From contig NC_045142.1 of assembly GCF_008831285.2 (NCBI RefSeq), forward strand, positions 12,476,716 to 12,540,715: a DNA stretch of 64,000 nt, read 5' to 3'. The position numbers and the translations under genes are program-made. This document shows, piece after piece, positions 1 to 64,000 of the stretch. This DNA is from Nymphaea colorata (lineage: Eukaryota; Streptophyta; Magnoliopsida; Nymphaeales; Nymphaeaceae). The notes under the pieces are model-generated. The model saw nothing but the letters and a program-made list of their open reading frames with translations, was not told the DNA's origin and did no database searches. Within the stretch, counting starts at the first letter, position 1. The number at the start of each line of letters is the position of its first letter.

Positions 1-3000
1 CCTTGCAGCGAAAGCCATTAGCAATCATAAGTAAAACACACAACGGGAATCACCAAAGGTAAATATCAGACTGAAGTCCGTACCATGAACTATTATAAAT
101 TTGGCTGCCATCGCATACTGGAGGATCATTTGAAACTCTCTTTGCATAACAATTACTCGAAATGGGTTTCTGATATATTACAACCCCAATGCCAGACGAC
201 TTGTCAAACTTATTTGCTACAATCTTCCAGCACATTGAAGTTGTCAAAGTTACCATGGCTGCATAAGCTTATTGTCAGAAGCTTAGATTGTGAAGGAAAC
301 ATCTATGACAGCTGTGTAATGGTCAGTACTATGCATCTACTTGCACTTTCTAAAAAGAATTCACATGTAACATGTGCATCAAGGAAGGTGTAAGACTTTT
401 CATGAATTACAGGTAGTTAACTGATAATCAATCTGGTGGTCTTTGGTTTGGTGGCGTAAGGCATGGTGGAAGCCCGAACCCTTGAGACTTTCACATTGGT
501 ACTTTTAACGAAGGAACATTTGCCAAATGAGTATGAATTATGAAATCAACTCACTATACTAGATATGCTGTACCCTATGATTTCAAACAAGTAACTAGTC
601 AGATAAATTTCCTAGCCGAACCAGTAGCTGGTTAGGGGACTAATCATTGACATTCCAGTCGCCAGGAACTAGTCAACATCTAGTCATTGACCAATTAGAG
701 ATTTTTAGTGCCTATCATACTTTATCAATCCTTTTGCCCTTATTGAACTGTATATTTTGTGCTTTTGTCTATTAGTATCACCCTATGTCACACGGATACC
801 GCAGACTGGGTCGAGTACCGGTGTCGACACGCGGACACGGGGATCCCGACACGGCGATACGGCTGGATACGTTTTGGATCGGGTCTGGGTCAGACCCGAT
901 CCAAACCACTTGTATAACCGATTTTTTAACCTGCGTTTTGTTTTACGCACTGACATTTACCCTCGACGCTCGACCTTCGTTTACCCTCGACGGCTTCCGC
1001 AGCAGGCTGGCAGCACAGTAAGGCAATGGCGGGCGACGGCGACCTCCGGCGATCGACGGCGACCTCCGGCGATCGACGGCGACTTCCGGTGGCGTCCGGC
1101 GGCAGCCAGCGACAGACAGGTAAGTGTTTTGTCTATTATTTTCGATAATAGAAGTTAGGGTTTCAACTTTTATTTGGGGATTTTTTAGATTGGGTATTAA
1201 AATCTGATTTGAGGATGTTTTGGTTTGAAGATTGGACGGTTTAGAATCCTATTCTTCAATGCTATGTGCGATGTTTTCTTTTTTTTGTTTGATTTTGGGA
1301 TTTGGGGATTTTGCCGTTTTGGGTGTATAACCGATTTGGGGATTTTGCCTTCGCTGTTGTTCATGATGTTAGACAATGATGAATACGTGATATCTAGATG
1401 GCATTAACATATAATTTACCATTCTTGAATGTTCTTGTTCACTGTTCACTATTCACTTCAGCCTTCGCTATTGTTCATGTTTCTTTTAGTTTTAGGCTTT
1501 AACGAACTGCTTCTGTTCCTGTTCACTATTCAGGCTGGCAGTACTATCATTTACCAATTACCATTCTTGAATGTTCCTGTCACTATTCAGCCTTCGTTCT
1601 GCTTCTGAATCTCTGAAGTTTTGTGACTGCAGTGCATGTTTATACTTTGTCAGTTTGTTGTATTGTTTTATTTCATAAATTTTATGTTCATTATACGTTT
1701 TTTCCATTTTTTTATTATGTTTAATCTAGTATGGCGAGCAAAGGAAAAACAGTGTCTCAGTCTCAACCTACAAGTTCTGGTTCTGGATCAGCTACACCCC
1801 AGCCACCATTATGGTCATACGTGAATCTAATGGGGAAACCTCCTGGAGGCGGTGGAAATGCTTTTTTTAGGTGTAATTTTTGTGAGGGACAGTTCAATGG
1901 ATCATATACAAGAGTGAAAGCACATCTATTAAAAATCAGTCAAAAAGGAATTCAACCATGTAAGAAAATCACTAACGAGACTTTGGCTCAGTTGAAGAAA
2001 GAACAAAAAGCCTTTGAGAATAAGAAAAGCATATCATCTGGATCTGGTTTCATTGACATTGCTTCAATTTTACATGATGATATTCAGAATCCTACCAAAA
2101 AAAGAAAAGTGGTTGATGTTCATCAGAAATCAATTAAGGATTCATTTAGTTTACAAGGACGGCGAGAATTAGAACTAAAAGTGGCGACATTTTTCTATGC
2201 TAATTGCATACCATTTAATGTAGCTAGAAGTCCATATTGGAGAGACTTAGTTACATCTATTGCAAATTCTAACTTGACTGGGTATGTTCCCCCTAGTTCT
2301 GAAAGGCTTCGCACTGTACTACTAGAACAACAGATGACTCGAGTGAACAAATTGTTAGAGTCTCAAAAGTTCACTTGGGATCAACACGGAGTTTCTATTG
2401 TTTCTGATGGCTGGACAGATTTGCAACGACGCCCTCTTATTAATTTCATTGCAACTTCAGCAAATGGACCAATTTTCTTGAAAGCAATAGATGCATCTGG
2501 TGAATACAAAAGTGCTGAGTATCTGAAAGGATTGTTTATGGAAATAATTGAAGAAGTGGGGAAAGATAACGTTGTTCAGCTAATTACAGACAATGCACCT
2601 GTATGTAGAGCAGCTGGTATTGCGATAGAAAAGGAGTACCCTCATATCTTTTGGACTTCTTGTACAGTTCATAGCTTAAATTTGGCTCTAAAGAGTATAT
2701 GCAATCCACCAAGTAAAGAGCAAGATCCTCATGCTTATGAATTATGTTCGTGGATTGAAGACTTGGAAAAGGATGTGAGGAACATCAGAAATTTCATAGT
2801 AAATCATCAACATGCACTTTCCAGTTATAACAAGCATTCTGATCTAAAATTATTAAGAGTTGCAGAGACACGTTTTGCATCTCTAATTGTTATGGTCAAA
2901 AGGATAAAAAGGGTGAAAAGTGCATTGATCAGTATGGTGACTGATGATGATTGGAGTTTCTACCGTGCTGATGATGATGACAAAGCTCAAGCAATCAAAG

Positions 3001-4281
3001 GAATGATTCTTGAAGACAAGTGGTGGGATGAAATCTTTTATTTTCTTGCATTCACAGAGCCGATCTGGGAGATGTTAAGAGTTCTTGATTGTGATAATTC
3101 AACGTTGCACTGTGTGTATGAGATGTGGGACACTATGATTGAAAAAATCCAAGAGGTTATTTTTAAGCATGAAAAAAAAAGTATTGCACTTGAAGATTCA
3201 GCATTTTTTGATCATGTGCATAGAATATTGATTGCAAGATGGGATAAAAGTAGCAATCCTCTTCAATGCATGGCACATACATTAAATCCTAAATATTATG
3301 GAAAAAAGTGGCTTACAGAGGGTGTTGGAAGAACCCCACCACATCTGGATCTAGAATTATCAACAAACAGAGTAGCATGTATTAATAGAATTTTCATTGA
3401 TGTACATCAAAATCGCGGAGCTAATGATGAGTTTGAAAGGTTTTCTACTGGAATTGGAGAAGATGTAGGTGCAACTTTAGACAAAGATAATTATCCATCT
3501 TTATCTTGGTGGATTAAACATGGAACTGCTTATCCTACTCTTCAATACCTTGCTTTCAGATTGTTAGTTCAACCTGCTACATCTTCATGCTGTGAGAGAA
3601 ATTGGAGTACATATTCACAAATCCACACTATAAAACGAAATAATCTCACAAGCAAACGTGCAGAAAATCTGGTTTATGTGCATTCTAAACTTCGGCTTCT
3701 ATCACGGAACAAAGAAGAATATAGGTAAATTAAGTATATGATTTATTGATTTAGATGTCTCTCTTCTTATTCGCTAACATCATAATAATTACAATTTTTT
3801 TGTCTTGTAGGGAAGGAGAAACTAAATATTGGGACGTGAATGTTGAGGACTTTAACTTAGAACAAGAGAATGAACTTGAAGTTGTTAATTCAAGATTCGA
3901 AGAACCTTGTATTCCCTCAACATCTTCTATTGTGGAAGAAGAGGAGATTGGGGAGAACGATGATTTGGGCATTGATGATGACTAGAATGATGATGAACAA
4001 TGTTTTGTGATGATTGATGAACAATGTTCTGTAACTTTCTTTGAGACTTTCTTGCTTATGTCTTAGCAGTTATCACTTTTGAGATTGGTGATGAACAATG
4101 TTTTGTTTGAGACTTTCTTTATTATCATTTTTAATTTTTTTGAATATAATATTCGCCGTATCCGCGTATCCTAAAATTTTGAAAATGCCGTGTCCCCGTA
4201 CCCGTACCCGTGTCCATAGGATACCCGTACCCGTATCCGTGTGACATAGGTATCATCACACATTATAATATATATATATAT

Positions 4282-4327
<46 letters not shown>

Positions 4328-7300
4328 TTATTTATTTATTTATTTATTTCTTACATGATTTGTATATAATATATATGGATATATGCACATTAGAATCACA
4401 AATATTTTTTCTTGGAGTTTATGTGAGAGGGTTTTTTTCTTGTGTATTAACTGGAAAGTTTGTTTTTCTTGGGAGAACCTTGGAAACTCAAAAGTTAAAA
4501 AAATTATATAAGAAAAGTAATAGATAAAATTAAGAAACTATGATTTAACTATAATTTTATTTAAAGAATATTGATAAAAACTCAAAAGAGTTATATCAAA
4601 AGGAATTCGGAAAAGTTTAGAATATATTAAAATAATTTTTATGAAATACCTCAAAATAATATATTAATATGCAAAATTTATGTGATATCAATATATTTTC
4701 CCTTCTCTTTCTTCAAGCGTGTATATTGTTATACCTCACTGATTTTAATTTAGTCAACCAACTTGGACTCGCTAATACAAACTAAGTTATTTTAGTACCT
4801 TGACCAACTTGTCTCCAACTTTGATTTGACAAGTTACGCCACACCAATGCTATATAAAATGGAAACACAAAAAACTGATAATTTCAATTTAACCAAGATA
4901 GAAACTAAAGAGGTTGGAGTGGGTCCTGGTTCAAACGTAACCCACTTCACAGATTTTACGAAATTTCAGTTTTTGGCATTATGATCAAATGCAAGGCCAA
5001 CATCAATCTGAATATCAACTTTAATAAATTCAAACTATCCAATCACCCACATAAGGTATCCCCCTAGAAAAATAAGATACCATGTGCCATAGTTATGAAC
5101 TCTGCAATTGGCAGTTGGGAAGCAGAAGTACAAGTGAGGCCTTCAATAGTTTCAGGAAGCAAGTGGGAAATGAACTAGTAAGCAAGCCAAAAGCAACTCA
5201 CGAATCAAACTGGAACAAAAGGAAAGTAAAAAGAATCAAAAAGGAAATTTAGAAGGGAAAAAGTTGAACAGGAAGCATGATTTCAGTTTTAGGAAGCATG
5301 CCCCTCAAAAAATGAAAGCTTGGTTCCCTTCTCAGTGTAATAAAAACTCTTTTATATGACAACTGTGCTTCTTTTCTGAAATCATCCTTCACAAGTCCCT
5401 AGCTTCTCAGTTCTAAAGTGTGGGTCATGGGAAGCAGGTTTGCTAATCATATATCGTGGTTCCAACAGCTCTGTCATTCACTACTTGGAGTTCAATTGGA
5501 CAGAGATTGTACCCAACCAATCCATGCTTATCAAACAATGAATTTGTGGTAACTGAACCTATAAAAGCCATGCTGAAAAACTCAGTTCTTATAAGTGAAA
5601 CCCAAATAAATACAGTTCATCCAGTACACTGTAGTAATGCTTGGATCTAGAGCCTCACTTCAGTTCTAGATTGGTGACTTCGCCAGGTAGACTTTTCCAG
5701 TAAACTATGTCCACAATAATGGTACTCTTACAAATTTCCTTTTTCCGCTGTGTGGTCAATGTGCAGGCAAGAGGCACAGCAAAAAAATGAACATATATAC
5801 ACAAGAAAAGCAGGTAACACTGATATGAATCTCAAGATTTTCCATTTAATATGCTGTCGCAATCAGTGCCTTCTGCATATCGACAAAGAGAATTCCCATA
5901 GCAAGTGAGCAAACAACCACTGGAAGAAGCTTATCTTCCTGACAGAACAATAGACACAAAAAATAAAGGTTTGTTTACAGTTAAGTTACCATCACCTTTG
6001 ATAACCCAGCTCAAAAGTGACCTAAGTGACCTAAGTGACCCCTCTCACCAGAAAAAGAGAGAACCCGATCCAACTTCCTGTTAGCGTATGGGGATCGGGT
6101 CTGTTCAGACCCGATCCATTCTCCTTATATCCACACGCCTAAAGTTACTAGGCGGTGGCTCTCTTGTAATTTTTTATCTTTTTATGTACAAATCTGTTGT
6201 AACCTATTAGGGTTATTCTTTAATTAAAGATTAAGGAACGCAGGGCTGTGTTAAGCCGGCTGCTCCCTTTCCTCCATCGTCTTCTTTCATCCTCTCTTCT
6301 CAACATATCTGTTTTGCATACGGAGAGACGAGTACTTTGTGAAGATTCTTACATGGTATCAGAGCCAGGTTGCATCGTCCTCCGGTGAGTGATTTCAGTT
6401 TGATGTGATTAGCCCTAATCTGCCCTAAATTCTTTCTTTTCTGGCGTGATCATCCCTCTTTCCAGTTTCTGCCCTAAATCTTGCGTGATTTGCCCTAATT
6501 GATTTGCCCTAATCGTTGTGCCCTAATCTTCTCATCGTTTTGCCCTAATTTTTGTCGTTGCCCTAAATCAATTATGGATCAGCCGACCCCCTCTCTTCTA
6601 TCTTCCAGCTTTCTCTCCCAACTTATTTCACAAAAGCTGAATCATAGTAACTATTTGACTTGGAAACGTCAAATAGTCCCTTTTATCAAAAGTCATAGAC
6701 TCTACGGGCATATCGATGGGACCACTCCAGCACCTCCTATGTATATTGACCGTGAAGTGAAGAAAACCGTAGTGGGAGATCAAGCTGCTGGGGCTGCGGC
6801 TATGAGTGAAATCAGATTTGAATATGAAACCATTACTGAAAATAATCCTGAGTATGAAGCTTGGCTGGCTCACGACCAGTCTCTTGTTGCCTATATTACT
6901 TCTACTTTGTCAGAGGAAGTATTAGGAGGTATTGATGATGATTTAACAGCCCTAGAGTTGTGGTCTACCCTTGCCACCACGTATTCTCAAGTATCCGAAG
7001 CACGTTTTCTGCAGTTAAGAAGGCAATTTCAGGACATCAAGCGTGGGACGCGTACTGTTTTGGAATATTTAAATGAAATTAAAAGTGTAAGTGATCAACT
7101 TGCTGCCATTGGACATCCCGTCAGCGACAAGGACAAAGTGCAACAAGCCTTGAGTGGACTGGGAACAGATTTTGATATTTTTTGCACAGCCTTGGAAGTC
7201 CTACCTATTCTTCCATCTTTCGAAGATCTCAAGGCTAAGTTATTCCAACACGAAGCTAGTCGTGTTCAGCGACAGAATTTGATTCCTTCCAACAGTCACA

Positions 7301-10300
7301 ATGTACTGATCACAGGGACACATGCATTGCAAGGGAATCGCACTCGTACTTGGATTCCTCAGGCAGGAATGGGAAGAGGGATTCTCCCAACACCACAGGG
7401 CATGAATACTACATCTGCCACATCTAGAAGGGTTCCGACTTGTTTCTATTGCAACAAGAGGGGGCATGTAAAGTCAGAATGTTGGCACAACCCGCAGAAC
7501 AAAAATAATCAGATTAGACGTGAGAACAAGGCAGCAGCAGGGTCAGCTTCATCATCATCTGGATCTAATGTTTTTGGATGTGTGTGCTATGTGCATGTTG
7601 ATGTTTCCTTGCGAAACAAATTTCAAGATCGTGTTGTTTTATGTAGATTTATAGGGTATGCAGAAAATTACAAGGGTTATAGGTGTTACAATCCTAAAAC
7701 TGGGCGTGTACATATTTCACGGCATGTTGTATTTGATGAGAACAGGTTACAGGATCCCAAGGCTACTTCTGTGACACTCAAGGACAAAAATGAAGTTTAT
7801 GATACTTGGCTTCATGCTGAAATCTTAAGACAAGGGGCAGCAATGTTGACTGAGCAAAATGAGCAAGTTGTTAATGAGCCCGAGACATCTGTAAGTAGTT
7901 CCTTGAGCAGCACTACTTCCTTGGACAGCATGCCTTCATCTTCTCAGCCCAGTGAGCCACCTACGCATAATCGGTTCTCAGGCCTGGTGTATTCTAGGCG
8001 ATCAGTTCCTACTGCAGTTCCACGCCAATCACAACTCGTGCGACATCCTATTGATAGATGGGTGAGCTATAACAGTTTTTCTTTGGATTTTCAGCTGTTT
8101 ATGACAGAAGTCAGCAAAAAGGTGGAACCAACATCTTATCACAATGCGAGTAAGGAAAAATGTTGGGTTGAAGCTATGAATGAGGAAATGGCAGCCTTGC
8201 ATGAATGTCAGACTTGGCAGATTGTCCCTCGTCCAGCTGATAAGAATGTTGTGGGATCCAAATGGGTTTATAAACTGAAATATAAACCAGATGGTAGCAT
8301 TGATCGGTATAAAGCACGACTTGTGGCGCGCGGTTTCACTCAGCAATATGGGGAAGATTATGATGAAACATTCAGTCCAGTCATCAAGATGGGAACAATC
8401 CGTGTCATTATTTCTCTTGCAGTCTCGTATGGATGGCCTCTCTATCAGTTAGATGTCAAAAATGCATTTCTTCATGGAATTCTTAAGGAAGAGGTATACA
8501 TGGAGCAACCTCCCGGCTACACTACTCATGATTCTCAAAAATGGGTTTGCAAATTACACAAGTCTCTATATGGGTTGAAGCAAGCTTCTAGGTCATGGTT
8601 TGATCGTTTTTCTCATCACATACAACAAATTGGTTTTCTCCGAAGCTCTCTCGATCACTCTTTGTTTATCTATCGCACTGGAGAAGCTACCACCTGGTTA
8701 CTTATCTATGTTGATGATATTGTTATAACTGGGAATTCTTCTTCACATATATCTTATGTTAAAGGTATCTTGAAGCAAGAGTTCAAGATGAAGGATCTGG
8801 GAGAATTACGATATTTTTTGGGTGTTGAACTTGACAGGACAAATGATAGTTTGACTCTTACACAGCACAAGTATACCCTTGATGTTTTGGATAGGGCAGG
8901 TATGACTAATTGCAAACCCATCACTACCCCCAGTGTTCTGAATACTAAATTGACTGCATCTGATGGAACTGCTGCATATTCCAATCCCACATTCTATCGC
9001 AGCATTGTTGGTATGTTACAATACCTTACCTTTACTCGCCCAGACATAGTATATGCTGTAAATCAGATTTCTCAGTTCATGCATACACCCACTGAAGGAC
9101 ATATGGATGCTGCTAAGCGGATCCTACGGTATCTCAAAGCTACTCTTGGAGATGGACTAGTCTACACCAAATGTTCCAATGTTTCTCTTGGACATAGCAT
9201 ATATACATATACTGATGCCGACTGGGCAGGCGATCCCGATGACCGACGATCAGTTTCAGGTTTCTGTCTCTTTTTTGATTCTAACCTCATTTGTTGGAGC
9301 AGTAAGAAGCAGCGTGCTGTTGCACGATCTAGCACTGAGGCAGAATATAGAGCAATGGCTGCAGGGACGGCTGAAGCGTCATGGTTATGTCATTTACTTG
9401 GGGAGCTCAATCTTCCTATTGTTCGGTCATCATTACTATGTGACAATCAAAGTGCGATAAAAATTGCTTTCAATCCCATTTTGCATAATCGCACCAAACA
9501 TATAGAGATTGATCAACATTTCATTCGACAGAAGGTTGAAGAAGCCGAGATCTTGCCTACTTATATATCTACCAATGAACAGATAGCTGATCTTTTTACC
9601 AAAGGTCTCACAGGGCAACATTTTTGGGATTTGAAGAACAAGTTGTGCATGATCAAATCTCATGCACAACTTGAGGGGAGCTGTTAGCGTATGGGGATCG
9701 GGTCTGTTCAGACCCGATCCATTCTCCTTATATCCACACGCCTAAAGTTACTAGGCGGTGGCTCTCTTGTAATTTTTTATCTTTTTATGTACAAATCTGT
9801 TGTAACCTATTAGGGTTATTCTTTAATTAAAGATTAAGGAACGCAGGGCTGTGTTAAGCCGGCTGCTCCCTTTCCTCCATCGTCTTCTTTCATCCTCTCT
9901 TCTCAACATATCTGTTTTGCATACGGAGAGACGAGTACTTTGTGAAGATTCTTACACTTCCCAGTTCCATTCCATCTAGAATACTAGAAATATGGAACTA
10001 AGGCAGGCATGACCTGTTGTATCTCAAAGACTCAAACTTCTAGATACGGGATTATCCAATCCAGAAAGGGTGTCAACAGTAACATCGAGCAATATACAGA
10101 CCAACGTATACATTACATGATACCCAAACTTCTGGATACAGGAGTAGTCCCAGCCATTCCAATAATTGGAATGTTACAACCGCTTTTGAGGGCATGAATG
10201 ATGATGAGTGAAGTCATTTTAGGTTGCACTACACCATGGATAAGTTTACCATGGTAAAAAAATGAGACCTTTAGGGTTCTGAATTTCTCCACCTTTTAAC

Positions 10301-12646
10301 ATAAAAATGGGAGAATATGGTGAATATGTCTACACTAAAAACCTAACATGCTTGTAAGGACATGTACAGGAGAGATATCCTTCTACAGAAGCGAATATGG
10401 ATATGGATCTAATACGAACCACAACTACTTGAATAAAAAATGACCTAGTAGCCAATTTTAACTCCTTAAGAGACTGTCTAAGGTGGGACTACGTGTGTAA
10501 GCTTCAATATATTTCAAACTCCTAGATACAAGATTATTCACAGCCATACATTTTGCCCTGGATTATTCTAGATTTTGTAGGCCATCCAACAGAATAAAAT
10601 GAATAATAGAACATCAGAACATGCTTCGTAATGACCAAGGCATTTTCAAGCGAAGATATGCTATACAAGTGTGCTTTTAAATGGTTCGTGTGAAAGAATG
10701 CCAGATCCTCAAAATATTGGTGCCAAGAAAAGCCAACAATGGATATAGTCACCATTGTAAAGAGCAATTCCAATTCAACTAGAGAACCTCTTGCCAGCAA
10801 CGAAAATTACATATGATACACAAACTTAAAGTATGTCAATGAACAAAGGATCCTAAGAAAGGGCAATCTTTTAAGGCTCTTCAAAACTTTAAAAACAAGA
10901 TATTTAACAAACCATTCCAAAGATTTGTATGTCTAGGATCATTGCGATAAACTGGTGCTGCAGACCAGACAAAGTAACCTCCAGGCCTGAGAACCCTATT
11001 GATCTCCAGCAAGGGCTTTCCACCTGAAAGTCATTAGAATAAACCATACTACATGTAGAACTTATCAAATTTGTAGAAATTATCAGGACAGACAGAAACC
11101 AGCAAAACCACAAAAGGCTACTAAAGATTTGAAGTGTACCATCTCCATACCAGTGAACCCTACATCTGGCACAATGCACCATATCATATACATTACTTGG
11201 AAAAGTAAGCCTCTGAGTCCCGATTACCGATAGAAAAGCAGGTATTCCTCGCTCAAGGGCCATTTGTATCTGAGCTTCATGTTCATCTTTTGGTGCAAAT
11301 GACATTGTGAGAACGTCCCTGTCCAGGAGGTACCCACCAAAACTAGCAACGCCGCAACCAACATCCATAACGACCCTTGTATGCAGCCCAAATTTGATTG
11401 ATATTAAAATCTGGTAAAAACCAGGATAGCAAGTCAGTTTTTCATTTTTAACAAACTATAAACCGGTCTGTCACATTCGGTCTGATCATGTAGTGAAACA
11501 TTGTGTTTTTTGCACAACACTATGGAGACAACAAGATCACTAAGATATGCATTTGGAAAAAATAATATGCAGCTCAATTGGAGTTGCCAATCAAGCACTT
11601 TCTAAAGTAGGCAAGAATTTGGTGATGAAACGGATGGTTGGACAGGTTAAGTAAGGTTTCCAGCATTGAATTAAGCAAGCTCAAGTACACAAAAAACAAA
11701 GGAATTTGAATTTGAATAGTTGCCCACTAGCAGAGACATCCCTCGTGTTTCCCAAGCTATTATTCCCTAAAGTTCTATATCCCTCTGTAGAATCTATCTG
11801 TCAACCCAAGTTGTCTTCTGACCAAAGATGTACTTATGAATACACAAACAGTAGCCGGCCATCTCTGAGAACATTTCCACAAAACCAGATCTAAACACCT
11901 AAAGAACATGTTTGATTTTTTTTTAATGAAGAATATAAAAACCATATTTTTACTGCATTTATTATATAAAAGTGAAAAATATTTTTTTAAAAGAAATAAA
12001 AGAGATTTTTGCCATTATATGAATATTTTTTTAATGTTCAAAATAGTATCCAACATGAGAAATACCAACTTAATATATATTTCTGCTAACAAATTATCGA
12101 GATCATGTCTACAAGGTTGCATTAAGCACTCACTTGTGCTTATGTTTTTCGGAGGTATCTAGACTCTAAATATGCCACATATATTGCCCAAGAGATACCA
12201 CTTGAAAAAGTAATTACAAACAAGAGATACATAAACTCAAGTGAATGCAAAATAGGTTTAAATGAGCCTCATGCACATCAGCGAGCCCCTTTAACAGCAA
12301 ATATGCTATATCGCACAAGATCACAAGGCCACAAACACAAATATACATTTAGAAAAAAAACATACATTTTATTGCTTAAGGGAGAGTCCTTACATATACA
12401 TCGAAGGGCAAAGCTGGAAAAGAGACTAGCCATTGGTCTAACCACAATGATAGTCCCCAATTATATTGAGAATGATCAAAACAGCCCCAAATGGAAAAAA
12501 AATGAAACAAAAAAAGATAAAAATAAAAACAAGAAAATATGATTTATCATATGCCACATGGGTACCGGGTGCGGTTGCTAGTGCGGGATGCGGCAAGTTA
12601 AAAAAAAAAAAAAGTTGGGTGTAGGTGCAGCGAGAGCATACATACA

Positions 12647-12722
<76 letters not shown>

Positions 12723-13775
12723 CTGTTATATAAGTAATTTTATTTGTCTATATTTTTACTTTTTATTTTTTATCAAGGCTACCTTAATCTCATAGAAGAT
12801 TCAAATTTTTATTAAATAAAATAGGAGAGAGAGAAAGAAGAGGGAAAGATAGGAGAATGAAAAAAAATGAAAAAAAAACAAGAGAAAAGAATAATGGGTG
12901 CGGTCAGCAGCACCCGATTCGGTTTGACCGAATCGGGTGCCATGTTGGGCCGCACCTGCAACCGAGTCAATGCGGGTGCACCACCATATTTGGTGCACCC
13001 ATGTGACTTAGGATTTACGACTTTATCCTCTCTAAAGTACAAATATATAGAGGAGCTGAAATGCTCCGGCCACCTAGAGCTCCATCCAATCACGGCCGGA
13101 ATATTTGGTGCACTTGTGTGACTTAGGATGCAATCTGTTTGTGAGAGGCCGGACTATTTCTCCATTCAAACAGAGACAGAGAAAATTATATATATATATA
13201 TATAACAGTGCCACAAAAATACGCATTTTTTTGAAAAGCGCAAAAAAAAAAGATAAATTAAATTACTGTTTAAAACTTAAAAAAAAACATTTTTTGAAAA
13301 AAGGGAAAAAAGGTGTTTTCAACGCGTTTTTTTCAATTTTTCATTTTTTATTTTTTTAATGCCAAACAATTTTTTTTCATTTTCTATTTTTATTTGTTGG
13401 AAATCTACTTATCTTTTGATGTTTGTGTTATTAGTTTTCACTTATTTTATTTTTTCTCCGTTTTTATTTTTTAAAATTTTTAAAAATTTACCATATTTTT
13501 TAGGTTTCTTCAAGCTCGGCCTATTATACCTGAGAAAAACCTCGCCGTTTAAAACTCTGAAACGTTATTTTTTCCTATGATATATATATTGAAATTTGTT
13601 GGTTACCTCTTTTGCCAAATGGATTTTTTTTCCATTGCTAAAACACCAAAAAACATTGTTAAATGCCATGAAAAACCGTGGTCAAACAAAACCATCGCTA
13701 ATGCACTATTTGTGATGGTTTAGGTGAGAAAATAAATAAAAATTCATCTGGCAGCTAGAGGTAGCCTGCAGATTT

Positions 13776-13810
<35 letters not shown>

Positions 13811-14194
13811 GCTATATATATATACAGGCAGCTACCCGACCTTTATATACCAGACTTGATGGGAATCATGTAGGCTGTCCATTTCAATGAGATCAAATGG
13901 TGGAGATTAAATCATTAAATTACAAATATCGAAGCAAGCTGTTTTCCATTAATCCACCAGACCCTTCAAAGGAGGGAGAGAAAGAGAGAGAACACAAATG
14001 AGTTTCCTTAAACAAAACTCATTGCCTCCCAATAGGGATATTTTAGACTCTTGAAAAAACAGCTTTACTTTTATATTTACAACTTAATCTCACGGTCTGA
14101 TCTCCTTGGAAATGATTCCCATCAAAGTCTAGTATATGAGGGTCTGATAATTACCTGTTTTCCTATACATACATACATATATATATATATATAT

Positions 14195-14228
<34 letters not shown>

Positions 14229-15364
14229 ATATTATATATATATATATATATATAACACACATGATCAATTCAACATTGTAAACCTGTAAATGAAATATTT
14301 TCAAACATGTAAGATTTTAAAATTAATGACCTGAATCTATGGACTTCAAAAGTCAAATTAAAATATCCAAAAATTATATATTTTGAATATTCAGATCACA
14401 TCTGCATAATTTGTTTTTTACCCAAAACATCATTAAAAATACCAGGCCAGTCAGACCAGTCCCAAGATAGGGTCGGTATATATATATATATATACACATA
14501 CATATATACGCACACACAAAAACATCATGTATCATTCGAGACAAGGTTTTCCTAGGAGCTTCTTCATGTGGTATTTCTCAGAAAATCTCTCTAAAGTTTT
14601 AAATATTAAACAAAGAAAAAAAATGATAGTTCTCATCATTTTCCTTCAGAATATAATTTCTTAAAGTAAAAAATATATACATATATGTAACATAAAGGTG
14701 ATTGTTTCAAGGAACTTACAAATATTGTCCCAATATGATGATAATTTTGGATATTACCAAGTCATATCGTTTTTTCGCTACACTAATTATAATATTTGGA
14801 CATTCTCAATATTTTTGAGACACGAAATATATATTATATACACACACACACATACACTCACCAGCACACTGACTTTTTCTTATAAATACAGTTATATAGA
14901 TAAATTCTAGATATCCAGACATATGGGATTTCAAAAACTTGTGGATTTCCAATAGGTGCATCAAGCTTGGTAAGAATTTAAAAATCCATAACTTTGACTT
15001 CTTTGGCACATAAAAGTTGATAAAAACATGATCTTTATTCCCTTTTCAGCTTTTTTTTTTCTTCCAACTCCCTGTGTATGTCATATATGTTTGTGATTTC
15101 CAGACCTTACAACATGTATAAATATATATAGGACTTCAATGCTGCCAAGTGCCAGATGTTGTTGGATGGTTAAAATTAAAAAAAAAATTGCTAAAGAACA
15201 GTCACTAAATTGGCAAATGTCATGTTTATAGTGAGGTAAGGTGACAGTTTATGGTGGCTTTAGTAACGATCCATGGTCTTTTCAGCAATGAATTAGAAAT
15301 GTAAACCATCCGGGAGCTATCCAGTAAACAGCAGCATTGACTTTTCCTATCTCTTTCTCTCTCG

Positions 15365-15418
<54 letters not shown>

Positions 15419-15840
15419 ACACACACACACCATCGGGATGGTTCATTTGGCTGCGTGTGAGACAAGCCGGAGCATTCACATGGCCGGAGTATTATATATA
15501 CACACACACTATGAGTATTGAAAGATAAGAAAATGTGGGGATGTGACCTATGCAATTTTTTATAAAATTCTATAGGCATGTGACCTATAAGAGTTGACAG
15601 ATGGTTTATTCAATTTGCAAAAGCTTTTAGAGTAAATCAATAGCTAGAACTTTCATCAAAAATCTGTCCAAAAAAATAATCAGGTGGAAGGTCCCAGAAT
15701 TTTCAGTTATCCTTGGCAAAAGGGCAAGTTTCTGATTTCTCTTCTTAGCAAATGTACAATGATGAAGACATCCTCACCATTAGCTTTGGGAAAAGACATA
15801 AAAGTTCCACAAAGTCCAGTAATCATATCTTGGTTGTCAT

Positions 15841-15897
<57 letters not shown>

Positions 15898-16251
15898 CAT
15901 TAGAAAAAACTGAAAAAAAAAACATGTTTGGAATTTTTGAAGTTCTAAAAACATGCTTTTAAATGAAAGAAGAATGGAAAGAGAAGAAAAAACTTAGGGT
16001 TACAATTGTTTGTATAAAATTTTGTAAGGACAAAAGTGGGAAATTATAGTGTATTTAGGGGCAAGAGGGGATCTTTCTTGCCCTTTATTATTTTGCAAGA
16101 GATACCCAACTCAAAGAGAGAAAAGAAGAAAAAAGGAAAGAGGAGAAAGAAAGATTTAGCCTGTTACTGCATGGAAGAGGAAGAGGGAAGAAAAAAGGAG
16201 AAGAAGAAATCAAAGAAAAGAGGATGAGGTAGGGGCTATATATATATATAC

Positions 16252-16324
<73 letters not shown>

Positions 16325-19300
16325 TGTATGTATGTATGTATATATAATGATCAAATGGTGCTCCCCAAGCTTTTTGCACCCACATGCTCCTTACTGCAAA
16401 TAATCCGATTAAGTAATCAAACTGTCAAACTAATTTGTTGGATTATATCTACATACTGTATTTTAACAAATAAGAACCTTATAAACACATTGTTTCATGT
16501 AAGGAGGATGGTCAAGAGCATGAAAAATAACCCAAGCATCAAAATTTTATGGGTGAAAGAACCATGATTTTATGTCAAAAACATGATTTCTAACAAAAAT
16601 CCACACTGAGTCCATCATCATATACCTGCAGACAGATTATTTGAGTATGCTACGTTAGATATTCCTCAACACTCAACAGTTCTTAGATGGAGACCAATTA
16701 CCTTCCTATTATATTATCTTTTTAGTTGCTGCTCAAATAAACTCTGTTGTTAGAACGAAGAAAAGGGAACAAAAGAAATTAGAGAGCACAAATACAAATG
16801 GATATTTTTAACATATTTATGAATCACTTAGTTTTGAAAGTTGTCCTCAAAAGGTGAATACCAGCCAATTCCAAGGCAAATCCATTGGAAACAAATCCAT
16901 ATAGTCATCGAATAATTTAAGAACATTAATTAAATGAAATTGGAAATAGACATGTTAGCAACAGCATCTGAGTAAACAGCCACCGGAAGTGGGAGAATTT
17001 GGCAAGCTTTGAATAATCATTTGTATGGATAATGCCTCAAATACAAGAATGACTGAGAAAAATTTCAGAAAAGGAAAGAAAAAGTTACAAGGTCTATGCA
17101 ACTAACAATGCAAGCCAAATATTTGGATTACACTAAAGTGATCAGAGTATGATACCGCTTGTGTTTGCAAATAAGGGTGAAAAGGTTATCAGAAATGTGC
17201 AACAATAAAACCAGTAAGAACACAGCATGCACCACTCTTTCAGAAGAAATTTCACATAACATGACATTCTAGCTTTGCCAGTCACCTTTTGAGAACAAAA
17301 AATTTTAAAGTGGAGTTAAGAAAAGTAAAAGGAGACAAAAATATAAACCAGTGCCCAGTACTATTGAAACAGACCTATCATATAACCATACTGAGAACAG
17401 ATAACTGATAAGATATATTCTTGTAGAGATGTTGAACTTTTAACAAGTATAGGGACAAATGAAAGACACAAGTGCTACTAGTTGAAACCATGTGCTGAAT
17501 ATAATTATCAAGAGCTTGAGTTTTACTTTTGATCAGGTAGAGTTGATATAACTGCAATTCTTTGCTCATGTAAACCTAAGATGAAAGGCACTTGTTCCAT
17601 TCTTATTGGCAACAATTAGCTGAAGACTGCTTGAATTTCATTGGAAGCAAGTCCCATTTTTAGTCATCCTGAACTAAAGGTACAGCATACTCATGCATGT
17701 AAGCCTAATACACAAGGTATATGCATGTCAATGGTTGATCCATGAAACAACTGACAGAAACTTGAACAGCTTATACAAAGCTATTCATGATCCATAATAA
17801 TTTTGAAAATCAATTTGGAAGAAGAGAGAGAGGTTGGTGAAGGTTATTTAGATTGCTAATGGCATACCTTTTCTAGAAACTGAACATAGTGTGCAACTCC
17901 ATCTTTAAACTGAGTTCCACCTCCAGGGAAGACGAGGAACTGACCAGAGAGTTTCACCCAGTTCTGGTCCTTCTTATAATCAACAAGCTTTGAGTGAGGC
18001 ACATTATCATACCAAATCTACAATGCATATCAGCAATGACTTTTTAGCTTTCACCTCAATGTGAAGGACCATGAGAAAACCAGCAAGTCAAAAACGAGGT
18101 GACAAGCTTATCAAATAAATAGTTGCTGAAGAAAAAATTGTGACATGAGAGACTACCAAATGCATCGGAAAAAAATACTACCATATATCAACCTAATAAG
18201 AGTGTTGGTTAGTATGTAGACAAAGATGCACTAGACATATATAACATAGCAGTAATAGATAAAGTAAATTAAACAATGGTGCTTTAAGCTGAAACCTGGT
18301 ATTGTTTTCTCCAAACATTAGCATATCTACATGATTGAACTGGTATACTAACCATTAGTTTTCGTGCACCAAAGTTGATGTTTAACATAAAAATGGATGT
18401 GGTTAATGGTGAAACAAAAACAACAATAAAAAAATAAGTAGCCTGTAAGTGCTTTGTCCTGGCAAATGGCTAGTTTTTTGGAAGGTTAACTACGGTTAGA
18501 TGTTTAGGACTCTAATTGTCACAGTTTTGTACTTATATGATCCTGTGCCTATAGAAACATAATAGAAAAAAGGTTAGACACTCTATTGCTTGCCTTCATT
18601 GCTTGACTGCCTAAACACGGCTAACTTGTGACTCATCTAGCAATTTTTTTCCAAGATTTTTTCATTTTTATCTGCCTATGTGAGCAACATTTACCATCAT
18701 ACACACTGGCATAAATAAACTGCTTTTCTCACTTTTATGAATTTTTTCATTGTATATATCATAGAAATTGCTGTCACCAAACTCTATCAACAAGCTACTT
18801 TGCCCTTTTCCCCCCTTATTTTATCATTTTTCTTGGTAGCACAGACTGGGGCTTCTTTGGCAGATTGTACATGAACAAAATTATCAAGTTCATAAGATCT
18901 CCTTCGCTTTTTCTTCTTCTTTTTTTTTTTTTTGCACCTAACATTCTTCTGATGATATGTCTAAACAAGAAAATAAACTGCAGCCTCAATGACGTGTTAA
19001 CACAAATGTAATGAAGGAGCACAGCTTTATAGTGATAAGAACCAGCATGAGTGGCTTGGTCCCACCATGACACAAAGGGAAAAATAATTATTGTTGCAAA
19101 GCCATGGAAAGCATCTCTAAGTAGAGCTTAAAAGAACTAAAAGAAATCGACGTGGATATATGTTAAGGATAACCTACTAAAAATGTTCTTAAACCAATTA
19201 TTTCATAAATAAGAATAATATCTTAGCTGGCAGGCAGGGACAAGGCTATACGTACATAATTTCTTTTAAAAGCAGGAGCATCTTAAAAATTTCATCCGCA

Positions 19301-19707
19301 TCATATGGGATGGGTTGTCAAGTCTTGACTGTGCTGTAAATGGGCACATCATTTGAGGAAGCGAACAATTCTGAAAAAGATGGAAATTGGATATGCATGC
19401 CTAAAACACTTGGCACAACCATATGAAAGCTATTGGTCCAGATTCTAGTGCAGAAGCATGGTCAGAGAGAGAATTCTGGCACAATCAGCTCAAGTCCACA
19501 GATAGGGCAGGAACTAAACAAGATAATCCTGACGAGGGAGCACGTTCTTGATGAAGGAGCACGTACAGGCAGATCTGAATCCTAAGGCAATGACTAAAAT
19601 TAAGGAAGTAGTTGTAGTTCCCTCACTGTAGAAAATAAATATAAATAAATTTGTATCTTTCCTTCTATTCACTGGAACCACCTCTCTCTCTGCAAGTCAT
19701 TGAAGGA

Positions 19708-19745
<38 letters not shown>

Positions 19746-21222
19746 AATATAAATAAATTTGTAATCTTTCTCTCGTTCAAGAACCACTTGTCTCTCTGCA
19801 AGTCATTGAGGGAGAGAGATAGTCGTCTTTGTTCTAGGGGCACACTCTTACTCAGTCAGACCACGTGAAACCCTTTGTGTGTGGAAAAACTCTTCTGATG
19901 ATGAACTGAAACTAATCCAATATCTACATCCAGGGCGGTCACAAATGAAAAAGCGAATTTTGGGGCTTGCACCATTGACAGTTCAAAGGACACTGATTGC
20001 AGAGAAACCGTGAAAATAGATTGTGGGCAGTGAACTATGGCTGGTAAAAAAAATTTGCTCCCATGCACAGCATCATGAAATGTTACAAATTAAAGTTATT
20101 AAAGACGCGCATTTTCTCACAATGAAATACTAAACAAAACTGCACCTTCTGCTAGGCTATACAGCAACAGATTTTGAGGCAAAACGAAGACCAGAGCTCA
20201 AAATTTTAAGATTGTCTTGTAAACTAAAGCAAATGGGAGTGTGAAAGGAGAAACTAAGGCCAGGTTTCAACTAAAAGTTGGTGACATGATGTTAGCAAGA
20301 AAAACGGTTATCCATTTAGAGTTCTAAACTATGAGGAGAAGTAACCTCGCTCAAGAAATATACTAAACAAATGCTATTGCAGGCGCTTTTATATCAGCAG
20401 GTGGCTCGATTAAGATTCTCAAGAAGCTTTTGGCTTCATTGGCTTCAAAGGGCCTCGAGCCTCGACCCTGTTACAATGATCTTTTCATCCGTTTCACATT
20501 CAGGAAGTACGATTGGTTTCAACCAAATAACTAGAAAGAACAGGTTGTTTTTGCTGTTTCACATTAAATCCGTTTGCCAAAAGATCTACACCAATACCAC
20601 CATTACAAATTACGGGGAACCACAAGAGATCTCCTTACCAAAAAACCAATCTCACCATATCTCGGCTTCGAGGCCATGGGACGGGTACCCGGTAACCCTT
20701 CGGCAAACGAACCAAGCACCTCAAACTCGGATTCGGGCAATGCCGTTCCCTGTGCTCCATATGCCGCCTCGACTTCAGTCTCTTGATGGCTCTGTAGTTA
20801 TCAAGGCAGGGAATGTAATCCGCAGCTACTTTCCCACCACAAACTCTCCAGTCCATTTGCAGACCACCATCGTCTTCAGCCGGTGCCACTTCTTCCTCCC
20901 TTGCCGCCTCCATAGATGTCGCCTTCTCCGACGTATTCCTGGGCGTGCTTCTAGGAGTACTCTTGGGCGCAATCACAGGTCTACTCGAGGAAGTCCTCTC
21001 AGACGCTTTTCCCGGTGATGGTACTGCAACGGGGTGATCCGGCGGAGATCCTGTGGCCTGAGAATCACGCACCACTATCATGGTCTGATCCACGTAGATG
21101 TTGCCGTTGGTGGTCAGGAGGAAGAAAGCAGCGACCGCAGCCACGGTGACAAGAGTGGTGACGGCTACAAAGATGAAAGGGAATCTCCATTCCTTGGCAC
21201 GATGAGAAAAAGGCAGAGCCAT
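1..21222 (-). CDS. PMT-type (DUF248) putative S-adenosylmethionine-dependent methyltransferase gene, 5' part, five exons
   Basis: Plant DUF248 family: type II membrane proteins of the Golgi thought to methylate cell-wall pectin. Five exons join in phase on the minus strand: 21222-20656, 18017-17868, 11410-11140, 11023-10913 and 258 to about 84. The product starts with a short cytosolic tail, one membrane segment (about residues 15-37) and a Ser/Pro/Thr-rich stalk. It then shows family blocks DYIPCLDN, HMEHRERHCP, CLVRLPKGY, PWPRSRDM, the SAM motif DVGCGVASFGGYL, FAPKDEHEAQIQ, ALERGIP, HCARCRVHW and NRVLRPGGYFVW. The stalk is short, and wording such as SGIGVVIYQKP and SSWY recalls PMT23-like members from memory. 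The second methyltransferase half lies off the left edge. Introns are 2.6, 6.5, 0.1 and 10.7 kb; the last carries two transposons, both antisense. No broken frame is seen in the five exons, so the gene may be functional. Family assignment is firm, subgroup is inference. Confidence 0.93.
84..258 (-). CDS. PMT gene exon 5 (last exon visible)
   Basis: After a TGCAG acceptor the exon reads CC-ATG, and with the single base carried over from exon 4 gives NAM VTLTTSMCWKIVANKFDKSS, GIGVVIYQKPISSNCYAKRV, NDPPVC and SSW. The family has SxCWK..., YQKPxSxxCY and DPPxC here. I place the donor at 83/82 (TG|GTACGG), because the next exon would then supply the rest of W and the usual YVPL. The open frame runs on to 50 with wording atypical of the family, so a later donor near 55 remains possible. 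Confidence 0.8.
783..1730 (+). other. hAT 5' end: TIR, subterminal repeats, untranslated exon and 5'UTR intron
   Basis: After the TIR come GACACG/CGATAC subterminal repeats, a perfect palindrome (873-905) and GC-rich sequence with three 20-bp tandem copies at 1034-1093 (unit beginning CGACGGCGACCT). A strong donor CAG|GTAAGT at 1119/1120 and acceptor ATCTAG at 1729, two bases before the ATG, define a probable 610-bp 5'UTR intron. Short overlapping ORFs here look non-coding. Confidence 0.6.
1731..3985 (+). CDS. hAT transposase (BED finger, DUF659, hATC dimerisation), two coding exons
   Basis: The coding sequence joins 1731-3724 and 3811-3985 (GT at 3725, TTGTAG at 3810) to give 722 aa. The N-terminal BED-type zinc finger has CNFC with a downstream KAHLL histidine. 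A basic PTKKRKV stretch near residue 121 resembles a nuclear localisation signal. DUF659 follows with SDGWTD (about residue 225) and LITDNAPVC (about 286), giving the expected acidic residues, then SCTVHSLNLAL, the hAT CxxH motif. The C-terminal dimerisation region (about 590-650) has YPTLQYLAFRLL, ATSSCCERNWS and LTSKRAENLVYVH. The second exon adds an acidic tail (EEEEIGENDDLGIDDD). No frameshift or stop is seen. A domesticated host gene is unlikely because it sits between matching TIRs. Confidence 0.9.
4265..4349. repeat. (TA)n followed by (TTTA)n microsatellite
   Basis: About 55 bp of alternating TA (interrupted by one CATG) runs into about eight TTTA units. It begins 8 bp beyond the hAT target duplication. 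Confidence 0.95.
4350..6073. other. Non-coding AT-rich intron sequence
   Basis: No exon-like reading frame, RNA gene or transposon end is recognised on either strand. Stop codons are frequent in all frames. A three-fold AAGTGACCT run sits at about 6013-6040, just before the Copia element. Confidence 0.5.
6079..6353 (+). repeat. 5' LTR of the young Copia element
   Basis: 275 bp, beginning TGTTAGCG and ending GATTCTTACA. A perfect palindrome with 12-bp arms (GGATCGGGTCTG) lies 13 bp inside the left end, in the U3 region. No mismatch to the 3' LTR was noticed when read side by side. Confidence 0.96.
6354..6371 (+). promoter_or_regulatory. Primer-binding site (tRNA-iMet type)
   Basis: TGGTATCAGAGCCAGG lies directly after the LTR. 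TGGTATCAGAGC is the standard plant Copia complement to the 3' end of initiator methionine tRNA. Confidence 0.93.
6409..6573 (+). repeat. GCCCTAA-rich leader before the Copia gag start
   Basis: The untranslated leader contains at least eight scattered GCCCTAA units (mostly TGCCCTAAT) within about 165 bp, spaced irregularly. The unit contains the telomere-like hexamer CCCTAA. Function is unknown. It may be a degenerate minisatellite or an RNA packaging/dimerisation region. Confidence 0.7.
6574..9687 (+). CDS. Copia gag-(integrase C-terminal part)-RT-RNase H polyprotein lacking protease and integrase core
   Basis: Start chosen at 6574 (MDQPTPSLLSS), matching usual Copia gag starts. An upstream in-frame ATG at 6499 would add an atypical Cys-rich 25 aa. 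The 1037-aa frame has gag (NYLTWKRQIVPFI), a CCHC knuckle (CFYCNKRGHVKSEC, about residue 290), then near residue 332 jumps to FGCVCYVHVD...LRNKFQDRVVLC, the region following the integrase core in intact Copia. The protease D-S/T-G, integrase HHCC and DDE catalytic core are absent. RT has YQLDVKNAFLHG and LLIYVDDIVITG (about 711). RNase H has YTDADWAGDPDDRRSVSG (about 879), SSTEAEYRAM and CDNQSA. The stop TAG overlaps the first bases of the 3' LTR. No frameshift, so the deleted frame may be translated, but transposition would need enzymes from another copy. Confidence 0.93.
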   Translation: MDQPTPSLLSSSFLSQLISQKLNHSNYLTWKRQIVPFIKSHRLYGHIDGTTPAPPMYIDREVKKTVVGDQAAGAAAMSEIRFEYETITENNPEYEAWLAHDQSLVAYITSTLSEEVLGGIDDDLTALELWSTLATTYSQVSEARFLQLRRQFQDIKRGTRTVLEYLNEIKSVSDQLAAIGHPVSDKDKVQQALSGLGTDFDIFCTALEVLPILPSFEDLKAKLFQHEASRVQRQNLIPSNSHNVLITGTHALQGNRTRTWIPQAGMGRGILPTPQGMNTTSATSRRVPTCFYCNKRGHVKSECWHNPQNKNNQIRRENKAAAGSASSSSGSNVFGCVCYVHVDVSLRNKFQDRVVLCRFIGYAENYKGYRCYNPKTGRVHISRHVVFDENRLQDPKATSVTLKDKNEVYDTWLHAEILRQGAAMLTEQNEQVVNEPETSVSSSLSSTTSLDSMPSSSQPSEPPTHNRFSGLVYSRRSVPTAVPRQSQLVRHPIDRWVSYNSFSLDFQLFMTEVSKKVEPTSYHNASKEKCWVEAMNEEMAALHECQTWQIVPRPADKNVVGSKWVYKLKYKPDGSIDRYKARLVARGFTQQYGEDYDETFSPVIKMGTIRVIISLAVSYGWPLYQLDVKNAFLHGILKEEVYMEQPPGYTTHDSQKWVCKLHKSLYGLKQASRSWFDRFSHHIQQIGFLRSSLDHSLFIYRTGEATTWLLIYVDDIVITGNSSSHISYVKGILKQEFKMKDLGELRYFLGVELDRTNDSLTLTQHKYTLDVLDRAGMTNCKPITTPSVLNTKLTASDGTAAYSNPTFYRSIVGMLQYLTFTRPDIVYAVNQISQFMHTPTEGHMDAAKRILRYLKATLGDGLVYTKCSNVSLGHSIYTYTDADWAGDPDDRRSVSGFCLFFDSNLICWSSKKQRAVARSSTEAEYRAMAAGTAEASWLCHLLGELNLPIVRSSLLCDNQSAIKIAFNPILHNRTKHIEIDQHFIRQKVEEAEILPTYISTNEQIADLFTKGLTGQHFWDLKNKLCMIKSHAQLEGSC
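9671..9681 (+). promoter_or_regulatory. Polypurine tract of the young Copia element
   Basis: TTGAGGGGAGC immediately precedes the 3' LTR and also encodes the last polyprotein residues (LEGSC). Confidence 0.88.
9682..9956 (+). repeat. 3' LTR of the young Copia element
   Basis: 275 bp, same sequence as 6079-6353 as far as read by eye, followed by the CTTCC target duplication. Confidence 0.96.
9962..10912. other. Non-coding intron sequence right of the Copia element
   Basis: No exon, RNA gene or repeat of note. Short ORFs on both strands show no recognisable family wording. Confidence 0.5.
10913..11023 (-). CDS. PMT gene exon 4
   Basis: This 111-nt exon encodes GKPLLEINRVLRPGGYFVW, SAAPVYRNDPRHTNLWN and ends one base into the next codon. 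Acceptor TTTCAG precedes it and GTTTG follows. Only a 116-bp intron separates it from exon 3, whereas the next intron is about 10.7 kb and contains the hAT and Copia insertions. Confidence 0.92.
11140..11410 (-). CDS. PMT gene exon 3 (SAM-binding motif)
   Basis: The exon encodes HTRVVMDVGCGVASFGGYLL, then DRDVLTMSFAPKDEHEAQIQ, ALERGIPAFLSVIGTQRLTF and DMVHCARCRVHWYGDG. It contains SAM motif I (DVGCGVASFGG). Acceptor CAG lies just above 11410 and donor GTACAC just below 11140. The first seven residues (ILISIKF) are less typical than the family's P-x-IxWG wording but keep frame and spacing. Confidence 0.93.
12549..13011. mobile_element. Small non-autonomous hAT-like element containing microsatellite
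   Basis: Left end ATATGCCACATGGGTACCGG and right end (complement) CTAAGTCACATGGGTGCACC match imperfectly as TIRs and resemble the ends of the hAT element at 783. Flanking 8-mers GATTTATC (12541-12548) and GATTTACG (13012-13019) share six leading bases. The interior has a (CATA)n-(TA)n array and a 13-bp-arm palindrome at 12910-12940 (GCACCCGATTCGG). No transposase is encoded. Confidence 0.6.
12634..12719. repeat. (CATA)n-(TA)n microsatellite
   Basis: About ten CATA units are followed by about 22 TA units, inside the small hAT-like element. Confidence 0.95.
13205..13580. repeat. AT-rich MITE-like repeat, copy A
   Basis: This about 370-bp poly-A/T-rich unit has recognisable landmarks (ATTATACCTGAGAAAAAC, CTTATCTTTTGATGTTTGTG). 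The same landmarks appear in reverse-complement at 29203-29535. The ends recall CTGAAACGTTATTT on one side and a run of A with GCGC/ACGC on the other. No coding capacity. Confidence 0.75.
13775..13808. repeat. (TC)n microsatellite
   Basis: About 16 TC units followed by a short TA run. Confidence 0.95.
14161..14254. repeat. (TA)n compound microsatellite
   Basis: CATA units are followed by four blocks of TA separated by single-base phase breaks (ATTATA). Confidence 0.95.
15366..15430. repeat. (TA)n-(CA)n microsatellite
   Basis: About 25 uninterrupted AT units are followed by CCACACACACACAC. The surrounding ORFs reading IYIYIY are repeat artefacts. Confidence 0.95.
15844..15898. repeat. (TC)n-(TA)n microsatellite
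   Basis: About 16 TC units are followed by about 12 TA units. Confidence 0.95.
16237..16345. repeat. (TA)n-(TATG)n microsatellite
   Basis: About 28 TA units, with early CATA interruptions, are followed by about eleven TATG units. Confidence 0.95.
17868..18017 (-). CDS. PMT gene exon 2
   Basis: The exon is 150 nt, phase 0 at both ends, with TAG acceptor and GTATG donor. It encodes IWYDNVPHSKLVDYKKDQNW followed by VKLSGQFLVFPGGGTQFKDG and HYVQFLEK. These are hallmark DUF248 blocks (NVPH, LVFPGGGTQFK) located between the EHRERHCP region and the SAM-binding motif. Confidence 0.93.
18018..20655 (-). other. PMT intron 1 (2.6 kb)
   Basis: No exon or transposon is recognised. Landmarks are a poly-T tract near 18920 and the duplicated segment with (GA)n described separately. 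Confidence 0.75.
19630..19817. repeat. Imperfect ~90-bp tandem duplication joined by (GA)n
   Basis: AAATAAATATAAATAAATTTGTA begins both halves (about 19634 and 19740) and TCTCTCTGCAAGTCATTGA is shared near their ends (about 19685 and 19792). A (GA)14 array at about 19712-19741 lies at the junction, suggesting slippage or unequal exchange. Confidence 0.85.
20656..21222 (-). CDS. PMT gene exon 1 (start codon, membrane anchor, stalk, first conserved blocks)
   Basis: This exon gives 189 codons from ATG at 21222. It runs MALPFSHRAKEW, a hydrophobic stretch rich in Val/Ala/Phe/Leu, then a low-complexity Ser/Pro/Thr/Arg stalk, and ends in PWPRSRDM immediately before a GTGAG donor at 20655. This start is chosen because it places a short basic tail before the single membrane span, as expected for the type II topology of the family. 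In the family SRDM is followed by IWYxNVPH, which is exactly what exon 2 encodes. Confidence 0.93.
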
Positions 21223-24200
21223 TCTTCTCTCTTCTCTTCCCTGCTTTCTTCCCTTCCCGGAAGCGAGGAAAGCAGGTGTGATTTCAGAGCATTGTCAGAG
21301 GAGGTGGGGAAACTTCTACCACTTTTTCCCTTTGCACAGGAGCGCAGGAAGGGATCCAGAACAGGAGCTCAGGAAGGGATCCGGATGGAGGAGGGGAGGA
21401 GTAACCCGCGTGCCTCGAGGATTCAACGCACGATTGGATCTGACTCAGCTCTGGCACGAAACCCCAATCCGCCATTAACTATTACGTAGCTCAATTATTT
21501 TATTTGTGACTGCACGTAAGTGATAGAACACTTTATAAAAGAATTAAAAGACGAAGCATCAAGCAAGTGTGGCGTTTCTGTCATTTACTATTCGTGTTGA
21601 CCTGACTCAAAAACGTGCTACAGTTGGCAGGGTAGCGTTACATCGACCTGCTCTACGTCCGCTGTTCCTTTCTCTTTTTCCAAGTTTTTGGTTTTATTTT
21701 CTTCTATCGAGCAGAAACGTGTGTGGATTTTGTTTACTGAGTACTTTTATGCTCAAATATACTAATAAATATGAACTAACAAATAATTATGATATTTGTG
21801 CAAGAAAACAAATTATTTATAACAACGAGATAATAGATAATAGATGTATGTAACAAAAAATGTATATAATAAAATATTTATAAGATAATGATATTTTTTT
21901 ATTATTAAAATAAGGCATGAAATTCCATACAGTAAATTACCGGCTTCGCTCATTTATGAACCTTCTTTCGACGGCTTTTTTATTATTTTGCATTTAGAAT
22001 CATCACACTTCAGGGTTCATCAAATTAAGTATTTTCTTTCAATCTTAAAATTTACACTTAAAAATCATCATTTATTTTTATCAAAAAGGTAAACCTTGGA
22101 CTCATGGATCTCAAAACCTAAGCTTTTGGATCGTACCGTCAAAAATAAGTCATTGTGAAAGCCAAAAGAATAAAGTTTTTTTAAGTAGTTTTTGAAAAAA
22201 TAAGCTTTTTAAGCAATTTTTTGAAAGTTTTTGAGGGGGTTGATGTGATGGTCCAGGCAAAAACATGGGTTCAAACATCAATTCTTTATATTATAAAAAG
22301 AGCACTATAGATATACAAGTTAAAGCGTGGTAAAGACGATATTATGGGACACTAAAACGAAGCTCTATATTTTGTAGAAAGAGGATGAGAGTTTCAATTT
22401 TTTTTAAAACTTGGGTGGGTCGGGCCGTCGGTAGGTACCTGGTACCTGGCCTGACACAGGCCTAGGTCCAAGCCCGATTCGGCCTGGTGATCCTAATAAC
22501 TTTCAAATAATAATTTTTATTATTAATAATGTATATTTTATTATTAAAAATATATTTTATATTTAAAATATATTTTATATTTAAAAAAATTATTGTAATT
22601 GGGCCCAGGTTTTGAGCATTGGACCCAAGCTCAGGCTTGAGTTCGATTCTGAAGTTTACTTTCTTTTGGTCACTAAGATTAAATACTCCCAGCTCACCCA
22701 TTAGTAATTTTTGAAAAATTAGTTTATGCATTTTAGTGAATTTGACTAGTAGGATACACTCCTCTTACTTACTTTTTCAAAGATAATTTTTAAACAATTG
22801 ATATATGTATTTGAGTGACAAAGGAAAAACTAAAGCCGGCAAAATTAACATTTTTAGAAAAACCATTTTTCACATCACCCAAACATTAATAATAAAATGG
22901 CTTAAACATTAATAATAAAATGTAACACCCCCACTTTTTCTTAATAGTCTTTTTTTTTTTTTTTCAATCAGGCTCACATCGTTCACCGCTTCAATAGTGA
23001 GCCCTATTACTAAGTTTTTTTGTTTGCTATCAACGTTGTTTTAATGGAACATGGAGATGATCATGCCATTCTGGAGATTTAGTTAGTCGAGGCCACGATT
23101 TAAGAAAGGAAAGAATTTGTTGCTTCAATCTTAAGGCAGTCTTTGTGCTTTTCAAATCCAAGTACCTTCGGTCTCCTTTTTTCTTCCAAATACTTGGGCC
23201 CTTTTTGTTTCCCTCTGGCATTTTGGATCCCTGGATTTGACATTGAATGATCTTAGATCCAAGAGGGAGATCTGCACCTTGAATTTGATGAATTGAATGA
23301 TCTTCTTTCTCCTCTTCCTCCCTCCCTCACTCTCTTTGATGACTCTGCCATCGTGGGTCTAAGTGAATTGCCATCTCTTTCTTTCTCTCTCTAAAACCCA
23401 TCATTTCAGATACCTGTGGCTCGATTGATGAAATACGGTTAGGAAGATTTCGCGAGACTCTACTTGGTAAACGGGTCGATTACTTGGGTCATTCCGTCAT
23501 TGTGGTAGACCCTTTTCTTTCATGCATCAATGTGGATTACCTCGAGAAATAGCAATAGAGTTTTTTTAGACATTTGTAATTCGTGGTTATGTATTTTGCA
23601 TTCGCATTTGAGACAATGACCCAGCTAGTGAGGTAAAACTGAGGTGCATGCTGGTTGAAAAGACTGTCTTCACTTACAAAGTGGCATGAAGTTAGGCAAG
23701 AGAAGAATTCAAAAAAAGGGTAACCAATGGACTAAAAAATAAGAGAAAGGAGAAATATTAATTAAAGTTCATACACAATAGAGACATATCAATCATTAGG
23801 CCTAATTCCCATGAACATTGACTTCTAATGCTAGTGGAAAACTATTTCAAAAACCACAAAATTAACAAAATCTAACATTGGAAATAGTAACAAGATGCTA
23901 CTTTTCTAGTTATCATGAAACATTTTAAAAAGTGTTTTATGAATCTACCTCAATTTTTTGGGCAAATACATAAAACAGTAAAATCATGTTAATATTACCA
24001 AACAGCTCGTTAGATAACCTTATGCTCAATTAGCATTCAAAACCAAAAACGGCTCTCAAGACAGTCTTACAAATGAAAAACAAATGGGAGAAGCAACAAC
24101 CAACCTAACAAAACAAAACAACACAACACTTTGAAGTGATTCAGAACCGACGACAAGAACTAAGTGATTCAGTTGCATGTTGAGTTCTTGTCATGGGTTA

Positions 24201-25029
24201 GTGTCAACAAGCAGGGGGCAGACAGAGCTAAACGTTTTTTTTGTGAGGACAGCCGCATTATAGTTTAAAAATTTGAATTGAGACTAAAATATAAATTTTC
24301 AAAATTTTTATATAAGATAAATACAATTTTTTAAAATTTGCATGTAATTTTTTAAAATTTGCATGTGGTTGTACCTCAACGACACCATGTTAAGGAATAA
24401 TGGAAGAGTAAAAAGAAGAATAAGAAACTGCTGGTAAATGGAGATGAATACCAAGAAAACCCAAGAAAAACAAGGGCAGTGACCAGGAGTATTTGCTAGA
24501 AAATTTTGGCTAGTGAGCACTAGTAATATATTTTAAAATTTTTAAGAGGTATCAATATGTAAATAAAAAGATTTATCATAAGGTGTCAATATACAAATAA
24601 ATACTTTTTGTGGGGTCTACATGGGTAATTGCCCTCCCGTTGCCCATACTGCCGACCAAAAAGAAGGAGAAGTCGATGAAGACACAAAATCAAGTCGATT
24701 CCTCAGATGGCATCGACTAAATTAAATTTTTGAAAAGAAAAAAAATCAAAAAATTACATGTTAATTCCTCTCGTATATCATGAAAAAATTTTCATATATT
24801 ATATGAAAAATTTATCGAAAATTGATAACAAATACAGTGCCATCTCTCTCAGATTGAAACGTGTCGACCAGTAAGCTAAGAGCCCCACATCATGACATGC
24901 ATGAAAGCCAAACCAAGCCCTAATGGCATGCACGTTCGACGAATATTAATAGTCGTCAAGCTTGGCTGAATTCAAAGCTATCCCAAACAACTAATATTAA
25001 ACAGCTGCTCTTCCTGCTGCACGACGGCG
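21223..25029. other. Intergenic region between the divergent PMT and Ole e 1-like gene A
   Basis: No gene is supported. 21223-21480 is GC-rich and is the likely PMT promoter/5'UTR. About 22410-22660 is a degenerate element with GGGTGGGTCGGGCC at one side and GGCCTGG/GGGCCCAGG runs, perhaps an old hAT MITE. About 24240-24360 resembles the AT-rich half of the MITE copies at 45.3 and 52.4 kb. ORFs here have no family wording. Confidence 0.5.
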
Positions 25030-25036
25030 TTATAAA
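25030..25036 (+). promoter_or_regulatory. TATA box of Ole e 1-like gene A
   Basis: TTATAAA lies 71 bp upstream of the chosen ATG (25107) in a GC-moderate context, a normal spacing for a plant promoter with a roughly 45-nt leader. Confidence 0.65.
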
Positions 25037-25106
25037 GATCAGAATATAAGGAGAGAAAGTAAAGTTGCAGCAAAGCAACGATATTCCCGTCCTTACAGGG
25101 CAAACA

Positions 25107-25634
25107 ATGGCCGCCACCAAGAAGCTGTCCCTGTTGCTTGCTCTGGTGTCACTATCAGCCGCATTGCTGCAGCTCGCATCCTGCAATGAAGAACAAGACG
25201 CAGCAGAGAGCATAGTGGTGCAAGGCATGATCTATTGCCAAAGCTGCAAGTGCAGAGGCACCCGCTCTCTGGCGTCCGCCATTCCCCTCCCTGGTGCCAA
25301 GGTCAGCATCCAGTGCAGGGATCACAAGGGCAGGGTTGGCTTCTACATGGTCCTCACTGCAGACAAAGGCGGCTACGCCATTGGCGAACTCAAGGGTCCC
25401 TTCTTCCAAAAGATTGCTCACCACAACATGAAGCCCGGCGCCTCCTGCACCGCCCGCCTCATCTACTCGCCGAAACCCGACTGCGCCGTGGTCTCCAATA
25501 TGGTGAACAGCGGAATGGACGGCTGCCATCTTCAGTATTCCAAGACCATCTCCTACAAGGGCCACAAAGCTGACCTCTATGATTTTGGGCCGCTGGCTTT
25601 CAGGCCTGCAAATTGTGGCCCTCAATTCCATTGA
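25107..25634 (+). CDS. Secreted pollen Ole e 1-like protein A (single exon)
   Basis: This 175-aa protein has a signal peptide (MAATKKLSLLLALVSLSAAL, cleavage near residues 25-27) and an Ole e 1-like domain opening with VVQGMIYCQSCKC, followed by PLPGAKVSIQC, GYAIGELKG, SCTARL, DCAVVSN and a C-terminal block YDFGPLAFRPANC. Spaced cysteines fit the disulfide pattern of the family, whose members are small extracellular cell-wall proteins expressed in pollen and vegetative tissue, molecular role poorly known. Start at 25107 is preferred over the in-frame ATG at 25065 because it directly begins the signal peptide, has a good AACAATGGC context, and the upstream ATG lies at the expected transcription start. 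A cluster of ORFs in other frames is shadow. No defects seen. Confidence 0.9.
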   Translation: MAATKKLSLLLALVSLSAALLQLASCNEEQDAAESIVVQGMIYCQSCKCRGTRSLASAIPLPGAKVSIQCRDHKGRVGFYMVLTADKGGYAIGELKGPFFQKIAHHNMKPGASCTARLIYSPKPDCAVVSNMVNSGMDGCHLQYSKTISYKGHKADLYDFGPLAFRPANCGPQFH

Positions 25635-28600
25635 TTTTTGTTGCAATTGCAACTGGGTCCTGTACTGGTTTTCCTGTTCTCCCGACCTTTTCCTTGCTTT
25701 TCTTTGTTTCTTGTTTCTTCCGTTTGTCATTTCCTTTGAGATGGTTCGCGTCCTTTTAGCATTTAGGAGCCTATGAAATGGTGGGTGTATTTAGCAAATG
25801 CCATCTTTAATAAGGCCCTTATGCGTGACGTTAAGGGCGAACTAACGTGTGCACTCCACATGAATATATATATATGAATGTCCTATACTTTGCTTCTGCT
25901 ATTCTTATTTTTTGAGTTTCTTACCTTTTTATATCTTTTCTACTACTTATTTGTTATGCAAACTTACAAGGGAGGAAAATGTCTTACATCTTATTGTGGA
26001 GGAGAAAAACTTGTCCCAGGAGTTCTGTCCAAGGAAGTCTTATAATCTTGATCTATTAATGTCCGATGTGCTTAACTCAAAAATTAGCTAGATTTATTGG
26101 ACAGTGTCCGCTCTATTTTTTGGAGTAGACTCATGAGATCGTAACAATATGTTACTAATGTCCAACAGCCTTTTAAGGTCTGTTTTACAAAGCAAACTGT
26201 TACATAAATACAGCTCCAAAATTGGAGCAAATCCATGAAATACGTACCTTAAAAAGTAGTTTATGAATTTTACAAAAAAAAAAGGATAAATTCATAAACA
26301 AGCCTTTAGTGACACAAATAGATCACGCTCCTGTCATACATACAGTAGTGAGAAAACAACTTATCTTGAATCAGATCACCAAGAGTAACGCAGCTTGACA
26401 TCTAAGCTGGCCTGTCAAGCAATACTTCATGAGTTCAAGCCCATCTATAGCATTCAATACACCTTCATATTTAATTCCATTCTTGGGACATGCGAGCCTA
26501 AATTTATATGTGCAAACTATGTTAGATTTATTGATTATGCAATCATTGAATTATTATATGTTTCAATCCATTTTAAATAGATTTGATCTACAATTCAAGC
26601 ATATCCATCTAGCCCATGGAATGTATTCTCTATTACTATCAACAAACAACTGTCCTACATAATTATCAATTTTTCATACTATCGGATGGTTCTCCTATAC
26701 TTATGAACTACAAAGCATAATTTGGTTCCCTAGAGGAACTGATCCAACTAGATACCTAACAAACCGAAAATCACCATTACATGCTGCTAATTTCATGCTG
26801 GAAGATCATTCATATTAAATCTAAAATAAATCCCATTTTGGACAAGCAAAATTCATGCAATGCATAGAGGTTCAAGCTTTGCATCCCCAACTCCTAGGGT
26901 TTTTCTCCATGGAGGAGCCGATCCTAATCCTTCAAACTAGTGCTACTAAATAAATTCCAACTCTAAAATGTTATACTCAACATGAAATCAAGTTTAAAAA
27001 TGTTACTTTGAATCTTAAATTAAAATAGAGTGAATGAGAAGCCAAATGTTAGGAATCACCCAAAATGTCTTCCATGCCAATTAAGCCTTAGAACCTGTCA
27101 CCAACAGTAGAAATGTCTTCCCAGATCAGCAACAATGGAGAAAATACATGCCCAACAATTGGGGCATGGATAGGTGCCGGCAATAAAGGGGGAAGATTGA
27201 AAAAGATTTGATAGCCAAACAGAGAGGTGGCTAGGGTTGAGGGAACCGTGGCTCGGTAGACTGAGAAGGGCAACACATATACTGGATATCCCCCCACTAA
27301 ATGGTGGAGAATCTGAACTCCAATGGAAATTGAATATTTGCATGCTTAAAATTCAATAAATTCCTATAACATAGCTACGGACTAAGCTATTTCTTAAACC
27401 CTCAATAACTATCTGAAATTGCATGTGAATTATTGCTGCCACCCTAAGGTACTTCTGAAATTCTTTCTCATTTAGAATGATAGATTCCGGATTGCATGCT
27501 TGGATTTGGCCTAATCTGATCTTTAGTTAATTTCTAAACTCATTTGTGATGGATTGAGATATGGATTTCTCTATTGAATTGCTCTAGTGCACAGCAATCT
27601 CTCTGACTCAATTTAACTCTAGTAGTGATGCAGTTCAAGTCCAAGTCTTTTGATATCCACAACATTATAAACATGGATGAAATGTATAAAAGCATGGATT
27701 TAAAGCTTGAATGCATGTTATGTTGTGTTACTTATAAACTATCTACAAAAAAGGTCATGAACAGAGAACAAAATTTGGAATTTAAAGAAGTTTTTTGAAA
27801 GAAACCCTAATCCTAATCAGCAGCCAAGAATATTTCAAACTAAACATGCTTTAACATAAAAAACTATTCCATAAATTCATCAAGCAGCAAATTAGGCAAT
27901 TTAAATTAACAACAAAACCAGCAAAACCAAAATGTTTAACCAAAATTTAACATTAGTAGAAAGAAATCATGCTTAGTCAAATACAAGGGCAATGACATTT
28001 ACTAACGCACTATTTCCGTTAGTAAATGTCTCTTCTAATGCAGGGTTTGCATTGCATATAATCTTTAGTAACGCAACGTAGTGCGTTACTAATTCTTATA
28101 TTATTTTTTATTCATCCGTTTTTTCAATACAACCCACGGGGAAAGTCCCTTTTGGATACATCATCTCAATGCCTAAACAAAAAAAAAAAAACCAGAAGCA
28201 CAAAAAAAATGTGGCATAGCTGCATCAAGCTCCATATCTTGATCTTGAACTTGCTTCCTTAATTGTTGATAGAATGAGCTAATCCAAAACAGTGAAATGG
28301 TGAGACAGATGCATAAGTTTTCATCCAAAACAGTGAACTTGCTGCTCAAGTAACTGTATTCCAACTTCATCAAGATGTTGAACTCTCATATGAGCTCATC
28401 GAAGATAGTAGATGTTGCTAGTATGTATGGAGATAGAGGTGGCGCTTGATCCTCTTTCCGATTCCCTGGATAAAAAGAACAACATATTGATGTATAATCT
28501 ATAAAAAGAAGAATCAAATAGCCCTTTGACCAGTGCGATCCGTAGGAAAGTGGTTAATAAGCCTGGCCAGTTGGCACCAAACCATGACCATAACAGGCAA

Positions 28601-29202
28601 AAATTCATTAATTTTCTTAAAGAAAAGAGGAACTTTCAAGAAACTTGCTTCCATAAAGGTTTTCTCAATCTGGTTTTAATTTAGAGGTACATGAACAAAC
28701 TTGCCTTAGTTCAAGTCGTTTTTATGAAAAATATTGATTTTTTTACTATTAAGATTTGGGTATTATGACAGCTTTTTTTTTAATGAATAAAAAAAGCACA
28801 TTTAAACTTGAAAATTGATTGACTTTTTATTTGTATAATCTGAGAGAGACATGATTCTTTGAAATAAAAAGAATTGTTCCTTTGATAACTAAACATGATT
28901 CTTAATAGATAAAAGGGCCACCAGCCTGCCATTTAACCAGAGGAAAGGCGAGGCAGAGTGGGACTGTTATTAAAATTCCATCCTTTGTGCTTCCAAGGTC
29001 CATTGATCCATTTACTATTCAAAGTGACGTGAATTTACAAAAATCTGCAGCATGATCAAAGACAAAATGAGGTCCAAGGAGAACAAACTCACCCTTCTCA
29101 TGAGCCAAGAAAGAACTGCTCCATAATGGCACAACACAAACCCAAGAATGCACCCATCCAATGGTCACATATTCTCAACTTGGTATATTCAAACCATATA
29201 CA
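25635..29202. other. Intergenic region, no gene recognised
   Basis: AT-rich sequence without supported genes. It contains the palindromic TAACGCACT-type segment at 27992-28096 and a (TA) run near 25865. AATAA-type polyadenylation signals for gene A are possible near 25808 (TTTAATAAGG). Confidence 0.5.
27992..28096. repeat. Paired short palindromes with TAGTAACGCA/TGCGTTACTA motif
   Basis: CATTTACTAACG pairs with CGTTAGTAAATG (about 27997-28029), and TTAGTAACGCA pairs with TGCGTTACTAA (about 28067-28094). The repeated GTAACGCACTA wording resembles subterminal repeats of some CACTA transposons, but no full element is seen. Confidence 0.6.
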
Positions 29203-29535
29203 TAAATAACGTCTCAGAGGTAAAGTTTTTCTCAGGTATAATACGGCGAGTTTGAAAAAAATGAAAAAAATAGAAAAAATATGGTAATTTTTTAAAAAAA
29301 TTTAAAAACTAAACATAAGAAAAAAAAAATAAAACAAGTGAGAAACTAATAACACAAACATCAAAAGATAAGTATATTTGCAACAAATAAAAAATATAAA
29401 AAAAAACTGTTTGACATTTAAAAAACTAAAAAAATGAAAAAAACTGAAAAAAACACGTTTTTTAACGTTTTAAATGGCTAGTTACTTTATTGCGTTTTTT
29501 CACGTTTCCCTAAAAAAAAACATGTTTTCTGTGAC
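29203..29535. repeat. AT-rich MITE-like repeat, copy B (inverted relative to copy A)
   Basis: It carries the reverse complement of the landmarks at 13205-13580: GTTTTTCTCAGGTATAAT, CACAAACATCAAAAGATAAG and CAACAAATAAAAA. It ends near ACGTTTCCCTAAAAAAAAAC. No coding capacity. Confidence 0.75.
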
Positions 29536-29559
29536 TATAATTCAAACCGAAGGCTTACT

Positions 29560-31030
29560 TGGTTAGTAAATATCCACCTCCTACAGCACTCATATCTCAG
29601 TTGAAAGACGAAAGAGAACCGGCCATTGTTAAGGAAGCATTTCAAAACATCAAGTGGCGAGAAGCCATGCAGGCAGAGTTTGATGTAGTACAAAGAAATA
29701 AAACATGACACTGGTACCATCAAGTCAAGCAAGAAGTATTGTTCGGTGTAAATGGATTTTTTAAATAAAAATGAAAGCTGATGGATCTTTGGAGGGATAC
29801 AAGGATCGACTTGTAGCCAATGGCTATAATTAGAGAGAAAGAATAGGTTATTTTGAAACATTTCATCTTGTAGTTAAAGCTACAACTATTAGGACAGTTA
29901 TCACTGTTGTTATATGCAGGAAATGGTTGCATTTTTACATAGAAACCTTGAAAAAATTGTCTATATGCATCATCAACCACATGCATTTGAAGATGAGCAG
30001 CAACCCAACTATGTCTTTTACATAAATCTCTCTACAAGTTGAGCCCTAAGAGCTTGATACTCATCTATCTTCAAAAACTGGGATTTAGGGTAGCCAAAAC
30101 CAATTCCTCTCTCTTTGTGTTTTAAAAGAATATTTATAAAATATTTATTTTGGTCTATGTCGACAGGGAATGAAGAAGATGCCATGTTCACTCTTATTTC
30201 AAAGATTGGAATGGAGTTTACTATCAAAGATCTTGGAAAGCTTCATTTTTTTTCTTGGTATTCAAGCTAAAGAGGTTTCAAATGGAATCATTCTGAGTCA
30301 ACAGAAATATATCATGGATCTTCTTCTTAAAGTTCAAATGGCTAGAGCTTCACTTGTGTCAAAACCAATGGCATCAACTGCTTTATTTGAATATGGGTCT
30401 ACTCTGATGAATCCTACACTTTAACAAAGTACTGTAAGCGCACTACAATACTTAACATTGACACAACCATATATTAGTTTTGCAGTTAATTGAGTTTTCC
30501 AATTTATGCAAAACCCAAGTGAAAATCCACATATATATATATATATATATATATATTAAAGATTTTCTATTTGGAACCTTATTAAAACTTTGAAACTATA
30601 GTTTGGCCCCAACCATAAAAAATTAATCAGATGCCCAAATGATCGCAGGTCTACAGGAGGCTATGCCGCATATCTTGGAGAGAGTCCAGGGAGTTCTCCT
30701 AAAAAGACTGTGGCTTCCCGTTCAAGTACAGAAGCCAGACATCAAACACTTGCAAATTTCTTCTGCTAAAACTCTTTGGATGAAATACTTGCTAAAAGAA
30801 CTTGGCATGCAACTCATTCATATCCCCACTATTTGGTGCAACAACGTTGGCGCGACGTGTCTAGCATCTCATCCATCTTTTCACTCAAGAACCAAGCATT
30901 TGGAAATTGATCGTTTCTTTGTTCATGAAAAACTTGTTAGACGTCAATTTCAAATTCGTCATATCTCCACCAAGAATCAGATTGCAGACATTTTTGGCAA
31001 AAGAAAGACATGGTTACAAATTTTTTTTTT
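29560..31030 (+). pseudogene. Decayed Ty1/Copia RT-RNase H remnant
   Basis: Fragments in changing frames follow Copia pol order: EAFQNIKWREAMQAEF, then GSLEGYKDRLVANGYN (RT start), ISKIGMEFTIKDLGKLHFFL and QQKYIMDLLLK (RT end), SALQYLTLTQPYISFAVN, then RNase H pieces (ASRSSTEA, SFHSRTKHLEIDRFFVHEKL, ISTKNQIADIF). Many stops, frameshifts and a (TA)n at 30530-30556 break the frame. No LTRs were found. It is an old non-functional insertion between the two Ole e 1-like genes. Confidence 0.85.
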
Positions 31031-31477
31031 CTCTTCGTGTAAGCAAGAAGCCGAACCACGTTAAGTGCGTTGTCTACATTTCTTTTACCTCTGATCTTAT
31101 TTTTCTTACATTTCTACTCACGAAATTCACCTTTTGCGAGAGTTTTGTCACGCTGCAAAATTTAATTTTGCACATCCGTCAATCGATGCATTGGCGAGGA
31201 AGGTTTTGGGAGAAACTTGACATGCTTCGTATATAGATGTAAGAGCGGTAAAAACAAGGCGCTAATTCCACACATAACTGCAATATATGACATCACATGG
31301 TAAACATCAAACTTTGGCAGGTGAAAAACACCACCACCTAATCAAAAGAGAACACTGGAGTTCCATCAAAAACAAGTAGAAAGGACTCTCGGTTTAACTT
31401 AGGTGACAGGAGAGGGGAAACAGGATTTATACAGAACAAGGACGACGGTGGGCATCACAGTCTTCTGCAGTACTCTC

Positions 31478-32610
31478 TCATGTGGCACGTTCACAGATGA
31501 GGGTGGTGAAGTAGAAGGGGCCAACCACGTACTTGATGGTGTTTCTGAAAACAAAGGAAGGCCTGGTGAGCTTGGCGCCGGATTTGCCGCGGCCGAAGTC
31601 GGTGGGGACGTTGCAGATGGGGTCCGGCGACGACAGTATCCTCACCGTGCACCGCTTCTCGTCCACATTCTTCCTCCCGTCCGCTCTTATGGGGATCTCA
31701 AACCGCCCTCCGTCGTCTGTGCTGCCACTGTTGTAGTATACCACCTTCTTCCTCTCGTCCGTGCACATCACCCCGACCTTGACACCTTTCCAAAATCCGG
31801 CGATGAGGCAAAAGAAATAAAAAAGATGCGTTCATATATATATATATAATTGATTAATTTATACGAATGTTTGGGTACCCGGGCAGCATAGATCTTTGAC
31901 GTATCAATAGTCCTAACTTGGGAATGTTAATATATTCATTTAGATTGGATATTAGATCGAACTATTCTAAAAAAAAAATCAGTCGTGGAAAAAATCAGTT
32001 TAAAATAAATATCCTCTATCCAATGCTCTTACATTTGAAAATGAGTCATCAAATTTGGTTCAAAATACAGATTTGGATTAAGATATGAATATAAAAAGTA
32101 GATTCGGATATGACTTTTCTTTGTTTGAATTCCAATCCAAATATTTGAATATATGAAACACGGATAAGGTTAACAATATCTGAATCCAATGAGTTGACAT
32201 CCCTTCCTAACAACATAATTCCATTCAAAGCTATGAGTTGACATCCCTTCCTAACAACATAATTCCATTCAAAGCTGAACCTCAAGGTTAATCAACTTTC
32301 TTAAAGAAAGTTAATCCTTGTGTGTTGGAAACAAAATTGTGTGTTGCTAGAAGCTCTGGGAAACTAAGCAAAAAAGAAAGTCAGTAGTCAAGGAGGATGA
32401 GATGAGATGAGATGAGGAAGTAGGTGCGTTGGTACCTTTAAGTGGGTGGGAGCCCTTGACCCATTCGTTCCACCCTTTGGTGCAATCTTGGCATACCACC
32501 TTACCACCTACGCTCACCGATCTCTCCTCCTTCCCCCACGCCCCAACCTCAACCGTGCTCGCTGCCAACAGCACCAGGCCTAGCACTAATGCACCTGCTA
32601 CACTGCCCAT
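31478..32610 (-). CDS. Secreted pollen Ole e 1-like protein B (two exons)
   Basis: The coding sequence joins 32610-32436 and 31785-31478, giving 160 aa. The signal peptide MGSVAGALVLGLVLLAASTV is followed by SVSVGGKVVCQDCTKGWNEW, then across the splice HPLKG/VKVGVMCTDERKKVVYYN, GRFEIPI, KRCTVRILSSPDPICNVPTD and a final PFYFTTLICE. The VxCxDC opening and spaced cysteines define the Ole e 1-like fold of secreted cell-wall proteins. Splice sites are G|GTACC and GAAAG|GT. An in-frame ATG at 32667 lies upstream of the expected transcription start, so 32610 is used. It converges on gene A but is very different in sequence, so the pair is not a recent tandem copy. Confidence 0.88.
31786..32435 (-). 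other. Intron of Ole e 1-like gene B, with an exact 44-bp tandem duplication
   Basis: The intron is 650 bp. Positions 32189-32232 and 32233-32276 are an apparently exact 44-bp direct repeat starting ATGAGTTGACATCCC. A GATGA repeat lies at about 32394-32416. Confidence 0.9.
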
Positions 32611-32650
32611 TCTCTCTCTCTCTATGTCCCTCCCTCTCTCTCTCTCTGTT
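32611..32650. repeat. (TC)n tract in the gene B 5'UTR
   Basis: Two short TCTCTC runs lie directly upstream of the gene B ATG (GA-rich on the coding strand), the usual position for such tracts in plant leaders. Confidence 0.85.
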
Positions 32651-32680
32651 CTCAAGTTCCCTTGCAAAGTGCACCTTAAA

Positions 32681-32688
32681 TATAAATA
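32681..32688 (-). promoter_or_regulatory. TATA box of Ole e 1-like gene B
   Basis: The minus strand reads TATTTATA about 71 bp upstream of the ATG at 32610, followed by a plausible ~30-bp spacing to a start inside the GA-rich leader. Confidence 0.6.
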
Positions 32689-32699
32689 GAAGATGGATA

Positions 32700-34800
32700 A
32701 TTTCTAGAGAGAGAGAAAGAAATGGTAGTAGTCGCCTACGTGACCAACATTAAGGCCAACGTGCTCTCCTCTCTCTTCATAGCCATGCAGTAAGTTTCGA
32801 AATTTCAAATTTATTTGTTAATTTTTAAAAAAAATTAGTTCCGCCCCATGTCAATATTTCGTAAAATAGAGGTTGACCTTATTAAAAACTTTGAAAAATG
32901 TTATTTGGTGGTCACAAAATCATTGGACCCACCCTAAAGATGGAATCCTTTCTCCTTGCTCCGTTCCTAAGACCAAGGGAAAAAACCAAAAATGGGTTTG
33001 GAGATAATTTCGTGGAAAATGGGTTCACTTATTAAGTGATTGACAAACTTTTTCCCTGCCTATTGTTGCTGACAACTAAGTAGGGCTGTTTAACTAGTTC
33101 GAGTTCGAGTTCGAGTCTCGACTCGGTTGAACTCAGTTAAGCTTCAGAAAAAAAGTACATAAAATATGTTTTATAAAATTATCAAAAAAAGTAGATTGCT
33201 CAAATGGGTATGCACATGACTGGTAGCTACAATTGAGTTGCATTTGATTATCCACGATAACTGAAAAGTTTGGTCTTATTGTTATTCAAATAAGTTTGTT
33301 GAACCGTTTGGCTCGCTCTTAAAAAAAAAGTCCTAGCTTCACCCCTGATCATAAATATAAAGTATAGAGATTCAACAATGTCATACATCAAGGGACCTAG
33401 ATCCGAAACTTACTTCTTAAACTTAGCTTCAAATCCTCTCTTCTTGAGCACGATCCTTCTCTTTATCAGTCCATTACAATTTTCAGCTGTATCTGCTTTG
33501 TTATTCATCACTTGGTCCACCGCTATTGATCTGCATGTTCTCGTTGTCCCTATGTTGGATGTAATACCCATGGCGGGGAAATTGCAGACGTGCAGGCCGT
33601 GGACTCTCCGGCTCTTTTGTTGTAGGGTGTAACGACCAGAATACTCTTAAAAAGAAAATAGTTATAAAATTAAAAGAAAAAATAATCTCTAAAATACCTC
33701 AACTTCCCTTCTTTTTATACATATAATCCTTTTACCATTATATCATAAAATATATACAATATGTATATATATAAATAACATATTATATATATATATATGA
33801 GAGAGAGAGAGAAAAAATAAAAAAATAATTGATCTCAGCCAGCCTCTCTCGTCCGTCTGATCTTCTTAGGTCGGATGGACGAGCTCACGCACACGCTTAC
33901 GCATCAACAAAAATCCCGCCCTGACTGCCCCTCTCTCTTTCCCGCCCACCCCACCCTCCTCCACGCGCGAGAGGTTTCCCTCTGCTTCCTTCCCTGCCAC
34001 GCTAGAACTCAACTCCCCCTCCCTGCTTCTCCATCCTTCCTGCCTCTGGCAGCGGAAGACTGGGTCCCCTCGCCGCACGTCATCTCTGCCCACCATTGAA
34101 CCATATCTGCCCTCGCGTTGCTGCGCGCCATCGCTGTCCAGCATCATCGATCCCATTGAACCAGAGCTGCCTTCCACCATTGCCCACCAATATCATCGGC
34201 ACTGAATCTTATGAGGTATCGTTTCATATTATCTCTCTCACTCTTATACCTGCTCTCCCTCTCTCTCTCTCATCGTCGCAGGCCCTTATTTTCATCAACC
34301 CATCCCTTCTCTTCCGGCCCCAACACATGATGAAAAACAGGTTTTTTTTCAAACCCTTCATGTGTGTCAGGGCAGCGCACGAGGAAAGGGGGCTGCACTG
34401 CAGCCCCTCTCTTTGCACACGAAAAAAGGGGCCAAGCCCCTTTCGATCTTCTGTTCTCTTTCCTTTACTGTTTTTCATTTCAAAATCTCTGTATCTCTGT
34501 ATCTCTCTCTCCCTAAAAGGGGATGCTCTGTGCAATAGGACAGCGTATGGAGCACCCCTTCTGTGCATTAGGACAGCGTATGGAGGCAGTCACTACAAGA
34601 TTTATGATATTCAATGGCTGAGGCTGAGTCAGGCGCCATTGAAGAGCATCCTTTGCTGGTGTTGGATTTAGAGTGCTACGAGGGGATCCTTTGTGGCATT
34701 CGAACAGGGGACGCCACTGCGTTTAAATGTAATGGGATTGGATCAACATTCACTTATGTTGTGGTTTCTCTTCCTTGCCTGCTACAAGACGGAAATTGGA
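32700..34800. other. Intergenic region upstream of the LOG-like gene
   Basis: No gene is supported. It contains an AT-rich MITE-like fragment near 32820-32880, a GAGTTCGAGTTCGAG run near 33100, a (TA)n-(GA)n array at about 33784-33813, and a C/T-rich segment 33840-34280 with many short ORFs. Two direct copies of a roughly 24-bp unit around GGACAGCGTATGGAG lie at about 34527-34585. Confidence 0.5.
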
Positions 34801-34806
34801 CAACCG

Positions 34807-34978
34807 TGAGGACGAGAGGTCGATGGTGCGTGCGCTAACGGGCAAAAAAATAAATCCGGAAGCATTTCTCCACGAAACATTTCTCTACCTCTTGCCGTGG
34901 AAATATTGCCGTGGAAAGATGATTCCGAAAATATTGTTTTTGCCCGTTAGGGCACGCACCATCGACCTCTCGTCCTCA
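34807..34978. mobile_element. 172-bp foldback/MITE-like element with 42-bp inverted arms
   Basis: Arms 34807-34848 and 34937-34978 are reverse complements with about one mismatch (TGAGGACGAGAGGTCGATGG at each outer end). The 88-bp loop has a small internal direct repeat GCCGTGGAAA. No clear target duplication was found at the edges. It sits about 215 bp upstream of the first LOG-like exon. It could be a MITE or a source of hairpin RNA. Confidence 0.85.
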
Positions 34979-35193
34979 GCTGCTTAACCCCACCCGCTAG
35001 AGAGAGGAACGCTGCTCCTGCTACTGTTGCCTCAAACGCATCCGTCGTCCCTCTCGCGCTCTCACTCTCCTGCTGTGTAAGTATTCCTTTCTCTCTCTCT
35101 CTCTCTGTTCCTGGTGATCCACTGACTATGCGTTCCTCTCTCTTGCGTTCCTCTCGCAATCGTCAAAACACAGACTTGTTGTTCGATTTTCAG

Positions 35194-37106
35194 TGGATCT
35201 GAAAAAGTTGCCTCAGAAAACATCATCAACTCCTTGCAAGAGCTGCAAATCAAACGGGTAGGGTTTTCACGTTCTCCTCCTCCTCTTATGTCTTCTTGTC
35301 TATTTTTTTTTTCCCTTCCTCATGAATCTTCTTCGAGAGCCATTTTGCCTAATTTTGTGATTGGATTGGCACTTTGATTTATGATTTCTGTTTTTCACTG
35401 CACATTCACTGCTTTAGTCTGTTCCCTGCCTTTGGTAGCAGCTATTTCAAGCATTGAGTCTACAACTCAGCGCGATCCCTTCCTTCTCTCTCGCTCCATT
35501 GCCTCCCTATTATAGTTGTAGTTGTGCCCAGCCGTAGCCATGTTCTTGATTTTCTGTTACCAGGCTTAACTCTTCATTTCTTCAGGGTTGAAAACCAAAG
35601 AACAGGCTATGAACTATTGGACCTTCACTCTGGCGTGTGCTGCATACAGGTTGGTAAGGAGATTCAGAAATGCTATGAACTCATAAACAGGCTCGGAAGA
35701 GGGGTTGTTTATCTTGGTTCTTCAAGGATAGATCCATGCCATCCACATTACATCCAGGCGTTTGAGTTAGGAAAAGAGGTAAGTTAAGCATATCCGAGGT
35801 TCATACAATATTTTTCTCATTCTCAGGTTTTGAAAATTTCAGTAATTGAAAATTTCAAAACCTGAAATTTGAAGCTAATTTCTACTCGAAAGAGACATAA
35901 GAAAAATGGACAATAAAGCATCATCTTTCATTCCGTTACTTTTTTTATATTCTACCTGTAGAAATTTCATTTGCCACATCATCATGAATAAACCTCTACA
36001 TGATATGGGTCATTCTGATGACCACATGTGCTTTGTGCACTTCGAAAGATGAATAAACTAAAGGCCTTCAAGTTAAAGGAAATCAAGAGTCAACGCCCAG
36101 CTCACGTCTTCTTTGTTGCAAGGCTAACACATTTGTGAAGCTTTCCTGAATCAAGAGTCAACGCCCGGCTCACGTCTTCTTTGTTGCAAGGCTAACACAT
36201 TGGTGAGGCTTTCCTGACGAGCAAGGACAATGGGGATTTACATTGGTGAAATCTGTGTTTATTCTCTCAAGTGTCACACAACGAAACAATTCATGTGGTG
36301 TATGTTACTGTTCTGTATTATAGTTAACTTCCAGTTCTGTCTAATTAACCAATATGTCAGTAAGCCAAGATTTTTCTTTGTCAAGCATTATTTGTTTGTT
36401 CCCAGTTATGTATGTTATAATTGCTCAGCTAGCATATGTAGAGCTGGTATCTGCTTGTAGGATAACTGAAAAGTTCTTTCTACAAGCTTTCTTACCTGCT
36501 GAGAGAGTCCTCTTTCTTAAAAAGATATAATTTGGCTTGCTCTAAATAGGAAGGGAGGCCACTGAATGGATTGCCTCAACTATCCATCCTTGCCTTCCTC
36601 CTCAAACATATTTAACTTGCAGGTAAGCTTCCAGACAGAGTGCTATATTTTTTCCTTTTATCATCTCTTGGGTTGTCTCACGTGTATGATAACTATTCTT
36701 GCTCATGATGCAAAACGAAAGCCTGATTTCAAACCAATAACGCAGATTTTTCTCTGCACGGAAGCATGGCCTTGTGGATGCTGCTGTTAGGAACTGTGAT
36801 TCTGACAGAACAGCTATAGTTGCTTTCCCTGGTGGAATGGGCACTCTAGATGAGATATTTGAGATATTGGCATTGATTCAGCTAAAGAGGATAGGGTCTA
36901 AATTTCCGGTTCCTTTTCTTTTGATGAATTATGATTCTTTCCACTCGAGGTTTTTGGACTTCCTTGATGACTGTGAACATTATGGTGCCCCCTCCAGAGG
37001 AGACCTTGCATCAATGTGGAAGATTTGTAGTGATAACCATGAAGGTCTTGCTTACTTGGCTGAATTTTATGGCCTCTCATCAAATTTAGATTATATGCTA
37101 AATTAG
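35194..37106 (+). pseudogene. LOG/lysine-decarboxylase-like Rossmann protein gene, probably broken by loss of an internal exon
   Basis: Exon-like blocks on the plus strand: 35194-35257/62 (ASENIINSLQELQIKR), 35586-35778 (VENQRTGYELLDLHSGVCCI, GRGVVYLGSSRIDPCHPHYI, ELGKE), 36550-36622 (REATEWIASTIHPCLPPQTY) and 36746-37106 (FSARKHGLVDAAVRNCDSDR, the LOG motif PGGMGTLDEIFEIL, and CEHYGAPSRGDLASMW). This is the plant LOG-like family annotated as lysine decarboxylase; LOG enzymes cleave ribose phosphate from cytokinin nucleotides, but this divergent branch is uncharacterised to my knowledge. The exon that should carry the GxGxGLMDA nucleotide loop is not found between 35779 and 36549. The first junction is also one base out of frame unless a donor at 35263 is used. 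No start codon was found. A rearranged but expressed gene remains possible. Confidence 0.75.
36081..36216. repeat. 68-bp tandem duplication where the LOG-like exon is missing
   Basis: Two copies (36081-36148 and 36149-36216) of a unit starting AATCAAGAGTCAACGCCC differ at only a few positions. They sit in the interval where the nucleotide-loop exon is expected. Confidence 0.92.
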
Positions 37107-39515
37107 CAAGAACATACATGAAAAGTTTTCCGAAGGAGAATATACTATGTGAATGCACAAAGGGGAATTATTGTCAGGCGAAGCTCTCTGATCCAATCAA
37201 GGATTCAAGAAGGAAACAGTCTCAGGAAGAAAAGGTGGTGTCCTCTTGCTTCAGTTTCCTGACTTGGCTAATGTCGGTGGTCATGTCTGTCATCATAAGC
37301 TTATGCAGCTCTTTGATCAGACGCACGAAGATGGTGTGAAAGTGGAGCCTGTTCTTGTAATTGGCTTGCTCCAGGCTTCTGCCTTGCTCTGTGCTAGTAG
37401 TATTAAAGTGTATGTGTGATGGTTAATTTTTTATTAAGAAATGTTATTTTGGCAATTGATGTTATATTATTTATTAAGATTACAGTTGTTAAATAACTGG
37501 TAGTTGATCTTCACGTTCATTGTATCGCTGGTTGTGGTTTGTTTCATATTTAATTTTGAAACTAGAGATCAAGAAATGTAAACTGCGTATTATCATTTAT
37601 CAAATTTGGTAGATGGTTTATTATTTATCCGTGTCATGCAGAAACATGACGACCACTAAAATCTTTTTGATGCCAAATATGCCATGATTTGTTCGTGAAT
37701 AGCAGATGCGACAGATGACCGATCATTTGGTTGTATGCTTCTGGTTTCTGAAAGGCATCATATTACTGCTGAGTTATGGAAATGGTGTCTACGCTTTTGC
37801 TTGTCTGTTTCTACTTACTGTTGTTTATGTGCTAGATCAATCTTTCTTTTCTAGAAAATTTGAAAATATGTTTATTTATTATTAAACTAAGAAATAATTT
37901 TTTTGGAAATCTGAAAATATGTTTCTTTTTCATCAAACTGAGAAATAAATTTTTATTTCTCATTCATCACACACATCAAAATAAGAATCGGAAAAATTTT
38001 TCCCATTTTTTTATTCAAGGAAACATATTTTTAAAAATATTTTTCCAATTCCAGGTTTTCAATCCATCAAACGGGCTCATATGATCTCTCTTGCTCATGA
38101 TCTCATGGTTGCAGATTGTCCCTACAGAGGTTGAAAAAACATAATGACTGATGATGAAGTAAATGAGTTTTTGAACTAATTGGTGGTTGAACTTTTGCCA
38201 CCTTGTCCCCGCAAACCCGTTCTGAAATCTCAATAATTTTTTTTTTTTTTGTGTAAAAATTTAGAGCCTAAAGTCTAGGTGTTTATTGTGCATCTCTTGC
38301 TTCTTGCCTTATGTTATTCAATGGTTTCATTTTAAAAATGGTCCAACATTTTTCTTGCATGGGTTAAAGATAATTAAACACAAGTGTGTTTCATGCATTT
38401 CAAGATCCTGTTACTGGAATGACAGGGCTCTGTCGCCGTATGGGAGCAAGAAGCAGGTTAAGCATGATTGTACAGCTTATCAGGCATCCCCAAGAGGTGG
38501 GAAGCTTATTCTTTACATTGATCTTGTTATAGTCAATAACTTGGGGTTATCTGAACATTGTGGGGAATGAACCCTTCTCTACTTCATTCCCCTACCAGGA
38601 CGAGATTTGAGGTTGAAGGAACGGCTGGTCGACCGTTCTCATGGCTATCATATACATATATTTACTATCATTTGTTTGTTTTTTGTTTTATGCAGAACAC
38701 TGCAGTTGCAACCGGGCATTAATGAGCTTCAACAGTGGTGATCCCCAAATCTATTCTATTCTGTCATCCATACAGGCCTTGAATTTGTAGAAGAACATAG
38801 TCAGCTTGCATTCTGTACAATGAAAGTAGTGAATAGGCTCATCTAATTGGGAAACTATTGAAAGCATTTGTTGTAGCTGCCGGTGTAACGTCATGGATGT
38901 TTATCATTTTCTATGCAACAGTTTCATTGGTGATTTAAAATCAGAAACACATGTTGATAATTGAAGGTTTATATGTATAACACTAAGCTCAGCGAATTGA
39001 AGTTTAAAAATGACATTTGTAGTGTTATTTACTCTTCTACTTGTTTGAAGCCCGATGGGCATTTGAATTTTTTCTAGAGAATGTAATGGTATCTTAGAAA
39101 AGCAAAATGTTGTTTTCTCTTACATTGATTTTAAAGAAAATACGATTAGGCCATTTTTATCGTGTGAATGCCACCGAACTAATGGAAATAGCTTCGGCTT
39201 AGGAGGCAGGCCATGGCTATCATATGGGGGTACCCGTGTGAGTGGCTTCCAAAAGTACTAAAGCATAGGCTTGCAAAAAAAAAAAGGTCTATTCACTTTA
39301 ACCATTATATTTTTTCAACAATATGTCAAAAAATATTTGTTTGGCAGAGTCTTTCGTTTGCAAAGAATTTGCAAAGAATAGCTTGAGGCAATGGTAACAA
39401 AGCATAGTATGGAGCTTTTTCATTAAAATGATACATTGACTATTAAAAGCTTACCATACACATGTCTAGCTCACGTGCACACATGAGAACACATCTATAC
39501 AACTTTTCAATTCCC
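37107..39515. other. Intergenic region, no gene recognised
   Basis: This stretch follows the LOG-like stop codon. No supported gene, RNA or transposon boundary is seen. A weak resemblance to Copia RT at 38440-38560 was not accepted. Confidence 0.5.
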
Positions 39516-41046
39516 ACCAAACTGGCCAATGACTTAATAAGGATTTGGTGCTTTTGCTACAAACATTTGCTCCTAAATACATTTATCCAACATATGGACA
39601 TTTGATTTCGCATCAATCCACCTAGCAAGAAACAACCACATGTGAAAAATTGAGATCTGCTTCACATATGCGAGTCTGAAGATCGTTCTTCAAAGCTTTC
39701 ATGGTAAAAATGGTCTTGTTTTCAAAAGAGACCTTACAATGATTAGCAACATATCTCATGAAATCACCTCATAAGCTCAACAAATTAAAACTCTTTAAAG
39801 GAAACTAATAGAAGTAAAAAGTCAAACTTACTAGATGTTCACCTAGATCATTTGTCATTTGGGTTATGTACAAAACTATTAACCTTCATAGTTGAAGTAA
39901 TCAATGGATTTATCACAAAAAAGACCTATTTTAGAAAAAAATGAGAGAGAAATAGGTCAGTTGGACCCAAAACATAAGTGAAGATATAGTTATGCATAAG
40001 CACATTATATGATAACATGCTATGAAAATGATCTTCAGTTGCCTACATAACAGAACTAACATAACTAGGACTCACTCAAGAAAAAATAGAACAAGAAAAT
40101 ATTGTAATTATCCATTACTATACAAATGGAGAATGCATGAGACCTGTGCATGTGTTAGTGAATCACTACGTGTCAACAAAAATGAACAACTAAAAAGGCC
40201 AATCGGGCATTACTATGCAATACTTTTGTAGTCATCTCTATTAACACCTTTGTCTATAGAGCAAAAGAATTTTTGTTTCTCAATAGTTCATCAACTATTG
40301 CCACTCGTCATCTATAGAGCAACAAAATTGCCAAACCGGCCAATGGCTTAATCAAGATTTGGTGCCTTTGGCTATAGACATTTGTTCCAAAATACGATTA
40401 GCCAATATATGGACATTTGACTTTGCATCAATCCACCTAGCAAGAAACAACTACATGTGGAATTGAGATCCGCTTCACATATGCATGTCTATCAAGATAG
40501 TTCTTTAAAGCTCTCATAGTAAAAAACTGTTGTCATATTTAAAAAGGAAACCTTACAATGATTTGCAACATGTCTCATGAAATCACCCCATAATCTCAAG
40601 ATAATTAAAACACTTTAAATAAAACTCATAGAACTGGGAATTCAAACTTACTAGATGTCCACCTAGCTCATTTGCCCTTTGGATTACATACAAAACTATT
40701 AACCTTCACAATTGAAGTAACTTGTGCAGTTATCACAAGAAAGTCCTATGTCAGGAAAAAAAAAGTGTGTGTGAGAGAGAGGTTAGTTGGAGTCAAGAAA
40801 ACATAGAACAAGAAAATATTGTAATTGTCCATTACACTACAAAGGGGGAATGCATGACAGCATGAGACATGTGCATGTGTTAGTGAATCACTATATGTGT
40901 CAACAAAAATGAACAATAAAAAAGGCCAATCAGCATTACTATGCAATATTTTTGTAGTCATCTCCACTAACACCTTTGTCTATAGAGCAAAAAAATTCTT
41001 GTTTCCAAATAATTACATCAACTGTTACCACTTGTCTATAGAGTAA
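39516..41046. repeat. ~0.8-kb tandem duplication, two diverged copies
   Basis: Copy 1 (about 39516-40323) and copy 2 (about 40332-41046) share ordered blocks, for example CATCAATCCACCTAGCAAGA, CTTACTAGATGT with CACCTAG, AACAAGAAAATATTGTAATT, and ACACCTTTGTCTATAGAGCA. Copies differ by scattered substitutions and indels, so the duplication is old. No coding content was recognised. Confidence 0.88.
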
Positions 41047-41839
41047 CAAGATTCTTGTTCCATAAAAAGCAAAAGTGCATGTACTATTGATTGACTATAG
41101 AGCGCATCCTATCAAAATGAAATAAGTACAATAAATGATAGCATATTGTTGAAATTTTTTTGGCTCACAATAATTTTTCAACTATTATTACCTATTATCT
41201 TCATAGCAACAATTTTTTTTGTTCCACAAAAAAGCAAAACTACGACAACTGCTGACCAATTATAGAAGAGCAGCTTGTTAAAATTCGACAATAAAAATTG
41301 TCATATATCGTTTCAAAATTTAGCACATTTATAATAATTGTTATTGCCTACATGTTTCAACTTTGGACAATTTCTCTTATCATGTCATGTCCCTCTACAT
41401 GCATGACATTCTCCTTATTTTGTAACCTCACCATCAATCAAAGTGTTCATGCATAATTGTTCAATGATTATAAATAATATGGAATGGGTAAACTGAAATC
41501 AGTTAAACAAGCAACTTTACTTAGATTTTATACTAAAAAAGACATGTACATGAATCTTGTCCATGTCAACCACATGTAGCACTATATCTCATCAATTTAG
41601 TTTGATGGATGCCTCAAATTATTCACTTTGCTTCCTTTAACATAAACTGGTTCGTGATATGTTAAAATCACATCGTCGTGTTAATTTTCATCTTTATTGC
41701 GCAACACTTTGACCTGTGCACTTGCATTACAATTGTCATTATAGACAATTTTTGTCCTACTTTTCACATTTTTTTAAATGCTCAACCAAGTTATCAAGCC
41801 CACATATTGCATCCCCATAACATTCATCAGCTGTCAATG
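41047..41839. other. Non-coding AT-rich sequence
   Basis: Nothing recognised. It could be 3' flank of the adjacent FAR1/MULE remnant. Confidence 0.4.
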
Positions 41840-43360
41840 CTTGATTAATGCACATCCAAGCTTTCAAATAAAGAATATTTTTTCATCAACAATGAAGCTG
41901 TTGCATCTGCCACTATTTGGGGTGTTAAAGAATGTTGTGCCACACCTACTTTCGAGAGTCTGGTCCATCTTTTAAGTATATAAGCTTCTGGTAATTTGAA
42001 TATTTGTTCAACATTAAATACTATAAGCATGTGACAACAAACAATACCAAAAGATTCCCATAATTCACATTTATAGCTTGCCAAAGATTCACTTCTTTTG
42101 TCATATGAGATCATATACTGCTTTATTACATTTGGAGTGCTCCAAGTGTAACAATGCTATCTTTCATCAGTTGCTTAACAGTATATGATCCCAACTCAGA
42201 AACAGGTTGGTTGAGCACAACAATGCAAGTCGTTGTTTTCAAAATTCTCCTTGAGAGTGCTTTCTAAACATCTCAAAAGTAAAAGTATTTTGCGAGTGAG
42301 TCTATATAGGACGCCATGTTGTGGTATGTTCCTTCTCATTGTTCATTTTGAAATTTAAATTTTTTCATAGCAACGTTGTCTCCTAATTGTCTTCATATTT
42401 TACAACAAATTCGCTCAAGCTTGTATGTACATTAATCCAATTTTTAAAATAATTATTCATGCTTTCACTTCACTGGGTCGTAGAAATTTCCTCCATGAAA
42501 GTATTACTATAATATAGTTTGGCCCATGTACTCCTTTCCTTTCATAAGTTAATAGCCCATTCAATCTCTTTTAACTTTGGATACAAACAGATCATTTCAT
42601 TCCATCTTTGTCAAATTCTTCAAGTGTCTCTGACTTAAAAAACCATACATTCCACAATTATTTAAAGTAAACATTTTGTTTATACAAATCCTCAACATAA
42701 GTTGGCACTTTTGTAAATATGTGTCAATTACAACACCTATGCACTGTATTCAGGAAGATTTCATTCACCACTACCTTCATTGCAAGATCTAGATCAATTA
42801 GAAATGTCATTGGAGCTCTACTCCCCATTGCATGCAGCCATTGTTGGAAAGAAGCACTAAAAAGTTTTTGTTTTCTCATCAATAAGCAGTGCACAACCAA
42901 AAATGATACTTTGGGTATGATGATTCACACCTGTGAAGGGAGCAAATGGCATATCATATTTATTTCTTTTATATATTGTATTGAACAACACCACTTTTCC
43001 AAAATAATACTAATCTTAGCATGTGATGGCATCTACCCCAAAGCAATTTCCTACTTGTCCATTTTAATCAACTTGAATGGCATAACAAAATTCTGGATTT
43101 TCATCTTTTTTCTTCTTAAAGTAATTTACCATAGTTTGACCATCTTTTCCATAATAAGTGTTTGCAACTTTTCAAACATGCTTATATAGTTGCTCTTTAC
43201 CAAATGGCACATGTTTTGTACATCTAGCCTCACATGTAAAAAAATCCAACACCTTTGATGTTCTCTTCCTGACCCAACATTGGATTTAGCTTCTTTGCTG
43301 TTAAATGGAAATTCATCTTGAATGAGAATATAGATAACCATTATGTGCATATTGAAGTAT
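41840..43360 (-). pseudogene. FAR1/FHY3-type MULE transposase remnant
   Basis: Read on the minus strand in several frames, the order matches FAR1-related proteins. There is a FAR1 DNA-binding end (about 43250-43180), then NYFKKKKDENPEFCYAI (about 43130-43080). The MULE transposase core follows (about 43000-42750) with KYDMPFAPFTGVNHHTQSII, FGCALLIDEKT, WLHAMGSRAPMTFLIDLDLA. The SWIM finger C-x-W-E-S-F-G-I-V-C-C-H with LPEAYILKRWT lies at about 42060-41960. FAR1-family proteins derive from Mutator-like transposases, and some are light-signalling factors. Stops and frameshifts between blocks make this copy non-functional. Whether it came from a transposon or a domesticated FRS gene cannot be told. 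Confidence 0.85.
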
Positions 43361-43709
43361 GATTGGTTGCCAAAGGGTTTCATTAAAATGATGGAGTAGA
43401 TTTCTTCAAAACATTCAGCCCCGTGGTTAAACCAGTTATAGTCAGATTGGTTTTCCTCTTTGCCATTAGTAAGGGGTGGAGAATGTGACAGCTAGATGTG
43501 AACAAATGCTTTTTTGAATGAGACCTTAGTAGTGGCAAAGCCACATGGTGGCTAGTGTAGGCGGTTGCCCACATGAGCCTCACAAGGTTTATTTATTTTT
43601 ATGTTCATAGTTTCATATATTTGATTGTTTATATATATAGGCACCCCTAAAAACGTGAAAGTTATTGAATTAGTGCCCCCACCAATCAAAATTTCTGGCT
43701 CTGTTAGTG

Positions 43710-44400
43710 AACCTTAGAAGAAGATGTTTATATGGAGAAATTACCTAGGTTTGAGGATCCTAACATGTTGATGCTTGTATGCAAGCTACACAAAGCGCTA
43801 TACAAGCTTAAGCAGGCGCCTTGAGCCTAGTACCAAAAGATAGACACTTTGCGTGAGTTTGGTTTTGTTGTTAAAGAATATTCTTCTCTATTTGTTACCA
43901 GCAACCAGAGTTAAGTTACTTTCACTTACATGGATATATCTTGAGTATTACAAAAAAATCATGACAAATTTATGTTCTCACTTATTGATTTTTTGGGAAA
44001 GTGATTTGCTCTAAAAAAATCTTGGTGAAGTTAATTGATTTCTACAAGCATGGGCTGTTGCATCACATAAGCCTAACTTATTGAAACAAATCAATAAGCA
44101 TAAAGCTAAATCTATCGCAACTACCATCGTTGTATCAACTAATTGAAACAAATCAATAAGCATGAAGCTAAATCTATCGCAACTACCATCGTTGTATCAA
44201 CTAAGCTTCAAAGTGGTGACACTGCCGATTTTGGGAACCCCAACTCTCTTTTACAGTGTTGTTGGTGCACTATAGCATTTGAATATGATGCCACTAGACA
44301 TCTCGTTCAATGTCAATTGATTTGCTAGTTTATACACGCACTCACTTTTGAGCACTAGAGTGCTATGGAGCGCATCTTGCAGTACCTTAAGATACCGTTT
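43710..44400 (+). pseudogene. Decayed Ty1/Copia RT fragment
   Basis: EDVYMEKLPRFEDPNMLMLV, CKLHKALYKLKQAP and IDTLREFGFVVKEYSSLFV match mid-RT. After a gap come GNPNSLLQCCW/VVGALQHLTF (frame-shifted), RHLVQCQLI and AMERILQYLKIPFG from the RT/RNase H linker. The YVDD region is missing and frames are broken. A 62-bp tandem duplication lies at 44080-44203. Confidence 0.8.
44080..44203. repeat. 62-bp tandem duplication
   Basis: 44080-44141 and 44142-44203 are two copies starting ATTGAAACAAATCAATAAGC, differing at about one position (CATAAAG versus CATGAAG). It lies inside the Copia remnant. Confidence 0.95.
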
Positions 44401-45261
44401 GGTTGAATAACAACTGTTCTTAAAACACTTGTCTTTAATACAAATGCCTTAAGAACAAAGAGGCCTTGTCCATATGACCAAGTTGTAACTATGTACAGTG
44501 TTTGTTTATAAACACAAAATTTTCAACTTATCTTCTGTACTGCTTGTTTAAACGGCTAGATGGCCAAGTTTAACATGTGTCTTGTATTTTTTTTATCTCT
44601 CTCTCTCTCTCAAATACATGATAAAATAAATGAAAAATATATGAACTAATAAAAATACTCTTTCTTTCTCTCAATAAAAAATTCACATATGGCAAAAAAA
44701 AAATGAAAACATATTAACAATATAAACAAATAAAAATATTCACTCTCTATCTTTTTCCCTCTCTACACGAGAGACTTAAAATCATCATATAATGAAATTT
44801 GTCAAAAAACATCTAAGCTAACAAATGTACTCTCTCTCTCTTGCACTTTTCATCTTTACAAATACAAGCAACTTAAAATATACAACCCCAAAGTTTTCAC
44901 TCCCTCCAGAACTAAACTTGAACTCACTGTCGCGCTCCTCCAACTGAAAATCAAAAGAAGAATCACAAAGCCATTTGCCGAACATAGCTTATTACTAGTC
45001 CCTAAGCCATGAATACCTGAAAAAAAGAAGAAGTCAATCTTACTGTTCTGGAAATTTCAAATTAAATCAGAAGCTCTTACTGTCATTCCACCTTTAACAT
45101 GAATTAGGAGAAGAAATCCCACCGATTGATCGCCTGAGACTACAAATTCATCACTTACATTCTAATAGACCAGTGTTGGCATAAAGTCTAAAGCAGGGGC
45201 CATGAGTATCTAGCTTAGTTGGTTTCAACCTCTTATAGGCATTTTAGCAAACAAATTACGT

Positions 45262-45475
45262 GCGGAGGGAAGGGAGGGGCCCGCATGGGCCCTGACCCTA
45301 CCTCAAAAAAATTGTTTTAAAAAATTTATACGTAAATTTTAGAAAATTTGTTTTGTCCTATATAAAAATTTATAAAAATTTTGGAAAATGATATTTTGAC
45401 TCGTGTCAAAATTTAAATTTAGAAATCTTAATTTGGCCTCTTTCATGAAAAATTACTAGCTCTGCCCCTGGTCAT
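45262..45475. repeat. MITE-like repeat, inverted relative to the copy at 52,440
   Basis: GGGCCCGCATGGGCCCTGAC at one end, then AT-rich sequence (TTTATACGTAAATTTTAGAA, ATAAAAATTTTGGAAAATGA, TCAAAATTTAAATTTAGAAA), and TCTGCCCCTGG at the other end. The same blocks occur reverse-complemented at 52440-52632. Confidence 0.7.
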
Positions 45476-45918
45476 ATGAGATGATTATGGACGGACCAAA
45501 CTCATAAAAGCCTTGTCAAAATGTGAAAGAAAAAGCCGCCATTATAATCAACGTTTTTAAAGTCTAGTGCTGAACTTCGCCTCTGGTAGACAACCATAGC
45601 CGGTGTGACTAAAATGAACCAACGACATTCTTGGTCCTACTGTAATATCTTGGAGATCTTCCATACAGAAACCAGTGTCTCGCTTCACTACCAAGGCAAA
45701 ATACCGTGGCCTTGACTGAGAAACTTACAATTTATTGCATTAATTTATAAGTTTCAAATAGTTAAGTCTATTTTACTAACTGAATAAATTTAATGAACTT
45801 GAGTAGAAGTTTGAAAAAGTAAGAAGGAATGGAAGGAGAAGCCAAGAGCGACATGTTGGTGACTATGGATGATCTATTTCTCTCTCTCTCTCTCTCCACA
45901 GTGGGTATGAGGTAAAAG

Positions 45919-46188
45919 TAGGCACCGGGCCCATCGGACTTTCCGGGTCTGTGAAAAAAAAACAGCTTCAAGCTTGCTTGGGGCTGGATTGAACCGGACT
46001 GGACCCAATAAATTTGTTTTATTGACTTTAAATAAATATTGATATACTTTATTTATATATAATATTTTTCTGTCAAAATTTAACCATGCCGTGCCCCAGG
46101 TCAGGCCCAAGCCCAGCCCAACCTGGTCAGTCCTGGACCCGAGCTGTCTCATTTCGGCCCGGCCCGGCCCGGCCCAACGCCCACCCGT
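45919..46188. mobile_element. Probable degenerate small hAT element with CCGGGCCC-type ends
   Basis: It begins TAGGCACCGGGCCCATCGG and ends GGCCCAACGCCCACCCGT. Both ends resemble the TAGGxxTGGGCATCGGGC ends of the clear hAT element at 59111-60111. The GGCCCGGCCCGGCCC run near the right end is also shared. No convincing 8-bp target duplication was found, so this is tentative. Confidence 0.4.
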
Positions 46189-47082
46189 CGACTGGGGCAA
46201 AAAGAAAAGAAAGGAAGTGGTACCGGTTTTCCAACGCCCATATCCTTGCTTAAAGATGAAATATTTGGCGTGCAGTGCCTCATAATGGTCCGTTTTCCTG
46301 CATCGGACGGGATTAAAATTTATAAAATTTTAATTTTATAGGCAGATTATTCTCAGTCAATATAGGCAGATTATATCTGCTGATTTTTGCAACAACATCA
46401 GGATCGCAGTTGTTTCTTACGGATTACATTCGCATGATCTCATAAAACCGACTCTAAAATATGCTGCGGTTTTAAGCCAAATCAGCAAACTGCAGCTAAA
46501 ACTCAAAGATGAGCTTGACTCAGCTGAACCCGCTCAAGCCACATTCATGACTTTGTAGCAGCCGGTCGGTGGACTTTATAGCCTTTCAGTCGCTTTCTTT
46601 TTCCCCTTTTAAGAGCACCGAGACCTTAGTTGGTTTGTGAGTAGGCTCCCTCTCTCTCTCTATTTCTCTCCAGTATAAAGAAACCACAAAGCTGCAATTT
46701 AAGCATTTTCTGGATCTCCATTACTGGATCATTCCAAGATAGCTCCAGAAAAACAGAAAAATGGTATGAGATAAACGTCACTCAGAGATTACAACCAACA
46801 TATACAGGAAAAAAAAAAATCCTCTCAATCACTTCTAGATTAGGTGTCACATGCTACGAAATAGCAAGGAAGAAAGATTAACGAAGATTTACCCAGCTCA
46901 GCTGATTGCTACCACGCCCAAGTGAAACTTAACTTTTGTTGAGTTGATAATTACTACAGTACCAAGTAACTTCTATCTTGACCCACGATCTTCTAAACGA
47001 AAACAATGTGCGAAGCCTTGAAAGAGCCAGAGACCAAAATGGCAGTTTTTTGGATGGACAACCAATAACATACAACGTTCAT

Positions 47083-49041
47083 TCAAAGCAAGCCTCTTCG
47101 GCGCTTGTAATCACTAACAGTCAAAGTCAAGGTATGCCTTCTTCCATCGTTCTCTGGGATTTTGACACCAATTGTAGCCTCTAACCGCTGTTTCTTTGCC
47201 ATGAATGCCAAAAATGCACCCTGGGGTCCATTGAATTTCTGCAACCCAGAAAGAGAGATTGGCAGGTCAAAGTCATGGAGCATATGTAACTCGGTCCCTG
47301 CATCCACAGGTGCATTTGTGTCGACAAGCTTTCCAGCACCCGCTGCTGCTTCAAGAGCAGCTGCAGTTGCTACCTCTCCAGCCTTGTCTCGGTCATGACC
47401 AGATACAGCAGTCGGTACTTTCAGATCATCTTCTTCTGCTGGTTTTGATACATAGTAGTTTCGTGATCGTGTCCACCTTCGAGAAAAGGGATCATACCCA
47501 GCCTCACCTGCTTTCAGGCTAGTATTCACTGGCTTGAGCTCAGATGCATTCTTGAAATTCTCCACCCTGTTCTTCCTGTTCATCTCTGCCAGCTTCATGG
47601 CCTTGGAGTCTTTATCCTTCACTTGCCTAGACATAGCCTCTAACTCCTGCAACCTCCCTCTGATTCTTTCCACTTCATCATGGTCACCCTTGCTCTGTGC
47701 TATATCCATCTCCTTCCTCAGCCTATCTTTCTCAGCTGCTATGTTCAATGGCCTGATAGAAGCAGATTTCTTTTCTTGCAACATCTGCTTGACTGTTGCA
47801 GCTGAATATACAAAGTTGCTGAGCTTCTGAATGGCTTCACGCTTCTCCAGCACATTAGTCTTGCTTGGCATATGCCCACCATGTCGCTCGATTTCTCGTA
47901 GCAACTCCGAGAACTCTTCGTCCAATGGGGGTGAGTCCGAGACCCGAGCCATCTGCCACCTTGCTGCTGCATTCTCATTGCCCCACACACAATTGAGGTA
48001 CTTGTGTGTGGTCTTATTCTCAAACTTGTACTGCCTATCAGGATCTGAGGCGTCTACATTCCTGACCAGGCAAAGCCTATATATGCTGCGCCCAGTCTTG
48101 GACATTCCAATTCCAACCCGAACAAAGCATCCAACAATTGCATCCTCAAAAAAAGGCTCCATAAACCATTTTAGAAGCCGGGACCGGCGAACTGTTATGC
48201 CTTTGATATCCTCGAATGTTGCAGTCTCCTTGTCGGTGTGTCCATCATCATCGCTTTCAACCAAATTGTGGCCACCACTTGAGTCATCATCAGCACTTGC
48301 TTTCTCACTTTCATTACTGCTGCCTTCACTGTCGCTGGAGATGCTGCTGCCTCCTTTGCTCCTACCTCTGCCTGGAGGTGAATCACTGATAGGACTGGAT
48401 GTCATAGCTTTTCTCTTTGGAGAATATCGGCTGCTTCCACTAGTGAAGTCCCTCTTTTTCCGCTGGTTGCTAGCATCCTGAGCCTTGCGCCTTGCTGCCA
48501 ATTCAACCAAAGCATCTTTGTATTCACTTCTTCCAGGTTTTGCCGTTGATGCACGCCCACGGGATGGTGGTGGAGCAGCCTCCTTTGTAGGCCGATTTTT
48601 TTTGTCGCCCTGCCATGCTCCCGCTTTCTTTTTCTTCAAAATATCATCTCTTGACTCTGCCCTGTCCGCTAGAATCATCTCCCGCTCTAATTCTGTCATT
48701 TTTGACAATTTTTCCCTGTCATCATCATCTTTGTAAAGGTCACTACCCACAGAATCACTATCAGAGTCATGCCCACTGTCATCATCATCAATGTGATCCT
48801 CATCCCTGTTGCCCCTTTCGTCGTCCTTTTCAGCTGCGTCAAACCTCTTCTTAAGTGGAATTTGAGACCCAGAAGGCTTTCTGCTAGCAAAACCAGGATC
48901 ATCTGAATCTTCATCCTCTGATGAGGACTTGGAATAACTAGGTTCGTCTGAATATGATCTCTTAGTCTGCATCCTTGACCTACTTCCAGATGCAGTTGTC
49001 CTTCCTGCTGCCTCCAGCAGCAAGTTCTCCAAGTCTGCCAT
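47083..49041 (-). CDS. VIP5: RTF1-like Paf1-complex subunit (plant VIP5), single coding exon
   Basis: This 652-aa nuclear protein of the Paf1 complex travels with RNA polymerase II and promotes histone H2B ubiquitination and H3K4/H3K36 methylation. In Arabidopsis VIP5 supports FLC-type repressor expression. The N-terminus MADLENLLLEAAGRT is typical. Long Ser/Asp/Glu-rich acidic stretches (about 20-140 and 220-270) include the conserved LSKMTELEREMILADRAE. The Plus3 domain (about 272-400) has TFEDIKGITVRRSRLLKWFM, GCFVRVGIGMSKTGRSIYRL and THKYLNCVWG. A coiled-coil region (RKEMDIAQSKGDHDEVERIR) and a C-terminal block YDPFSRRWTRSRNYYV follow. Start at 49041 follows a splice acceptor at 49079/49078, so upstream in-frame ATG codons lie in intron. 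Length is normal and no lesion is seen. Confidence 0.96.
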   Translation of the reverse strand: MADLENLLLEAAGRTTASGSRSRMQTKRSYSDEPSYSKSSSEDEDSDDPGFASRKPSGSQIPLKKRFDAAEKDDERGNRDEDHIDDDDSGHDSDSDSVGSDLYKDDDDREKLSKMTELEREMILADRAESRDDILKKKKAGAWQGDKKNRPTKEAAPPPSRGRASTAKPGRSEYKDALVELAARRKAQDASNQRKKRDFTSGSSRYSPKRKAMTSSPISDSPPGRGRSKGGSSISSDSEGSSNESEKASADDDSSGGHNLVESDDDGHTDKETATFEDIKGITVRRSRLLKWFMEPFFEDAIVGCFVRVGIGMSKTGRSIYRLCLVRNVDASDPDRQYKFENKTTHKYLNCVWGNENAAARWQMARVSDSPPLDEEFSELLREIERHGGHMPSKTNVLEKREAIQKLSNFVYSAATVKQMLQEKKSASIRPLNIAAEKDRLRKEMDIAQSKGDHDEVERIRGRLQELEAMSRQVKDKDSKAMKLAEMNRKNRVENFKNASELKPVNTSLKAGEAGYDPFSRRWTRSRNYYVSKPAEEDDLKVPTAVSGHDRDKAGEVATAAALEAAAGAGKLVDTNAPVDAGTELHMLHDFDLPISLSGLQKFNGPQGAFLAFMAKKQRLEATIGVKIPENDGRRHTLTLTVSDYKRRRGLL

Positions 49042-49589
49042 GTTCTTGCGCCCTTGCAACCTCCTCTTATCAATTATCTGAAACAAATTGTGACAAGATA
49101 AAATCAATGTCCTTTTTTGATGAGCCAAAAGAAACCCCTTGTTTGCATTCTAACTGTGAACATCAGGAACTTGAAGAACAAAAGATAGTATGACAAGGCC
49201 TCGAGTTTATTCAAGAATACCTTAATTTTGTCTATTTTAGTAAAACTATCCAAGAATGGAAGTCAGAAATGAAGAAAAAGGAGTTATGGTCAGTCTTGGC
49301 ATTATCTAACTACTATTGTGCCTTATCTAAGGATGCTCATGGATTTCTGCACCCTTAACAGGCTTGTTAAAGAAGAACAGACTAGCAATGAACTGAGATT
49401 TGCCAAGAGGCATTTGACTATAGAAGAAGACTAGCATTTTGGTTGTTGAAGCACTCAAAGCCATAGTGCTTCAAAGTGTGAACTAACATCTTGGACTATA
49501 CTAACCGAAAGATACTTTCACGTGAAGGCTAGCTTGTTGCTTTTGAGATAACAAGTTAAATGAGGCAAAGCATTGATACATGTGCGTGA

Positions 49590-50340
49590 ATGAGAAATGA
49601 TGGCCATCATGCATTTTCTAAGGATATGGAGACACTATTTGTTAGGTAGCCAATTCATCATGAAAATAGACAGTGTTAACACAAGCTACTTCCAGATACA
49701 GAAGAAATTAATGCTAAGCAAGCTTGTTGATAGGTGTCATTACCCGACTTTGATTTCGCCTTCGAGTATAAGGTGGAGAATACTAATATTTTTATCAATG
49801 CCTTCAGCAAAAAGGTGAAACTGGATATATACATGCAAAACCTTTAGAGGCATAAACCTTAACACACTCTGAACATGGGTTGAGTGATATGTATGAATAT
49901 GCCTCATTTGTCAACAAGAAAAGGAAACCAATCAGAAGACTACTGGTCACCTTGATCTGCTACCTATACAATGTCTATGAGAAAGTATCATGATAAATTT
50001 ATTAGCTTGTCAAAAGCAAACAATTTTAGCTCAATCTTGGTAACAACAGATGACTTCTTGAAGTAGACAACTTTCATGTCAACTTCTAAAGAGTGCCTTG
50101 CAGAGAAGACAGCCAGGATATTTTCAAGCACATTATGGGGTAGTGAGGGTACCATAATTTTCAGCATGAAGTGTTTAGGCCACTACTCTTTCAACTATTC
50201 TTCTCAACAAGCTTCCATCTACAAATGAGTAGATAGACAAAGCACATCAATGAAATTTTGGACCAATATATTGGACACTAAGTAATTCAAATCTGAAAGA
50301 TTGGATGAAGCAACTAGACAGCCTAAGGCTACAACATTAA
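49590..50340 (+). pseudogene. Decayed Ty3/Gypsy RNase H-integrase remnant
   Basis: YLLGSQFIMKIDSVNTSYFQ with IQKKLMLSKLVDR (about 49640-49735), then FDFAFEYKVENTNIFINAFS, follow the Gypsy RNase H C-terminal order (LLGRxFxVxTD, EYKPGxxNxVADALSR). Downstream, NFSSILVTTDDFLK and FMSTSKECLAEKTARIF (about 50020-50130) resemble the integrase core start. Frames shift and stops are present. It lies antisense in the inferred VIP5 5'UTR intron. Confidence 0.7.
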
Positions 50341-51435
50341 GAACAGCAAGGCTTTTGACCAACATTTTGAAACCCAGAGACTTGGAACTTGACTCATGAC
50401 TTGGTGGATTAACTTGGTGTCTAGAATTGGGTTCTGTTAAGTGTTAACCATTGTTTTGGAAAGAAAAATTAACATGTCATTTAGAGTTTTAAACACAAAA
50501 TGATTGTAGAGTGACCTGATTACTTGTGTGATCAAGAAATATGTCAAAGTAACATCAAGTAAAGTTATAGATAAGTTACATTTACTTATATAATAAACAA
50601 AAAACAGACAATTCATTCATTCCATAGTTGCATACTTTAACATAACTGAGCATCAAATATCAATAAACACCTCAACAAAATGCAAGCATTAAAGTCAATA
50701 TATTCAACATTTACAACTATTCAACAGTTAATAAATTCAACACGTATGTATAACTAGTTTAAAAGTCCAAAAGAAAAGAACCCAATGCTCCAAAAATTAA
50801 AATAAGTAGCCAACTAGACCTGAACTCAGGCCTAACCAACTATAACTTTTCATTCACAATATGCAAATTTAATAAAAAAACAATTCCGACGTTTTACATT
50901 CCAATATATTAAAAGATTCATCTAAAAAGTTAAGTAGTTAGTAACCAATCATCGCATTGCTTACACAGCAACGATCATCAAAGGAGTTAGAAAATGCAAA
51001 GTTTTCACCCCATGAATACAAAAAATCGAACTTTGAACAACCAATCTTGCAACATACATCTCAAAAATGAAATGGATGCTCAAGACTCAAGTCTGCAAAC
51101 TTCGGTCCTAGTCACCAACTACTGCTATTAATCTTTATTTCTTGAGTTGCAAGTAGCGGTTGTTGGCTGAATTGGAGTGGAAGTAGTAGGTTTATTTGCT
51201 ATTGCATTTATGTTTCCACGTCCATAACCCACTTCATAATTAACAACTTAGCTTCCTCAGGGTTTTTAGACTCCATGCCTAGTTCCATTTAAAAATCATT
51301 CATTTCAATAAAAATGGCATTCAATGAATAGCACTCCAAAGGCAAATAAGAGAGAAGTGGAAGGATAAGAGGGGCAAGCGAGTGGGAATGGAAAGAGAAA
51401 CAAAAACCACAAAACCAGTGTCTTATCAACGCCAA
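50341..51435. other. Non-coding AT-rich sequence in the inferred VIP5 5'UTR intron
   Basis: No gene, RNA or transposon end was recognised. Confidence 0.45.
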
Positions 51436-51680
51436 TTAATCATTCCTAGCGATACACAAAAACAAGCAAACAAACAAGCAAACAAATAAAAAAAACGCCC
51501 AGGTTCGATCTACGCCAAAACCAGTGTCTGATCGCAAAAACCCTACGGCAGAGAGAAAGAAAACGGCCGCCTGATCGCTTCCGAACTCCAAGCAGACCGA
51601 AATAGACTCCGTGCAACAACAGAGAGAGAAAAACAGAGAGCGCCAAAAAGAAAAAGAGTGGGGGGGGGGGCGGTGAAAAC

Positions 51681-51900
51681 CTGGCAGTCGAATGCTGCGC
51701 TGAGAAAAAATTTTCTGAGAGGAGAATGGTGCGAGATGGCGCCACGGTGCTCCTCTTCTCCGCCGCTGCGTCGTCCTCTTCTGCGCTGCCGGCGAACGGA
51801 GACGCTGGACACCAGCGACCGATGCAAAGCCTCGAGGTTTTCCCCGGCTTTTAATCGAACCGTGGAAATCCGAGACTTGTTTGCTGCGTTTGCTCAAGTA
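51681..51900 (-). promoter_or_regulatory. Probable VIP5 promoter/first-exon region
   Basis: This local GC-rich island (CGCCGCTGCG, CTGCGCTGCCGGCG) lies next to TC/AG-rich sequence, upstream of a candidate donor. Overlapping ORFs on the minus strand show no family wording and are taken as leader artefacts. Confidence 0.4.
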
Positions 51901-52439
51901 AATTTATGAATAGCCCTTTCCGGTTGCACCTTTTACGAGCTTGCCATATTACAGTTCTCGCGTACGACTCTTCGAACCCACGGTGAACCGGTGAATCGGT
52001 CCGAGTCACCGGAGTTTCAACTGAAACTCGCCCGAGTTTTATTCAGGAAAGCGCGTTTGTTTTACTTTGAACTCGGCCGTATCAAACGAGTTTCAAGTGA
52101 GTCGTGCTAAAGTGAGTCGTGCTAAGACGTAACGATTCCTTTTTTTTCAGGCGAGTGTGGTGTTAAACACAGTCCAAGCTTTCATCCAACCCACAGAGAT
52201 CTCACTTCCATAGGCACCGATTTGGGGGTTGAAGGAGACAACACCTTGCTAAGATTAGGCTTTGGTTCTTTGGGCTGTGAGTCCGTAGTTTTGGTGAGAA
52301 GGTAGTTTTGGTGAGAAGGAGAAGAGTTCTGCAGCAGCTCTAGGAGGACCAACTCCTAAGCATCATACCCAGAGTGCTTTTGGCAGCACAAAAAAAAAAC
52401 ATTAAAGTATCAACTATTTCAGTTTTGTAGCAGCTCATA

Positions 52440-52632
52440 GGAGCAGGAGCAGAGCCAAAATTTTTCATAAGAAGGTCCAAATTAAAGTTTCTAAATTTTA
52501 ACATAAGCGAAATATCATTTTTCAAAATTTTTATATAAAACAAGTAAAATTTTCTAAAATTTACATGTAAATTTAAAAAAAAAATTGAGGTGGGGCAAAG
52601 GCCCATGTGGGCTCCCTTGACTCCACCCCCTA
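52440..52632. repeat. MITE-like repeat, partner of the 45,262 copy
   Basis: GAGCAGAGCCAAAATTTTTC at the left, AT-rich middle (AAAGTTTCTAAATTTTAACA, TTCAAAATTTTTATATAAAA, AAATTTACATGTAAATTT), and GGCCCATGTGGGCTCCCTTG near the right end. It is reverse-complementary in order to 45262-45475. Confidence 0.7.
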
Positions 52633-54040
52633 CACAAGAGGACGAACTCACAAGCAGCATCGGAGAGAGCTCTAATGGGTGGAACAAAACAACGGACGTT
52701 AAAGTCACATTTAAATAGATGTGATCTCAAATGCTGGTATAATACTACTAGGTCTACCCAAAACTCGAGGGAGTTTTATTCTATGTTTGTTTGGGCATTG
52801 TCGTTTTTTATGGATGTGAAATTTAAATTCCACTGCTATCATGAAATACCAGCAATTCAAATGCCACCTAAGGACTCATGGAGCCATCATCTCTGTTAAG
52901 GTGAACTATGGTTTTCTTCTCAAGTTTTTCTTTATAGAGTGAAAAAATTTAAGTATAACAATCATGCTCTTGGAGCAACTTGCATTTTGATAATAGGCGA
53001 TTGACTTCTTCAAAGAAGAAGAAGCCAATAGAGAACTTCCTTCAGTTTGGCCTCCTCACCCTTGGCCTATAGAGAAATCTTGTTGATGCTTTCCTCATGG
53101 TACCAACATTTCTTCTCTTTTTTATTATGTGAGCAGCCCCCTAGCATATGAGACCTTTAAAAGTGAACACAACACATTCGATAACATGAATATTGATCTC
53201 AAATGTTTGACAAACTTCTTTGACACAAGAATGGAAAAAATAACCCAAGGATATGAAAATATTAACAGCGGAGGATTGTCAATTGTCATATACCATTGAC
53301 TTGCATACATCATCAGAGCTTAGTGATGAAATGTCCCTCAATTTTAATGAACAAAAAGCCAATGGTTAGGCAAATTAGAGATCGTTGATGATTCTGTAGT
53401 CTGGTTCAAAACTTTATATGACACCTCCTTTTGGAAATTATTGAACGAGAATCCTAAAGCCCCTTGATCATTCTCAAAGAATACACAGTCCTAGTTATTT
53501 TTGTATGTTTTCTTGCTAGTTTTTTATAAGACTTTAAAAAAAAATTGCTGAATTTTGCTCAAAATTTTCTGGAGATTTTCCAGTTTGCCAAAAGTACGCG
53601 AGAAAGACCTCACTGTTTAAAACACATTAGTGATATTTGTGACTATGAACTAGAGGAGAAATTTCTAATTAATCACAGAGGCCATCGACGTTTCCCGTTA
53701 CGCCATCTTGTACTACTCACTAATGATGTCATGCTTGATGTTTCTGTCGTCTACAGCAGCAAGGTTTCTAGAGGTCGGTCCTCAAATGTTTCCTTGTAGT
53801 GTCAATGGGCTGGCTTGTTTTGGTGATCATAATGTACTGGTGATGTATCTTCGCCAATTTCTGGTTGGCTTTGCAATGTTGAATATATGCACCCTTCTCT
53901 CTCTCACACACACACACACTCTGGTTATGCTTACCCATCATTGTGCAGCTATCAAACAATCGAAGGGTCATCCATGGATTGACATGTTTTGGTACTAGTT
54001 GTCCTACTTGTGCCACCACTTTCTCCATGCACACACACAT

Positions 54041-54085
<45 letters not shown>
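54041..54085. repeat. (TC)n microsatellite
   Basis: About 21 uninterrupted TC units following a CACACACATA run. Confidence 0.95.
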
Positions 54086-54087
<2 letters not shown>

Positions 54088-54415
54088 TTGTGTGTCGTTT
54101 GACAATGGGCCCTCATTAAGAGGACATTTGGGGGCAGGAGAACTCAGTAAGTGTATTAAAGCAGATTTATGGCACACAAGAACAATTGTTATATTTGTTT
54201 CAATCTTTCAGTAAATCAGATTCATGAAACACTTACAAAACAATTTTGGTGCCAAATGACCCCTAGCGCTTTTCCCGGGTAGTTTTAGGTTTGTCAAGTA
54301 TCGAGCCTTGTCTACTGGGTACAATCTAGTGTCTAGATTTTTGGGCCAAACTTGAGCCAAAGACCACTTATTCAGCACCCTATACAAGTCAAGGACCTCT
54401 TCGACACCTATGGAA

Positions 54416-54611
54416 AAGCTCATGTAAAACATAGGAAATATTTTTTTATTATTTTCTTCCGAAAGATGAAAGGATATATGCTATGAAGCTCATGTAAAAC
54501 ATAGGAGATATTTTTTTGTTATTTTCTTCCGAAAGATGAAAGGATATATGCTATGAAGCTCATGTAAACCATAGGAGATATTTTTTTGTTATTTTCTTCC
54601 GAAAGGTGAAA
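54416..54611. repeat. 70-bp minisatellite, about 2.8 copies
   Basis: The unit starts AAGCTCATGTAAAACATAGG and recurs at 54416, 54486 and 54556 with a few substitutions. The third copy stops after TTCTTCCGAAAGGTGAAAGG. Confidence 0.95.
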
Positions 54612-55299
54612 GGAGAAGGCAAGTCCAGAAAGTTGAAAACTAATGGGAGGCAGGAGCAGTGGGAAAACCTCACAGGTCCTCCCTAGTCCCAAGGGGTACA
54701 TCCAGCAGCGTGCACAAGCAGAAACACCATGGGAATAACAACTGCCCACCTGACAGTCATGCCCCATTATACCAACCCCTTTGGGCCAGAGGATTCATAA
54801 TTTCTATAGGTACTTAAAACTAAAACCATAACCAAACTGCCTATTGGAGCATACCTAGTTGGTTGCCTGGCTGATTGTTCCCCATTCGGTCGGACAATGG
54901 ACTTGGTTTGCTTTTGTATTTTTTTGGGGTTACATCTGTCTTTGAATTCAAATGAAGATAGAATATTTCCTATTTGGCCAATGTTTTCAGGAATAAGGAT
55001 CACCTGAAATGAATCTAACATGTTGAGAATTTATACCCAAAGTAATTCGCAGGACGACTGACTTTTGACTGGATTGGTTCATTCGCCACTTTTGCTCAAG
55101 TACCTAAGTTTCGTACCTCTCAACTGTTTGGGGTGCCAATTGCCAATCCAAACCTTGCAATGAAAAGAGTTGCATTTCCTACAGTATCGAATTGTTATAA
55201 CCACCATGTCCATAGAGTTCATGATCAAGATGCAATTTTACTACTTGGGATAAATATATCCACAAAAGAAAAAGAAATTATTTGTCTGAAATAAGTCAA

Positions 55300-55596
55300 T
55301 CAATCGCAAGATGTGACAGACAATGCTACCTGAAGATCATTAGATGTACCACAGACAAACATACGATGTGTTTCTATATCTGTTTCAGAGTCGTTAGGAA
55401 GAGTTGTTCCATAATGATTGCCGCTCATGCTTTTATGGACAGAAAATATGATCTCCCTTAATAGTGGCTCATGCCCATTTAATAGGTTTCCCATACTTAA
55501 CACTTTCCTCCAAGATTGGTTGGCAGTTGGTGGCCTGAACAAGTCAGAAACTGTGTCTCTCTCATGCATTCTTACAGATTTCTTAACATGGAACTC
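55300..55596 (-). CDS. RAB3GAP1: Rab3GAP terminal exon
   Basis: Acceptor GCAG at 55598/55597. It encodes EFHVKKSVRMHERDTVSDLF, RPPTANQSWRKVLSMGNLLN and ends VALSVTSCD before a stop. A GTAGCATT donor-like site at about 55331 could instead end the exon, but no further exon is recognised downstream. Confidence 0.78.
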   Translation of the reverse strand, partial: EFHVKKSVRMHERDTVSDLFRPPTANQSWRKVLSMGNLLNGHEPLLREIIFSVHKSMSGNHYGTTLPNDSETDIETHRMFVCGTSNDLQVALSVTSCD

Positions 55597-58500
55597 CTGC
55601 AATGTAGTTAAATAATATCAATCCATGAGAGAGGAAATGTATTTGAAGAATCGAAGAGTGGATGCTTTTGTACCTCGTCGTTACTTATCTCCACTGAACT
55701 GGTTCCCATTCGCCGAGAATAAAATTTATAGTAGTCATCGAAGACTCCTTGGCAAAGACGAGGAGCATGAAGCAACTTACGATGGATGGAAGCCGCAAAA
55801 ATAAGAAGCTGCTCCACCTGATGGAATGCATGGCAGAGGCGCACCAGGTCATTATTGATGAAATCGTCTCTATCATCCTCATGAAATGCTGCACAACGTA
55901 TAAACTATTTGAGTACAAGGAATCTGAGAAATCAAAGAAAAAATAATGAAGAGAAATAAAAAATGACAGGAAAAAAAATAGGAAAAGCCATTGAAATATG
56001 AAAAATACTGGAATACAAAGAAGTGAAGGTACCTTTTAGGGACTTCAACATAGAGGCTATTGTACGATAAAGTTGTTCAATTTTTATTTTCATCTGATTC
56101 ATCTGACCGAAAGAGGTTTGGTTCAGGATGTCAGCAGAGGCCCTAAACGCAGTACAAACCATTTGCTCCAGCAGCTGATGGGGTCGCAGTGTTTCCAGGT
56201 AGTGAAGAACCTGCAGCAGCAAGCTATTTTTACTAAGAATTGGAAACGTAGAGAGACCAAAAGTTGTCAGCCCAAAATGTACATAATATTCCTACTTAAG
56301 TGCATGCACATATGTCAAAGATATATCATAACAGACTTCTGAATAGAAAACCTGGAATTTGCAATGAAAAAAGCAGTCAACTACAGAAAGCAGAAGAGAC
56401 CTATACACATTAGTAGTAAAACCAAAAAAAAAAAACCGTTACTGGTAGAGGGGAAATATTTCTTAATTTGGAAAACGATAACCCACAAAACTCTCTAGAC
56501 AAGTTCACAAGAGTTACTGTTGACTCCAACTTATTTTGCTTTTTTTCCTAGTAGTTACTGCACTAATCTCCCTTACGTGTCATAAAACACGAACTCCCTA
56601 GTGATTATTTTTAGAGGCAGGTAAAGAAAAGTAGTTTGAATGAAAGCCTCTTTATAGCAATCATTTTCAGAATTTGATCAAGCCATTATTTTACCAAATG
56701 GGCCCATGAACTAGTGATGTTTGGGCTTGTGGTGCCACAACCTTAAACCATGTAGATCAAACATTGACACCCCATGTACCCATGGTCTCCCTTTAGTTCA
56801 CAGGTAAGCAAACTAAATCCGGAAGAGTCCTAGAGAGAGATTAATTGAACATTAGACAAAATAAATCCTCCTCAAGTTAGGAACTGCTCCCAAGGTATGT
56901 ATAAAATTTCAGTATATACCAAAAAAATTACATAACATTTATAACCTATGTGACCATCACTTTCTCAAAGGACCCAATAAGCACTCCACATTGTTAAGAT
57001 AGACGTGTTTTGGATCTGACCCAGATCCAAAACACGTGCCCTTTTAACACAACTTATTCATGGCATATGTTGTAAGTTTCTCATGTTGTCGTTGTGTTTT
57101 TTAGTCATTAGTGTGCTATTTCTTTGTTCTTAATATAAGTTTAAGGGCAAGAGACGTGCCCTAAGTTCTGTTGACTCTCCTCTTCCTTTCTGTTTTTCTG
57201 CATAATCAGAACTGAGGTGAAAGAAACGTCAATTATGTCATGAATGCTAGACGTTCCAGAAGAGGGAGGGGTCCTATTTTTGAAAAGGGAGTTCCAGAAT
57301 TTGAAAAAAGGTTCAACGTCAATTATGGAATATATAGGCCACATGAAAGGGATCACAGAATAGGGAGTGTCATTCCAGACAAAGATAAAGTGCAGCAACT
57401 ACTCATCAATGGTTTAGGCCCTGAGTTTGATATGCTCACTACGGTGTTGCAATGTCTTTCTAAATTGCCCTCTTTTGAAGAACTGCAGGCAAAGCTTCTC
57501 CAACATGAAAACAATATAAAACAAACGGCAGAAGAGAATGACGTTGTCAAATTGTCCCTCAGGCTTTAGGTGAGGGAGTGGCAAATGGAGGCAGAGGCCG
57601 TGGTCACCAACGCCCAACATATTGGGAGCAGATAGTATGGGAAATCAGAAAAGGGTACCTACTTGCTTTCACTGCAACAAACGGGGACATGTTAAGGCTG
57701 ATTGTTGGTTGAACCCTCAAAATAAGGCAAAAACAAATAAAACAGAAAACAAACCAGCCAGTCTTCAAGGTGTCAAAGGGTCGCCTGCAGAAGTATAACA
57801 AATTTTATTATCAGCTTTATCGAAAGTGCAAGAGCTCTTATTGTCAGCTTTATCGCAAATGACAACCAAACAAGGTGAACAGAAGGAATGGTATGTTGTC
57901 TCACTTACTTCCATATTCTGAAAGGGGTAGTATTGTTACAGGAGATGGAACCCACGACCGAATTACTCATGTTGGTCATGCCTACAATCCTATGTCAAAG
58001 TCTTCACTCTCTTTGTCCAATGTCCTTCTTGCTCAAAATATTAACAAGAATATTGTTTCTGTTGCTAAACTTGCTCATGGTATGCATTATGCTCTCAACT
58101 TCACTCACTCCTTTGTTTATGTTAAGGATCTTCAACCGAAGGAGACGTTCGTTGAGGGGGAGTGAAGAGGAAACATGTATGTCTTCAAGGAGACCTCATC
58201 AGTTTCTATTCTTCAGTTGGAGCCGTTTAAGCAGCCTTCTTCTGTGTCTTCATGTTCAGAACTTTTGCCCTGTAGCCCTCGTTTTTTGGCGTCTTCAGAT
58301 TCATCTCATTGTAATAAGCCAAATGTTTGGCACAGTCGTTAGGTCATTTTAGTTGGGGATTCATTGAGAAACGTGTCACGTGGTCTTGTTCCAAAATGTT
58401 GTTTAAAATTTCTTTTTGAGAATAAGTGTTCGAGTTGGGACCTATGCAAAAGTCACATTCTTCCTTTCCATGTCATTAATAAAAGGGCTTCCAAGCCATT

Positions 58501-61500
58501 TGAAATTATATACTCTGATGTTTGGGTGTCTGCTCCTGCTTCTTCTTTATTTGGGAGTCTGTACTATGTTATTTTCATTAATTCTTATTTTTGGTACACT
58601 TGGATATATTTCACAAAGCATAAGCATGAGGTCTTCCAGAATTTTTTGAGCTTTCTACTATTGTGAAGACCAAATTTTTCAATAATATTGTGCATTTGCA
58701 ATCTGATGGTGGCAGAGAGTTCTCATCGCATAACTTTATTTCCTTTATTCGGGATAATGGGGTCAAGAGACAAATTTCTTGTCTGTATACTCCACAACAA
58801 AATGGAGTTGCAAAGAGGAAGCATAGACATATTATAGAAAGCAGTATGAGCATGCTACATAATAGTCGTGTACCTTTGAATCTTTGGACAGAGGCTTTCC
58901 ATACTTCAGTTCATGCTATAAATCGGTTGCCTATTTCAATTTTGGATCATAAAATCCCTCATTATGCTTTATTTGGACACCATCCATCTTACGACAAATT
59001 ACATGTTTTTGGTTGTGCTTGTTATATGCATAATGGTTCGTAATTGAGGAACAAATTTCAAGATAAGGCTGTAAAATGCAAGTTTGTGGGATATGTTGAT
59101 GAGTATAAAGTAGGCCTGGGCATCGGGCTGGGCCCGGCCCGACCCGATTGGGCCCGGGCCGGGCCCGATAATCCGGCCCAGCAGCAGTCCCAGGCTGGGC
59201 CCGGGCCCAATAGGGCGGCCCGGCGGTGACCCACCAGGCCCGACTCCCTCTCCCTCTCTGCTCTCTCTCTCCTCCCTCTCCCTCTGGTTCCCTCTCGAGT
59301 CTCTGCACCCTCTCCCCCTCTGGTTCCCTCTCCCTCTCTGCTCCCGCTCCCCCTCGTTCCCTCTCCCGTCTCCCCTCTGGTTCCCTCTCCCGTCTCCCCC
59401 TCTGGTTCCCTCTCCTGTCTCCCCTCTCCCGCTCCCCTCTAGTTCCCTCTCCCGTCTCCCGTCTTCTCCGCTCCCGTCTCCCGTCTTCTCCGCTCCTGTC
59501 CCCCTCTCCCGTCTCCCCTCTCCCCGCTCCCCCTCTCCCCCGCTCCCTCCCCCTTCCTTTCTCCCTCTCCCTCTCCCGTCTCCCTCTCTCCCCCGCTCCC
59601 TCCCCCTCTCCCGTCTCCCTCTCTCCCCCGCTCCCTCCCCCTTCTTTTCTCCCTCCCCCTCTCCCGTCTCCCCCTCTCCCCCGCTCCCTCCCCCTTCCTT
59701 TCTCCCTCTCCCTCTCCCTCTCCCGTCTCGCCCTCTCCCCCTCTCACCTGCTCCCTCCCCCTTCCTTTCTGCCTCTCCGTCTCCCCCTCTGGTTCCCTCT
59801 CCCGCTCCCCTCTAGCTCCGTCTCCCCCTCTCCCGTCTTCTCCCGCTCCCCTCTGGCTCCGTCTCCCCCTCTCCCGTCTCCCGTCCCCCTCTTCTCCGCT
59901 CCCCCTCTCCCCTCTTCCCGTCTCTCTCCCCCTTCTCGCAAGCCAGCCCGGCCCGCCAAACGGGCCGGGCTGGGCCTGACTTTTGGGGGTTAGGCCCGGT
60001 ACCCGACCCGGCAATATTATTGGGCCGGGCCCGGGCTTAGGCCCGACGGGCCGATCCGGGCCGGGTTTTAGCAGGCCGGGGCGGCCCGGCCCGGCCCGAT
60101 GCCCACCCCTAGTATAAAGAATATAGATGCTATGATCCAGTTAGCATCAACACTTGCAATTTTGAAATGAGTGCATCTGAGTAGTTGTCTTCTATCAAAA
60201 CAGAATTGTATGACCTATGGATGAGTGTTGATCTTTTTGCTGGTATAGGAGATGAATGTCTGAAGGCTCGTGATGACTTCAATGATGACATGGATCAGGG
60301 CGACAACCAATCAAGTGCATCATCACACCAAATAGAACGTTTCTCTGGACAGGTATACATTAGAAGAGGCAGGATACAAGACAGGCAAACACAAAGACTA
60401 CAACTAGTGATTCTACTCAGAGGTCAGTGCGGGTCAAACACCCTATAAAACGTTGGATGAGTTTGATACTTTTTCCTTTGATTTCAGCTATTCATGTCTC
60501 AACTCATAAAGTAGAATGAGCCTACTTGTTTTAATCAAACTGCTCAATCCTACTATTTGATTGAGGTTATGAATGATGAAATAGAAGCTCTTCATGAGTG
60601 TGACACTTGGGAAGTAGTCCCCTGCCCAAAAGGAAAGAATGTTGTTGGATCTAAATGGGTTTATAAAATAAAGTATAAACCTGATGGCACTATTGATAGA
60701 TATAAGGCTCGTCTTTGGGCTCGTGGATCACACAATAGTAAGGTGAAGACTATGATGAAACCTTCAGCCCAATGATGAAGATGGCTACCATTCAAGTGAG
60801 CATAGCTTTGACAGTCGATCAGAGATGGAAACTTAGCCAAATGGATGTTAAAAATGCATTCTTACATGGATATTTAAAGAAGGAAGTCTATACGGAACAC
60901 CCATAGGATATGCTGAAAATGATCTTAAAACCTGGGTATGCAAACTAAAAAAGTCTTTGTATGGATTAAAACAGGCATGCCGTTATTGGTTTGAAAGTTT
61001 TGCCTTACAAGTTCAGACATATGGTTTTAGAAGGTGCACTCTAGATCATTCCCTTTTCATTTATCAGGAGACAAATGCTATTACTATTCTTCTTATATAT
61101 GTGGATGATGTAGTGATCACTGGGAGTTCTGATGACCATGTGCATAAAGTTAAACAATTCTTAATGAATATTTTCAAAATGAAGGATCTAGACTTCTTGA
61201 GGTATTTCCTTGGTGTGGAAGTTGACAGACAAGGAGATACATTGACTCTTATACAACAAAAATACACTCTAGACCTCCTAGAAAAAACAAGAATGTCAAA
61301 TTATAAACCGGTTAGCACCCCGAGCATATTACATCAGAGGTTGAGTTCTGAAGATGGAGAGCTTTGTACGGATCCTACAAGATATCAAAGTATAGTAGGC
61401 TTGTTGTAGAGCCACTAGACCTGATATTGTTCATGCTGTCAATCAAGTCTCTCAGTTTATGCATGCTCCAATAGAGGGGCATATGGAGGCTGTGAAGCAT

Positions 61501-63288
61501 ATTTTGTGCTATTTAAAGGGAACCATAGGCGACGGATTGATACATCGGAAGAGTCAATGTTTAGATCAGGACCATGAACTCCTCACCTATATAGATGCGG
61601 ATTGAGCTGGAGATCCAGATGAGAGACAATCTGTATCTGGGTATTGTATTTTTCATTGGAACAATTTGATCTCTTGGAGTAGTAGAAAGCAAAAGGCAAT
61701 TGCACGGTCAAGCACAAAGGCATAGTATAGATCAATGGCAGCAGGGGCAGTAGAAGTAACATGGATTAGGCATCTATTGTGTGACTTAGGAGAAGCTATA
61801 GCACGGTCTATACTCCTATGTGACAGCCAAACTGCGATAAATGTTGCTTTTAATCCTATTCAACACAGAAGAACAAAATACATTGACATTGATCAGCATT
61901 TTGTTCGTCAAAAGGTTGAACTACAAGAGATAGAACTTCGCCATGTGAAGACGGAAGATCAAACAGCAGACTTGTTCACAAAAGGACCGACAGGGCAAGA
62001 ATTCTGGTTATTGAAAGCAAATTGTACATGCTCAAAGACCATGTACAACTTGAGGGAGGGTGTAAAGTTAGACATGTTTTGGATCTGGGTTGTGCCCTTT
62101 TAACACAACTTATTAATGCATATGTTGTAATTTTCTCATTTTGTTATTGTGTTTTTTAGTCATTAGTGTGTTATTTCTTTGTTCTCAATGTAAGTTTAAG
62201 GGCAAAAGATGTGCCCTAACTTATGTTGCTCTTCTCTCGTGCACTCTCCTCTTCCTTTCTCTGTTTTTCTGCATAATCAGAACAGTGGTGAAAGAAACAT
62301 CTAGCTCATACCAAGATTCTTACACACATAACTCTAACCCCATTATGAACCTATACTATTTGTTTAAGTTCATTTGAACTCATACAGAGACCTGAACAGG
62401 GTCTCTTAAAGTTTTGAATTATTTGTATCCTTGTTAGTCAAAAGTTATAGGAGAGCCTACATGGTGGCGATCCACAAAGGCCTAGTTGGTGCCTAGACGA
62501 GAAACCAGGCAGCATCTAGGAAGACCAAAAACAATATATGAAAGTGAAAAGATGAAAAGGAAGAAGAAGAAGAAGAACATCAACAACAACAATAACAAAA
62601 AAATAAAAAATAAAAAATAAAAGAAAAAATGAAAAAAATGTAAAAGTAGTAGAAGAAAAAACTGAAACATCTTATTTGACTTGGGTGCCTACAGCCGAGG
62701 AGCACATTGGAGTATTGAGATTTTTATCAAGGACATGGAATATCAATAAATTAGTTTCAAATTCTTTCTTATTTCTGCAACAAATTCAAGTCAGACTACC
62801 AGAAATGAATATAACATATGGTCATACGGTTGCAAATTAACTAGCTGCAAACACATTCCAAGAATGCATGAGATGACACTAGAAAGATAAAAAAGAGAAG
62901 CAATTGATAAAAAAAAAGCCTCACAATGACAATGGCAAGAACAGAAATTCAAATTCATGAAGGATAAAATTTGAGGAGACAATAATGCACAATATAATAT
63001 TTGCATAATTTTGTACCTTTTCTCCCTCTCGGTTTGGATCTAAAATTGGCTTTTGTTCTAAGGCAGCCAAGGCATGTACCTCGTTCCACATTTGACGCCA
63101 GGAATTTCCATATTCAGACATTCGTTCTGAAAGTTTACCCTTTGGAGGCCATTCGGATCTTGGACTTCCATCAAATTTTTCAGAACCAGCAGCATCATTG
63201 ATTTCACTTTCCCAATCACCTGGAGAATGCCATCTAATAAAATCTTCAAATACTGCATCTGGGTTTGCTGCTTTAAAGGCAGACATGT
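55300..63288 (-). CDS. RAB3GAP1: Rab3 GTPase-activating protein catalytic subunit, 3' part (four exons)
   Basis: Rab3GAP catalytic-subunit family: in animals the RAB3GAP1/2 complex inactivates Rab3 and activates Rab18; the plant role is little studied. Four exons join in phase on the minus strand: 63288-63017, 56210-56033, 55888-55674 and 55596-55300. They encode MSAFKAANPDAVFEDFIRWH, WPPKGKLSERMSEYGNSWRQ, then GEK/VLHYLETLRPHQLLEQMV, AFRASADILNQ, EDDRDDFINNDLVRLCHAFH, VEQLLIFAASIHRKLLHAPR and a C-terminal NDLQVALSVTSCD. MSAFKAANP, EDFIRWHSP and HYLETLRPHQLL are family hallmarks. The N-terminal exons lie beyond the right side. The 6.8-kb intron between the first two exons holds a Copia element, inserted antisense, with clean splice sites either side. 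No coding lesion is seen. Confidence 0.9.
55674..55888 (-). CDS. RAB3GAP1: Rab3GAP exon (FHEDDRDDFINNDLVRLCHAF block)
   Basis: Acceptor TGCAG at 55890/55889 and donor GAG|GTAC at 55674/55673. It encodes FHEDDRDDFINNDLVRLCHA through SSVEISNDE in phase with both neighbours. Confidence 0.9.
56033..56210 (-). CDS. RAB3GAP1: Rab3GAP exon (HYLETLRPHQLLEQM block)
   Basis: Acceptor TGCAG at 56212/56211 and donor G|GTACC at 56033/56032. The exon continues GEK with VLHYLETLRPHQLLEQMVCT and ends LYRTIASMLKSLK plus one base. Confidence 0.9.
56211..56986 (-). other. RAB3GAP1: Rab3GAP intron, part left of the Copia element
   Basis: Non-coding AT-rich sequence. No exon or repeat of note except poly-A runs near 56428. 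Confidence 0.6.
56992..57226 (+). repeat. Truncated 5' LTR of the older Copia element
   Basis: It starts TGTTAAGATAGACGTG and aligns with the 3' LTR up to GGTGAAAGAAAC, then breaks. It contains a perfect palindrome with 16-bp arms (57003-57037). Confidence 0.88.
57240..59110 (+). pseudogene. Older Copia element: gag, CCHC knuckle, protease region and integrase, broken
   Basis: gag begins mid-domain: DKDKVQQLLINGLGPEFDML and LPSFEELQAKLLQHE, followed after a stop by CFHCNKRGHVKADCW (about 57664). The protease/linker region (57870-58150) has GSIVTGDGTHDRITHVGHA and SLSLSNVLLAQNINKNIVSV. Integrase shows IIYSDVWV (about 58507), LQSDGGREFSSHNFISFI (about 58700) and TPQQNGVAKRKHRHIIESSM. The residue after GVA, normally the catalytic Glu of the DDE triad, is Lys. 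LRNKFQDKAVKCKFVGY follows a stop at 59041. Multiple stops make it inactive. Confidence 0.9.
59111..60111. mobile_element. 1-kb non-autonomous hAT element with C/T minisatellite core
   Basis: Perfect 8-bp target duplication GTATAAAG (59103-59110 and 60112-60119) splits the Copia codons for DEYK/EYRC. Ends TAGGCCTGGGCATCGGGC and, complemented, TAGGGGTGGGCATCGGGC form TIRs. Subterminal 100-160 bp on each side are packed with GGCCCGGGCC runs, and 59240-59945 is an almost pure C/T tract of CTCTCCC-type units (GGTTCCCTCTCC, CCGTCTCCCCCTCT). The 255-aa Ser/Pro/Leu ORF across it is a repeat artefact. It is younger than the Copia element it interrupts. Confidence 0.92.
59240..59945. repeat. ~700-bp pyrimidine-rich minisatellite
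   Basis: One strand is over 90 percent C/T by eye, made of short variable units around CCCTCTCCCGTCTCC. Such strand asymmetry can adopt triplex-type structures in vitro in general. Confidence 0.9.
60113..62060 (+). pseudogene. Older Copia element: RT and RNase H, broken
   Basis: After the nested hAT element the frame resumes with EYRCYDPVSINTCNFEMSAS. RT gives EVMNDEIEALHECDTWEVVP, SKWVYKIKYKPDGTIDRYKA (then a frameshift near 60740), SLYGLKQACRYWFESFALQV and LLIYVDDVVITGSSDDHVH (about 61090). RNase H shows YIDAD followed by a stop in place of Trp, AGDPDERQSVSGYC, ARSSTKA plus a stop, ILLCDSQTAINVAFNPIQHR and VKTEDQTADLFTKGPTGQEF. At least five lesions are visible. Confidence 0.92.
62061..62324 (+). 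repeat. 3' LTR of the older Copia element
   Basis: 264 bp, TGTAAAGTTAG...GATTCTTACA. Its end (CAAGATTCTTACA) closely resembles the LTR end of the young Copia element. The palindrome found in the 5' LTR is reduced to one arm here. Confidence 0.92.
62330..63016 (-). other. RAB3GAP1: Rab3GAP intron, part right of the Copia element
   Basis: Non-coding. It includes an AAG/AAC/AAT-type trinucleotide and A-rich low-complexity stretch at about 62550-62640. Confidence 0.6.
63017..63288 (-). CDS. RAB3GAP1: Rab3GAP exon (MSAFKAANP block)
   Basis: Acceptor TAG at 63290/63289 and donor AAG|GTAC at 63017/63016. The exon starts with two bases of a codon, then encodes MSAFKAANPDAVFEDFIRWH through LDPNREGEK. 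Confidence 0.9.
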
Positions 63289-63524
63289 CTACCCAATATC
63301 AAATGGAGATATGTGTCAGCAAGGAATATATGCAGTATTTCATCGGAAAAGAGAGAAGAAATTGAAAAAAAAGCAAAAAAAAAAAAAGCCATTAATTTAA
63401 AATAGTGACTTGACTATGAAATAATGCAAAATGACGGGCTTACAATTCAAAGAGCAGAAAAATTTCATAAGGAAAAACTGAAGATATGACAATCATCGTA
63501 ACAAGTTTGGTATTTAGATACAAG
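63289..63524 (-). other. RAB3GAP1: Rab3GAP upstream intron sequence
   Basis: Acceptor-side intron with a poly-A/T tract near 63366-63386. No exon is recognised. Confidence 0.55.
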
Positions 63525-64000
63525 CTTTGTCACATGGGTACTGCTGTAAAGGCAGCGTACCTGTACCAGTCAGGTATGATACCAGTACTGGTACTGGTAC
63601 TATCCCAGGTACTTCTTAGGTACTGGTCAAACAGTACCGGATACGGTCAACGTACCCAAGACCGTATCCATCCGATTTAGAACTCGGTCAAAGTTGTAAC
63701 GCTTTTTGTTTTGGGGCAGGTCGATCTGGATCGGGTCTAGACACGAACCCGATCTCCACGCGCAAGAGGAAGCCCGACATTACCCCCCTTCTCCCTCGTT
63801 TCCCCTCTTCGTCTCCTCTTCTGCTACGACCGCATCTCAGGAGAAACGAGGAGGCTGGAGGCGTGGCAGCGGCGACATTTGGGCCAACGGAGAAAGGACG
63901 ACGGCGGCGGTGGCACTGGTAAGCCCTCTTGACCTCTCGCTGCCTCGTCCTTCTTCCTCCTTCCTTCTTCCCCTTCTCCCTCTTTCTACCCGCACGTTCC
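63525..64000 (+). mobile_element. Left end of another hAT element, cut by the window edge
   Basis: It begins CTTTGTCACATGGGTACTG, similar to the ends of the hAT element at 783. The subterminal part has repeated GGTACTG/CAGTACC and GTATC motifs (63570-63665). A partial palindrome on GGATCGGGT follows at 63728-63755, then a GC-rich leader-like region ending in a donor ACTG|GTAAGC at 63918/63919. This copies the layout of 783-1120 (TIR, subterminal repeats, palindrome, GC-rich untranslated exon, donor), so a transposase gene probably lies just beyond. It sits in an intron or 5' part of the Rab3GAP gene. Confidence 0.65.

What the first reader, a model, noticed from the sequence alone, without database searches (positions are those of the whole stretch)
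873..905. The same perfect palindrome occurs in hAT transposons and in Copia LTRs
At 873-905 the hAT element has 15-bp perfect arms containing GGATCGGGTCTG around a 3-bp spacer. Both LTRs of the young Copia (6092-6117, 9695-9720) carry the same 12-bp arms around a different 2-bp spacer. A second hAT-like element has GCACCCGATTCGG arms (12910-12940), the right-edge hAT has a GGATCGGGT partial palindrome (63728-63755), and the older Copia has a 16-bp-arm palindrome containing GGATCTG (57003-57037). DNA transposons and retrotransposons share no ancestry here, so the motif may be a common host-factor site captured repeatedly, a recombination-prone module, or convergence. All lie near an element end or inside U3.
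Basis: partly seen in the sequence, partly recalled or inferred. Interest (0 to 1): 0.72.

Follow-up and report, generated by a model that had tools for sequence, protein, structure and literature searches.

The report
One palindrome shared by unrelated transposons
In this plant-like genome an exact DNA palindrome recurs near the ends of both cut-and-paste (hAT) and copy-and-paste (Copia) transposons, far beyond chance, which suggests that unrelated mobile elements share or trade the same control site.

Summary
The 873-905 hAT palindrome (15-bp arms) and the Copia LTR palindrome (same 12-bp arms) are exact. Genome-wide, GGATCGGGTCTG(N2-5)CAGACCCGATCC has 334 sites; the reversed palindrome of the same composition has 0. 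The half-site has 1290 matches against 30 for its control. All 20 stretches fetched around perfect copies (of 334) hold hAT or Copia sequence at the palindrome. Of 38 stretches around half-sites outside perfect palindromes, 31 fall in hAT or Copia families, 2 in an unidentified repeat, 5 unclassified. Thirty of 40 hAT copies found without using the palindrome keep it perfect. The older Copia's palindrome equals the hAT one minus a GGGTC/GACCC unit per arm (1 of 5000 shuffles as similar). Likeness between this hAT and the young Copia stops at the palindrome. The 12910 palindrome is a different word; 63728 is a decayed relative. Best reading: a promoter-proximal regulatory palindrome exchanged between a hAT family and Copia U3 regions and then kept. 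The sharing is shown; function, route and direction are inferred. Closest known: palindromic repeats of Sirevirus LTRs and BED-bound subterminal quasi-palindromes of hAT Hermes.

The parts
783..4249 (+). hAT element (called hAT1 here)
   Evidence: TIR CTATGTCACACGG at both ends, flanks GTATCACC/GTATCATC (7 of 8), transposase ORF 1728-3728 with DUF659 and Dimer_Tnp_hAT
873..905 (.). hAT1 palindrome TTTGGATCGGGTCTG-GGT-CAGACCCGATCCAAA, about 90 bp inside the 5' end
   Evidence: kept perfect in its 12-bp arms in 30 of 40 copies
6079..9956 (+). young Copia (CopiaY) with identical 275-bp LTRs 6079-6353 and 9682-9956
   Evidence: RVT_2, Retrotran_gag_2 and SH3_retrovirus domains
6092..6117 (.). palindrome GGATCGGGTCTG-TT-CAGACCCGATCC at LTR bases 14-39, 5' LTR
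9695..9720 (.). same palindrome, 3' LTR
57003..57037 (.). older Copia (CopiaO) 5' LTR palindrome, 16-bp arms, starting at LTR base 12 (LTR starts 56992); the hAT1 palindrome without one GGGTC/GACCC unit per arm
62077..62090 (.). remnant in the CopiaO 3' LTR: one arm and loop only (TTTTGGATCTGGGT)
   Evidence: read
63728..63755 (.). decayed palindrome of a second hAT-like element at the right edge (TIR-like CTTTGTCACATGG near 63525)
   Evidence: relatives L028 and L036 align to 63695-63876 at 79-83% and have a better palindrome there; no transposase seen for this element

Best explanation
The palindrome is a discrete cis-regulatory module of transposon promoters: an inverted repeat of a GGATC-GGGTC half-site (two GGRTC pentamers) lying between the element's end and its transcribed part in hAT1, and within the first 40 bases of U3 in CopiaY and CopiaO. 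I infer that one host DNA-binding factor, most simply a dimer, reads it, and that the module was passed between a hAT1-like element and Copia LTRs and then kept and varied. Shown: sequence identity, genome-wide excess, position, transposon context of the copies read, retention in most hAT1 copies, and hAT1 containing both window Copia forms. Inferred: factor binding, promoter function, and the route and direction of transfer.
For: 334 sites against 0 for the reversed palindrome; half-site 1290 against 30. All 20 fetched stretches around perfect sites hold hAT1 or Copia LTR sequence; 31 of 38 other half-site stretches are in hAT or Copia families. hAT1 arm plus loop against CopiaO: 1 of 5000 shuffles as good; against CopiaY: 4 of 5000. 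30 of 40 hAT1 copies chosen by flank keep perfect arms; cores vary 1.7% and 0.8% against 2.1% upstream and 5.2% downstream. Copia U3 starts not chosen for the motif carry 13 GGRTC/GAYCC words in 10 LTR starts against 1.5 to 2.8 expected. L044 shows a natural joint of a Copia LTR start with a hAT1 copy that carries its palindrome.
Against: Flanks of hAT1 and Copia are no more alike than permuted ones, so a long exchanged promoter piece is not seen. TATA-like words near the palindrome are not above shuffles. Half-site spacing differs between families, which does not fit a rigid dimer. Five of the 10 Copia U3 starts have no such word. hAT1 copies are young, so the retention test is weak. Several CopiaY relatives carry unpaired changes in one arm (L048, L054, L056, L063, L068). 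In L044 the hAT copy lacks its first 60 or so bases, so it may be a deletion joint, not an insertion. No expression, footprint or binding data.
Confidence: 0.45

Rival explanations
1. Convergence: unrelated transposons each evolved inverted GGRTC pairs because one host factor prefers them; no DNA was exchanged.
For: Only the palindrome is shared between hAT1 and CopiaY, not the flanks. GGRTC words are also present singly or in other order at the U3 start of further Copias (L005, L007, L019), and F3 and the right-edge hAT use variant half-sites.
Against: hAT1 and CopiaO also share outer TTTT and the loop, which a GGRTC-reading factor need not require.
Confidence: 0.3
2. Self-maintaining hairpin: the palindrome has no regulatory role; it persists because quasi-palindromes are corrected to perfect ones and loops flip by template switching or cruciform resolution.
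For: CopiaO relative L117 has the loop inverted and a paired change in the outer arms against the window copy; arms of 16 bp are perfect in an old LTR; arm loss in L115, L108 and the CopiaO 3' LTR fits hairpin instability.
Against: Does not explain why one word is shared by hAT and Copia. In 40 hAT1 copies all changes seen are on one side only, none paired.
Confidence: 0.13
3. hAT transposase site: the palindrome is bound by the BED finger of hAT transposases, as the subterminal quasi-palindrome of Hermes is, and Copia LTRs exploit hAT-derived proteins.
For: Position about 90 bp inside the 5' end; short non-autonomous copies (396 to 1146 bp) keep the first 136 to 165 or more bases including it. 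Hermes BED domains bind such a site (PMC10368747, passages).
Against: The short copies were found through the palindrome, so retention is biased. No counterpart was seen at the 3' end. The BED match in this transposase is below Pfam's cut-off (11.8 against 20.6 bits).
Confidence: 0.07
4. RNA hairpin next to the polypurine tract: in Copia it folds in the RNA just downstream of the tract and helps priming; the hAT likeness is secondary.
For: A second hairpin lies just upstream of the tract (9639-9673); 9630-9730 folds at -48.6 kcal/mol against -25.2 for shuffles. Inverted repeats around this junction are reported in Copia (PMC2829016, sections 8 and 9 read).
Against: hAT elements have no polypurine tract. 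The CopiaO 3' end folds no better than expected (z -1.27).
Confidence: 0.04
5. Chance.
For: Short AT-rich palindromes are common in the window.
Confidence: 0.01

Closest known systems
Palindromic repeated motifs (RMs) of Sirevirus (Copia) LTRs, Bousios et al. 2010, PMC2829016 (passages and sections 8 and 9 read)
   Same: Palindromes with dyad symmetry in plant Copia LTRs, proposed by the authors as regulatory; several elements share nearly identical words (for example CGGTCTGACCG in Osr10).
   Different: There 8 to 32 copies per element, mostly starting 200-400 bp into the LTR, with a CGG-CCG signature; the authors found it in Sireviruses and not in other Copia. Here one copy at the U3 start with a GGATC-GGGTC half-site, and the same word in hAT elements.
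[quoted passage not shown]
   Different: There one arm is upstream of the tract and the other about 18-28 bp inside the LTR, with the tract in the loop; here both arms lie inside the LTR.
Hermes hAT left-end quasi-palindrome STR1-STR2 bound by BED domains, Lannes et al. 2023, PMC10368747 (passages read)
   Same: Palindromic site in the subterminal part of one hAT end.
   Different: AAGT/AAGC core within the first 27 bp; here GGATCGGGTCTG about 90 bp in; binding untested.
Tnt1 U3 enhancer boxes, a palindromic BI box (recalled, not read)
   Same: Palindromic activator site in a plant Copia U3.
   Different: No hAT counterpart known to me.

Membership tests
Sirevirus-type palindromic repeated motif | CGG-CCG signature forming the core | tested here: inconclusive
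   The arms contain CGGGTC...GACCCG, so CGG and CCG occur, but spaced differently from the published words
Sirevirus-type palindromic repeated motif | At least eight copies per element | tested here: not met
   The window's CopiaY LTR holds one copy
Inverted repeat round the PPT/3' LTR junction | Left arm borders the PPT, right arm inside the LTR | tested here: not met
   Both arms lie inside the LTR
hAT subterminal transposase-binding palindrome | Palindrome near a hAT end | tested here: met
   873-905 in an element with TIRs and target duplication
hAT subterminal transposase-binding palindrome | Binding by the transposase BED domain | not testable with these tools
   BED match of the transposase only at E 0.25, below cut-off
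Host transcription-factor site | Protein binding or effect on transcription | not testable with these tools
   No binding or expression data at hand
Host transcription-factor site | Retained more than neutral flanks | tested here: inconclusive
   1.7% and 0.8% against 2.1% and 5.2% in 40 young hAT1 copies

The most novel reading that the evidence does not exclude
A cross-class regulatory module: a hAT promoter palindrome was captured by Copia U3 regions (or the reverse), so that class I and class II transposons of one plant are switched by the same host or hAT-derived factor and rise and fall together.
Probability: 0.3. Interest if true: 0.78.

Novelty: new variant of a known kind. Interest (0 to 1): 0.55.

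Why it matters
Palindromic control boxes inside one retrotransposon lineage are known, but transposon classes with no shared ancestry are usually treated as regulated one by one. A single word used by hAT and several Copia families in hundreds of copies would make joint activation and joint silencing of unrelated transposons directly testable, and would suggest that small promoter modules move between transposons.

Tried and rejected
Chance: rejected. A longer exchanged promoter piece between hAT1 and CopiaY: the exact 12-nt match CTTTTATAATCC between L006 and L024 looked promising, but in family-level tests 92 to 239 of 500 permutations were as good downstream and 166 to 417 upstream (6 of 15 hAT copies and 8 of 12 Copia copies used). 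A TATA box at a fixed distance: not above shuffles. Flank likeness in other pairs: of 20 comparisons (at most four copies a family) one stood out, hAT1 against the long-LTR Copia F3 downstream (0 of 400), with 11 and 9 of 400 in the other orientation and 29 of 400 for CopiaY against CopiaO upstream; left as a lead. 12910 as a member: weak. Conservation in CopiaY: not measurable, since the 40 best of 288 candidates are 98-100% identical. Literature: seven text searches (listings seen) showed me no report of this palindrome; the library lacks most subscription papers and only two papers were opened.

Not done: the patterns TTTTGGATCN{5,25}GATCCAAAA and GGATCTGN{2,6}CAGATCC and a search with the hAT1 5' end (784-868) were asked repeatedly and never answered; 5 of 9 new CopiaO relatives were not read; the loop-specific GGT pattern was asked once and not repeated.

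Full report
What is there. The window lies in a 408-Mb genome of 783 contigs, plant-like by its genes (inference). The hAT element (hAT1) spans 783-4249: TIR CTATGTCACACGG, flanks GTATCACC/GTATCATC, transposase with DUF659 and Dimer_Tnp_hAT. Its palindrome 873-905 has 15-bp perfect arms. The young Copia (CopiaY) has two identical 275-bp LTRs, 6079-6353 and 9682-9956, with duplication CTTCC; each holds the same 12-bp arms around TT at LTR bases 14-39. The older Copia (CopiaO) has a 16-bp-arm palindrome from base 12 of its 5' LTR (57003-57037); its 3' LTR keeps one arm only.

Chance. Six palindromes with arm >=10, spacer <=5 and G+C >=25% stand against a mean of 0.41 in 100 Markov-3 simulations. 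Five of the six lie in hAT or Copia sequence or, for 59943-59973, in a GC-rich element nested in CopiaO; 12910-12940 lies in a stretch that I did not identify. Genome-wide the exact pattern GGATCGGGTCTGN{2,5}CAGACCCGATCC has 334 sites; the same pattern reversed, also a palindrome of the same composition, has 0. The 12-nt half-site has 668 + 622 matches against 14 + 16 for its control. The pattern has no exact match in the prokaryote genome contigs (84,980 species) or in IMG/VR.

Where it occurs. Of the 334 sites 50 were listed; by loop 14 are GGT/ACC, 33 TT/AA, 2 GA/TC and 1 ATT (counted). I fetched 20 stretches around listed sites: 14 with a GGT and 1 with an ATT loop, all with hAT1 sequence at the palindrome; 4 with a TT and 1 with a GA loop, all Copia LTRs; L014, fetched for its GGT loop, also holds a Copia one. 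Of 8 hAT1 copies with both ends recognised, 6 have perfect 8-bp duplications (L005, L008, L010, L013, L014, L019), L011 and L015 do not. Among the half-sites listed, 41 are outside perfect palindromes; I fetched 38 stretches with 39 of them, all on contig 1; two, each abutting a perfect palindrome, were left out. Twelve stretches belong to the hAT1 family (L051 only by 75% identity to L071), 8 to CopiaY relatives, 9 to a long-LTR Copia (F3), 2 to a further Copia (L064, L065), 2 to an unidentified repeat rich in GGATC (L041, L050), and 5 are unclassified. By proportion, the control gives about 2.4 chance half-sites for that part of contig 1.

Variants. Two further patterns gave 13 sites (11 F3, 2 like the right-edge element) and 1 site (not read). 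F3 is filed as Copia because gag (PF14223) follows about 1 kb downstream in L025 and L030 (a third protein sent, from L034, had no Pfam match). F3 has GGATCGGGTCC-AACC-GGACCC-GACCC-GATCC and a second palindrome near it. L028 and L036 align to window 63695-63876 at 79-83% and show that 63728-63755 is a decayed form of GATCGGGTC...GACCCGATC; that this element is a hAT rests on the TIR-like word near 63525 only. A further Copia in L016 has ACCGGGTCCA-TTTC-TGGACCCGGT at about LTR base 24.

hAT1 against CopiaO. The reverse complement of 57003-57037 contains GTTTTGGATC-TGGGTCA-GATCCAAAAC. The hAT1 copy L011 reads GTTTTGGATC-GGGTC-TGGGTCA-GACCC-GATCCAAAAC. They agree apart from one five-base unit per arm. 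Arm plus loop aligns as well in 1 of 5000 shuffles; for CopiaY 4 of 5000; seven other palindromes gave 185 to 4999 of 5000 (the pairs were chosen after seeing them). hAT1 thus contains the CopiaY arms and the CopiaO outer arms and loop, which fits a hAT1-like form as the older one (inference). Of nine new CopiaO relatives four could be read: L117 has the loop inverted and a paired change in the outer arms, L115 has lost an arm, L116 and L118 are rearranged.

Conservation. Forty hAT1 copies were found with the 225 bases downstream of the palindrome (the best 40 of 127 candidates). Thirty of 40 have perfect 12-bp arms; the mean departure from the majority base is 1.7% (left core) and 0.8% (right core), 2.1% upstream, 5.2% downstream; L108 has lost the left arm; the other nine imperfect copies have changes on one side only. 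These copies are young, so the test has little power.

Copia U3 starts. From 21 rows of Copia RNase H ends I kept 10 in loci not fetched for that Copia; dropped were 3 window rows, 7 rows fetched for a Copia palindrome or half-site, and 1 duplicate. Their first 60 bp of LTR (45 in L044) carry 13 GGRTC/GAYCC words against 1.5 at window density (Poisson 8e-9) and 2.8 at the density just upstream. Five of 10 have at least one, five none; paired and overlapping words are not independent, so this probability overstates. In L044 a Copia LTR start (about 40 bp) is joined to a hAT1 copy that begins near its base 64 and carries the palindrome; the hAT tip is missing, so it is a natural joint of the two, by deletion or otherwise.

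Against a longer shared piece. Flanks of 20, 30 and 45 nt on either side were no more alike between hAT1 and Copia than after column permutation. TATA-like words were not above shuffles. In hAT1 the palindrome is followed by a GC-rich stretch ending in a donor-like CAG-GTAAGT near 1120 and then the transposase (read), which is why I place it in the promoter; this is inference.

Mechanism. I take a host factor reading inverted GGRTC pairs beside the promoter as the most likely reason for retention, and exchange of the module between hAT1 and Copia U3 as the most likely reason for the sharing. Convergence is the main rival for CopiaY, hairpin self-correction for CopiaO. Binding, effect on transcription and direction are untested.

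Known relatives. Bousios et al. 2010 (PMC2829016; passages and sections 8 and 9) describe palindromic repeated motifs in Sirevirus LTRs and inverted repeats round the PPT/3' LTR junction. Lannes et al. 2023 (PMC10368747; passages) show Hermes BED domains on a quasi-palindromic subterminal site. Seven text searches (listings) showed me no report of this palindrome or of such sharing between hAT and Copia. The mending of L044 and of the half-site count did not change the scores, except that the best explanation now stands at 0.45.

Noticed in passing
6571-9687: The CopiaY ORF is open for 1038 codons but jumps from the zinc-knuckle to the SH3-like/RT part; other copies have LTR palindromes about 4.8 kb apart against 3.6 kb here, so this copy has lost about 1.2 kb with protease and integrase core although its LTRs are identical.
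   Followed up: partly
9639-9673: Strong hairpin just upstream of the CopiaY polypurine tract; the older Copia has a matching hairpin with a paired base change at the same place.
   Followed up: partly
59111-60111: GC-rich, low-complexity element with TAGG(CC/GG)TGGGCA ends and 8-bp duplication GTATAAAG, nested in the older Copia; hAT-like, carries palindrome 59943-59973.
   Followed up: no
6063-6071: ACCCGATCC, part of the palindrome word, also lies a few bases outside the young Copia's insertion site.
   Followed up: no
L044:227-349: Start of a Copia LTR joined to a hAT1 copy without its tip, which puts the hAT palindrome about 90 bp into the Copia U3.
   Followed up: partly
27994-28092: Two neighbouring palindromes (GACATTTACTAACG..., TTAGTAACGCA...) that look like parts of a small inverted-repeat element.
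   Followed up: no
12880-13130: Unidentified stretch with palindrome GCACCCGATTCGG-TTTGA-CCGAATCGGGTGC region and repeated TTTGGTGCAC words.
   Followed up: no
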